Source of the DNA: Brachycybe producta
Taxonomy: Eukaryota; Arthropoda; Diplopoda; Playtdesmida; Andrognathidae
Direction: 5' to 3'
Length of the DNA: 64,000 bases
Assembly (NCBI GenBank): GCA_036925085.1
Contig: JAUPFP010000021.1
Coordinates: forward strand, 1,452,027 to 1,516,026
In this document: piece after piece, positions 1 to 64,000 of the stretch
Numbering within the stretch: the stretch's first letter is position 1
Layout: every line of letters starts with the position of its first letter
The notes under the pieces: model-generated
The model's database searches: none
Told to the model about the DNA's origin: nothing
What the model saw: the letters and a program-made list of their open reading frames with translations, nothing else
Position numbers and translations under genes: made by a program

Positions 1-235
1 GCCCTGTGAAGGACAAACAAACAATATGTTGTCGAAGTCAATTTATTCAGTTAATTAATCTGAAAATATTGAGTTAATTTACTTAAATATAATTATATAA
101 ACATTATTGAAAAAATATTGATTTAGTATTTCAAAATTTAAAATATTAATAATAAAGTCAATGTTTATTTGGTTCACATGTCCTTAAGTGGATTCCGTAT
201 AATTCACCTAAACACATTTAATTTGAATTCATTTA
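1..235 (+). repeat. Family D element, truncated at the window edge
   Basis: It begins GCCCTGTGAAGGACAAACAA and is an inverted copy of 34965-35190, sharing the internal block with TTGTCGAAGTCAATTTATTC-like sequence and the far end near AATTTGAATTCATTTAAA. No coding sequence. Confidence 0.75.
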
Positions 236-265
236 AAAGGTAAAATTATTAGGGTGTTGTTTGAA

Positions 266-695
266 AAGTGGAAACATGGCGGCGGCGGCGGAACAACGGC
301 CTCTCGAACTTCTGATTAATTTTGTTTTTCATGCAAAAAAAAAAAGGAAAAGAAACTTGAAAGCTTTTTAGAAACTAGAAAGCTAGCTAACTTAATCGCT
401 TAATGTTATCTTTCAAAATAAACTTTTTATTGACAAAAATTTAAAATAAAGGGGTAAGTTGTTCGTCTCTTAACTCGAATATTATTGTTTATTCGAAATG
501 AAGAGAAAACTTGAATGTGTTTTAGAAACTAGAATGGGGTATAGCTCAATCATTTTTCACACAGGCTCTGTTTTTTTTTTTAAATTTTGTCTGTAAAAAG
601 TTTATTTTGAAAGATATCGACAATGAAGAAAAAATACTATTAAGTGAATTCAGCTACCAACATTCTAGTTTTTAACACAACTTTCAGTTTTTTTC
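266..695. mobile_element. Family A palindromic MITE, two degenerate neighbouring copies
   Basis: Both carry GTTTTAGAAACTAGAA-like and TTTCAAAATAAACTTTTTAT blocks. The first copy contains a GGC-repeat after ATG that mimics a start codon. Family A is a non-coding palindrome whose halves read GAGAAACTTGAAAGTG, then TTTTAGAAACTAGAAGGGTA, then TGATATCTTTCAAAATAAAC, and mirror back. Confidence 0.65.
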
Positions 696-761
696 CTTCT
701 TGTTGTTGTTACTCTACTGAATTCTATCAAAATGAAGCTGTTCATAAAATATTTTTAATAA

Positions 762-8183
<7,422 letters not shown>

Positions 8184-8732
8184 ATAAGAAGAAGATAAGA
8201 AAAAGGTGATCGCAATTGATTCTTTCATCTTTCTCTAATTCTCTATCTCAATTTCGTCCAAAATGCAAAATTGTTGTTTTTTGGTTTCTTATCTGGTGCC
8301 ATTCGTTACGATACGCTTTTTATTATAAACTTCCAAATGTCGAGAATCTCGAGGAGGAAGAGAAATGTTCTCAAGAGCTGCAAAGGAAAGAAAAAAAAAG
8401 GCCTGTAATGCAAAAAGTGATCCTTTATATAACTTGAAATAGTGAAGTAGCGCTAAGATTGTTATTGCTTTATGTTTTATTTTGCTTCCCATCCAATGGT
8501 GCTTTCATGTGAAAGGTCATCGTCTTGACCTTTTGAATTGACCGCCGCTTAGCCACAGCATTTTGATCGTCACGTAAGACGATGAAACATTCTTCTCGTT
8601 AACTACAGTCGTCATCTTTATATTCAATAGATATGTATGGTAAACTCGAGAAGCTAACGTACGATACTTGTAATTAAATTAACAAACAATAATTAAGAAT
8701 GAAGGGGACTGGAGATTTTTAATTATAAATTG

Positions 8733-10100
8733 CGCTTCTAGGGCGGCGTTACTGTCGCTACGTGGTAGTGTCCGACCCAGGCGAATCTACTAATACAAGT
8801 ATGAAGCTTTTTCAATACATTTTTAAAAAAACAATTCAAAGTGTTTTCAAAACTAGATAGATAAATTAACCAGCTGGTTGCTTTTTCAAGCCGATCTGTT
8901 AAGAGCCTAGATGTACGTCCATCTTGTTGTTTTGAGCAGACGACAACGAGACAAATGAGTGTTACGAAATGGTGTCACTAAAACTGCAAGAAATCGCCTC
9001 GCAATCGCTCAATTAAAATACTGTAAAGCGCAAAATGCAATAAAAAGTATTGTTCTTTCAGTGCTCGATTTATATAATTTTTGAAAAGGTCCTTCTATTT
9101 TTAAACAAGGTTCAAAATCGTTCGTTTTTTTAACCCCATGTTAAATCCCATTGGCCCCAAAACCGTCCCACAAACATTTGAAAAACTTTCGTTAAAAACG
9201 ATTTAGAACAATAATAAAATAATTAGCACATACATTCATGTATTGGCTTCACGATGTTTTCTTTTTATAAATTTTGAAAAGGTCCTTCTATTTTTAATCA
9301 CGTTTAAAATCGTACGTTTTTTAACTCCATGTTAAGTCCCATAGGACTAAAACATCGTCCAACAAAAGTTAAGAGAACTCTTATTAAAAATGATTTAGAG
9401 CAATCAGGAAAATTAGCACGTACTTACACGTGTTTATTGCCTTCAGGATTATTCTTTTTTCTAAATTTTAAAAGGGCTTTCTATTTTTAAATAACATTTA
9501 AAATCTTACGTTTTTTAACTCCATGTTAATTCCCATAGGGCCAAAAAAACGTCTCACACAACATTTGAAGAACTTTCGTTAAAAACAATTTAGAACAATA
9601 ACAAAATAATTATTACGTGCATTAATCTACTGGCTTCACGATGTTTCCTTTTTATAAGATTAGCACGTGAAATTATTTTTCTATTAATTATTATGTGACT
9701 TCGAACCGGGAGAAAAAACGTTAAAAAGCCGTTTTTCAATCAACAACGATCACGGATTCACAGCGCCTACATTCGGAGAAATTTTGAAATAAACGCTATA
9801 TCTAAGCTCTTAACAAATAATTGTTTTATTATTGTTTTAAAATGCTGATAACAAACGAAAATTGAACTTGGTGTCATAAAACGATGATTTAAAAAATAGA
9901 TTGTAACAAAAAAAGTAAACACTTTTGTTAATTTATTCATCTGTTATTGAAAACAGTTTAAATTTCGTTTCAGAAGTGCTTTTAAGAAGCTCCATACTTG
10001 TTATGAATCTACGATAGATTCGCTCCTTAGAAACTTGTTTTTCTGTACAACTGTGGGCACGTGTGGCCACGTGCAAAATACAGTAACGTCATCTAGGATT
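8733..10100. mobile_element. TIR element with an internal 194-bp triplication
   Basis: Ends near CTTCTAGGGCGGCGTTACTG and AACGTCATCTAGGAT are related to the ends of 17707-18176. Shared blocks include GCGAATCTACT, AAGAAGCTCC and the TTAATTTATTCATCTG region. It holds no coding sequence. Confidence 0.55.
9070..9655 (+). repeat. Three tandem copies of a 194-bp unit
   Basis: Each unit runs from TTTTGAAAAGGTCCTTCTAT (third AAAAGGGCTTTCTATTTTTA) through ACTCCATGTTAA and AGCACGTA to TTCACGATGTTTTC. Units start near 9076, 9270 and 9463 and are strongly diverged. Confidence 0.82.
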
Positions 10101-10674
10101 AACATTTGTAATCAGTTCTATTCACAACCTGGAAAAATATAAGCCAAAAAAACTGCCCTATATTATTATATAAGTTTGAAAGAGACGTCTTACGAATTTT
10201 TTGTTCCAAAGTTCGGAGGGAGAAAAAAAAATCTCTATATTCATTGTTACATATAAATTAGCCCAGGAATTTGCATGCAGCTGTTTTGCTGTATTCCTAT
10301 GCATTTAGGATCAATTAATCGCAATTGAAGTTGGAATTGATGAATCAAAGATGAAATTAGATTTGTTTCAAGTTTTTTTATTTTCATTTTTAGACTTTTT
10401 TTTTCTTCATAATTTTAATTATGTAGATAGAAGTTTCTCCTCTCTCTCTCTCTCTCTCTCTCTAGCTTTGAATTACTGGAACATTTGTAAATTTGTGTTT
10501 TAGAAATTTTGTGCCAAATGTGTTTGAATACACTCCACTCATATACAATTTGCCATCTTTTGATATAATTTGTTTACTTGCAATTTTTTTTTATTATTGT
10601 TGAATTTGTTTTCAAGCCACAGAAATAGCCACATTTTTGCCTCGTTTATAAAAAAGAGAAGAAAATCACATGCA

Positions 10675-10965
10675 TTTAAGGTGATTTTAAAATGTAAACG
10701 GCTTTCGAACTCTCGTTATTCTTTTTTTTTTTTTGTAACTTTTTTAGAAACTAGAAGGGTAGTTCAATCACTGAAAGGTATTTTTATGTTGATATCTTTC
10801 AAAATAAGCTTTTTATGTCAAGTTTGTGAAAATAACCCAACTTTAAGCAGTCGATAGTTTTAAAGTTTATTTTGAAAGATTCAATTAAATAATAGTTTCT
10901 TACAACAAAAAACAGAATAACCTGAGTTCGAACAACACCTGTTTATGAAAATATGTTAAGTTACT
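10675..10965. mobile_element. Family A palindromic MITE
   Basis: TTTTAGAAACTAGAAGGGTA, TTGATATCTTTCAAAATAAG and the mirrored TTTATTTTGAAAGAT are present. The mirrored CTAGTTTCTAAAACAC end is lost. Confidence 0.75.
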
Positions 10966-11519
10966 AAACAATGGACCTCAATTAGCTCTTTTGAGAATTG
11001 TTTTATTTCTGTTCCTTATTGTGGCCCACCTTTGCAATTAATTTAAATATGCTCATTGGTTAGAAGAAGAAAGTAAGAAGTATTCTAGTGAAATTTCGTC
11101 ATTGGCTTTGCTTGACGCTCTTTTTTTTGTGTTTTTTTCTTTCTGTTCGTTTTTTCTATGGTAGTTATTATTACTATTCTACCATAAAGTTAATGTAGTT
11201 AAATGTGAACGTTTTTTAATTTATGAATCTGCATTGCAAATGTCTATTTTATTATATATAATGTAAATTAAATTAATGTTAGATCTAGTTGCAAGAAGAA
11301 AAACCTCCAGAAAAAGCATTTTTGTTTGCAATTTCTAATATGAGTAAAACAAATGAATATGAATACAACATTTTTTTTTTCAGATTTGTGAATATTTTCT
11401 TTTAATTATTATATAAAACTATAGCAAAATGGCGAAGATAAAAAAAAATTCATCCTGCTGCATCTCAAAGAGCGTAGTAGGATACTTTTTTAGACTATAT
11501 CCTTGCTTGAAAGTTTTTT

Positions 11520-11790
11520 TTATATATAAACTAGAAGGGCTGTACTAAATCACTTAGAGTATTTTCATGTTGATATCTCTTAAAATAAACTTTTTACAAC
11601 AATTTGTAAATGACCCAGCTTTTAAGTCGACGAACGATATTACACGTATTTTAATTTAATATATTTTATTTTTAAAAGTATCAACCTCAAAATACTATAT
11701 TAAATGATGCACCTACTATTCTAGTTTCTAACACTTTTAATTTTGCTCGTCTGAAACGCGTGAAATTACCGGAGTGAAAATCACCTGTTC
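11520..11790. mobile_element. Family A palindromic MITE
   Basis: ACTAGAAGGGCTGTACTAAA on the left, ATTCTAGTTTCTAACACTTT on the right, with the TTGATATCTCTTAAAATAAA block inside. Confidence 0.75.
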
Positions 11791-12319
11791 ATTAAATATA
11801 TTTAGCAATATGCATTTTATTTGCACCAATTGGCATTTTTTTTAATTTAATAAAATTAAAATGCGTACAAAAATACATAAGAAAAACTATCTCATCTGCT
11901 AATAAGGGACTAATTGTAATTCATTTGCAATAATTAGTTAAAATATTATAGTTTTAGGACCCTAGAAGCCAAGGAGTATAAGTAACAGATTTAAAATTCT
12001 GATTAAATCCGTGTTCAAAAGTCTAGAAACCTCCATAGATATCATTGTTTTAGGTCTATTTTGATGCTAAATAGCAGTAATGAACAGCTTTTTTATTTGT
12101 TTCTGTTTAAGAAATTTTTTATCATTTCGTTGACCAAAACGTTGTATTTATCAACTGTCATAAAAAATGTCACTTATACCCATTAGCTTCTACGTTTGCT
12201 TCGTTTAATATATTTGAATTTGGCGCGTTTTGGTTCTTGTCGTAGTTATTAATATTTCGTTTTTTAGAAAGAGCGTCGTAGTATTGATTATACCAGCCGC
12301 TTGATGGCGTTGTTTAACA

Positions 12320-12349
12320 ACTTCCGTTTCTAATAATTGCTAACTTCCG
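12320..12349 (+). promoter_or_regulatory. Paired ETS-like sites upstream of CARM1
   Basis: Two ACTTCCG motifs lie at 12320-12326 and 12343-12349, about 210-235 bp before the CARM1 start codon. Paired ETS/GABP sites are typical of TATA-less housekeeping promoters in animals. Assignment rests on position and motif only. Confidence 0.35.
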
Positions 12350-12465
12350 TTTGTTTTTGTTGTGAGAATTGTATCTATTTTCCATTGTGTTTTCTTTGAG
12401 GCTTTTTTTTCTCTCTCTCTCTTTGTATTTGGTGTGAAATTGTGAATGCGTGAAAGTTGAGCGAG

Positions 12466-12516
12466 TGAAAGAGAGAGAGAGAGTGAGAAAGAGAAGCGAG
12501 AGAGAGAGAGAGAGAC
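12466..12516 (+). repeat. GA-rich tract in the CARM1 5' UTR or promoter
   Basis: GAGAGA runs are broken by single changes, directly before the CARM1 start codon. It may be a simple repeat or a GAGA-factor type promoter element; the sequence cannot decide. Confidence 0.6.
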
Positions 12517-12554
12517 TGACTGAGTGACTGACTTGATTTTGTTGAATGTCAAAA

Positions 12555-15500
12555 ATGGCGGCCACGTTTCGTGGTGTGTCTGTTTTCGCGTTCGAAGACA
12601 CCGGCGAAACAACGAAACGTTTTGTTTTTCCGGTCACGATAAAAATAGAAGAAACGCCGCATGGATTCACCATTCAATTCTTCCAAGGTTCGTAGCCTCC
12701 TCCTGTCTATTTCACTCATTTAACGCTTTTCTTTTCATTTAGATTGAAACACATTTTGAAGCTCATCCATTGTGTTGTTGTGTCATTTCGTCTCTGCTTT
12801 TGTTTTCTTATAAAATAATATTTCTCCATTACATTTATATAGAATATTATTTGAATTCTGTTATTTATTAAGCGTGTGTTTATGAATATCTTTGTTTTCA
12901 CTATGTTTTTATTTTAGGGCTGAGGTTGGTGGGGGTCGGAGGAGGAGGCTTTTCTTTGGAGGGGGGCCTCCTCCTCCTCCTTTGTCTTATCGCCGCCGCT
13001 TTTGTCCCGCCTTTTAGGTTTAGGGGGTGGTGGGAGATAGACAGGGGCGTAAGGGGTGGTGGTGTTATTACGAGAGGGAGTTCCCTTTCTTATATTCCCC
13101 TAAACAAAAAAAAACCCTTCAGAAAAAAAAGGCCCAATTTCAAGAAGGGAAGCCTTAAAACTTAGCACTTGAACTTTCAACTCTCTGAGAAAGGCGTTAT
13201 TTTCTATGTTAAAACTCAATGTTAATTTTTTAAAAACCTTTCGAATAGTTGATTAATCCTATTTTTCAGAGAGAAAAAAAAATCTTAAGTGTTTTAGAAA
13301 CTAGAATGGTAATATAATTACTTGAGGGTTAGTCTTCATGTTTTGATGTGTCTGTCTTTCAAATTAAACTTTTTATTGACAAAAAATTTAAAAAAACTGT
13401 CGTCTGCTTAATAAAGTTAGAACATTTTGAAAACTTGCATAAAAACAGCTTGTTTTGAAAGAATAATCAAACATGAAAATATCTCTTAAGTGATTGATTT
13501 GCAATTCTAGTTTCTAAAACACATTTAAGGTTCTCTCTTTATTTTGCATCTGAAAGACAGAAGAATCAAGAGTTTGAGACATTTTAAAGCCACCTCAAGG
13601 TGATTGTAAAACAAAATTATGAAAAAGAATTAGAAACTAGAAAAGATCTGAATCACATTCTAGTTTTTAACACACTTTCTAGTTTGTTTGTTTTTAAATT
13701 TTTCTAATGAAAGACAGAATTGAATCATGAGTTCGAATATCAGCTGTTCATAAACCATAATAAGCAGCGAGTTCAAGGACGTTTATGTTGTGTCATGTTT
13801 TAAGCCTAGCTTTGTTTTAAGAAACGATTAATTATTATTTAAATAATAACGACAAGTGACTCATAAAAAAACGACTCAAATTTAAGAATGAAACTTCCCA
13901 CTTGACCCCTCTTTAGGTTCAAACATGAAAAATACTCAAGTTTTATTGAGTCTTGAAAAGGAAGGAGGAGGAGGAGGAGGAGGGGACGGTTTTCTATGTT
14001 GAAACCCCTTCTCGGAGGCTTCAAGTTTTTCTTTCTTGAATTTGGACCTCTTGTTTCTTACAAAACTTAATTAGAGAAGAGGAAGCTTTTTTTAATATTA
14101 TTATAATTGTATTTCTGAAAAGGGGAGGAGCTAGTAATGATTAAGCCACGCCCCTTTTATTGCTCAGCCATAAATCGTGACGTCATAATTGTTTTCTATT
14201 TGCTAATTTACGTTTAATTAACTCTTCAATTGTTTATATTTTCCCGTTTGATATAATGATGAGGTTGACGATGATGGTGATAACTAACAATGAAAAAAAT
14301 GTCACGAGAACGATTTTACGACCAAAAAAAACAACAACAGGACAAAAGAGAAGCACGTGCTTCCTTTCGTAGCTAGCGCCCGGTGACCACGCGTGCGCGC
14401 GACGTGTGACGTCACAGCTAGTTGTAATAAAAAAAGATAACAATTAAACAGCCGGGTTATTCAGCCTTCATTTCAGAAGGGAAGAAATTGAAATTGTTTT
14501 AGAAACTAGAACGGTAACTGATGCATTTAATGATTGAATATGATGTTTGAATATCTTTTAAAATAAACTTTTTCGTCAGATTAAAGTTGGATCATTTTGA
14601 AACTGACATAAAAAGTTTATTTTGAAAAATGATCTTAAGTGATTGAAATATCATTCTAGTTTTTAAAACACTTTCTAGTTTCGTCTAAATTTGCACCTGA
14701 AAGACAGAAGAAAAAGGCGCCATTTGCAATTTTAAAACCAGTTTATTATAATTTATTATTAATATAAATATTTGTTGTTTTGACAGATGATAACCTAAAC
14801 AGTGCGTTGATGTCCGAAGTGTTGGTCACTCAAGTGGAAGTGGCTCGAACGGGACGAAGAGCATGTACACTAGCCAGTGGTCAAGAGTCTCTGATTCTTC
14901 AGTTCGCCTCTGTTCACGGTTCGAAAACAAAGAGTCATTTAGATAGAGTGAGAGATACTGAGAGAAAGATATTAACCGAGAGAGATTCAGAGAGAGAGTT
15001 GGGAGCTTAACTTAGTGACTAGAAAACCCAGTGAGTGTGTATTCTCTTTTTAACTTAGATTTCCAGACGTTCCACCAGGTGGTGAAACGGATCCAGTCGA
15101 GCGGCGAATCTTCTGCTTTCGTTCAGAGGACTGACGAATCGTCGGCCATGCAGTACTTCCAGTTTTACGGCTACCTTTCGCAGCAACAGAACATGATGCA
15201 GGACTACATTCGTACTTCGACGTATCAGAGAGCGATCTTAGCGAATGTCGCCGATTTTAAGGACAAAATCGTTCTGGATGTCGGAGCCGGATCTGGAATC
15301 CTCTCTTTCTTTGCCATTCAGGCCGGAGCCAGGAAGGTTTATGCCGTCGAAGCGAGCAGCATGGCGCAACATGCAGAGGTCAACTTACTTTCAAATGAAT
15401 CTATTAAATTCGTTTTAAACATCACTTCGAAAATATTCTCGTTTGTCGGATCATGAAAATACGCGGGGAAAACCCGGAAAATAGCTTTGAATTAGCCTGA

Positions 15501-18500
15501 AAAAGCATAGAAACGCCACTCAGAAAAACATTGTAAACATTCTGACGTTGGCTTCCGCACTTTTTCACAAGTTTGAACTTGTTTTACGGTGTTTATTGTG
15601 GAAGTCCACCTGTTCTTTTTTTCTTTCCCAAACGATTAAGTTTGATTGTTACGACTTACATCTTCTTATAGGCCCTTGTCTATCACAACAAATGCAGCGG
15701 TAAAATAGTTGTGATTCCTGGAAAGATAGAAGAGATCGATCTTCCCGAACAAGTGGACGTCATCATTTCGGAACCGATGGGTTACATGTTATTCAACGAA
15801 CGGATGTTAGAAACTTACCTCCACGCTAAGAAGTGGCTTATACCGAACGGTATTCTTTGATCTAGGCTTTTTTTAGTTTTTTTCAGATTGACTTTTATTT
15901 TATTTCTCTCGTGGTTTTTTTTTTTTTTCAGGCAAGATGTTTCCTACGCGAGGAGATCTTCATATCGTTCCGTTTACGGACGACACCCTTTACATGGAGC
16001 AATTCTCGAAGGCCAACTTTTGGTTCGGTTTTAGATTTTGAAACGTTGGTGTTTACGTAAAATATCGTTTCGCTTTCTTTTAAGGTATCAGCAGTCTTTC
16101 CACGGCGTCGACTTGTCCAGTTTGAGGCAGGCTGCGATGAAGGAGTATTTCAGGCAGCCTGTCGTGGTTAGTTGTTTTTGTTTTTCTTAAGATTCGAAAA
16201 TAAGTTTCACGACTCACTTTAGCTGTTGAACTGGTGTTGTTCGGATCTCGAAACTACTGAGCACTAAAAAAAATTCCTGAATTGCCCTAAAAATCTGCAG
16301 AATTCTGCATTTTTTTGCTAAAAAATTGTAGAAATCTACTGAAGTTTCATGAATGGTATTAAAAATCGGTGGGACTTTCTTGATAATTTGCAGATGTCTC
16401 CTAAATTTCTGCAAAACTGTGGTGAAATTCTGCAGAATTGTGCATATTGTAACAGAATTCTGATGAATTTCACCAAAAAATATAAATATATAATTTAGAG
16501 AATTCTGGAAAAAATCGTAACAAAAATAATAAATTAGTAATAATTAAGTTTTCCGTTTGTTTAAACTATTGAATTTTGTGATCTTAGGACACTTTTGATA
16601 TCCGTATCTGTATGGCAAAGTCACAGAGGCACATTGTCGATTTCCTGGAAGCGGCCGAATCCGATTTGCACAGGATAGAAGTGCCGCTCGAATTCCATTT
16701 GCTGTCTTCGGGAACAGTTCACGGCCTTGCCTTCTGGTTCGACGTCGCATTCGTCGGCTCAATGTCAGTAAAAGACGAGTCATGAGCATTCGTAAATTCC
16801 TTTTTATTTTTTTTTTTTACGAACTTTCTTTTATTTTTACGTAGTCAAACTATTTGGTTATCGACGGCTCCGACGGAGCCTTTGACTCATTGGTACCAAG
16901 TTCGTTGTCTCCTTGAAACTCCGATTTTTGTAAAACAAGGACAGGTTCTAACCGGAACCCTCGTTCTAAATGCCAATAAACGGTTAGAAGTTATCGGAGA
17001 GAGAAAGAGACGAGAAATGTTTTATTTACCCGTTTCTTGTTTCGCCTCTTTTAGACAAAGTTACGACGTCGATATCGAACTTTGCGTCGAGGGAACCGGA
17101 ACGAAATCTTCGAATACATTAGACCTTAAGAATCCGTACTTCCGTTACACCGGACAGGCTCCTCCTCCACCGCCGGGACATAATGGAACTTCGCCGTCGG
17201 AGGCTTATTGGAGCCAATTAGATGCCCAGGTGGCACGACAAGGTGTGGACCTCGCTCTCGACCATCTCACCACTTCCGATCTGGCCGATTGCACGCTCAA
17301 AGTGAGTGTAATTTATAAGAACGATCGTTTTGACTCTTTGCTTTTTGTTTCTCTTTCCCTTTTCCGTCCTTCCTTCGTTTCCCCGTCCTTTTTTTTTTAC
17401 TTCTTCGCATTAACGAAAGCCGTGAATGGTATCGTCTTGAACGGCTTGGACGATCTAGCGATTCAACAACAGCAGCAGGGAAGTTATTCTGCTGGGCTTT
17501 CGTATCCCGGTGTTGTAACCACATCCTCCTCGTCTAACGATAACATCGGTCAACAGAGGGCGGCTCAGGCGAGGATTTCGGCCAGCATGGCGGCCACCTC
17601 GATCGGAGGTGGTGTCTCGCCTTCTCTTTTTACTCAGGTGCTGCTTTTCTACGGAGGTTAACGTGGAACAAATAGGTTTTTTGATTAGTGTAAATTTCAA
17701 ATGGTGCTCCTAGATCGCGTTTTATGGCCACGTTCATAGAGATATATAATAAAATATCATTTCAAGGAGCGAATCTACTGGAAAAAAACAAGTAGAGAGC
17801 TTCTTATAAGCATTTTTAAGCGAAATTCAAACTTGTTTCCGATAATAGACGAATAAATTAATCGATTGGTTCACCTTTTTTTAGTGATGATTGGTTTGAA
17901 AATAATCGTTTTGCGAATGTTTTAAAATGCCGAATTTCGTTTACGCTTGTTATTGACGTTTTAAAACTCATAAAACGATTATTTTGAAAGAGGCCGACGT
18001 TAAGCGGTCCACCTGGTTAATTTATTCATCTAGTTTTAAAACACTTTGTATTTAGTTTAAAAGATGTTTTTTTTTAAGAAGCTCCGTACTTGTTTTTCTC
18101 ATGATTCACTTCTTGAAATGTTGTTTTTCCTGTGGTCACGTGTTGGCACGTATTGATGTTAATGCCGCTCTAGGAGTACGATTTATAACTTAAAAACCTC
18201 CAGTCCAACCTTAAATGAAAGAAAATGTTTTTTGTTTGGTTTTGTTGTTTGTCGAGAAGTTAAATTCCTTTCGGGGTGTTTTTTTTTTCGTGCGGATTTA
18301 CTATCAAAAGTTTTTTTTTTTTTTTTTACTGATCCGAATTTATCGGGTTTTTCTTTCTTTTCTCTTTTGTAATTAGCAACAGGCGATTGTAATGGGTAAC
18401 ACGTCGCATTATCCTGTCAGCAATAACTTTATGATTGGTGATTACGTCACTCCTGGCAATATCATAATGCCGACGCAAGGATTACAGTCTCAGTTCCGCC

Positions 18501-18505
18501 AGTAA
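12555..18505 (+). CDS. CARM1: CARM1 (PRMT4), histone-arginine methyltransferase
   Basis: Eleven exons join in phase: 12555-12687, 14787-14918, 15059-15378, 15672-15849, 15932-16022, 16085-16166, 16588-16763, 16845-16982, 17055-17305, 17420-17637, 18377-18505 (stop TAA), 615 residues, close to the vertebrate length. Type I arginine methyltransferases use S-adenosylmethionine to make asymmetric dimethylarginine, here on histone H3 and splicing or transcription factors in the nucleus. The N-terminal PH-like region is exons 1-3. The SAM-binding motif VLDVGAGSG is at about residues 160-168, the double-E loop [14 protein letters not shown] starts at about 229, and the THW loop is at about 385. The C-terminal activation tail is Gln/Ser-rich and diverged. 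The vertebrate VGCGSG motif reads VGAGSG here. Two introns (16983-17054 and 17306-17419) are stop-free multiples of three. The exon 9 donor at 17306 is chosen on phase; a stronger GTGAGT at 17302 would shift the frame. The start ATG lies in a YY1-like AAAATGGCGGC context. Confidence 0.95.
13265..13600. mobile_element. Family A palindromic MITE, both ends present
   Basis: GTGTTTTAGAAACTAGAATG on the left, ATTCTAGTTTCTAAAACACA on the right, ending in CTGAAAGACAGAAGAATCAA. Confidence 0.85.
13600..13765. mobile_element. Family A MITE fragment
   Basis: AGAAACTAGAAAAGATCTGA, then CATTCTAGTTTTTAACACAC and AAAGACAGAATTGAATCATG; the centre is deleted. Confidence 0.65.
14470..14735. mobile_element. 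Family A palindromic MITE in CARM1 intron 1
   Basis: Left TTTTAGAAACTAGAACGGTA, right ATTCTAGTTTTTAAAACACT, ends about 50 nt before CARM1 exon 2. Confidence 0.82.
16983..17054 (+). other. 72-nt stop-free intron in CARM1
   Basis: GTTAGAAG starts and TTTTAG ends this interval. It interrupts NANKR and QSYDVDI, which are contiguous in the orthologue as I remember it. Its length is divisible by three and it has no in-frame stop, so retention would insert 24 residues. Confidence 0.8.
17707..18176. mobile_element. TIR element in CARM1 intron 10
   Basis: The ends CTCCTAGATCGCG and CGCTCTAGGAG are imperfect inverted repeats. The internal mirrored blocks GGCCACG, GAGCGAATC and AAGAAGCTCC match 8733-10100. 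About 470 bp of the 739-nt intron. Confidence 0.65.
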
Positions 18506-18814
18506 AATCGACAACGAAGTCAGTTCACGTTTTCCGCATCTTCTTCTATGTTGAAGTTTTTTAGGTTCGTTAATTTTTTTCTCGTTTGAAACGAAGAAAA
18601 AAATGATTCCGAGAAACCAAAAAAAAAATGTCGGATCTTTTTGTTTCGTTCTTTAAGTTCAATTTATTTTGAAGTGGTTTTGTTTTTCTCTCTCTCGTTG
18701 GCAGCAAAAGATCTGATTAATTATTAGATCAACTTAAAAGTTCAGTTTGAAAAGTGTGTGCGGATGTCTCCACAACTCTTTGAGTTTTCAATCTTTCGGA
18801 AGCAACTTTATGAG

Positions 18815-18920
18815 AAACTTGAAAATGTTTCCAAGAAACTAGAATAGTAACTGAAATGTGTAAAACTATTTTTTTTTTCATGTTGATATCTTTTAAAATA
18901 AACTTTCTATAATAGTTTGA
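18815..18920. mobile_element. Family A MITE, left-half fragment
   Basis: AAGAAACTAGAATAGTAACT followed by TTGATATCTTTTAAAATAAA; no mirrored half. Confidence 0.6.
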
Positions 18921-19204
18921 AAAAAATAAAGATCCAATTTAAGTTTTTGAATTGTATAGTTGACAAGATTTTATATTTTCAGTTTTATCCCCCAAATATC
19001 AAAAACGTTGCTTAAAATAAAGTGCAAGGCATTAAAACATGACGCAAGGCAAAACTATAGTAAGTTGATGCAGGTTTTTTAAGTTTAGCTTTGCTTTAAG
19101 TTTCACTTTAGATTATTTATATCAAAATATTAAGTGAAAATGAATTTTGTTAATGATAATTATAATACAGATTATCTTTAAAAAAAATATGAATATTAAA
19201 TAAT

Positions 19205-19560
19205 ATAAAGGTGGTTTTAAAGTGGAAACACCTCTCCAACTCTGATTTGTCTATCTTTCAGGTGCAAAATAACGATAAACTTGAATGTGTTTTAGAAACT
19301 AGAAGGGTACCCTCAATCACTTTGAGTATTTTTATGTTGATATATTTCAAAATGACCCAACTTTTTAACAGTAAATATTTTTTAAAAATTTCTTCAATAA
19401 AAGAAAAAGTTTATTTTGAAATATATCAACATGAAAATAACCTTAAAGTGGTTGAGCTGCCCTTTCTAGTTTCTAAGCGACTTTCGAGTTTCTCTTAATT
19501 TAGCTGTTCTGAAAAGACAAGAATAATCAACTGTTTAAAAATCAGCTGAATTTTAATAAG
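19205..19560. mobile_element. Family A palindromic MITE, near complete
   Basis: Begins GTCTATCTTTCAGGTGCAAA, then TTTTAGAAACTAGAAGGGTA, and mirrors to TTTCTAGTTTCTAAGCGACT at about 19470. Confidence 0.85.
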
Positions 19561-21280
19561 GAGCCAATGCCAAGGGGACAATTTATTCACATAAAAAAGT
19601 TGCATTATCAAAATAACCTTGTTAAGATTCGTTCATTTACTATTCTAGTTTCTAAAATTCGTCATGTTGCTTCTGAAACACATAACTCATCTTAATTTCA
19701 GCCCTCATTTGTTGTGCAAGTTTTAATTTACATTTTATGTAAAAAGAAAAATATCTCCAAAAAGAGATCTCGTTCTTTTTTTTTTAATATCATTTAGCAT
19801 CATTTTTAATCTCGATTAACTTCTATCTCTTTCTCTCTCTCTCTCTCGGTAGTCATGCTTTATTAATTTATTTGTTTTAATTTATCCATTAGTTAATTTG
19901 TTCAGTTTCACATTCCTTTTTTTGCGTGTGTTTTTCAGTTTACTTTTCTCGTGAACCGCAGTTATTCTCAGAGAGAGAGAAAGAGAGACAGTTTGTAAGC
20001 TGTGGGTTTTTTTTAGTTTAAAAGATAAACTTCAAGATCCGGTCGAACGCGTAAAAGTGAAAAAGGCTCAATGATGATTTTTTTTACACCCCTTCCTTTG
20101 AAAAAAAACCCCTTTACTCCTTGTCACACCACCTTCCTTGAAACAGTTTGTATTTGCATCAAACTAAACCTATTTATGTGGTTTCTCTCTCTCTCTTCTT
20201 CATTTGTTTATTTCGGACACTTGAGCTACTCAACCATACGTGTCTCTTTATAAGAGACAACTGTGTGGTTTGTTTTAGCCATGTTTTTATGCATCATTTT
20301 ACGACTTATATTTCATTTATATCATTTTCTTTTCTCGGGGGTCGTGTGTGTCCTCTTTGTTTGTCTGCGTGTGTGTGTGTGTGGGTTCATTAAATACAAG
20401 TCTTGATTCAAATTCAATTCAAAATCATTCTCGCTTTAAAAATGTTTCACGAGTTACAGTGAGTTCTCAACTTGTACGGTTAATTCATTCCGAAAGGTTT
20501 TCGCGTAAATTTAATCCAATTAAGTCGTATGTATTTTAATTGCGCTTACAGAGCAAATTGATAAGTGATAATGTAAGGGGAAGTACTGCAACCGCATAAC
20601 TCGAATCCGTGCAAGTTGGGGATTTACTGTATGTAAAACCGGTTATTATGACATTTTAAGTATTTGTCGCCCTTACCTGGAGGCTTCACTCCAGAACAAG
20701 CTTAGCTTTATTTTAAACTTTTGGCTTGCTTCACACGAACCACTTTGTGGCGCCACATAAAATGATTGTATTTAGTAGACCATTTGATTACGTAAGGGTT
20801 GGTTCACACAAACGACCGAGGTCGGTTTTTTTTTGCACCAAGGTGGAGATGAGTGGTTGTCTGGCCACGAGTGGCGACCACTGCTTGTTTGTCTTTGGTG
20901 ATCAAGGTAAAAGTGGCGCACACTTGATAACAGGCTTGTGACGTTATAGTGATTGATGACAAATTTAGGCGTGTGTCATTTTGGCTGAAAAAAAAGGGTA
21001 ATCAAAAATCCTTTTGTTTCTTAAAGCTAAACTTAAAAACTCTCCATGGACTTACTGTAGAGTTTTGTCTTTGTTGTGGTTTAACTATTTTTAGGAATGT
21101 TTTTGAACGACAATTCAGTCTTTTGTTAGCTCCTCTGACGTCACAAGCTTCATTTTATGGTGAGGGCAACTATAATTGAATCGGTCATTTAGAAATAATG
21201 TATGGAACTTACATTGTTTCTAAAAATGACCAATTCAATTAATAAATTATAACATTCAGTCATTTTATACAATAAACAAT

Positions 21281-21286
21281 TTTATT
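21281..21286 (-). terminator. Polyadenylation signal of ORC1
   Basis: AATAAA on the minus strand, 60 nt past the ORC1 stop codon. No competing signal was seen between it and the stop. Confidence 0.55.
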
Positions 21287-21345
21287 TCTTAGCTTTTCAC
21301 AAATATTTTTTAAAAAAAAGTTTAAAAGATAATTTTCAAATTTTA

Positions 21346-24300
21346 TCACAATAATTTAAGAGCAAAATTGATGTCATCTGTGCTAACGTTGAGTCGAATT
21401 CTTTGGTTCAGATCGTTCCCTGTCTTTTCCAATAGCAAGAGCCTGCAGCTACTTAGACGAGAACAGACGGACGAAGCCTGAGATACGTTCAGAGTTTCGA
21501 CACCTAATAAAAAAGGGACGATTCGTAACACAAAATACAATTTCGTTCAGTTATAATTAAACAACGATTCACAAACCTTGTATTCTACATAAATCCAAGT
21601 GTTGTTTGTAGATTTTAACAAATGGTGCTTCTTCGAGGCCGACTCTTTGAAATTCGGCTACAACAGCCTGAAGGAAAACCTGTTCCTGAACACTGGCATG
21701 TCTTAAAAAATACAGTATTGTTTCGGTAAAACTGAAAGGAAATGAAGGACGTTTTGAAATATACTTGATGGCTTCTATTTTGGGAGAAGAGAACATTTCC
21801 TGAATGGCACAATCAACTTCACCCATTCCAACAAGAACTCCTTGTCGTTTCCTTGGGCTCGTTGTCGCTTGCGAGTCCACGTTCAGTTCGGTGGCACGTC
21901 GGCAAATATCTAAAGCACGACGAGCATCTCCGGACATTGCAGCCACCTTCGAAACAGAGATGTTAGGAAAAGGGTCAAAGTATGGATTCTACATGTAGTA
22001 TTGAACTGCGAACCTTTCTAGCAACTAGCTGTAAAGCATCGTGGTCGAAAACGGCGAAATTACTGAGTCTTGATTCGAGGATTTCCTGAAGTTGCTTGTA
22101 AGAATACGGATGGAAAGTTAATCTTGTCAATCCCTGAAAGTTTTCAAAGAAAAACCATGAAGGTGGTTTCAAACTGTTTGTAAAACAATCTTAAACGAAT
22201 TCGACCAATTGCTGTTCGGATAAATCACTTGCCATTCTACTTGAAACGCGGTTCATCATTATCCGTTCTGGAAGATCCATCGTATTTGCAATGGCCAGAA
22301 TGACGAGACGAGAATGCGGACGTCCGGGCCAATCGAATAAACTATACATAACATCCTGACGTCGAGTCCACAATAGATCCAACTACAGAAAAACGCGAAC
22401 AAAAAATATCGTAACGAACCGAAGAAACCACGAAAATCGCGAATACGACGACGACTCACTTCGTCGACGAGAAGTACAACGGTTTCTCGTCTGGGACCGA
22501 CTTTTCCGAACTTCTCGTTTAAGAGTTGAACCGCGTGTGCCGCAGTCACCTTCTGACCCGTAAGTTGCTTTACGAAAGAAAATAGAACGTTCGTAAAAAT
22601 GGTTTCGATCGTTTCACAAAGTGTTTTTCGTATGTTACTTTGTAGATTTCGACGTATGACTGACGAGGATCCGTCAGTTTCATTCCGTTGATGTCGAGGA
22701 ACATAAACGATGGAATTTCTCCGTCTTCGAACGATTGTTTGAGAGAACGAATAACCTCGAAGACAGTCGCCGTTTTACCAGTTCCCGGAACTCCAGATAT
22801 ATACATACAACTAAATAAGTAGAGAGAAAGGTGTCTTAGCAACGATCGAACGTAAAGAGATTAGAAAAAAAAATGGGATTGTGGGTGTGGTGATTCCACC
22901 GATTACCCTCCGGTTCCATCAATGATTTTCCCCTCGACGAAAGAGTGGATCTGCGCGAATTCTTTGACACGACACGGAAGAGTATCAGGGACTACAGAGA
23001 CGTGAAGACGAGCGCGAACTTCTTCGAGAACGTTGTTGGAAGTGGAGTTAGGTGACGAACGAGAATGGTTACGAATCGGGATTCGAGCGATAGGAGCTTT
23101 GTTTCTCGTTATCTAATTAGAAAAATGTAATCAGCGCCGCGTTTATATCTGCTTTAGTCTCAATGCACAATGGGATTTCGGGGCCCCTGGGGACGTTGGG
23201 GGACCCTTAAAAATTGGGACCGCTAGGTGAGAAGCCCTAAATGATTTAACTTCCAGTGTAAGAAAGGCTTAAAATGTCGAAACCTCAAATGGCATACTTT
23301 AGATTTTTTGGACTTGATAGATCCTCGACTCGTTGTTGAAGATCGGTTTCGCGTTTGACGTTTCGATTTCGTCTCCGGCACACCGTCGTCGTCACTGAAA
23401 TCGGCAACGAATACTTCGGAATCTTCAGAGTCGTCACTGAAATCGAAAAAGTGACGACGAAGAGCTCGATTTGCAGTTTCAGAAGAGCAAAATGAAGAGA
23501 AACTTGAAAATGTTTTATAAACTAGAAAGGTAGTTCAATCACTTAAAAGAGGGTATTTTTTCAGGTTTGATATATCTTTCAAAATAAACTTGTCTTCTGC
23601 ACAAACTGACATAAAAAGCTTATTTTAAAAGATTCAAATTTCTCTTCATTTTGCTCTTCTGAAATGTTAAAAGTAAAATAATGAAAATAACTGGTCTCAG
23701 AAGATGGAGTACCATTCACTAAAAGATTCATCGAAATCATGGTCGTCGTTTCCACTGCTACAGCTGCCGTAACTCAGAATTTCCGTTCTGAAAGTGACCT
23801 TCCGTCCAGATCGTGTTTGTACGAGGCGCATTTTCTTCTTGTGTTCTCTTCCGTTTTCTTCTTCTTCTTCGTCATTCTGAAACACTTTCTTCTTGGCGGA
23901 TCCAACTTTACGTTGTGGTCTTCCATTCGCGACCACGATTTTCTCTTCCTTCCTACTTTTCGTCACCTTTGGTGACCTCTGATATGTTTCGTTAACGACT
24001 GTTATCGATTTCGCAGGTGAATCTAATAAGCGACGTCGAACCGTAGAAGTCACGGAACCAACCACGGACGATGACGATTTCGTACGAATCTGTGATCTGT
24101 TCGGAGAGTAGAAACTCTTAAACGGACTCGCCGGAGATTCTATCGCTTTATTCCCATTTGAAGCCGAACGGACTCCATTCTCCTTCTTGCTTTCGACGAT
24201 CGGACTTTTCTTCGTTGGCGTTTTCAGTTGCGTTAGACTCGAAACCGATCGGACCGATGGACGTCCACGTTTTCGTTGTATCGGCGAGCCACCGATCAAC

Positions 24301-25314
24301 TTTAACGTTTTTCCATTGTATTCAAATCTCACTATAAAACACGGCAATTCATTCGCGATCTTCGATGAATCGAAGTTCGTCATCAATGGATCTGTCTCGA
24401 ATATCTTTAAACGACAAAAATTGGTATTGAGGTTGTAGTTTTTAAGTGTAAACGGCGACTCTCGTACTCTTATTCAGACTTTCTGGGGAGAGACGCTTGA
24501 AAGTGTTTTAGAAACTAGAAGGGTAGCCGAATCACTTAAAAGTACTTTCATGTTTGATATTTTTTTCAAAATAAACTTTTTATGTCAATTTGAAAAATGA
24601 CCCAAGCAGTCGATATGAAAGATTATCAAACATGAAAATACCCTCTTTAAGTAATTGAGCTACCTTTCTAGTTTCTAAAACACTTTTCAAGTTTCTCTAT
24701 ATTTTGCTTTGCTGAAAGACAGAATAATTACGAGTTCGCCCAAGAAAATAGAGAAGACTGTGTGCCCATAAAGACCTTGCATTTTGCAAAAATGGTCTCC
24801 GCATCTAAATCGTTGTCATATTCTCTCTTCTCCAAAAAAAGTTCTGTGATTTCGGGTTTTGGAAATTGCATGATGTTGGCCAACACTGGCGGACGACATT
24901 CTTCGTGTGGCCGACTGTACCACTGTACAACGGCCCTGTTACGGTCCTCTTCCGAGCTCGAGCCTCTTCTATCGTCATCGTCGTTCCCTCCTCCTCCTCC
25001 TCCTCTTCTATAGAGAACTTCAACACGACCAATGAAACACGTCTCGATGTCATCGGAATTGACGTTATCGCTACGAATGAGGACGTGATCGCCGACTGTC
25101 ACTTTCAGATCACCGTGCTCGAACGCCCTACAAAATTGAAAGCGGACCGATAATGGACACGGACCTAAAAATGTGAAGCAACCATTTCGAAAGAGGACAA
25201 TTAAACTCACTTGAAGTTCTCTTCGACGGTAAATCCTCTTTTACGTTTCACTTTTTCGAATTTTCCTTCTCCGATCCAACGGAATTCCTTTTTATCATAA
25301 TATGGAAAATGCAT
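21346..25314 (-). CDS. ORC1: ORC1, origin recognition complex subunit 1
   Basis: Twelve exons in transcription order join in phase: 25314-25211, 25127-24776, 24404-23713, 23436-23298, 23112-22907, 22810-22639, 22567-22460, 22382-22233, 22133-22014, 21946-21765, 21701-21577, 21503-21346 (stop TGA), 835 residues. ORC1 is the AAA+ ATPase of the origin recognition complex, which licenses replication origins with CDC6 and loads MCM2-7. The start ATG at 25314 gives MHFPYYDKK, matching the short N-terminus of the family before the BAH domain (about residues 35-150, binds H4K20me2 in vertebrates). Residues 150-430 are a basic, Ser-rich disordered linker. Walker A is GVPGTGKT (about 504-511), Walker B VVLLVDEL (about 585-592), followed by [17 protein letters not shown] and the winged-helix tail. 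Intron 8 is GC-AG. Introns 2 and 3 are largely family A MITE. The gene is convergent with CARM1. Confidence 0.95.
22134..22232 (-). other. GC-AG intron in ORC1
   Basis: On the minus strand the donor reads ATG/GCAAGT and the acceptor CTTTCAG. The join gives VSSRM-GLTRLTF, as in the orthologue. GCAAGT is the standard form of the minor GC-AG class. No GT donor gives this join. Confidence 0.85.
23475..23690. mobile_element. Family A MITE filling ORC1 intron 3
   Basis: AGAGAAACTTGAAAATGTTT, AACTAGAAAGGTAGTTCAAT, mirrored TTATTTTAAAAGATTCAAAT. The host intron is only 276 nt (23437-23712), so the element makes up most of it. Confidence 0.8.
24480..24740. mobile_element. Family A MITE in ORC1 intron 2
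   Basis: TTTTAGAAACTAGAAGGGTA on the left and TTTCTAGTTTCTAAAACACT on the right. It occupies about two thirds of the 371-nt intron and ends within about 40 nt of the donor. Confidence 0.85.
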
Positions 25315-25599
25315 TTCTTCATTGGGATTAATTTTAAAAGGAAATCATCTCATCAAATAAACTCAATAGAAAATGCAATGGACAATAGCCTCAATAGGGG
25401 TGAATGTGACAATGACCACGAATGTTAGAAGAAAAAGCGCGCCAAAACTTAGATGGTTGCCATGGTTAACTATCGCCTCGCGACAATGAGGTTCACGTTA
25501 ATTTTCCTTTTATGACAATAGATGGCGGTAATGTAGCTGTCAAATCAATTTATTATTAATTTGTATAAAAATATTTATTTTATATATACATGTATATAT

Positions 25600-25944
25600 A
25601 TATATATATATATAGATATATATAATATCCCAGGTCTGTGTGTGTGTGTGTGTGTGTGTGGAGTAACAAAAACCATTGAAGCACGGCGGAATTTATATAA
25701 ATTTGAATAAATGAACCGTTTTTTTTTCTCAAGATCCTTTGGAAAGTGTAGAAGGGGGGGAGAGAGAAAAGTGGGAGGGGGTGAGGGGAAAAGTTTGGAA
25801 AGTGTAGAAGGGGAGAGAGAGAGAGAAGTGGGAGGGGGTGAATGAAATTGAAATGAAAGGAATAAAAAAAGGAAAAAACGACTCGCATGCGCACAATTGC
25901 CTGTGAATTTTGCTCCCGTCATTTATGACGGGTTACCCACTAGT
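25600..25944 (-). mobile_element. Family C Helentron/HINE-like element, copy 1
   Basis: On the minus strand it starts ACTAGTGGGTAACCCGTCAT, contains the stem CCCGTCA/TGACGGG, then a conserved block GTGCGCATGCG, two pyrimidine-rich units with CTACACTTTCC, a conserved CAATGGTTTTTGTTACTCCA block, an AC microsatellite and CAGACCTGGGATATTATA. It lies between ORC1 and MSH5. Confidence 0.72.
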
Positions 25945-26429
25945 CTTAATATAATTAAGGTATTTTTTATGAAATTTAATATAACTAATATTTCATTTTG
26001 AAATATTTTTTAACATTTACACAAAATATAAACGTAATACATTTCCAATATTTTTAATATTTCTAATTTAAATTAATATTATTATTTTAATATATTTTTA
26101 AATGATTCATTGAAATAATTAAAAATACGACTTTCAAGTTCACAAATCCCTCTCAAAAAGTAAAGTGACGTCAAGATATTACCCAGAATGCTTTTCCTCT
26201 TAATGTGCATGTGACGTCACGTGTTGGCCATGTGCTTTTTATTTTATAATTCGAGAACTGTGAAAGAAATTGAATAGTTTTTCTCGTTGTAAATCAATGA
26301 GGAACAGAAAACAAAAAGTGAAGTTTAAAACGCAAAGAAGAACTTTAATAAAACGTAACTACAAGTGAGTAAAATTTACAGAATTCTATACAATCATCAA
26401 TGAAAATAAAGCGCTTATCAATAAACATT

Positions 26430-29400
26430 TTAGATGGATGAGGATTCCGTTTTATTCCCGAGATGATTTTCGGAAATGTCGGCATTCCTGTGCTCATTGT
26501 TATCATCATCATCCTTCTCACTCTGTTTTAAATCGTTCAGGAACTTCTGATTGAGATCGATCTTCATGAAGTTATTCACAATCTCAGAATATCTATTACA
26601 TAATTTGCAAGTGAGTATATGTATTGAAGTGAACAATTTAAGGCCCTTGTCAAACAGACCACTTTTTGTCTGCAATATATTTTCCATGGAAAGATTTTTT
26701 AAAGGTGGTCGGTTTTGACGACAACCCGGATTTATTTTGCAGTCAAAAGCAGTCTATGTATTTAAAATGTGCCCCTGAAATATGACCTGAGGTAGAGATT
26801 GTTTTGACCCTGTTGATTCCCTGTTGGAATCGGTTTCGATTCACAAACACACTTTGTAATCTGTTATGCAGCAAAAGGAGAAGAAAAAGTTACGGCCACA
26901 ATCTAAACGAAAGCCTCGATATCTAGTTTTGAAATTCTTTAGATTAGCAGCCGCTTAGCCTCTATTCAGGAGATTGTACAGCTCTTTCACCTCATAACTC
27001 CTAAGCCTTAGCTTGGAGGCTAGCGGCTCCTAACCGAAAAAATCCCCAAGAACTTGAAGGGAATCTCACTTGAAGGCCTCGATCGACAACAGAACGAGAA
27101 AGTCCGGCCTGAAGAGCCACCCAATGGGCATAACTGTTCGATGCCCTTCCTTCGGTCAGTTGGTAAAGGTAAACGACTTCTTCGTTGTTCAGAGATGTTT
27201 CCATCGTCTGAAGAAGAAAAAACATAACGAAAGGGCATAAGTTTCCTTCCTTCGAAAGAAGGAACGTACGTTGTTCGTTTTTCTAAGGCCGGACCTGAAA
27301 AGTGATTCGTTGCTCTCTGTGAGACAGAAGTTTAAGAACACCGTAAATGTGTGTGGCGATGAAAAGATGTGGACACAGTTCGATACGAGACACCCAATGA
27401 TCGAGACATGAGGCTAGAAGAGCCATTCCGTCGACGGCGCTCGTTCCTTTGCCGAATTCGTCCACGATGACCAGAGATCGAGAAGTGGCCGATCTCAACG
27501 CGAAAGATATCTTGATACGAGAAAAGTCACAAAGATAGTTCGTGTTGTGACACGTCTTAATAAGGAAATAAAGTATGACACTTGAACCCTCTAGACAGGG
27601 TTTCAACACAGAAAAATTACTCTTAGATAGCTATGGCAACCAGAATAATTTATTTTTCATTCAAATAGAGGCTAGAGTTCTAGTTTGAGTAAGAATCGTT
27701 TTCGATACTAGTTTGACCTTTAGCCTCTAACCTTTTGACTGGAAAACGCATTTTTCTGGTTGAATTATTGATTACTCCACGTTTTAACCCTGCTCTAGAC
27801 TAGAGGGTTCGAGTGCCACGTTTTCTTTCTTGAATTTGAGCCTTGGTCTAATGGAGAACTGCAATGGTTACTTGGTTTAAGTCGATCATGAAGGTGGACA
27901 GTCCGACGGAGACGGACTCCAATGTATGGATCCGAGTGTAAATGGCGTCCACGTGGCCCACTTTGGCCGACTGAGCTGGAACAAAACTACCGATGTGGGC
28001 CATGAACACGATCAGAGCCACTTGTTTGAGGTAGACGCTCTTTCCACTTGCGTTTGGACCGGTCAGCAGCTTCACTTTGCCACCTGACTGACCACCGCTC
28101 GACGTTGTGTTGGCGACAAAACTGGACACGCACAGTTCTTGAAGTGGATGTCTTTTGTGTTTTATAATCGGAGGAAACGATTTGAGAAATTAAAACGGAA
28201 GCTTCGAGAGACGAACTGACCGGCCTTTCTCGATGTAAATCAAGTCTTGGTCACTCATTTCCGGTCTCACGTAATTAAATTCCTTTGCAACCATCGCCAT
28301 TGCGAGCAAACTTTAACAAATACCCACAAAAAAGACACTGTAAACGCCTCTCAAACATTATATTATTTTAGAAGGGCAAAATTAAGAGAACCTAGAAAGT
28401 GTTTTAGAAACTAGAAGGGTAACTCAATCACTTTATGAAACAATTATGCTACCCGTTCTAGTTTCTAAATTACATGTACTTTCTATTTCTCTCCTTAGTT
28501 TCGCTCGTTTAAAACTACGGAGTTCAGAAATCAGCCATTCTTAAAACATCTTGAACCCGCGTTGTAACGCAGACCACTTGTTCAATTGCAAAATGAAGTC
28601 GGGGTTGTCACCAAAACCGACCACTTTGAATCTTTCCATAGAAAATACTTTGCAACCACAACCCAACCACCGTCAACTACTTCTCATTTTGCAGTGAAAA
28701 CGTGGTCTGTTGACTATGCCAAGAAAAGACACTTAAAGAACCCATCACCAGTCGAGTTGAGCTCCGTATTTCGTGACTTCCGTAAGAACGTTGGAATTCT
28801 CTAGAATGGAATTTTGAAGGCGCAACATAATCTGCATTTCTTGGTCGATGATTTCGTTCTGAGTGTCTCCCAGAAGATGGTCCAACTCTAGAGGACAAAA
28901 AAAAAATGAGATCTCGATAAAATGTTACCACGAGCGAAATACACAAACACGAAACAAAATCTAAACCTTTGGTTTTCGAGCTTTTGTAATAAACGATAAC
29001 GTTGGACATAAACTATGAGTAAAAATAATATAAAAGAATTAGATGAGGAATTTGTTGATCAGACAGACCTTTTACGAATAAAACATACGACAAATTCTAG
29101 TCCTGGTCTCGAATAATCTTTAGTCCGTTCCATGGTACTGGACATTGGAATGGCCAAAAGGTAGCCCAACTATTAATGAGAAAAATGGGAACTGCGGTTT
29201 TTTTGGTGACTTTTGTTTTTGGACTGAAGGGAACTGTACTTGAGGGAGATAAATGACTTTGCATTCGGTGACATCTTCACTCAGTTCGGAAAGTTCCTGT
29301 CGAGCGACGCTCGTCATGAAATCGGGCAAACCGTTGTAGTTTCTTTTCTCTGTACAGTACAAGGTTTTTTTTTATCAGAATCGGTAAATATAACACAATT

Positions 29401-32400
29401 TAGCTTTGTTTTTCAAATGAAGAGAAACATGAATGTGTTTTAGAAACTGGAAGGGTAACTTTAGGTTTTAAAACACTTTGAATTTCTTCTTAATTATATT
29501 TCTGTTCTTGTATTTGGCGTGTTCTCACTTTGATCGAGTTCTTCGTCAATGCCGTAATTGGCCACAAATCTGTTTTGCGACTGAGACTCTTCGAAATCGA
29601 TCTGAAAACAGAAATCGAATGATGATTTCCGACGCGGTTTGGATACGAGGGAGCGAGGAACTTACAATTCTGCACATGAGAGAAGCCATTTCTACTAATT
29701 CTGACGTGAACGTGTTCGAAATCTGTTGTTCGTAAAAGAAAATTGATATTCAAATATATTTCGTTTATATAGTTACCTTTAATTGGTGAACACCTTTTGG
29801 AAGATGTCGATCGATTGCGGAAGCGATCTACAGGTTTCTCCAATCCGAATTGCATTGTAAACAGTCTGCACGTCCGTTCATGATATAGAAAAAGATTGAA
29901 GAAGCAACAACTTAAGTGTCTTCTCCTCCTTCTTCCAAGAGCGTTCTTAGACGAGCGACTTTTGGTGGTCGCTCGTCTAAGAACGCTCTTGGAAAAAGGT
30001 GGTCAACTCAATCACTAAACGTCGCTCGTCTGTCAAATCTCTTAACTTAAGAATGAGACCCGGAGTGAACCTTATAAAGTGTCTGCCAATCTGCGACACT
30101 ACTTTGTCCAATGCTCATATTGGCCAGGATTTTCTGAAAAGGTACCAAACTTAATTTGTACAAAACGTGTCACGTTGACAGCTGACACCAATACTACGTG
30201 TTTAAATTTACGTGTTTAAATTTACCGAGGCGTTTCGAACTTGCTTTAAGCTGTTCTGCAAAGTGGCGACAACATCGGCATTGGAAATGTCGACGGCAAA
30301 AGCAATGGCTACTTGACGGTTCCGTAAGACCTCTGCATCTCTCGTCGGACGGAGGAACCACATCCTACAAGTAACCCATTATCCCATATTTTACGAGTGG
30401 TGTAAGTCGTTTATAACAAGTTTTGAGATAAGGGTTTTTCGTAATTTTTTTTTAACAAAAGAAAGTACACACTGTAGTTCTTTACTTCCAATGGTCGATT
30501 TACACTGGTTGAAAATACCTTAAAAACACATGCATTAAAGTGGGATTAGTAAAGGGTTTTCAAAAACCAACGACTGGCCATTGAGAAAGAGAGACCGAAA
30601 AGACTTAATCCCTCTTTCATTCCGGATGCCATCTTGTAAACTGATGGATGCCATTCTTTCTGAAATATCTGTAGCGCTCTGTAAGTGTCCTCGTCCACCA
30701 TCACGAGACCTTGCCTTTTGTGTCATCGAAATCGGACATTACAATCAAGAGATTTCAATATTATATTTGAATGCATTTTCGACTACATTGTCCTTCTGCC
30801 ATAGGGCCCTCCGAGCTGCTTTTGTTATGTCTATTTTTTTCTATTTTAGTTTTAAATTCTAAAACCTAACACAAGAGTAATTATTCATTTATACATTGAG
30901 AATGTGTTGATGGAGACGATGGGCGATTTGATGCTGTAATCTTCGAGTTCCACGTTGATTCGCTTTCTGTCCAGATATTTCAGTAAAGCTCCCAATGCTC
31001 TCACCTGTTACGAACGAAGGAAGATTTCTTGATTTACAATTAAAAAAGGGGCACTCGATTGTCTCGTACCGCACTAAGATTGTCGAAATTAATGAGAGAC
31101 GATATAAAGATGATACGATCACTTTCGGTTATCGTATTTTGCATACTGGGTAAATTCAGGTTGACGATACGAGCTCGTGCTCCGCCGATGTCTGTTTCGA
31201 AAAGATTTGTTAAAAATCGAACCTCAACAACAATGATCAATCTCGTGCACACGGGTTGTTTAATTTAAATCACGCGCTCTTTAATTTCTGTAAATCAAAT
31301 TGAACTTTTAAATAATTATTCATTGTATTTGATTATTTCCCATATTTGCCATAATTGCATTTAATTATTTGCATAATTATAATAAATTAAAAATAATTAC
31401 TCGTGATTTTAGAACTTCGAACAGAAGAGCAACATTCTAAGGAGAGAAATTGAAAATGTCGTAGAAACTAGAAGGGTAGCAAAATCACTTGTATTTTAAC
31501 TGGGATATCTTTCAAAATAAACTTTTTGTAGACAAAACTGCTTAATTAATTGGATCATTTTCAAACTGATAAAAAGTTTATTTTGAAAGATAACATGAAA
31601 AATACACTAAAGTGATTCAACTAACCTTCTAGTTTATAAAAACACAATACTCTCTTATTTTTGGCAGTTTTAACATTTCCTAAGTTAAAATGTTTAAAAA
31701 TTGAAATGGATATATTTTTAAAAAAATAAATATTAAAATGTTTTATTGTGATTTTTTTTTTCTCCAACCCTTTTTTTTATGTGTTTTGCAGATTCCTGTT
31801 GGAAGGAACCGGAACTTCAAAAATGTATTCGCACCAAAATCAACGCTGGGAACCAAATGAACTACAGGACCAGCATTTGAAACTGTTGCTTCGTCTCCAT
31901 CCGAACTGGACCTTTCTGTTGTTGTGGTGGTGGTGGTAATTGGTGTCTCCGTTGATTTCCCCGCTGTCATTGGGTACAAAGAAGGTATTTTGTGTATGTT
32001 TTATCTAATTAAGTCATTTATTTTCAGTTTGTAATTATAATTCCAACGTACCAACAATTAGTTTGAGAGCACTCAGCCAACGTTCATCTTGTTTGGCACT
32101 GGCCACGATGACCGCTGGGTTGCTCACACTAATCACTACAATACGAGAAAACACGATGAAAATATTTCGGTTTTCTGGTTTGAAATCTCGAGAGAAAATT
32201 TAAAGTTCAGCTTAGCCCAGAAAACTTTATAGCAAGCTCAGCACTTGAGGCTCATGAAGTCCACCAGGGCCATCGACTGGGCTATTTTCTAAAGGCCTCG
32301 CTAGGCCCATGAGGTCCACAAAGCCTCATTAGTTTGTTTCATAAAATTCTCAAATGAGTCCCAATCCAGTCCCTTAGCTTTATATGGTTGGACTTTAAAA

Positions 32401-35400
32401 CCTTCCAAATGTCGAGTTCAATGTATTTTTTAATGTTTTCAGTTCAATGGAACTGTCAATTTCAAAAGTGGTCAACAATTCATAATTTGAAAGGAAGGAA
32501 GAAGGTATAAAATTGACCATTCAACTGTCCATTTATATATATATGGATATTATATTGGTTCAGTTTTTTTAAATTAAAATTTAATAAAGGTGTGTATTAA
32601 AGAGAGGGGGGGGTCAGTATCCCCCTATTTCCCCTTAAATTTTAAAGGAGAGTGAACCTATATACAAATTAAGTCTCAGATACAAGATGAAACCAATTTC
32701 CATTTTCATCTGATTGTCATTATTATTATTATTATCATCATCATCATCCTTGTGTTGTTTTCCATTTGAAACAACAACACAATAGTCAGTAAGAGTTTAA
32801 TTGCACGAAACAAAAATAATAATAAAAATATCATTTGTTTTCGGTTATTTTCTTGTGTTCCATTCTATGTCTATATAAATTTACCTTTCCGTTTGTATTA
32901 ACATTGCAAAATAGGTGTATAGACACAGGTGTGTAATTATTTTTCCCTCCAAGGGGAGATCGGAGAGGAAAACCAATGAAATGGGTTTAGGGAAAAACCT
33001 TTTTTTTATTTTTCTAATAACAACAACAAAAGAACAGAACAACTTTTCCAATATTGAAAGTGAATATCTTTGAAATAAATATCTAAAGGAGAAATTGAAA
33101 GTGTGTTAATAACTAGAAAGACAGCTGAACCCTTTTAAGTTGGTTTAAAGTGTAAACGAGGGGCTATCGAACTATTGATTGTTCTGTCTTTCAGTTGCCA
33201 AAATGAAGAGAAAACTAGAAGGGTAGCTGAACTTTTAGCAGATAATATTTTTTTAAAAAAATTTTGTCTATAAAAAGTTTACCTTTAAGTGATTGAGCTA
33301 CCCTTCTAGTTTCTAAAAACCCTTTCAAATTTCTCTTTAATTTGAACCATAGTTCAAGGACATTTGCATTTGAACACCATTTAAAGGCCCTGTTTCCACT
33401 TGCACGAAATGTGAGCTATAAGTGAATTTTAAATTGGTCAATTTGAACAGAATGGACCCACAAACCTTTGCGATTCTTTAAAAGTTGACCCCATGAAAAT
33501 TTGCTTTTCAGCTCAAATTTCGAGCAAGTGGAAACATGGCCTAAAGAAACGTTTTTAGTTTTAAATAATCAAATTTTATGGATTTTGCTAATTGTATTTA
33601 ATTGTAGAATGTTTTTTTTCCTCAAAGAAAGTTGTGATTTTAATAAATTATGTAAACCAATCACAATGAACATATCATATAACATTTACCCTCTTACCCT
33701 GAAAGGTCAAACACTGCCCTTTTCAACCCTTTAGATGTTACAAATTCCTTAATCTCTTTTTGGGATACAATGTTGTTGTATTATTGGCTTTTGTGATTGC
33801 TACAAAGTTAGTTAACTTGATCAAACTGGATGTCACAACTTATTACAGTTTGGAATGATAGTGGACACAATGGATACCAAATAAGCAGTTACATCATAAG
33901 GTATGACAGTCACAAATTTATTTTTTTTTTCTTTTTTTTTTTTGTAACGTAGCCTCCAGTTTCTAACAAATTTGAATTTTATTTGCCCAAAAAGAATCAT
34001 AACTTCAAATTTATTAGACATTCAGATTGCAACACAAATCAAATATATACATGGAGGTAGCTCAACTTCATGTTAACAAGTGTTTTCAATTCAACCCAGT
34101 ACACTTGCAACGAGCTCAAACGCCATTTGACAGGGTGGTGGTGGTTGGGGGGGGGGGGTGGTCTGTGTGAAGCGGCTCTTACAAGGCCGTGTATCGATTT
34201 GTGTTAATTGCACTTTAAGTTCTAAGTAAAACTGGCGCCATCTATTGGCAATACTCAGCTATATCACACAAAATGGTTCCCTAGCGAGATTAGAGCTTCT
34301 TTGTTGAGCTACCTCTATGTATATAAATTGGTTAAAAAATATTTTGTCGTTCAGTAAAATTCCACTTATTAATGAATTTATCAATTATTTGTATTCCGAT
34401 CGATCAATGTTCAATTAGAAATTATAGAACTTATTATTAGATGTGGGATATATTAGAGATAAAATAGGGGAAGAATTAAAATTAAGGACGTCAGCTTTAT
34501 GATAAAGGTTCAATATCAAGGAGATTATTATTATTATTATTATTATTAATACAGGTGCAATTAAGATAAATACAGGTAGGTATATATTATATGCAACCGA
34601 GAGGAACAAAATATTTAGTATTCAAGACAGAAGAAGATGTTTGAAGATCATTTTGTAATTTCTTTAAAACCTTGATTGTGTGTGTCCACCTTGGCCTCGA
34701 TTTGCATACATTTGCATATTATTATTATTATTATTATACGTGATAACCTCACGAAATTTCGCGTATTCATTCTGGTATTATTTATTGGAAGGTTAAATTC
34801 TATTATTAATGATGATAAATAATAAAAAATAATAACCATGAAATGTTTTTGTCCAAAATAACAACAAACTCCCATCCACATTATTGTTTTCTTCTCTCTT
34901 ATTTCTTTAATAACTGTTTATTGTAACTGAAAGTAATATCTTTGTACACACACACATGAGTTAAATGAATTCAAATTAAATGTGTTTAGGTGAATTTATA
35001 CGGAATCCAGTTAAGGACATGAACACCAAATAAAAATGGACTTTATTATTAATATTTTAAATTGAAATACTTAATCAATATTTTGTCAATAGTTTTTATA
35101 TTTAAGTATTAACTCAATATTTTCAGATTAATTAACTGAATAAATTGAATTTGACGACATATTGTTTGTTTGCCCTTCACAGGGCTCTGTAGAACACATT
35201 ATTTAAATGCATTTAAATTATCAGCTGTGTGTACTAGGTATAATGCAATTACAATTTTAAATTAACTGTCTCTCTTTAGGATTTTAAGAAGTAAAAAAAA
35301 ACCCAGCTGAAGAAGAAAAAAAAGTTTGAAAGTTGAAACGAAAGTTTAAATTTCGTGCGAGTTCGTGTATTTTGTCTGTTCGTGCATGTGCTTCCGTGTA

Positions 35401-36476
35401 TCTTTGTTCGTTCTTGTATCCGTGGCATTTGTGTGTCCTTATTCTTATTTGTATTCGTGTTATGTGTGTTCGTATCTTTTTCGTGTGTGTGTGTTTTTGT
35501 CCTTGCCATTGTGTAGACTGTGTTCATGTGGGGGGGATTCGTGTGTTTGTATATTCGTGTTTTCATGTGTGGGCGTATTTGTGTTCTTACCTTTGTGTGT
35601 GTGCAATATAAATTTGTGTGCGTGCGTGCGTGTTTTTGTGTGTCAAATCGTGATGGCTCTTTTTTGAGAACAACCCCTCCCTCCTACGGACACATAAAAC
35701 ACACATTGTTCATTTTTCATCATTTGCTTTTGTTTTGTTTTTTTCCCTCGTTTGACTCCCACAATTCTCCCCCTCCCCTCTTAGCTCCCTTCTCTCTCTC
35801 TCTCTCCCCCCCACAGTCCCCCTCTTTTTTTTTCCTTTGAACTGTTTTACAACTTTTTCCAGTCCGGACCTCGACCTTTCTTTCTCTTTCTCTCTGTCAG
35901 TGTGTAATGTATGTGGAAGTTCTTTCTCTTTTTCTGTTTGCAGAGGTTTACTTACCTTTGCCAAGGATGACGAACTCGGGGGCCACGTCCAGAGTGTCGT
36001 TCAGTACATGAACCTGACAGGTGTTTGAGTCGTAATAAGCAGCTCCCAATTTCCCTCCTGTCCAACAAACACTCAGGTGGATCTATAATTCCATAAACAC
36101 CAAAACAAACACTTGACCAGTACAACTCCCATCTGACCACATGAGAGAGGGTCACAGATCACAATGAGCTTATTACCTGAGGTGGTTCATCGTCATCTGA
36201 AAACAATATTCCTCCTGTTCTTTTGTACTGGACATCTCCAGTTGTTATATTTGGGTCATCTTCGTCATCATCTGAGAAACGAAGACGTCTCTTTAAGATG
36301 CTCCCTGTGGGCCCTGGCTCCGGCCCTCCTCCTCCTCTTATTGCCCTTTCCATCATTCCAAGTTCATTGAATGATGATGATGGACCTGTCTTTGGGTCCT
36401 TTGTTGATCTCTGAGATTCCAATATGGATTCTCGATCTGATCTCAGGTCCATATTCGAGATTCCTTCTCGGCTCAT
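26430..36476 (-). CDS. MSH5: MSH5, meiotic MutS homologue
   Basis: Twenty-three exons join in phase: 36476-36177, 36082-35956, 32135-32052, 31963-31835, 31191-31070, 31004-30895, 30714-30596, 30518-30473, 30364-30226, 30133-30071, 29865-29794, 29722-29666, 29601-29529, 29349-29240, 29169-29092, 29012-28967, 28887-28749, 28310-28221, 28151-27872, 27510-27295, 27207-27070, 26860-26787, 26592-26430 (stop TAA), 924 residues. MSH5 pairs with MSH4 as a clamp that stabilises recombination intermediates and promotes meiotic crossovers. It lacks the mismatch-recognition domain. Diagnostic stretches are [34 protein letters not shown], Walker A GPNASGKS (about 666-673), [11 protein letters not shown] and Walker [11 protein letters not shown]. 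The tail [13 protein letters not shown] matches MSH5, not MSH4. The N-terminus is about 90 residues longer than human and acidic or Gly-rich; a downstream Met is possible. Exons 4, 6-8 and 22 were placed on phase and alignment and are the least certain joins. Confidence 0.94.
27573..27845. mobile_element. Palindromic element in MSH5 intron 19
   Basis: ACACTTGAACCCTCTAGACA on the left and CTAGAGGGTTCGAGTGCCAC on the right form the outer ends. An inner element TAGAGGCTAG...TAGCCTCTA at about 27667-27730 is nested in it. Relatives are at 13890-14050, 40830-41000 (outer) and 55560-55620 (inner). Confidence 0.65.
28372..28545. mobile_element. Family A MITE in MSH5 intron 17, internally deleted
   Basis: TTTTAGAAACTAGAAGGGTA and CCGTTCTAGTTTCTAAATTA are only about 45 nt apart; the centre is gone. 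Confidence 0.8.
29415..29490. mobile_element. Family A MITE remnant in MSH5 intron 13
   Basis: AATGAAGAGAAACATGAATG, TTTTAGAAACTGGAAGGGTA, then TTTTAAAACACTTTGAATTT; about 75 bp remain. Confidence 0.65.
29935..29992. repeat. Perfect 25-bp-arm hairpin in MSH5 intron 10
   Basis: The left arm is 29935-29959 and the right arm 29968-29992, exact reverse complements, with the 8-nt loop TTTTGGTG. It lies between MSH5 exons 10 and 11 and belongs to no repeat family I see elsewhere in the window. Confidence 0.9.
31435..31665. mobile_element. Family A MITE in MSH5 intron 4
   Basis: GTAGAAACTAGAAGGGTAGC, GATATCTTTCAAAATAAACT and the mirrored AAAAGTTTATTTTGAAAGAT. Confidence 0.82.
33085..33365. mobile_element. 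Family A MITE in MSH5 intron 2
   Basis: It includes the outer GTTCTGTCTTTCAGTTGCCA end and CCCTTCTAGTTTCTAAAAAC on the right. Confidence 0.8.
34050..34320. mobile_element. Palindromic element with GGAGGTAGCTCAAC ends
   Basis: GGAGGTAGCTCAACTTCATG on the left and TTGTTGAGCTACCTCTATGT on the right. A shorter relative, sharing GGCGCCATCTAT and GTTGAGCTACCTCTA, is at about 38195-38325. Confidence 0.65.
34965..35190 (-). repeat. Family D element in MSH5 intron 2
   Basis: About 225 bp, ending CCTTCACAGGGCTCTGT. It matches window positions 1-235 in reverse complement over its full length. Confidence 0.78.
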
Positions 36477-36864
36477 TTCTATTTTGATTGTGGATCTAAA
36501 ATGTTTAATTATAAAATATAATAATTTAAAATAAACTTCCTCCAAAAACATGAGTGTACCCCCCCTCCCCCCCCCCCAAAAAAAATATTTTCAGTTGTTT
36601 TTTTGAATAAAAGATGGTAAAATATTATTTAAAAAGTGTGTCAAGATCATTTTTTTTTTCTTGTAAACACACTTTGTGTCGTTTATATACAATTTCAACA
36701 TTTTGTTTTCTACTTAAAATGTGTGTTTGTGTGTAGTTTCACGATTATTATTATTATTAATAATAATAATTTCTGAAATAAATTATGAAAAATATAAAAT
36801 GAAGGATACATTTTTCTTTTAAGTGTTTTTATGTCATTTTATTTCATTAGAAATCTTTACTTAT

Positions 36865-37150
36865 GATTTATGAACAGCTGAATTTCGAAATCTCTAGTTA
36901 AATTTTTGTCTATCAGAAGAGCAAAATGAAGAGAAACAAGAAAAATGTTTTAGAAAACTAGAAGGGCAAACTCAATCATTTAAGAGGGTATTTTCATATT
37001 GATGATATCTTTTAAAATAAACTTTTTATAGGCAAACATTTTAAAGAATATCTTATCCCCAATAAATTTGAGTTATTTTCAAAGCGACATAAAGATTGAG
37101 CTACTCTTCTAGTTTCTAAAACACTTTTTACACTTTAACCCCACCTTAAT
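36865..37150. mobile_element. Family A palindromic MITE
   Basis: ATCAGAAGAGCAAAATGAAG, AACTAGAAGGGCAAACTCAA, mirrored TCTTCTAGTTTCTAAAACAC; lies upstream of MSH5. Confidence 0.82.
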
Positions 37151-37515
37151 AACATAATTTTATATTGTGTGTAACAGTAAAGGATTGTCCATATACACCT
37201 GGGTAAGCAATTTTGCAAGAAAAATGGACCTTAAGTGTGGGCTTCATGGATCTTTGTGACTTTGAGGGCCTGGTTGTGTTGGGCTTTGTGAGCTTTTTCA
37301 TGTCTTGACACATTCTAAATCGAAAGTTCTATGGGCTGGGCCTCAATTTTTTGTTTGTTTTACAAAATGTAGGTCTATATTTGAAAATTGTTGTTTTTTA
37401 AGGGCATCCCCCCCCCAAAGAGCCCCTCCCCGGGCGCCACCACCACAAACTTTCTCTCATTTCTACTTGTGTGACTTTATTATATTTAGTTAGAAAACTA
37501 ATTTTAGTTTTTTTT

Positions 37516-37518
<3 letters not shown>

Positions 37519-37556
<38 letters not shown>
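37519..37556. repeat. (CT)n microsatellite
   Basis: An uninterrupted CTCTCT run of about 37 bp upstream of MSH5. Confidence 0.9.
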
Positions 37557-37558
<2 letters not shown>

Positions 37559-37952
37559 ATAATATGTCGTCTCACATGTAATATCAAATAACAGACTAGA
37601 ACGGAGACATTTGGGAGCCAGACCATTAGTCAGTCAGTTCCAGCAACTTATTATTATTATTATTATTACTAATTTATTATTCTAGAAAGTTTTTTTTTGG
37701 TCTATATTTAAAGTCCCTTGTCTACACATTTCCTGTTTAATAATATGCATCCATCTCTAATAACGGATCATTTAATCTTAATTAACCGCTCTAATAATTA
37801 ATAATTCTTCTCTCTCAATGGGCATTGTTGGCACTATATCACAACTAATTCAAGAGAGTGAAATACCGCGTTTTGCTTGGCGCACATTGAGACGCAGGCG
37901 TTCCAACATGCGCATCTGCAACATAATCGAAACAGAAATCTGTGCTACCGTA

Positions 37953-38192
37953 AGCTTCGTATACATTTGAGCACGAACGCCAGTAGGTGGCGCCACTCCA
38001 TTTGTTCGGGATGTCTCAGTTATTATACGTTTGACTAGGATTCGCAGCGAACGACACGCTAATATTTGCAGCGACTCCGCATGTGACCTGAGGCCATTCG
38101 GATTGCCTCGGATAAACGTAAACACTGACTAAAAGCATTCGTGTGTCATCATCGTTCCTGGTTCGCGTTCGTGCTCAAATGTATACGAAGCT
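37953..38192. mobile_element. TIR element with exact 28-bp ends
   Basis: The ends 37953-37980 and 38165-38192 are exact inverted repeats beginning AGCTTCGTATACATTTGAGC. Both flanks carry CTACCG. The inside is richer in GC than its surroundings and holds no recognisable domain. Confidence 0.75.
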
Positions 38193-38707
38193 CTACCGCT
38201 AACCGAGAAATAATTTAGCTCTAAGTAGTTGTGGCGCCATCTATATTAGCCACACATAGCTATGGCACAGACTTCTTCAGCAGCAGATAACTTTTAAGTT
38301 GAGCTACCTCTAACTATATTTCTTGCATTAGATTACATCGAAAGGGATTTTTAAAACTTTGTGCCTCAAAAAAGATTTGATTCCAAAACTTTTGAGCCAA
38401 ATTGCCAAAATGTGCGGCGTGGGCGTTCGGTTTTCCTCTCCCCCTTTCCTCCCCCTTGTTTTGGCCACCATTTTTACGATTCATGTCTGTAATTGAGCCC
38501 ATATTTTAAGAAATAAAAAGCAAAGTCTCCATAGCAACAAAGACATTTTTTTTTTAAATTAGATGAAAAAGAGTGGGAAATTTTAATGTTGTAAATTTGT
38601 GATTTTGAAGATGTTGTTACCAAGAAGATAAGATCCACGGGTTGGTTCGAGGCTACTGGACTGTCGGTATTCTAGAACCTAGATATAATTTTGACTCAGT
38701 GTCTCAG

Positions 38708-38913
38708 ACAGGCAATTAGAAATCGGGACAAACAGAAGTTGGCTCCGCCCTTTTTATGACGAACGACAACTTCTAATTGGTTTTATATGTAGTCTGACGT
38801 CAGATGCTCCGCCCTTTTCAACGTCGAACCACACAACAAACCAATTAGAAGTTGCCGGTCGTCATAAAAAGGGCAGAGCCAACTTCTGTTTGTCCCGATT
38901 TCTAACTGCCTGT
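38708..38913. mobile_element. Family B MITE, copy 1
   Basis: Ends ACAGGCAATTAGAAATCGGG and CCCGATTTCTAACTGCCTGT, nested inverted blocks TTGGCTCCGCCCTTTTTATG and CTTCTAATTGG. Flanks GTGTCTCAG and GTGGCGAAG agree at 6 of 9 bases. Non-coding. Confidence 0.88.
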
Positions 38914-40199
38914 GTGGCGAAGCTAGTTGGTGCAATGGGGAAACAGTTGCTCTCCCCGGCTCTAGTCTCCAAAAAGGGCGCCTTCAAATCACAATTTAAT
39001 TTTTAAACTTTTATTTACAAGTCTATACTAGTTGCACCTTTGAATTCTAGCCTCTAACTAGGTTCTGCGACTGAAAAACACATTTTTTGGTTTCCTTATG
39101 AATTTATATTTCAAAAAATATTTTCGAGAGGTGGGCGCACTCAAGATTTTTGTTCTTGGCGCCAAAAACCTAGCTACGACACTGCTTTGATAGCAAATTT
39201 GCGTTTGCCCTGAAAAGTACCCCTGTAAGATAGTATCCTCTGAGCAAGGGATCCAAAGATTTTAAAGGTATTACCGTATTAATTAAACCATCATGGATAT
39301 CCTGTGTTTAAAATTAAAACCTCAATCAGAGATGGCTCTAACTCGTTCCAAGTGCCAAGTTTCCTTCTTGAATTTGTACCTATGACTCAGTAGGGTGCGT
39401 GGGCGGTCAGAGGGGGGGGGGGGGGGGCGAGCGGGCATTTTGTCCACCCGTCCGTTACTTTTGTTGTTTGTTGGTTTTTTCCTCCCAAACACCCCTTAAA
39501 TTCCCGCCATGCTCCAATTCCTTTGGCGCCACGTGTATATGATTCACCTTCATTTACTGTATTTATAATAAAGAGACACATTTCGATTTTCATTTGGCGC
39601 CACTTCGGCTCCCTGTAAAGACACGCCGCCTCCTCCTCCTCCTCCCCCCCCCCCCACATAATACTACATTTCTGAATTCAATTAATTTTTTATCAGATGT
39701 AATTTACCTGTTTTCTTATCGATTATGATACCAAAGTAAGTGTAAAATATAGAACACAATTGAGAAAAGTAATTCATGCAAAAATGAAAAGTTTAATATT
39801 CTAATCTCTCAACTCCGTTTTCTCTCTTTTTTTCTCCAAATTGTCAACTCTCCCCCCTCCAAGGAGGCGATTTTAATGATGTCCCCATTAGGCTTTAATT
39901 AGGTGTTTAGCACTTTGTATAAAAAGTTCCAATGTGAACGCGTGCCGTGAAATCGAACGGAATCGAAAAACCGTTTTAACAAGTCATTTAGTAAAAAGAT
40001 TTTTTAAAATGTGATTTTTACAATAACTCAATTGTATGAAGCAGAGTACGATCCCAGTACCGGTATTTATCGCAGTTTTAAGTGTTATTTTGAGTCATTT
40101 TGACTTCAATTTTCTTGAAAATCAAGATGAGAAACTTAGCACTTGAACCCTCCCAGAGCACCACGGTTCCCACTTTAAAAGACCGGGGTTCCCTGGCTA

Positions 40200-40480
40200 A
40201 GTTTAAAGTGTAAATGGGGGGCTCTCGAACTCTTGAATAATTCTGTATGTCAGGAGCAAAATAAAGTGAAAATTGGCAGTGTTTTAGTGACTAGAAGGGT
40301 AGTTCAACACTTAAAGGTATTTTTATGCTGATTAAAGTTGGTTCAAAAGTTTATTTTGAAAGATATATCAACGTGAGAATAATATTAATTGATTGAATTA
40401 CCTTTCTAGTTTCTAAAACACTTTTCAGTTTTTAATTTTGCTCGTCAAAGAAAGTTCGTTAATCAGCGAGCTGTTCATAA
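40200..40480. mobile_element. Family A palindromic MITE
   Basis: GACTAGAAGGGTAGTTCAAC on the left, CCTTTCTAGTTTCTAAAACA on the right; outer end TCTGTATGTCAGGAGCAAAA. Confidence 0.8.
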
Positions 40481-40829
40481 ATCCATATTTTTATAAAGAA
40501 AGATCAACATTTCAAGGATAACAATAAAACGAGTTATTTTTCCTTATGTAGGAACCCTGTTTTGAGGGTTCAAGTTGAAGTTCAAACTTTCTTTTCCTAT
40601 CGCCTCAATATGTCCTCAAAAAATGTCACCACCCCCCCTCCCCTTTCAAAAACTAGGATGAGTGTCATTGACTTTAATGAATTCATGATAAATCACACGT
40701 CTTCAATTACAAAGTACATTGTTATTAATTTAATATCCATCATCCTTGAAAAATGAAAATGATAAAACAAAAGAAAGGTTTTGTAAATGAGAGAGAGAGA
40801 GAGAGATCGATGGGTGCAAATTCGAGAAG

Positions 40830-41000
40830 GACACTTGAACCCTCTAAGCATGATGGAAGTTTCAACATAGAAAACCTATTATTTTAATATTAATTACTCT
40901 TAAAATGAGTTGTTTTTATCAAGTAGGGGAACCCTGTTTAGAGGGTTCATAAGTTAAAAGTTCGAGTGCCAAGTTTTTCTTCTTGAATTCTTGAATTTCA
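40830..41000. mobile_element. Palindromic element with CACTTGAACCCTCTA ends
   Basis: GACACTTGAACCCTCTAAGC on the left, AGAGGGTTCATAAGTTAAAA and GAGTGCCAAG on the right; same family as 27573-27845. Confidence 0.65.
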
Positions 41001-41224
41001 AGTTCATAATATAATAATTATATCATCATCATCATCAATGAGGTCAATTGCCTTACAATCGAAATTTAAACACGAACTTTGTTAAGTTAACTCGTAAAAT
41101 TGCTTTCCATTTGAAAAATTAAAAGCGGATGAAAATTAAACAGCAGCAGAACGAAATCAATCAATCGACTTAACAATTGAACTCTCTGAAGACCGGGGTT
41201 TTTGAATAATTCTAGTTATTATTA

Positions 41225-42060
41225 TTCAGCGGTTCAGAAGAGCAACACACACACACAGAGAAATTGAAAATGTGCTAGAAACTAGAATATTTTTAATCTT
41301 TCAAATTAAAATTTATATAAATAGATAAAAAAATTAAAAAAAAATATCGCCTACATTTAAAAGTTCAAAGTTCAGTCATTTTCAAACTCATGTAAAAAGC
41401 TCATTACGAAAAATATCACCTTGAAAATGTCTCTTAATGTTCCTGAATATTTATTTATTATGTTTTTGTCCTCCCAGGTGGCGCACCTGCATGCAATGGC
41501 TATTATGTTCTATAGGAGGAGGTCTCTTCTTCACCCCTCAACCGCTATTTTCAGAAAATTTATATTTTTCAAGCGAACGTTTTTCAGGAGAAACATTACG
41601 AAAAAAATTTCAAGTGTTTTAGATACTAGAATAGCTGGTGAGAATGCTGAAAGTTTTTTTTTTCTTTCATGATGATATATTATTTCAAAATAAGTTTGAA
41701 AAAGGCGAAAATAGTTTTTCATGAAATAAATGTCAATGGAAAAACCTAAAAATGGGTCATTTTTCAAACTGAACTATAAAATGTTTATATTTTTTAAAAC
41801 ACAATTTGATTTTTTTTTTTTTTCATAATGTTTTTTTTTTCAAAAACATTTGCTTCACATTTTTGTGTTCAAAATTCCAAATTAGACAAAAATGTCTGTG
41901 GAACATTGGTAACTGGAGAGTGGAGAACAACTGCAAAATACATATCTATTCAGCCACCTTAAGTGATTAAGCTACTACTCTTCTAGTATCTAAAATATTT
42001 TCAAGGTTTTTTTCATTTTACACCTGAGAGAGAGGGGTATTTACACTTTAAAACCACCAA
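41225..42060. mobile_element. Family A-derived region, several broken copies
   Basis: TGTGCTAGAAACTAGAATAT, TTTTAGATACTAGAATAGCT and TCTTCTAGTATCTAAAATAT mark at least two degenerate copies with filler between. Confidence 0.65.
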
Positions 42061-42394
42061 CATTCAAATTAAAAGTTCAAAGTCAGATTTTCATTCTTGA
42101 ATTTGGACCTTAATTTGTAAATTTTTAATTTAAAAAAATTTAAACAAAAAAACCCCTTCGAAACGATAAATTTATTCTACCTGCAGTGCATTCAAAATTT
42201 ATTTATGATTCACTTCAACAAATGAAAATTCCTACATGGCAAAAACGCCCACGTCCCAAATGAGAATATGGGAGGGGGAAGGAGGGAGTTGGGACCTTGG
42301 CTTCTTGTATCACACATTCTTCCCCCCATAACCGCCACATTTATCCGCACCCCCGTTTGTCCACCTATCAAAATTCTCAATCATGGTGTCCACC

Positions 42395-42508
<114 letters not shown>

Positions 42509-43049
42509 AATTACTTATCTCCTAAATCCCATCAACATAATTTCACGTACTTTTTTTTTTAATGAGTATGTGAGTGTGTTTTGAGTGAGTGAGTGAGTGT
42601 GGGTGGTGTTTACTAGAACCCATTTTTAACTACCCAATATTTAAACAATTTTTTATTTTTCTGGGTTTTCTTTCTAAATGTCAAGGTGGTGTTATTGCTT
42701 TTCATGAAATTCACAAATTCTGTAATTTATTAACTTAAATTTCCCGCCTTCGATGTTTTACGTGGGCTTAATAAATGCTCTGGCTTAATAAATGCTCTGG
42801 CTAACTATATACTGGCATAAGTAAAAGGAATCTATGACGTCATATGACATTGAATGAATTACTATTTAGAATGTATTTGTTCATTATCACAACAATATTA
42901 ACGTGACTCCATTTTATTCTCACTTATTCAGGTTATAGTTAGCCCAGAGTATTAGGTCAAAGTTCAAGAAGAAAAATTAACCCTTGAATTTTAAATTGAA
43001 ACCTCTCTCTGCAGTTTCAGAACAACAACACTAATAACCTCGTTTCCAC

Positions 43050-43410
43050 TGAAAAAAAAAAATTAACAGAAGTTAAAAAGTTAACCACAGTTAATTTTCC
43101 AGGGGAAACAAATGTGGTTACCTTAACAATGGTTAAATTTGTGAAGAACGGAATTTAAAACTCAACTGTATTGACACACTTATTATGGTTAACCACATTA
43201 TTGAATGGTTTAATACGTCACTTCCTGTGGTTCAAACATAATTAAGGTTACAAAACAACATGGCGAGTGACAATTTTACAAAATGCACAACTGTTTAACA
43301 GGAAATGACACAAAATCATTTAACCACAGTTATGTGAAACACAAAAGTACCATCTTTAGCTTATCTGCAGTTAACTATTACATTGGTTATGTAACCGTAG
43401 TTAATTTTTG
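43050..43410. repeat. Palindromic stretch rich in GGTTAAC motifs
   Basis: Repeated AACCACAGTTAA, TGGTTAAATTTG and ACCACAGTTATGTG words in both orientations suggest a degenerate TIR element next to a family A copy. Confidence 0.4.
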
Positions 43411-43655
43411 TAATTTCTGATATCTTTCAAAATGAACTTTTTAACAAAATGTTTTTTTAATCATCTACTTAAAGTTGGGTCATTTTCAATAAACTGATAT
43501 AAAAAGTTTATTTTAAAATATCAATATAAAAATACTATTAAGTGGTTGAGTTACCCTTCTAGTTTCTAAAACACTTAAATGTTACTCCTTACTGAAAGAC
43601 AAAAAACCAAGAATTTGAAGAGCCCATTTTACTCTTTAAAACCACCTTATGTATG
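43410..43655. mobile_element. Family A MITE, right half
   Basis: GATATCTTTCAAAATGAACT, then CCCTTCTAGTTTCTAAAACA and TACTGAAAGACAAAAAACCA; the left TAGAAACTAGAA block is missing. Confidence 0.72.
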
Positions 43656-44834
43656 GAACCCTGGTTGAGAGAGAGAGAGAGAGAGAGCGAGCGAGAGTTC
43701 AAATTGAACAAGTTTCCTTGTTGAATTCTTGAATTTGGGCCTCAATGTACGTCAATTTAAAAAAAGGAACTGAAAATTCCAAATTGAATTTGTTCAAGTT
43801 TTGTTTGAACACATTTTTATTTTCTTCTTTATTGCGTACCAGTTTGAAATTGGAACAGTTTGTGTCAACTTCAAAAGATACCCGCAAACAATAGCTTATT
43901 ATTTTTTAAAGAAAAACTTGTACAAGTTTTAAGTTTAAACCCGGATGTTCAATCTGAGTCATTTTATTTAACACGATATAGTCAAAGTATAAAATCAGCT
44001 ATTATGCGAAACCACAAATTTAATAGTAATTATGCATATGGACTAGCGCTTTAGTCTGTTAGGCAATGTGCAGACTGCCTAAAACAACAAGCGCCAATCT
44101 ACAATCTAAATTGATTAGTTGTTAAAGGCATTATGCACATTGACTAAATTATTTTTAAATATTTTTTTTAAAATAATAACGCTAGGAAAGTAGAGGGGGA
44201 TACACCGAATTTCTCGTTTTGTAGATTGGCTAGTAATTGTGTAAAATAACTGATTTTTTTTTTCTTCAAATTTTTGGCGGGAAAACTGTTTCCGCGCGCA
44301 AACTTTCTATTGGCTGTAAAAAAAAAACTAGTCTGTTTCGTCATCGAAATGGTTCAGTTTTTTTAGTGACGTCACTGGTCATTTTGATGGCCACGTGTGT
44401 GTGTGTGTAGGAGTATATTTTTTTTTATAAAGTAATAAATTAATAATTAATAAATTCCGAAGAGATAATTATGTGGGTTTGGAATTATTTTTAACTTTTG
44501 AAAAGGTGGAAAAAGGGGACCTTCAACTTTTTGATTTTGATTTTTCAATTAGAATTCCAAGAACAATTCGATTTTCAATATTGATTGTTGTGTTTTATGA
44601 GAAAACTGATAATTTTAGCGAAGAGAAATAATATAAATAGTTGAAATTCGGAAAATTTCTTGGAAAAAGTTCTTTTTAAATCGATTATTTTTTGTCCGAA
44701 TTTCAATTTAGAGAAGGTGGGGAAATGCGTTAAAGAAACATAATACAGTAAAGCACAACGACGAAATCTTACAAAATAAACGTTTTATGGCATTTTGCTG
44801 TTTAAAAAATGTTTCAACCTGCTGTTTTTTATTG

Positions 44835-45215
44835 TCTTTCAAAATCAAGAGAAACTAGAAAGTGTTTAAGAAACTAGAAGGGTAGCTGGTTATTTTCATG
44901 TTGATATCTTTTAAAATAAACTTTTTATAGACAAAAAATAAAGTCTTCTTAATATTTGTTTCTTTTCAAACTGATATAAAAAGCTTATTTTGAAAGATAT
45001 CAACATGAAAATATCCTTAAATATGTGTGCTAGCCTTCTAGTTTCTAAAATACATTCAAGTTTTCTCTTCATTTCGGACCTGAAAAGACAATAAAATAAT
45101 CGAGTTTGCGACTCATTTAGCCCATTTTTAAAATTTTTACTATTATTATTTATTTTGAAAGATAACATGACAATCCTATTAAGCTAGCTACCCTTCTAGT
45201 TTCTCTAAATTTTAC
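44835..45215. mobile_element. Family A palindromic MITE plus a partial second copy
   Basis: TTAAGAAACTAGAAGGGTAG to CCTTCTAGTTTCTAAAATAC is one copy; a second right half ends CCCTTCTAGTTTCTCTAAAT at about 45210. Confidence 0.8.
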
Positions 45216-45789
45216 TCCCATGAAAAATTAACCAGAGTTCGAAAATCAACAGAAGTTTAATTTTAAAGATATTTTAATGAATTCAATTCATGTTTCATAA
45301 ATATATTTGATTTTTACTCTTCTAGTTTCAAGCAAAATTTGAATTTCTTTTAAAAGTTCTTTTAACAAAAAAGCTAAGGACCTGAAAATTGAAATTCTTA
45401 GCTCAAGTCTACACGTATAACGAAAAATTGTGGCCCTTAAAGTTAAAAGTGAGCCAAAAAAAAAAAAAAAAGGCAAACTCACTTCCTAATAATAAAGGAG
45501 TTGCCTTCCAATGACGCAATAATGACGTCACGGAATCACGTTTTTTTTCTCTCTCTCTCTCTCTCTCTCTAGTAGACTCAATAGAATGAATAGGCCTAAA
45601 GAGAACGAGAGAGATTTCTTGTTCTTGAAGGAAAAATCAAAAGAGTTGACTCATGTCTTGAATATCTTTTTTTTTTTAAAAAAAAGTTTACGCGTGGGAT
45701 TTATTTTTCTTATTGTAATCTCAAAATCAAGTCCAGAAGAGACTAGAAAAATAAACTACATCATCATTAAGTGTTGTTTTAAGCAGCTG

Positions 45790-46160
45790 TCGTTTAAAAT
45801 TAACAGAAACTAGAAAGTGTTTTCGAAACTAGAAGGGTAACTCAATCACTTAAGACTTGCATTTTCACGTTGTTGATATCTTACAAAATGAACAATGTTG
45901 TTCAGTTTGAAAATGATTCAAATTTTAAGTATAGACGATATTTTTTTTTAATTGTTCAATTAAAAAAATATCGTCTATACTTAAAATTTGAATCATTTTC
46001 AAACTGACATAAAAAGCTTATTTTGAAAGATAATAACTTGAAAATAACCAAACCATAACCACCCATATTAGACCATAACCTTAAGCTACCTTTCTAGTTT
46101 CTAAAACACTTTCTAGTAGTTTCTCTTCATTGTGTGCATCTGAAACACGTTTGCACAACT
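45790..46160. mobile_element. Family A palindromic MITE with a long near-perfect core
   Basis: TTTCGAAACTAGAAGGGTAA to CTTTCTAGTTTCTAAAACAC. The core at about 45906-46004 is an almost exact inverted repeat with arms of about 43 bp. Confidence 0.85.
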
Positions 46161-46164
46161 TTTA

Positions 46165-46440
46165 AACCAATTTATAGTAGTATTATCATGTTGATATCTT
46201 TCAAAATAAACTTTTTATGGATAAAAATTAAACAATATCGTGGGTCATTTTGAAACAAGACATATAAAGCTTATTTTAAACGATATCAACATGAAAAATA
46301 CCCTCTTAAATGACTGAGCTATACCCGTTCTAGTTTCTAAAACACACTTCAAGTTTCTCTTCATTTTGCTCATCTGAAAGACAAAAAAATAACTGGAATT
46401 CAAGGCCTCAAGGGGTTCTTCCAATTTACAATTTTAAAAC
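46165..46440. mobile_element. Family A MITE, right-biased copy
   Basis: TGTTGATATCTTTCAAAATA, mirrored to CGTTCTAGTTTCTAAAACAC and TCATCTGAAAGACAAAAAAA. Confidence 0.78.
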
Positions 46441-47060
46441 CACCTTTAATTTAAACGATTAAAAATCAAACAATTTATTGATAAAATATAACAAATACAT
46501 AATTTTTTTCTTTATTATCTAAAATCAAATTAAAAACAGTCTTATTTTATGATACTTTTATTCCAATTATGGGTGTATGACTGAAAAACCTCAATTTTCT
46601 TTTAAAAAAAAGTTACACAGAAAATATTAGGGGCAAAGATTTCAACCGCCTGAAAAAAAAATTCATAATTTCATTTTTTTTTCTTAAATAATAAGAAAGT
46701 GGTGGTCGGAAGGGGGTCACTGAAAAAGGGGGGCGGGGGGCAAAACATGTGGGTCACTCACCATTTTTGTTGTTCTTGAACTACACGTAAATTCTTACAA
46801 CAAGAAAAAAAGGCAGAAGAAGGGGGGGGGGGGGGGGCAACACAAAAATAATTTAGGTTAAAAAAATCTTTCACAGTGAGTGGTTTTAACAAAATATATT
46901 TTCAAAAAAGTTGATAAGTTAGTTATTTATGATGAAATATTGTTTATTATTAAAAAAAACCACGAGGAAAAGTTAGAAAATGAGGGGGAGGAGAAGGGAG
47001 GGGGGGGGCACGGCCAGACGCAGAGGGGCATAGGGTGGGAATATATACCCCCCCAACCTT

Positions 47061-47269
47061 ACAGGCAATTAGAAATCGGGACGAGCAGAAGTTAGCTCCG
47101 CCCTTTTTATGACGACCCGCAACTTCTAATTGGTTTTTGTTGTGTGGTTCGACGTTGAAAAAGGGCGGTGCATCTGTCGTCAGACGACATAACCAACCAA
47201 TTAGAAGTTGCCGGTCGTCATAAAAAGGGCGGAGCCAATTTCTGCTCGTCCCGATTTCTAATTGCCTGT
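47061..47269. mobile_element. Family B MITE, copy 2
   Basis: Ends ACAGGCAATTAGAAATCGGG and CCCGATTTCTAATTGCCTGT. Flanks CCCAACCTT and CCCAACCCC agree at 7 of 9 bases, consistent with a 9-bp target duplication. Confidence 0.9.
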
Positions 47270-47689
47270 CCCAACCCCCCAACTCCTCCTCTGAATTATT
47301 ATGAATGTGTTTTTTGTATCTTTTTATGTGAGAGATAGAAAAAGATAAACATTTTCAAATTGTTTCCAAAGTTTGTTTTTCCATCGTATTCTATCTAAAT
47401 GGGGTTTGTTTCATTATTGAAAAAAACACCTGTGCAACAAAAAAAACATGCTTTTGTTTTTTCCCCTATACAATTTGTAGATAGAAACACTAGACATGTA
47501 ACACTGGTTCTATCTAGTCTGAATTACATTTTGGTTGTTTTTTTCTGTTTGTTGGCAAAAAAAAGTGTGATTGCTGCTAGCTTAGCATGTAGCTTAGTTG
47601 GTCTTTTTGTCATGCTAAGTCTATCAGCGATCACACCTTTGATATTTTTCTACCTTTAGAGGCTAACATACCTATTAGGTCTACTGATT

Positions 47690-48255
47690 GTGATCTGAAT
47701 CTATCAAAATTTGTATGTATTTTATAAACTAGAAGGGTAGCTTCAGTTTGGCGTTTGTTCAATTTGGCGCTTATTCAGTTTGGCGTTTGTTCCATTTTGC
47801 GTTTATTAAGTATGGCGTTTGTTCCAATTGGCGCTTATTCAGTTTGGCGGTTATTCAGGTTTTTTGTAAATTCTGATGGTCCAAATATTGTGAGCTTTTA
47901 TAGACGTTAGACAGTGCAGATTTACAAACAGAACATGCTAACCTAACCTAACCAATCCTAACCTAACCTAACCTAACAATGTGTTTATCACATTTTGGCG
48001 GTTGTTCAGTTTGGCGTTTGTTCAGCGCCACCATTTAATCACTTAAGAGTAATTAATTTCCATGTTGATATCTTTCAAAATTAGCTTTTTTTTTGGTCTG
48101 TATTAATTTTCGTCTGATTTTAAAAGATGAAAATAGCCTTAAGTGATTGAGCTACCCTTCTAGTTTCTAAAACACTTTTAAGGTTTTTTTTGTAATTTTA
48201 CGTTAGAAAGACAAAATATGCCAAAAATCGAAAATCTGTTGTTCATAAAACACCT
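47690..48255. mobile_element. Family A MITE split by a GGCG-minisatellite element
   Basis: AACTAGAAGGGTAGCT ends at about 47742 and AATCACTTAAG resumes at about 48037. Between them lies a foreign block of about 290 bp. The mirrored CCCTTCTAGTTTCTAAAACA is at about 48155. Confidence 0.82.
47743..48032. repeat. 16-bp minisatellite with an internal CCTAA array
   Basis: Seven 16-bp units of the form TCAGTTTGGCGTTTGT alternate with GCTTAT versions at 47743-47854. Two more units lie at 47992-48032. Between them, 47938-47977 holds eight CTAAC pentamers, seven of them exact. A diverged inverted relative is at 63107-63183. Confidence 0.85.
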
Positions 48256-48299
48256 TAAAAAGTCATGACTTTCATGTTTTATGAAAATATCGTCATTTA

Positions 48300-48510
48300 T
48301 TATCATTTTTTTACTCTTCTAGTTTCAAGCACAATTTGAATTTTTTTGTCAGTATGAAAATGAACCAACTTTTTAAGCAGACAATTTTTAATATTAAAAA
48401 GTTTATTTTAAAATATATCAACATGAGAAATAATCAAAATACTAAATAGTATTTTTTTAGTGATTCAACTACCCTTCTAGTTTCATAATATACACACTTC
48501 TTCCCCCAAA
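48300..48510. mobile_element. Family A MITE fragment
   Basis: AAAAAGTTTATTTTAAAATA and ACCCTTCTAGTTTCATAATA; left end replaced. Confidence 0.65.
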
Positions 48511-50599
48511 ATAACCCAGAGCTTTGTGAGCCCCTTTTCAATAAATGTATTTCCCTAAGAAAAATCCTGCTAAAAGTGTTTTTAGCTCTTATTTTTATGA
48601 ACGAAATGAAATGACCCAAAAGACATAGAAAAAAGTTCAATATATTGAGGGTTTTTCAATACAGACGAGGGTTCCTTATTTTAGTACGGGAGAATTGTCA
48701 GTAAAGTACATATTTTGGGGTTCCCCTTTTTGCTTTTTTTTCCCCCCTTTCTCCTCCCCTTTTCATAAAAAAGGGAGATAGGGAGGGGAGAATTTAATCG
48801 ATTTTAATTTCAAGGAGGTCCCTTTTGTTTAATTCTCTTCTGTTTTCTGGGTTGTCTTCCTGATTGTGCATCGAAGGTTAGCTAATGGTTCTAAGGGAGG
48901 GGGGAGGACGACGACGAGGACTGGAGAAATATGGCCTTTTTTTGAGGGATGAAGAAGGAAATTATTCTATAGTGAGGGGAGGAAGAAAAAACCCTTGAAA
49001 CTTTCGCAATGAATTCAAAATACACTGAAAAAATACAGTACAAAATAAAAATGGAAACACCCAGGGAATGAGCGAAGTTACACAGGAGAAATTATTCCCG
49101 ATAAAAGGCGTTGATATATTAAGGGATTGGTTGCATAAACTCGTGCGAATTTCACAGAAATAACACTGGACAACAATTCCCGAGTTATTTCATGAGGATT
49201 TTGAATTCACATGGTTTAAAAAATCATTCAAACAACCTCCATCGACGAGAGATGATTGGCTCCCGGAGTGCAGAATGTCACTCGTGTTGAAAATTGCCTT
49301 TCACATGAAGCACACAAACCATTTCTGGGATTGTTGATGTTCTTTCGGCAATAATCTTCTCCGTAGGCGGCGACACAAATGTTTTCGGGTGGTCTATTCA
49401 GCTTTTTAGAGCCTCGTCGATTGAACTCATAAAGAAGAATGTGTTGGAAAGTTCGTTTTTTGTCGTTGTTGACACTCCATACTTTTTTATCTTATTTTTC
49501 TAATGAAAACATTTCGAACAAAAACCCTAATATTTTCTATGCAACCAGGGTGTGATGCGAATATAAATGTAGGTGTGAAACCTGCATAGGACATTATCAG
49601 GAGCTTTTTTTTTTCAAAACTTATTAAGTCCATATTCTGGCTAAACCTATTTTTTGCTGCCGTTTTGTAAACACGTTTTCAGATTTTCTATCTTTTTACG
49701 TTTTAAAGGATTCAATTTTTTGTGTTTTCTTAACAATAAGTGTAACTGGACTTGTTAAGTTTTGAAAAAAAAAAACTCAATCGACATTGTTAACGGGGGA
49801 TAAGAACTACCGTGTAACCCAGCTCAATGTCACTTTCACCATTATTTCAAAATTAAAAAAAAAAATGATTTTGAAGGGTAGAGGGGGAATGAGGTAAGGG
49901 GGGTGGCGGCGGAAGGGACTTCGCTTGGGACTGCTGATGATAATTAGGAGGTTTCCACATGGCTAAACAACAGCAGTACTACCCTGTAGTAGTAATAGTA
50001 AAACATTTTTGAAGGCGAAATTTTTTTTTTACAATGAAATTTCACTTTTCCCTCGAAAGCCTATATAAAAACGAGAATAAGACATAATTATGCAAATTTG
50101 ACCATTTAGAATTTTAATAATTATGTCTTATTCCCGTTTCTTTCTTTATTGCACAACTTCCTAGAAAAGTAGAAAAATAGAAAACAGGAAGTAAAACAGA
50201 CTTTTTCTCTCGTCTTTTTATGTAAATAAACGTTGTATCCAAACTTCAATTTTATACAATTTCAATAAGGGGAGGAAGGGAGGGGGTTCCTAACATTTCT
50301 ATAGTGAAATTGGGTGTCAAAATGGTGGAGGGGGATGATGAGGTAAAATGACCAATGTGAAAAATGTAATGGATTATGATGGAAGGACAAGTGGGGGGGT
50401 GAGCCTTGAAATTCCAGACATAATTATTCGCCACCTTTTTCAAGAGAAAAAACATTTAAAAAAAATAAGATAATACAGGAAAAGGGATGGGCCTGTCCCA
50501 GATCGGAATTTCGATGACCACAGGGAGAGAAGAAGAATTTGAAGAGAATAATAACAAACAGGGGGAAGTTGAAGCGATCATCAAAAATTATACACAGAT

Positions 50600-50845
50600 G
50601 GGTTTATTATGTCTTTCAGGAGCAAAACTACAAAATGTTTTAGAAACTAGAATGGTAACTCAATCACTTAAGGGCACATTTTCATGTTGATATTGCCCAA
50701 AATAAAAACGTTTTATAGACAAAATTATAAAATGACATCTGCTTAAAAGTTTGGTCTTTTTCAAACGGACATAAAAAGTTTATTTTGAAAAATATCAACA
50801 TAACAGCTATGGTTTATGAACAGCTGATTTTCGAACATGTATTTT
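50600..50845. mobile_element. Family A MITE, left-biased copy
   Basis: TTATGTCTTTCAGGAGCAAA, TTTTAGAAACTAGAATGGTA and the mirrored AAAAAGTTTATTTTGAAAAA. Confidence 0.78.
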
Positions 50846-50854
50846 AGGTGTAAC

Positions 50855-51130
50855 AAACACTACGAAGAAATTGTGAAAGTATTAGAAACTAGAAGGGTAA
50901 CTCAATAGCTTCATGTTGATATCTTTCAAAGTAAAACTTTTTATAGACAAAAATAAAAAAATATCGTCTACTGTCCCCGTCATTTACTTAAAGTTTGGGT
51001 CATAAAAAGTTTATTTTAAAAGATATCAAAATTAAAATAGCCTTTAGGTTATTCAGTTACCGTTCTAATTTCTAACACACTCTTCGTTTTACACCTGAAA
51101 GACAAAATAACCAAGTGTTCCAAAGGCGTT
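50855..51130. mobile_element. Family A palindromic MITE
   Basis: TATTAGAAACTAGAAGGGTA on the left, ACCGTTCTAATTTCTAACAC on the right. Confidence 0.8.
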
Positions 51131-51359
51131 TAAGGGTTGGAACACACAGACGACTTTCGAAAGAAAGGCGACTTTTTAATTGTCTGCCAAGGTTGGCGTT
51201 TTTTTCTCCATAAAAATACACTGCAACGACTTTCGACTTGATTTTGTCGGCGAAGTCTTTCAAAAGTAGCCTGTCAAAACCACCTTTTTAAGTAATTTAA
51301 AAAAAAAGAACCCCGTAAAATAATAAAAAGGTCAGCAAAAATATTTTTTACAATAAAAA

Positions 51360-51365
51360 TTTATT
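51360..51365 (-). terminator. Candidate distal polyadenylation signal of JUN
   Basis: AATAAA on the minus strand, 1.9 kb after the JUN stop, at the far edge of the T-rich (minus-strand) tract. It is a candidate only; AATAAA-like strings occur by chance in such AT-rich DNA. Confidence 0.25.
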
Positions 51366-51705
51366 TAAAAATAGATTCATTGTTTTTGCATCGTGATATT
51401 TATATTTATATATTTATAAAGCCAATAGAACACACTGAAAGACAGGCAGACAGACAAACAGAAAACAATAGACACATATATATATATATATATACAAACA
51501 TACATTCAAATGAGAACAAAATTACGTCTTTTTTTTAAAAGGTGTTTTTTAACACAATGGAAAATTCCATTTTCTTAATTATAGAAAAAGAAGGAGAAAA
51601 AAAAAATGACAAGATTCAAAACAGAAAAAAAAAGTAATTTCGTTTTTCGTGAAGAATGATAATTAATATGCATCTAAATATATTAAAAAAAAAACCTTTT
51701 GTATT

Positions 51706-51990
51706 TTTTATACAATCAAATATAATATTTATATAAAAAAAAGTTTTTAAAAAATGAAAGAAGACAAAAAACGAAACAAGAATTTATACAAAATAGAAAC
51801 TTCAGGTTCAGCAAAAACCATAATTTATTTATATAAAAAAAAACTTACGAAAACTATTTTAATACTAATTTTTATACAACATAAAAATGCACTTTATTTT
51901 AAATCATTTTTCTTTGAAAATTGGAAGAAGTTTCACTTTTTTTTTTATACAATAATAAGTTTTTTTTTTGCATATTTAAATTTTATACAA
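51706..51990 (-). promoter_or_regulatory. Five TTGTATAAAA/T motifs in the possible JUN 3' UTR
   Basis: On the JUN strand the decamer TTGTATAAAA (one copy with a final T) occurs at 51706-51715, 51782-51791, 51870-51879, 51943-51952 and 51981-51990. The region is very AT-rich and follows the JUN stop by 1.3-1.5 kb. It also holds scattered ATTTA pentamers. It may be the distal 3' UTR of an unstable immediate-early mRNA, but a family A MITE lies between, so the transcript end is not certain. Confidence 0.35.
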
Positions 51991-52579
51991 GTTCTTTTTC
52001 ATAATTTTTGCATAGCATTTTTCTTTAAAACGACAAAATATAAATTAAAAATTTATTGCCATTTTTATATATTAAAAAAGTTTTTAAAAAATTGCACAAT
52101 TTATTAATATTTTTCTTTAAAAAAAAAAAGATCATCACAAAAAAAACACAATGTGAGGCGTCACAGCGGACGGATACATCAGATTATAATGAAAAAAGTA
52201 GTTCCATTTTTTTTTCTCGAGAAAAAAAAAACACCATATGACAGATGACGTCATAGACCACGCTGCATTCTAAGAGTTTAACATGACGTCACATTTATGA
52301 AGCTTAGACTGATTGAAACTTTCTTCAATGGTCTACAATTTCAGATAGGTCTAAATCTTATAGGCGTACCAATATGGCATCCTACTTTCTATATATTCTT
52401 CTTTAAAAATGACGCCATGTTCGTTCTCTGAACGCATATTCTTCATTATCTTTTACTGTTGTTAAGGTATGGCTTCAAACCCCAGATCCTGTTCTAATCC
52501 TAATTATATATAGTTGTTTTAAGTTTTTTTTGTTCGCTTTTCTGCGTAGATCAAATATATAAATAAATTTTCTTTTACG

Positions 52580-53020
52580 TTTTAAGACGATTTATGAACA
52601 ACTGATTTTCAAACACTTTCAATTATGCTGTCTTTCAGAAGAGCAAAATTTAAAAAAAAAAAAAACTAGAAAGTGGTTTTTTTTTTAGAAAACTAGAAGG
52701 GTAGCCATAGCAAAATCACTTAAGCCTATTTTCATGTTAATATTTTTTTTTAAAGTAATTTTCAAACTAACAAAAAAAAAGTTTTATTTTGAAAGATATG
52801 AAACGCCCTTAATTGATACTTTGAGACCGAAAGTAAGAGAAAAATCCTCTCACATATGGGTTTCAACGGATTCCGTCACATGAGTTCTACCCGGGATGGG
52901 AATTTGTTTCATTGATGGTAGCCCATTTCGGTCTCAAGAGTTGCCTTTCTAGTTTCTAAAACACTGTAAAGATTCTTTTTTTTTTTATTTTGCACCTGAA
53001 ACGACAGAATAACGAAGAGT
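52580..53020. mobile_element. Family A MITE with a small TIR insertion
   Basis: GAAAACTAGAAGGGTAGCCA on the left, GCCTTTCTAGTTTCTAAAAC on the right. Positions about 52818-52937 are a foreign block with ends TTGAGACCGAAA and TTTCGGTCTCAA. It lies 0.2 kb past the JUN stop, perhaps inside the 3' UTR. Confidence 0.78.
52818..52937. mobile_element. 120-bp element with TTGAGACCGAAA ends inside a family A copy
   Basis: TTGAGACCGAAA and TTTCGGTCTCAA are exact 12-bp inverted ends. It interrupts the family A copy between TTAATTGA and GTTGCCTTTC. Confidence 0.6.
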
Positions 53021-53242
53021 TTGAAAGGCGTGCCATATCCCACTTCAAAATTACCTTAAATCTATATTTACAATTTACATAAGAAAAAAAAAAAGATCTT
53101 CTCAAAAGTCAAATATAATGGTATATTTATAAAAAAATTTAAAATAATGAAAAATGGCACAGGAAAAATTACAAAAGACACAAACACAGATAAGAGATTA
53201 AAATGAAAATGATTCTTTTTTTTTTAGTTTTGTTGTTGTTCT

Positions 53243-54226
53243 CTAACTCAAATACTGCGAGGGTGTCATAATTTGACATCCACTATTTACATGGTCCATC
53301 AGCTGCTGTTTTAAGTGACAAATATGGTCCTTGAGCTTTGTCACAACCGTTCCCAATTCCGTATTCTCATCTTTGAGCAACTTCACCTTGTCCTCTAAAC
53401 GCGCTATTCTTTCCAACTTCCGTTTCCGACATTTACTTGCAGCAACACGATTCCTTTGCCTTTTTCGTTCCAATTTGATCCTTTCTTGTGCCATCATATC
53501 AATGGGCGAAAGGGGTGGAGAAGAACATCCACTGGGAACGGTTTGAGGTTCTTCTTTGATGTTAACGACACCGTTTCCAACGGCGGCGCCTGTCACGAAT
53601 TGTGACGCGGCACCGGTAACGACACCAACGGTGGTAGTGGTGGTGGCGGATGAATATGGATGAGCTATGTGATGAGGAACACCTCCAGTTGATTGCGCAG
53701 CCGCAATGGCAGCCGATAACGAATACGACGACGTGGATGAATTTGTAGCCGAATTTGTCTCACCGTTACCACCGCCGCTATTACTACTGCCGTTACTCGT
53801 AGTTGTCGTTACCGAATCCATAGATGAAGTACCGTGATGTAATTCGGCAAGAGCATCAACGAAACCTCGAGCATACATTTCTTGTTCTTCGGTAACATTT
53901 TTGGTAAAAAGAAACTGACTCGGTGTTGGAGTCGTCGTCACTTGTCCGTTATTCTGTTCGATGATAAGATTTTCTAAATCGGGTGAAGCCAATTTTAATA
54001 AGTTAAGATCAGGAGACGAAAGAAGCGAGTTGAACTTTTGTCGTTTAGCCGCAGTTGGACCATTAACGATACCGACAATTCCTCCTCCTCCTCCTCCCGG
54101 ACCGTTGTTTCCTCCACCTAAATCCAAAGTCATGGATTTTTTTAAATTTCTAATATTTTCTTTCGCCATAAAAGCGTCGTCAGCGTAAAATGACGTTTCC
54201 ATTGTCCTACTCGACACGTGAATCAT
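53243..54226 (-). CDS. JUN: JUN, AP-1 bZIP transcription factor, single exon
   Basis: This is an intronless reading frame of 327 residues with stop TAG, intronless as in other animal jun genes. The start is either 54226 (MIHVSSRT) or 54202 ([11 protein letters not shown], which aligns with the vertebrate METTFY). Regions in order: the N-terminal delta/JNK docking region with KSMTLDL, the Ser-Pro JNK target region [19 protein letters not shown] (about 67-85), TTTPTPSQF with the paired threonines, [21 protein letters not shown], a Ser/Thr/Ala-rich linker, the IKEEPQTVP motif, the basic region (about 248-272, [20 protein letters not shown]) and a leucine zipper to about 311, ending HVNSGCQIM. 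The protein forms AP-1 homodimers or heterodimers with Fos/ATF and binds TGAGTCA sites in the nucleus. The upstream region carries AP-1, MEF2 and CCAAT sites, so autoregulation and immediate-early control are likely. Confidence 0.97.
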
Positions 54227-54329
54227 TTGATTTTTATACGATTTTTCTTACTTTATATTTAAAAGTCTTTTTACTTTCTTCTTCTTCCGTCAAGAGAGAC
54301 CGTAATACCAGAACCGTACCCGATAATGA

Positions 54330-54336
54330 TGAGTCA
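54330..54336. promoter_or_regulatory. AP-1 site TGAGTCA in the JUN 5' UTR
   Basis: Exact AP-1 consensus about 104 bp upstream of the JUN start codon, inside the predicted 5' UTR. It is a second candidate autoregulatory site. Confidence 0.5.
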
Positions 54337-54632
54337 TCAAATGGGGACCACAAACAAAAAAAACACACCAAACACCAACTTTTTTATCACATTACACTTT
54401 TTTTTTTTAAATATAAGTAAACGTAAAACTTTCACTAATATTATTCCAATAATAAGAAGTAGTGTTGTTATACGCCATTACAAAAATACACACAAATCCT
54501 GGTTCTGTTAATAATAATTCAGGAGAACGTTTTACTTTTTTCAACCCCTTTTGAGTAGTTTCAGTTACTTATTGTTATTTGTCTCAGTAGTCAGTTTGTT
54601 CTTTTCAATGTGAGATGAGTGGCTGATGGCTG

Positions 54633-54640
54633 TTCTTATA
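54633..54640 (-). promoter_or_regulatory. TATA-like box of JUN
   Basis: TATAAGAA on the minus strand, just downstream of the AP-1/MEF2 cluster and about 400 bp from the start codon. It predicts a transcript start near 54600-54610. Confidence 0.55.
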
Positions 54641-54644
54641 GCCG

Positions 54645-54651
54645 TGACTCA
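54645..54651 (-). promoter_or_regulatory. AP-1 site (TGAGTCA) in the JUN promoter
   Basis: Exact TRE consensus; the plus strand reads TGACTCA. It lies 4 nt upstream of the TATA-like box. Confidence 0.7.
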
Positions 54652-54657
54652 CTTCAG

Positions 54658-54667
54658 CTAAAAATAG
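54658..54667 (-). promoter_or_regulatory. MEF2/RSRF site (CTATTTTTAG) in the JUN promoter
   Basis: Exact MEF2 consensus, 2 nt from the TGACATCA element. Vertebrate c-jun has the same MEF2 sequence next to its jun1 site. Confidence 0.75.
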
Positions 54668-54669
54668 AA

Positions 54670-54677
54670 TGATGTCA
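54670..54677 (-). promoter_or_regulatory. jun1-like element TGACATCA in the JUN promoter
   Basis: This eight-base element is identical to the proximal jun1/ATF-Jun site of vertebrate c-jun, and on the gene strand it has the same orientation. Confidence 0.78.
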
Positions 54678-54692
54678 TCGGCGACTTCTCTC

Positions 54693-54697
54693 ATTGG
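54693..54697 (-). promoter_or_regulatory. CCAAT box in the JUN promoter
   Basis: CCAAT on the minus strand, 15 nt upstream of TGACATCA. A CCAAT box holds the same relative place in vertebrate c-jun. Confidence 0.65.
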
Positions 54698-54704
54698 TTA
54701 GTGA

Positions 54705-54710
54705 TGACGT
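54705..54710 (-). promoter_or_regulatory. CRE-like half site (ACGTCA) in the JUN promoter
   Basis: The plus strand reads TGACGT. It is upstream of the CCAAT box and could bind CREB/ATF. Confidence 0.45.
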
Positions 54711-54849
54711 ATGCCTTACAAGTACCGTTTATACGTCACTTTCTCAGAACTCCGCTTTTCTCCCGCTCTTTCTATCTTTACTAGCTCCTATTTGACTACG
54801 TTTGAAAACGGCGATATTCAAATTCAAAGGAGACGATATAAAAAAAAAA

Positions 54850-55215
54850 TCATGTACGAGATTCACTAAGATTCAAAAAGATTCACTCAGATTCACAGTG
54901 TATCATAAGCTTGGCATAGGCTTAGCAGTGTTTTTTATTTATAGTATTAATAGAATTAAATTCTGAAAATCCAGTAAAACACGAATATAGAAAGTGAAAC
55001 ATCCTCCTACCGAGAGGAACGGCATAAGGGTTGAATCTCGTACAGTATGGAAAGCAGTTTTTACTTTTCATCTGTACCGTTTTACTACATTTTCAAAAGT
55101 TAAATCTAGTCTGTATGTTCTGTAAAACGCGGATAAAAAGTAAAACGGCTTGCCATACTATTGTGAACCTCGGCGAATCTTTGTGAATCTTAGTGAATCT
55201 CGTGCATGATTTTCT
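54850..55215. mobile_element. Family E palindromic elements upstream of JUN
   Basis: TACGAGATTCACTAAGATTC at the left, TTAGTGAATCTCGTGCATGA at the right, internal TGTAAAACGCGGATAAAAAG. At least two copies are merged. Confidence 0.7.
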
Positions 55216-55348
55216 TCTATGGCGTATCCCTTGCTTGCTATACTTTCTATACAGTATATTTCTATACAGTTCTATATAGTAGTTTCTATACTTTACTGTA
55301 CGAGATTCACCTCCTGTGTCGTCCTCCTTGACGATAATAGTACAACAT

Positions 55349-55795
55349 AGCCTCAAATACACCCACAATGCCCATCTTAATGGCAAATTGCAATCTTATA
55401 ACAAGGCATTCAGATAATTAATGCATTTTTCAGACAAAGAAAGAACTTGTTAAAGAGGCTAAAATGGAGAATCTAAACGGCAAACTTAAGTTCATCTAAA
55501 TATTTAGTTTCTTGTTCAGACTAGAAAAGTCCGTTTTTCAATCCACGAACATGGTTAAAAGGCTAGAGTACTAGTTTGAGCAAGAATAGTTTTAGATACT
55601 AGTTTGACCTTTAGCCTCTTACCAGGTTACTTTTTTTTTTACTGAAAACACATTTTTCTAGTCTTCTTAGATACCAGTTTGATTTTTAGCCTGTGAATTT
55701 TATCCTCTAACCAGGTTCTTTATCTGAAAAACGCATTTATCTTAATCGTGATGTTTATGAATGTATGGCCAATCTTAGGTGTATTTGAGGCTATT
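55349..55795. mobile_element. TIR element with ATAGCCTCAAATACACC ends
   Basis: ATAGCCTCAAATACACCCAC on the left, GGTGTATTTGAGGCTAT on the right. It contains a TAGAGGCTA-type element. Another end, ATAGCCTCAAATACAACCAC, follows at about 55862. Confidence 0.65.
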
Positions 55796-56319
55796 TAACT
55801 TTTTCTACAAAATGTAGTTGTTTCTCTTTCTGTGTATGCATTTTTGGTAGAAATTAAAAAAATAGCCTCAAATACAACCACATAATAATATGGTCTTGCA
55901 CAACATAGGCGTAATATTAAAAAAAATTTAAAGAAATTACGTCTATGAAGCTATTTCTTTTTTTTTTTTTACTTTGTAGAATTTCTACTTTTAAGTAAAC
56001 TAGCCTCTATAGATCCTTGTCATAATATACTAACACGGGTACAATGGTACTACGCTGTGCTTAGTACCACCACCAAAGATCTTTGCTCCTTATACGATTG
56101 ATCGACGTTGGGTTTGGAGGGCCGACGGGGTTTCTCTCTCTCTTTGTTTTGTTTGTATATTTTTTCCATAGAAGTGGCCCAAATTCAAGAACGAAACTTA
56201 AAAACTATGTATAATGAGCCCTCCGCCCGCTTTTATATTGAACAACACTGAATTATTTTTTTCAGTGTTGGAACCCTGAACACACTTCCTTCTGCTCACC
56301 GAGAAACGACCAAAAAAAA

Positions 56320-56580
56320 AACACAGAATATATTAAAAACTAGAATTGTATATGGTTATTTGCGTTCTAAACTTATAAAATAAACTTTTAGTATTTTTAT
56401 GACAGTTTGAAAATTATCAAATCCAAGGTAGGGAGAAATTTTGTTTTGTTTTATTTTTTTTTTAAAAAAAAGTCGCCATAAAAAGTTTTATTTTGAAAGA
56501 TATCATAGATATATAATTATACTTTTAGCATAACCGTCTACTTTTCTAGTTTTTAAAATATTTTATGAACTAACTGATTT
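56320..56580. mobile_element. Family A MITE, diverged
   Basis: TATTAAAAACTAGAATTGTA, TTTTATTTTGAAAGATATCA and CTTTTCTAGTTTTTAAAATA. Confidence 0.68.
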
Positions 56581-56589
56581 TGGAAGTCT

Positions 56590-56965
56590 GCTTTTTCTGT
56601 TCAAAAATTATGACATTTTCAAACTGAAATAAAAAGCTTATTTTGAAAGATAACAAACATGAAAAAAATACTCTGATACTGTGATTAAACCAAGGGAGCC
56701 AACATTAAAGAAAATCATATACGAGATTCACTAAGATTCACAGCAGAACGTATGTATGGAAAGCCATTTTACTCTTTTTTTTCCGCGTTTCACTGGATTC
56801 CCAAAATAGAATTAAAATCAGAAAATTCAGTAAAACGCGGATAAAAACTCAAAGTGGTTTTCCATACCGTACGAGATTCACCCCCCCCCCCCCCCCCCCC
56901 CCAATGTCCACCGGGCCCTTGGATTTAACTACCCTTCTAGTTTCTAAAACACTTTTAAGCTACGC
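56590..56965. mobile_element. Family A MITE interrupted by a family E copy
   Basis: AAAAAGCTTATTTTGAAAGA at about 56630 and CCCTTCTAGTTTCTAAAACA at about 56930 are separated by the family E palindrome at 56716-56882. Confidence 0.72.
56716..56882. mobile_element. Family E palindromic element
   Basis: TACGAGATTCACTAAGATTC on the left, CATACCGTACGAGATTCACC on the right, arms around TCCGCGTTTCACTGGATT and AGTAAAACGCGGATAAAA. Inserted in a family A copy. Confidence 0.75.
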
Positions 56966-57821
56966 TGTAAAATTAACCAAGTTTAAATTGCGTAGGCGGC
57001 GATTTTTTTTTTGGACTTGTTTTCAAATTACAACAATTGGCTACCGTACTTTTTATTGCTCGCAGTGAGGCGTGCCTCCTGGGCCCATCCTTTCTCTCTT
57101 TTAACTTAAACGATGACGTCATAATCATATTGTTATCACTGTGCTAATCAACATACTAATTGTTTTGTCAAAGTGTATTTATTTGCCCCAATTTTTTTTA
57201 TTTCACGAGCAAAAAAAAAACAATAAGTTTGAATTTATGGGTAAATTATCAGTAAAAGAAAAAACTGAATTACCGATAAAAATAACAAAAAAAAGGGGGG
57301 GGGGGAAAGAGTGTTTTCTTTTTCCAAGAATCGAATTCGATTGAATCGATTTCACGTCACAAAATCAGAAAACAAAAGTAACTTTGAATAATAGGGGTGG
57401 GGGGGGGGGGCCGAGAGAGTAATAAATGGAACTTACCTTTTTCCGAAGAAATTAGTTTTATTTTTTTATGAACGTCACTTTTGTTATCTACAAAAAACAA
57501 AAGAAAAAGCGGAATTTAAATGTCAATATTTGTTATCTTTTTATTGAAATTGTTTGAAAAAAAAAAGTTTGATAACAGGTAACAAAATTAGAGTAATCCC
57601 CCCCCCCTTTAGGTCGGGGGTTGGGAGGTTGTCTCTAATTACGTCAATATAAAAGCTCCCATATCTAGTTTAGAATCAAGGAACGTTATGTCAATCCATT
57701 GCGTAATTAATACATTGAAACGCAATGCAATCGTCTGTTCTCATTAGCGCCATAGTTACTTAATACTTCTATTGGCGAATCAAGGAATAATTGAAGTTTT
57801 GGTAAGGGGGGACATTGGGGG

Positions 57822-58008
57822 GGGTGAATCTCGTACGGTATGGCAAGCCATTTGAGTTTTTATCCGCGTTTTACTGGATTTTCATATTTTAATGCTTTTC
57901 TGAGAATCCAGTAAAACGCGGATAAAAAATTAAAATGGCTTTCCATACATACGATGAATCTGGGTGAATCTTTGTAAATCGTAGTGAATCTCGTACATGA
58001 TTTTTTTC
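57822..58008. mobile_element. Family E palindromic element
   Basis: GTGAATCTCGTACGGTATGG on the left; ATCCGCGTTTTACTGGATTT and its complement in the centre; GTAGTGAATCTCGTACATGA on the right. Confidence 0.78.
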
Positions 58009-58179
58009 ACCGTCGGGCCCCCCTTGAGTTTTGGCGTTGATGTCGATTCTGACGAATTTAATCAATTTCGCGACATCAGCGCCAAAACTTCGATTGTTCA
58101 CCACCGGGCAACAAAAAAAAAAGGGTCCGACAGTTACCAAAAACTGTCAAAAGGTGGCGATACTGTGTGTGTATCTAGC

Positions 58180-58385
58180 ACAGGCAATTAGAAATTGGGA
58201 CATACAGAAGTTGGCTCCGCCCTTTTTATGACGACCAGCAACTTCTAATTGGCTTGTTATGTAGTCTGACGCCACATGCTCCTCCCTTTTCAACGTGGAA
58301 CCACACAAAAAACCAATTAGAAGTTGCCGGTCGTCATAAAAAGGGCGGAGCTAACTACTGTATGTCCCGATTTCTAATTGCGTGT
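58180..58385. mobile_element. Family B MITE, copy 3
   Basis: Ends ACAGGCAATTAGAAATTGGG and CCCGATTTCTAATTGCGTGT. Flanks GTATCTAGC and GTGTCTGGC agree at 7 of 9 bases. Confidence 0.9.
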
Positions 58386-58539
58386 GTGTCTGGCTAGCTA
58401 AGTTCTCTATATATTAAACATACACTGCAAGATACAAAGGTAAATCAACTAAGAGCTTTTCTTATGGAGCATTTGGTGCCAAAACTGAGTGTTGCCAACA
58501 GATGGCGCAAACTGTACTTCAGTTACTATACGATTACAG

Positions 58540-58608
58540 AGCGTACGAGATTTATCAATAATATCGTCCCCTTTGAAAATAGCTCGTCATACTGTACGAG
58601 ATTCACCC
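58540..58608. repeat. Family E fragment
   Basis: CGTACGAGATTTATCAATAA and TACTGTACGAGATTCACCCC without the central palindrome. Confidence 0.55.
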
Positions 58609-58794
58609 CCTATATTGTCCCCTTTGGCAAGATGGCTTCCTTCTAGCTTCAAAAAGCAGACGATTTTTCACTCATTTTTTGGCTGATTTTTCTAAAACTT
58701 AACATTTTCTAAGATAAAGAGACTGAGAACCAAATGAAATTAATTAAAAATTATAGTGATTTACCTTAATTTACAATTAATTTATTATTCTGCA

Positions 58795-59120
58795 GTTTCA
58801 TGAGCAAAGTTAAGAGACACTTAAAACTGTTTTATAATGTAATTTTATATAATATAATGTAATTTTCATAAACTTTTTATGTCAGTTTGAAAATGACTTA
58901 GATTTTAAATAGACGATATTTTTGTCTCTAAAAACGTTTATTTTGAAAGATATCAATATGAAAATATTGTTAAGTGTCTCATCTATACCTTTCTAGTATC
59001 TTAGAACAAACTTTTAATTTCTTTCTTTAGTGTTGCTTTTCTAAAATGCAGAAGAATTACCAGAATTCGAAAATTAACTGTTTTTATAACCCTTTCTAGT
59101 TTCTAAAAATGAAAAAAAAA
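58795..59120. mobile_element. Family A MITE, diverged
   Basis: AACGTTTATTTTGAAAGATA, CCTTTCTAGTATCTTAGAAC and CCCTTTCTAGTTTCTAAAAA. Confidence 0.65.
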
Positions 59121-59565
59121 CACTTTTTGTTTATTTCTGAGTTTTGTTATCTTATTTTCAGAATTCTAAACATTTCTAATCGTATATTTTGTAATATTTT
59201 ATATTTCAATATATAAATATGTAAAATTCCAAAAGAGGAGGACCATTTGAAATGTATGAGTTCGATTGCATCATGCAAAGCAGCTAGCTTGATTTTCAGG
59301 CGGCGCCAGTTCAACTTTTTATGATGATATTATTATCATCATCATTACCCCATTATCATTATGATAATTATTTGAAAAAAGAAGAAGAAGGATATTTATT
59401 CATGATTTTCTGTGTGTGTGTAACCCATAATCAAGATAATTTCAGGGTGTTTATCTTTTTTTTTCTATTCTGATAATGTGTTGTCTCGATTAGAACATAA
59501 AAATCTCATTATGAATTCAAAACAAGAATGTCAAATTTTAAAATCGACATTGAATCTGATGTTTA

Positions 59566-60334
59566 CGGAGCCCTGTAAAGGACATGCAAGATTTTTTTTA
59601 AATCTCGACATTTCGACTTTTTTTAAAATCTTGACATTTCGACTTTTAATCTCTTTTATTCGGTCATGTTAATTATGCCATGTTGTACGCACCATTATTA
59701 TTATTATTATAAATATATTTATATATATTTATAATTATATATAATATCCCAGGTCTGTGTGTGTGTGTGTGGAGTAACAAAAACCATTGAAGCACGTCGG
59801 AATTTATATAAATTTGAATAAATGAACCGTTTTTTTTTCTCAAGGTCAACTATATGTTGAACTCTTCCTTTGGAAAGTGTAGAAGGGGGAAAGAGAGAAA
59901 AGTGGGAGGGGGTTAGGGGAAGAGGTTGGAAAGTGTAGAAGGGAGGAGAGAGAGAGAGAGAAAAGTGGGAGGGGGTGAGGGGGAAAGGTTGTAAAGTGTA
60001 AAAGGGGGAGAGAAAGAGAAAAGTGGGAGGGGGGTGACTGAAATTGAAATGAAAGGAGTAAAAAAAGGAAAAAAACGACGCGCATGCGCACAATTGCCTG
60101 TGAATTTTGCTCCCGTCATTTATGATGGGTTACCCCACTAGTACTCTATTAATTAAATTATTGCTGCTAGAAGAGGGCGCTTGCAATAATTTTATTATTA
60201 GAGTATGGTGCGCACAACATGGCATAATTAACATGGCCAAATAAGAGATTAAAAGTCGAAATGTCAAGATTCTGGAAAAAGCGGAAATGTCGAGATTTTA
60301 AAAAAAAATCTCGCATTTCCTTTACAGGGCTCCG
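59566..60334. mobile_element. Family D-like TIR element carrying a nested family C copy
   Basis: The ends are inverted repeats CGGAGCCCTGTAAAGGA and TCCTTTACAGGGCTCCG. Inner inverted blocks (GCCATGTTGT at about 59680 with its complement at about 60215) confirm one palindromic unit. A family C element (59738-60142) interrupts it. Flanks TGATGTTT and AGATGTTC resemble an 8-bp target duplication, as for hAT elements. No transposase is visible. Confidence 0.75.
59738..60142 (-). mobile_element. Family C element, copy 2, nested in a family D element
   Basis: Same block order as the 25600-25944 copy, with three pyrimidine-rich units instead of two, and the ACTAGTGGGGTAACCC end at 60142. Confidence 0.75.
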
Positions 60335-60739
60335 TAGATGTTCATTATAGACATTTTGATTTTAAAAGTTTTGAAGAGAAAAAAATAAAACGGAAATTTT
60401 GACACATAGTTTAGAAAAGAAAGGGGGCCATTACGGTCCGTCCTTAATAAGAGTCAAATTACTAACAAAAACAAGAAGAAGAACTAAAAAGTTGTTTAGA
60501 GAAACAACCATTAAAATTAATGTAACGTGAAAGTCGGAACCGAATTCAAAAGAACTTAATATGGAATTAATGTTCCTGTGGAACAAGCGATCCATTTAAC
60601 AGTAACAGACACCCCCTCCCCCCGGTTACTACTCCAACAATCATATTCTAAGGTTAGATACATACGAACAATTCTGGCTTCTTAATCCGGAATTGTCTCT
60701 CAAAAAACCATTTCTGGCTTATTTTTCTATTGGGATTTA

Positions 60740-60947
60740 ACAGGCATTTAGAAATCGGGACGAACACAAGTTGGCTCCGCCCTTGTTATGACGACCGGCA
60801 ACTTCTAATTGGCTGGTTATGTAGTCTGACGTTGAAAAGGGCGGAGCATGTGACGTCAGACTACAAAACCAGCCAATATTAGAAGTTACTGGTCGTCATA
60901 ACAAGGGCGGAGCCAACTGAAGTTTTCTCCTATTTCTAACTGCCTGT
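60740..60947. mobile_element. Family B MITE, copy 4, with exact 9-bp target duplication
   Basis: Ends ACAGGCATTTAGAAATCGGG and TATTTCTAACTGCCTGT. Flanks are identical, TGGGATTTA at 60731-60739 and 60948-60956. Nine-base duplications point to Mutator-like transposases. Confidence 0.93.
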
Positions 60948-61169
60948 TGGGATTTATGGTTTTCATCTAATTTCTCATTTTTCCATCATTGAAATTGAAA
61001 ACATTACGATTTGAACAAATACGGATTTTTTTTTCAAGCTAAAAAGGCTTGTCCACCCACAACACAAACGGTCCAGTCAGTTTAGGATAAAAAATGAAAG
61101 CAAATATCTGGTCGAGCAGCAGCAGCAGCAGTTCGTTTGAGTCCTGATGGAAGAGTAATTAAGACTGAA

Positions 61170-61505
61170 GCTAAACTGAGTTACCCTTCTAGTTTCTAAA
61201 CCACTTTCTAATTTCTTATAAGATATTTTTATAAACAAGTCTTTCAGATGAGCAAATTTAAGGAAACTAGAAAGGTAGCTGTATCACTTAAGGAGGTATT
61301 TTCATGTTGACATCTTTCAAAATAAACTTTTTATCAGACAAAAATTTAAAAATAACATTTGTTTAAAGTTGGGTCATTTTGAAAACTGACATAAAATGTT
61401 TATTTTGAAAGATGTCAACATGAAAATACCCTTAAGTGATACAACAACCTTTCTAGTTTCTAGTTTACTCCTGAAAAACAAAATAATCCAGAGTTCGAGG
61501 TGCAT
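61170..61505. mobile_element. Family A palindromic MITE preceded by a right-half fragment
   Basis: GGAAACTAGAAAGGTAGCTG on the left, mirrored ACCTTTCTAGTTTCTAGTTT on the right; the fragment CCCTTCTAGTTTCTAAACCA is at about 61182. Confidence 0.82.
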
Positions 61506-62164
61506 TTTTTTTTGCAACGCCTACCTATACACCGATTAATGTTGACATAGAAAACAAAAACAAGATGGACAAAACCAGAATTGATCGTGTGTACCCTGCC
61601 TACAGATGTACGTATTGATTTTGATAAAAAAAAGTTGAAAGTTCACTTTTGTTTATGTCAAGGGCAGTTTTGAAATTAGATCTCTTTTCTATTATTAAAA
61701 AAAAATACAAAACAGAAAATGCGTTATTTCTGAATTTGCAAAAATGGTATAATAGGCCTATGGATGGAGGAGGAAGTGGAGGAGTGTTCGATCTTTGAAC
61801 AAGAAGCTCCTGTAAGTGCCTCACTCACTTACTATATAATCAACAATGGGAGGGAGAGCTCCTTTGAAATGTGGTCCACTTATTGCGTCATTGTCGTCTT
61901 GAGTTGCATCACGAGACGGTTATTCTGTTTCGTTTCGGGTCAGGTCACAATTTAAGCGTTAATAACGACGATAAAACAAAAACAGACACAAAACAACCCC
62001 CCCCCCCCCCCAAAAAAAAAAAACGGTACACAAAACTGAAACAGACCTGATGGACTGAATGAAACCAAATGCCTGAAATTGAATGAGAAAGTCTATGAAT
62101 TGCAATTGGAGAAGAAGAAGAAGAAGATCAGTTTCTTATTAATTAGTAATTATTAGGACCTACC

Positions 62165-62742
62165 TCTCGAACTCTCTGATTAGTCTGTCTGTTTTCAGGT
62201 ACAAAATGAGAAGAAACTTGAATCTGTTTTAAAAACTAGGAGGAGTAAGCTGACACTTTGATATTTTTTAAGCTTTTTAGGTGATTTTGAAAAAAATAAG
62301 ACCAAACTAAATTGAAGCAGAAGATAATTTGTTTTAATTTTTTTGACATATAAAAAGTTTATTTTGAAAAATATATTAAAACTAGTGGGATAACCCGTCA
62401 TAAATGACGGGAGCAAAATTCACAGGCAGTTGTGCGCATGCGCGTCGTTTTTTCCTTTTTTTACTCCTTTCATTTCAATTTCCCCCTTTCCACTTTTCCC
62501 CCCTCCACGTTTCTCTCTCCCTCCTACACTTTCCCCTCACCCCTACCACTTTTCTCTCTCTCTCCCCCTTCTACACTTTCCAATCTTTTCCCCTCACCCC
62601 CTCCCACTTTTCTCTCTCCCTCTCCCCCCTTCTACACTTTCCAAAGGAAGAGTTCAACATATAGTTGACCTTGAGAAAAAAAAAACGGTTTATTTATTCA
62701 AATTTATATAAATTCCGATGTGCTTCAATGGTTTTTGTTACT

Positions 62743-62784
<42 letters not shown>

Positions 62785-62880
62785 CTGGGATATTATATAT
62801 ATATAATATGAGTATGGTGTCGAGCTACCCTTCTAGTTTCTAAAAAAAAAGCACGTTCTTAATTTCTCCTAATGAATCAA
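62165..62880. mobile_element. Family A MITE split by a family C insertion
   Basis: The left half runs to about 62380 (AAAAAGTTTATTTTGAAAAA). After the family C element, the right end GAGCTACCCTTCTAGTTTCT resumes at about 62821. Confidence 0.78.
62381..62808 (+). mobile_element. Family C element, copy 3
   Basis: Starts ACTAGTGGGATAACCCGTCA, pyrimidine-rich units with CTACACTTTCC, GAGTTCAACATATAGTTGAC stem, an AC repeat of about 40 bp, and ends CAGACCTGGGATATTATATA. It splits a family A copy. Confidence 0.75.
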
Positions 62881-63234
62881 ATTAGTAAAAAAAGAATCCT
62901 ATATGTAATTTGATAAAACGCCTAAAAGTGCCTCCTCAGAGTCAGAGTTTTATTCATTGGTGAAAAGTTGACATCAAATGTCAAATTAAAACTTAATTGC
63001 TGATTGTAATTATCAGTGATTTAATTTATCAGTTGTGAAAAAAACGACTTTCTGTTTCAACTTTGAAAAGAAAAAAAAAATATAGATATAGGCTTAATCG
63101 ATGGACAAACTGATTAAGCGCCAAACTGAATAAGCGCCAACATTTGACCGCTGAATTGTTGAATTTGCGCTTAATCAGCGGCCACCTAAAACATGGTAAT
63201 TGCATTGTTTAAAACCTATTAGTAATTTAGTAGC

Positions 63235-63430
63235 GTCTAATTAAACTATCTTCTCTATAAAAAGTTTATTTTGAAAGATATCAACATGAAAAGCATTGAA
63301 AACACTCTTCTCAGTGATATTGAGCTACCCATTCTAGTTTCTAAAACACTTTTCTAGTTTTCTCTTAATTTTTCTCTATTCTGAAAAGATAAAATAATCG
63401 GATTTTGCCAATTAGCTGTTTATAAAAACC
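63235..63430. mobile_element. Family A MITE, right half
   Basis: AAAAAGTTTATTTTGAAAGA, GATATCAACATGAAAAG and CCATTCTAGTTTCTAAAACA. Confidence 0.75.
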
Positions 63431-64000
63431 ATCAATGTGTAAAATGTCTTAAAACAACATTAGCCAATGTGTGATCATAAGATACGCAAGAAGAAAACAA
63501 AGGATTCTCGGAAATGTTGTTACGTTCAGGTTGATCTAAAAGCCAATCAATCGTCTTCTTCTTAATTTCAAATTCTCAACTAGTTTAAGGATTTTTTAAG
63601 AAATTTTATTGATGTGAAAAAAACAAAAAAACAACAGCCTCCAGTCTGAGAATTTGCAAAACACGTGAAACAAGAATATAGAAAAATGGAACAAAAAACA
63701 CCGCCTATTTTTTCGTTTCAAAAGAAGGGGAGAAAAAAATAGGGATGAATTCTGGTGCAATTCGTATGCAACTTCATAAAATAGTTGCATCACTATTTAC
63801 CCCCTCCCCATTTACTCTCTTCCGTCCCCCCACCTACCTCCAGGGCCGGACTGGCTAGTGGTTGGCTCCACCGGCTATGATATTGTGTTGGCCCCATTTT
63901 TTTAATTTATTTATTTTTGGCCCCCATTTTCTTTTGGCCCCCAATTGACCGGCGATCGCCGGTCAGTCGGGAGGGCCTGCTTACCTCTCATTCTCCATTC

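Follow-up and report, generated by a model that had tools for sequence, protein, structure and literature searches.

The intronless JUN gene of Brachycybe producta is preceded by a putative proximal promoter with the Jun/ATF and MEF2 site variants of mammalian c-jun

The stretch of DNA analysed here, called the window, is 64 kb long and spans positions 1452027-1516026 of contig C21 in the 295.3-Mb genome assembly of Brachycybe producta. Its minus strand carries an intronless JUN gene. Pfam recognises the open reading frame as Jun with 137 bits and as bZIP_1 with 62 bits, and the bZIP region can be aligned, with many substitutions, to PDB chains of JunD and c-Jun. The protein also retains a 15-residue stretch, seen in the translation, that we take to correspond to the region of c-Jun phosphorylated by JNK; in character it resembles arthropod Jun sequences. 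Vertebrates have three JUN genes. A search of the B. producta genome (442 contigs, 295.3 Mb), in which four candidates were scored, gave this locus as the sole JUN match. The absence of introns is found in other animals as well; a review describes c-jun, in vertebrates as in honey bees, as free of introns, and notes its very long 5' leader. Contamination by vertebrate DNA was considered and rejected, because the bZIP region departs from the mammalian chains at numerous positions and the flanking DNA consists of repeats of the window.

Directly upstream of the JUN frame lies a compact group of sites whose role in driving JUN is putative. In gene-strand order these are ACGTCA, CCAAT, 15 nt, TGACATCA, 2 nt, CTATTTTTAG, 6 nt, TGAGTCA, 4 nt and TATAAG. 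The preliminary description had given these sites, their order and the gaps of 15, 2, 6 and 4 nt, and direct reading of the window confirmed every base of them on the minus strand. The features of the locus are as follows.

54705..54710, minus strand: CRE-like ACGTCA (weak evidence; ACGTCA is over-represented across the whole window)
54693..54697, minus strand: CCAAT box, a putative NF-Y site (sequence; NF-YA exon in the genome)
54670..54677, minus strand: jun1 (Jun/ATF) site in the variant of mammalian JUN, TGACATCA (matches printed mammalian sequence)
54658..54667, minus strand: putative MEF2 site CTATTTTTAG (sequence; MEF2 exon in the genome)
54645..54651, minus strand: canonical AP-1 site TGAGTCA (sequence)
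54635..54640, with AA to 54633, minus strand: putative TATA box TATAAG(AA) (sequence)
54607..54613, minus strand: putative initiator TCACATT (consensus match only)
54203..54611, minus strand: predicted 5' untranslated region, counted from the putative start to the second JUN ATG
53246..54226, minus strand: intronless JUN coding region, 327 amino acids from the first ATG (54226; second ATG at 54202) (Pfam, PDB chains, genome search, translation)

The spacing of TATA box and initiator suggests that JUN transcription starts at about A 54611, 29 nt past the first T of TATAAG. Counted from this putative +1, the CCAAT box starts at -86, jun1 at -66 and the MEF2 site at -56. The corresponding positions in human JUN are about -91, -72 and -59. 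The leader predicted from this start is about 400 nt long and contains three upstream ATGs (54478, 54392 and 54337), each of which meets a stop. An additional AP-1 string occurs within it at 54330-54336 (TGAGTCA as read on the plus strand and TGACTCATCA as read on that of the gene), and might possibly be a second autoregulatory site.

The mammalian promoter with which this arrangement can be compared is available in printed pieces. The JUN-TSS primer used for ChIP, whose species is taken as human, reads gggtgacatcatgggctatt (PMC5706420), and a mouse Jun promoter string is printed as GGTGACATCATGGGCTAT (PMC5563843). Both give TGACATCA-TGGG-CTAT. A MEF2 probe, TCGACGGGCTATTTTTAGGGCC, which contains GGGCTATTTTTAGGG, is printed in PMC4339472 and PMC6470251; the latter paper names as its source the work of Shin et al. 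1999 on the c-jun promoter. When the relevant fragments of these sources (primer, mouse string and probe) are joined, the mammalian arrangement becomes TGACATCA-TGGG-CTATTTTTAG, with a gap of 4 nt.

It had been proposed that the invertebrate locus keeps the vertebrate promoter grammar. Measured against the printed pieces, this is borne out for the sites themselves: the jun1 8-mer TGACATCA is present, as in mammalian JUN, and the 10-mer CTATTTTTAG follows a few nucleotides downstream, in the same order and orientation and likewise upstream of an intronless JUN. The gap between them differs, being 2 nt (TT) here and 4 nt (TGGG) in mammals; a gap of 4 nt is not known to be a requirement. The CCAAT box stands exactly 15 nt upstream of jun1 in the B. 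producta window. A CCAAT box 15 nt upstream of jun1 is probably a feature of human and other vertebrate JUN genes too; no printed copy of this vertebrate spacing was found in the literature search. The TGAGTCA site and the TATA box fall outside the printed mammalian match, and we know of no counterpart in mammalian JUN of a consensus TGAGTCA and TATA box directly downstream. Their inclusion in a vertebrate grammar was rejected, since no support for it was found. In the accessible part of a study of the chicken JUN promoter, predicted WT1 and CEBPA sites are named, and neither a jun1 nor a MEF2 site is.

Genes for several of the candidate binding factors can be detected in the genome. There is a MEF2 exon with most of the MADS/MEF2 segment, and two exons of an SRF gene were found. 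A match to NF-YA reads through two stops, presumably an intron, and its 63-residue open piece carries YVNAKQY, which we take to be the NF-YA motif. ATF2 and FOS were not recognised by motif among eight bZIP loci of at least 13 matches. In mammals the Jun promoter is activated and autoregulated by JUN/ATF2, as a review states in the part available; other papers place a site for MEF2 binding upstream of the start of c-JUN and describe c-JUN induction as MEF2-dependent. From the sites we infer factor binding, start site and regulation, as well as the ancestry discussed below. NF-Y bound to CCAAT would keep the JUN promoter open. A bZIP dimer of the Jun/ATF type on TGACATCA would give JNK-responsive positive autoregulation, as would, additionally in this organism, an AP-1 dimer on TGAGTCA. 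MEF2 on CTATTTTTAG would contribute MAPK or calcium input. No more than about 100 bp would then separate any of these sites from a start near 54611 directed by the TATA box.

A promoter that functions in this way is explained by descent and by convergence alike. The reading we prefer, to which we assign a probability of roughly 0.58, is that the JUN proximal promoter works like that of mammalian c-jun and that its CCAAT/TGACATCA/CTATTTTTAG core was inherited from the bilaterian ancestor, not assembled twice. Conserved regulatory logic alone would not demand that asymmetric sites agree in their exact variants, orientation and order, as they do here, and this favours descent. Judged on sequence, common descent of the trio appears somewhat the better supported of the two explanations. 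That the trio is an orthologous cassette whose place relative to the JUN start has been fixed from the bilaterian ancestor onwards, with the actual DNA sites shared, is in our estimate an even bet. The wider statement made at the outset, that a promoter module is conserved across bilaterians, thus holds well as regards non-randomness; as regards homology it is a two-point comparison, of one invertebrate with printed mammalian fragments.

Shared regulatory sequence between protostomes and deuterostomes is very rare, and the enhancers of Clarke et al. 2012 are called by these authors the first such (PMC3410860). These Bicores, near Id and Znf503, are short blocks of binding sites beside the same gene in both groups; in Bicore1, site order, orientation and spacing are kept between protostomes and deuterostomes. 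The JUN promoter resembles them in that short sites next to the same gene agree in order and orientation across this distance. It differs in that the Bicores are enhancers backed by several species and by transgenic assays, whereas the present case is a proximal promoter in one invertebrate, known from its sequence. The word Jun is absent from the main text of the Bicore paper. Among the matches listed in the literature, seen in part, there was no comparison of vertebrate with invertebrate JUN promoters, which is weak evidence of absence, and the available portions of reviews on insect immediate-early genes and on shrimp contain no invertebrate JUN promoter sequence. If the trio is orthologous, a proximal promoter would be conserved at the level of individual sites across the protostome-deuterostome distance, and the Jun/ATF-MEF2 switch by which an immediate-early gene regulates itself would be dated to the bilaterian ancestor.

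The best surviving alternative, though we consider it less likely, is convergence or turnover under a conserved logic: JUN would be autoregulated by bZIP dimers and driven by MEF2 in many animals, and equivalent sites arose or were replaced independently near the start and came to the same variants by happenstance. Convergence is possible because an immediate-early promoter can be expected to hold sites of the AP-1 or CRE-like and MEF2 kinds; these would be useful both for Jun autoregulation and for control by MEF2. The 10-mer CTATTTTTAG is moreover a common MEF2 site. For example, the identical sequence is a Mef2 target in another arthropod promoter, that of Drosophila Actin57B, and is also bound by schistosome Mef2 (PMC3250504). 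Actin57B is unlike JUN in being a muscle gene, and no adjoining Jun/ATF site is described for it in the part of that paper available. The jun1-MEF2 spacer that differs in length from that of mammals, and the additional TGAGTCA of the B. producta promoter, are also in keeping with independent assembly. Such logic does not, however, require that two asymmetric sites share their orientation and order, that the 8-mer and the 10-mer be exact, or that CCAAT stand at the 15-nt gap probably shared with vertebrates.

The genome itself provides a comparison of what a looser arrangement contains. The pattern CCAAT-N10-20-TGACNTCA-N0-15-YTAWWWWTAR was found at 10 places and its reversed control at 3; like the other pattern counts from the genome search, these may be lower bounds. 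The JUN place alone has both exact site variants, and the other nine have different ones, which counts against happenstance. One of the nine shares the 15-nt CCAAT gap, but with different sites. Descent better accounts for the exact variants, the common strand, the order and, if the vertebrate figure is right, the CCAAT gap; convergence better accounts for the different spacer.

Inheritance of the core has also to be set against coincidence among short motifs noticed after the fact, which we regard as very improbable. Each site taken singly is unremarkable. In the window CTATTTTTAG occurs twice (0.55 expected; at least two in 10 of 100 shuffles), TGACATCA five times (2.1 expected; 7 of 100 shuffles) and TGAGTCA nine times (7.2 expected), and CCAAT has a density of about 0.9 per kb per strand. 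That each site recurs elsewhere in the window speaks for chance, and so does the search for striking coincidences across many windows. The upstream ACGTCA carries little weight, because it is enriched across the window (52 occurrences against 22.5 expected), and it was rejected as evidence for that reason.

The full CRE palindrome TGACGTCA is itself present 13 times in the window, e.g., at 14178, 26166, 26212, 52246 and 52284. Those at 38795 and 60851 sit in copies of one repeated stretch that contains GGGCGGAGC.

The combination of sites is another matter. The pair TGACATCA-N0-10-CTATTTTTAG is found once in the window and in none of 100 dinucleotide shuffles. With a gap of 0-8 nt, TGACATCA-N0-8-CTATTTTTAG was found once in 295.3 Mb on both strands, at the JUN promoter, where Markov models of the window predict 0.23-0.30 for the whole genome; the reversed control was found twice. 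This exact composite is expected about 2e-7 times per 500 nt, yet the single one found in the genome is at the one gene whose mammalian promoter has it. For the loose trio, the nine matches away from JUN give an expectation of 7.6e-6 per 500 nt of one strand, and 100 Mb simulated with an order-3 Markov model held one match to the loose pattern and six to a still looser one. Within the window each of these two patterns occurs only at JUN.

When the mammalian 27-mer assembled from the joined printed pieces is aligned locally with both strands of the 64 kb, the JUN promoter is the best-matching place, with a score of 28. The next place scores 22, and the highest of 30 simulated windows 25. A score of 28 was reached by 10 of 100,000 simulated 500-mers and by 1 of 20,000 shuffled queries, as well as by 6 of 2,450 500-mers from contigs that had been chosen for holding related patterns.

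Very large sequence collections show how often such composites arise without JUN. In IMG/VR the exact jun1-MEF2 pair with a gap of 0-6 nt is present in 19 contigs, one of which has a CCAAT within 40 nt upstream (1 nt from jun1), and the loose trio is present in 56; composites of this kind thus arise by chance when enough sequence is searched. These 75 contigs serve as background only. None of them encodes JUN (tblastn, E up to 1), and among the 76 loci tested the only match was the window's own. JUN relatives were found in neither IMG/VR nor GTDB genomes, and a prokaryotic genome collection of 257 Gb yielded no instance of the exact composite that includes CCAAT. Unlike the chance composites of large collections, the one at the JUN promoter is placed as predicted with respect to gene, strand and distance. 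A chance origin of the site arrangement is unlikely.

Least probable of all, and only marginally behind coincidence, is a reading in which the sites serve not JUN but a repeat or another transcription unit, upstream or antisense. In its favour, a dispersed inverted-repeat element lies just upstream at 54825-55233, and the Pfam scan, which covered three of the 29 open frames listed between 54.7 and 64 kb, leaves room for a divergent neighbour. Against it, the element ends about 115 bp short of ACGTCA, the interval 54150-54824 has no other match within the window at E 1e-3, the three scanned frames (56709-57068, 58398-58646 and 61734-61955) have no Pfam match, and the TATA and initiator-like strings are oriented towards JUN. 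A divergent neighbour gene upstream of JUN is not indicated by these three of 29 frames.

The inverted-repeat element carries 'tacgagattcactaagattca' near its ends, and diverged copies of it are found at 56688-56884 and 57821-58008. Two MITE-like hairpins, at 58179-58386 and 60739-60948, have arms of about 70-90 nt and are related to each other. No match at the gathering score of Rfam was found in the window, and no tRNA. Several other coding regions are present in the window. An open frame of 592 residues at 2875-4653 on the plus strand is rich in Ser and Gly and has no Pfam match. Exons of CARM1 occupy 15019-17661 on the plus strand and exons of ORC1 21569-25240 on the minus strand; a frame with a BAH domain at 24728-25240 probably belongs to ORC1.
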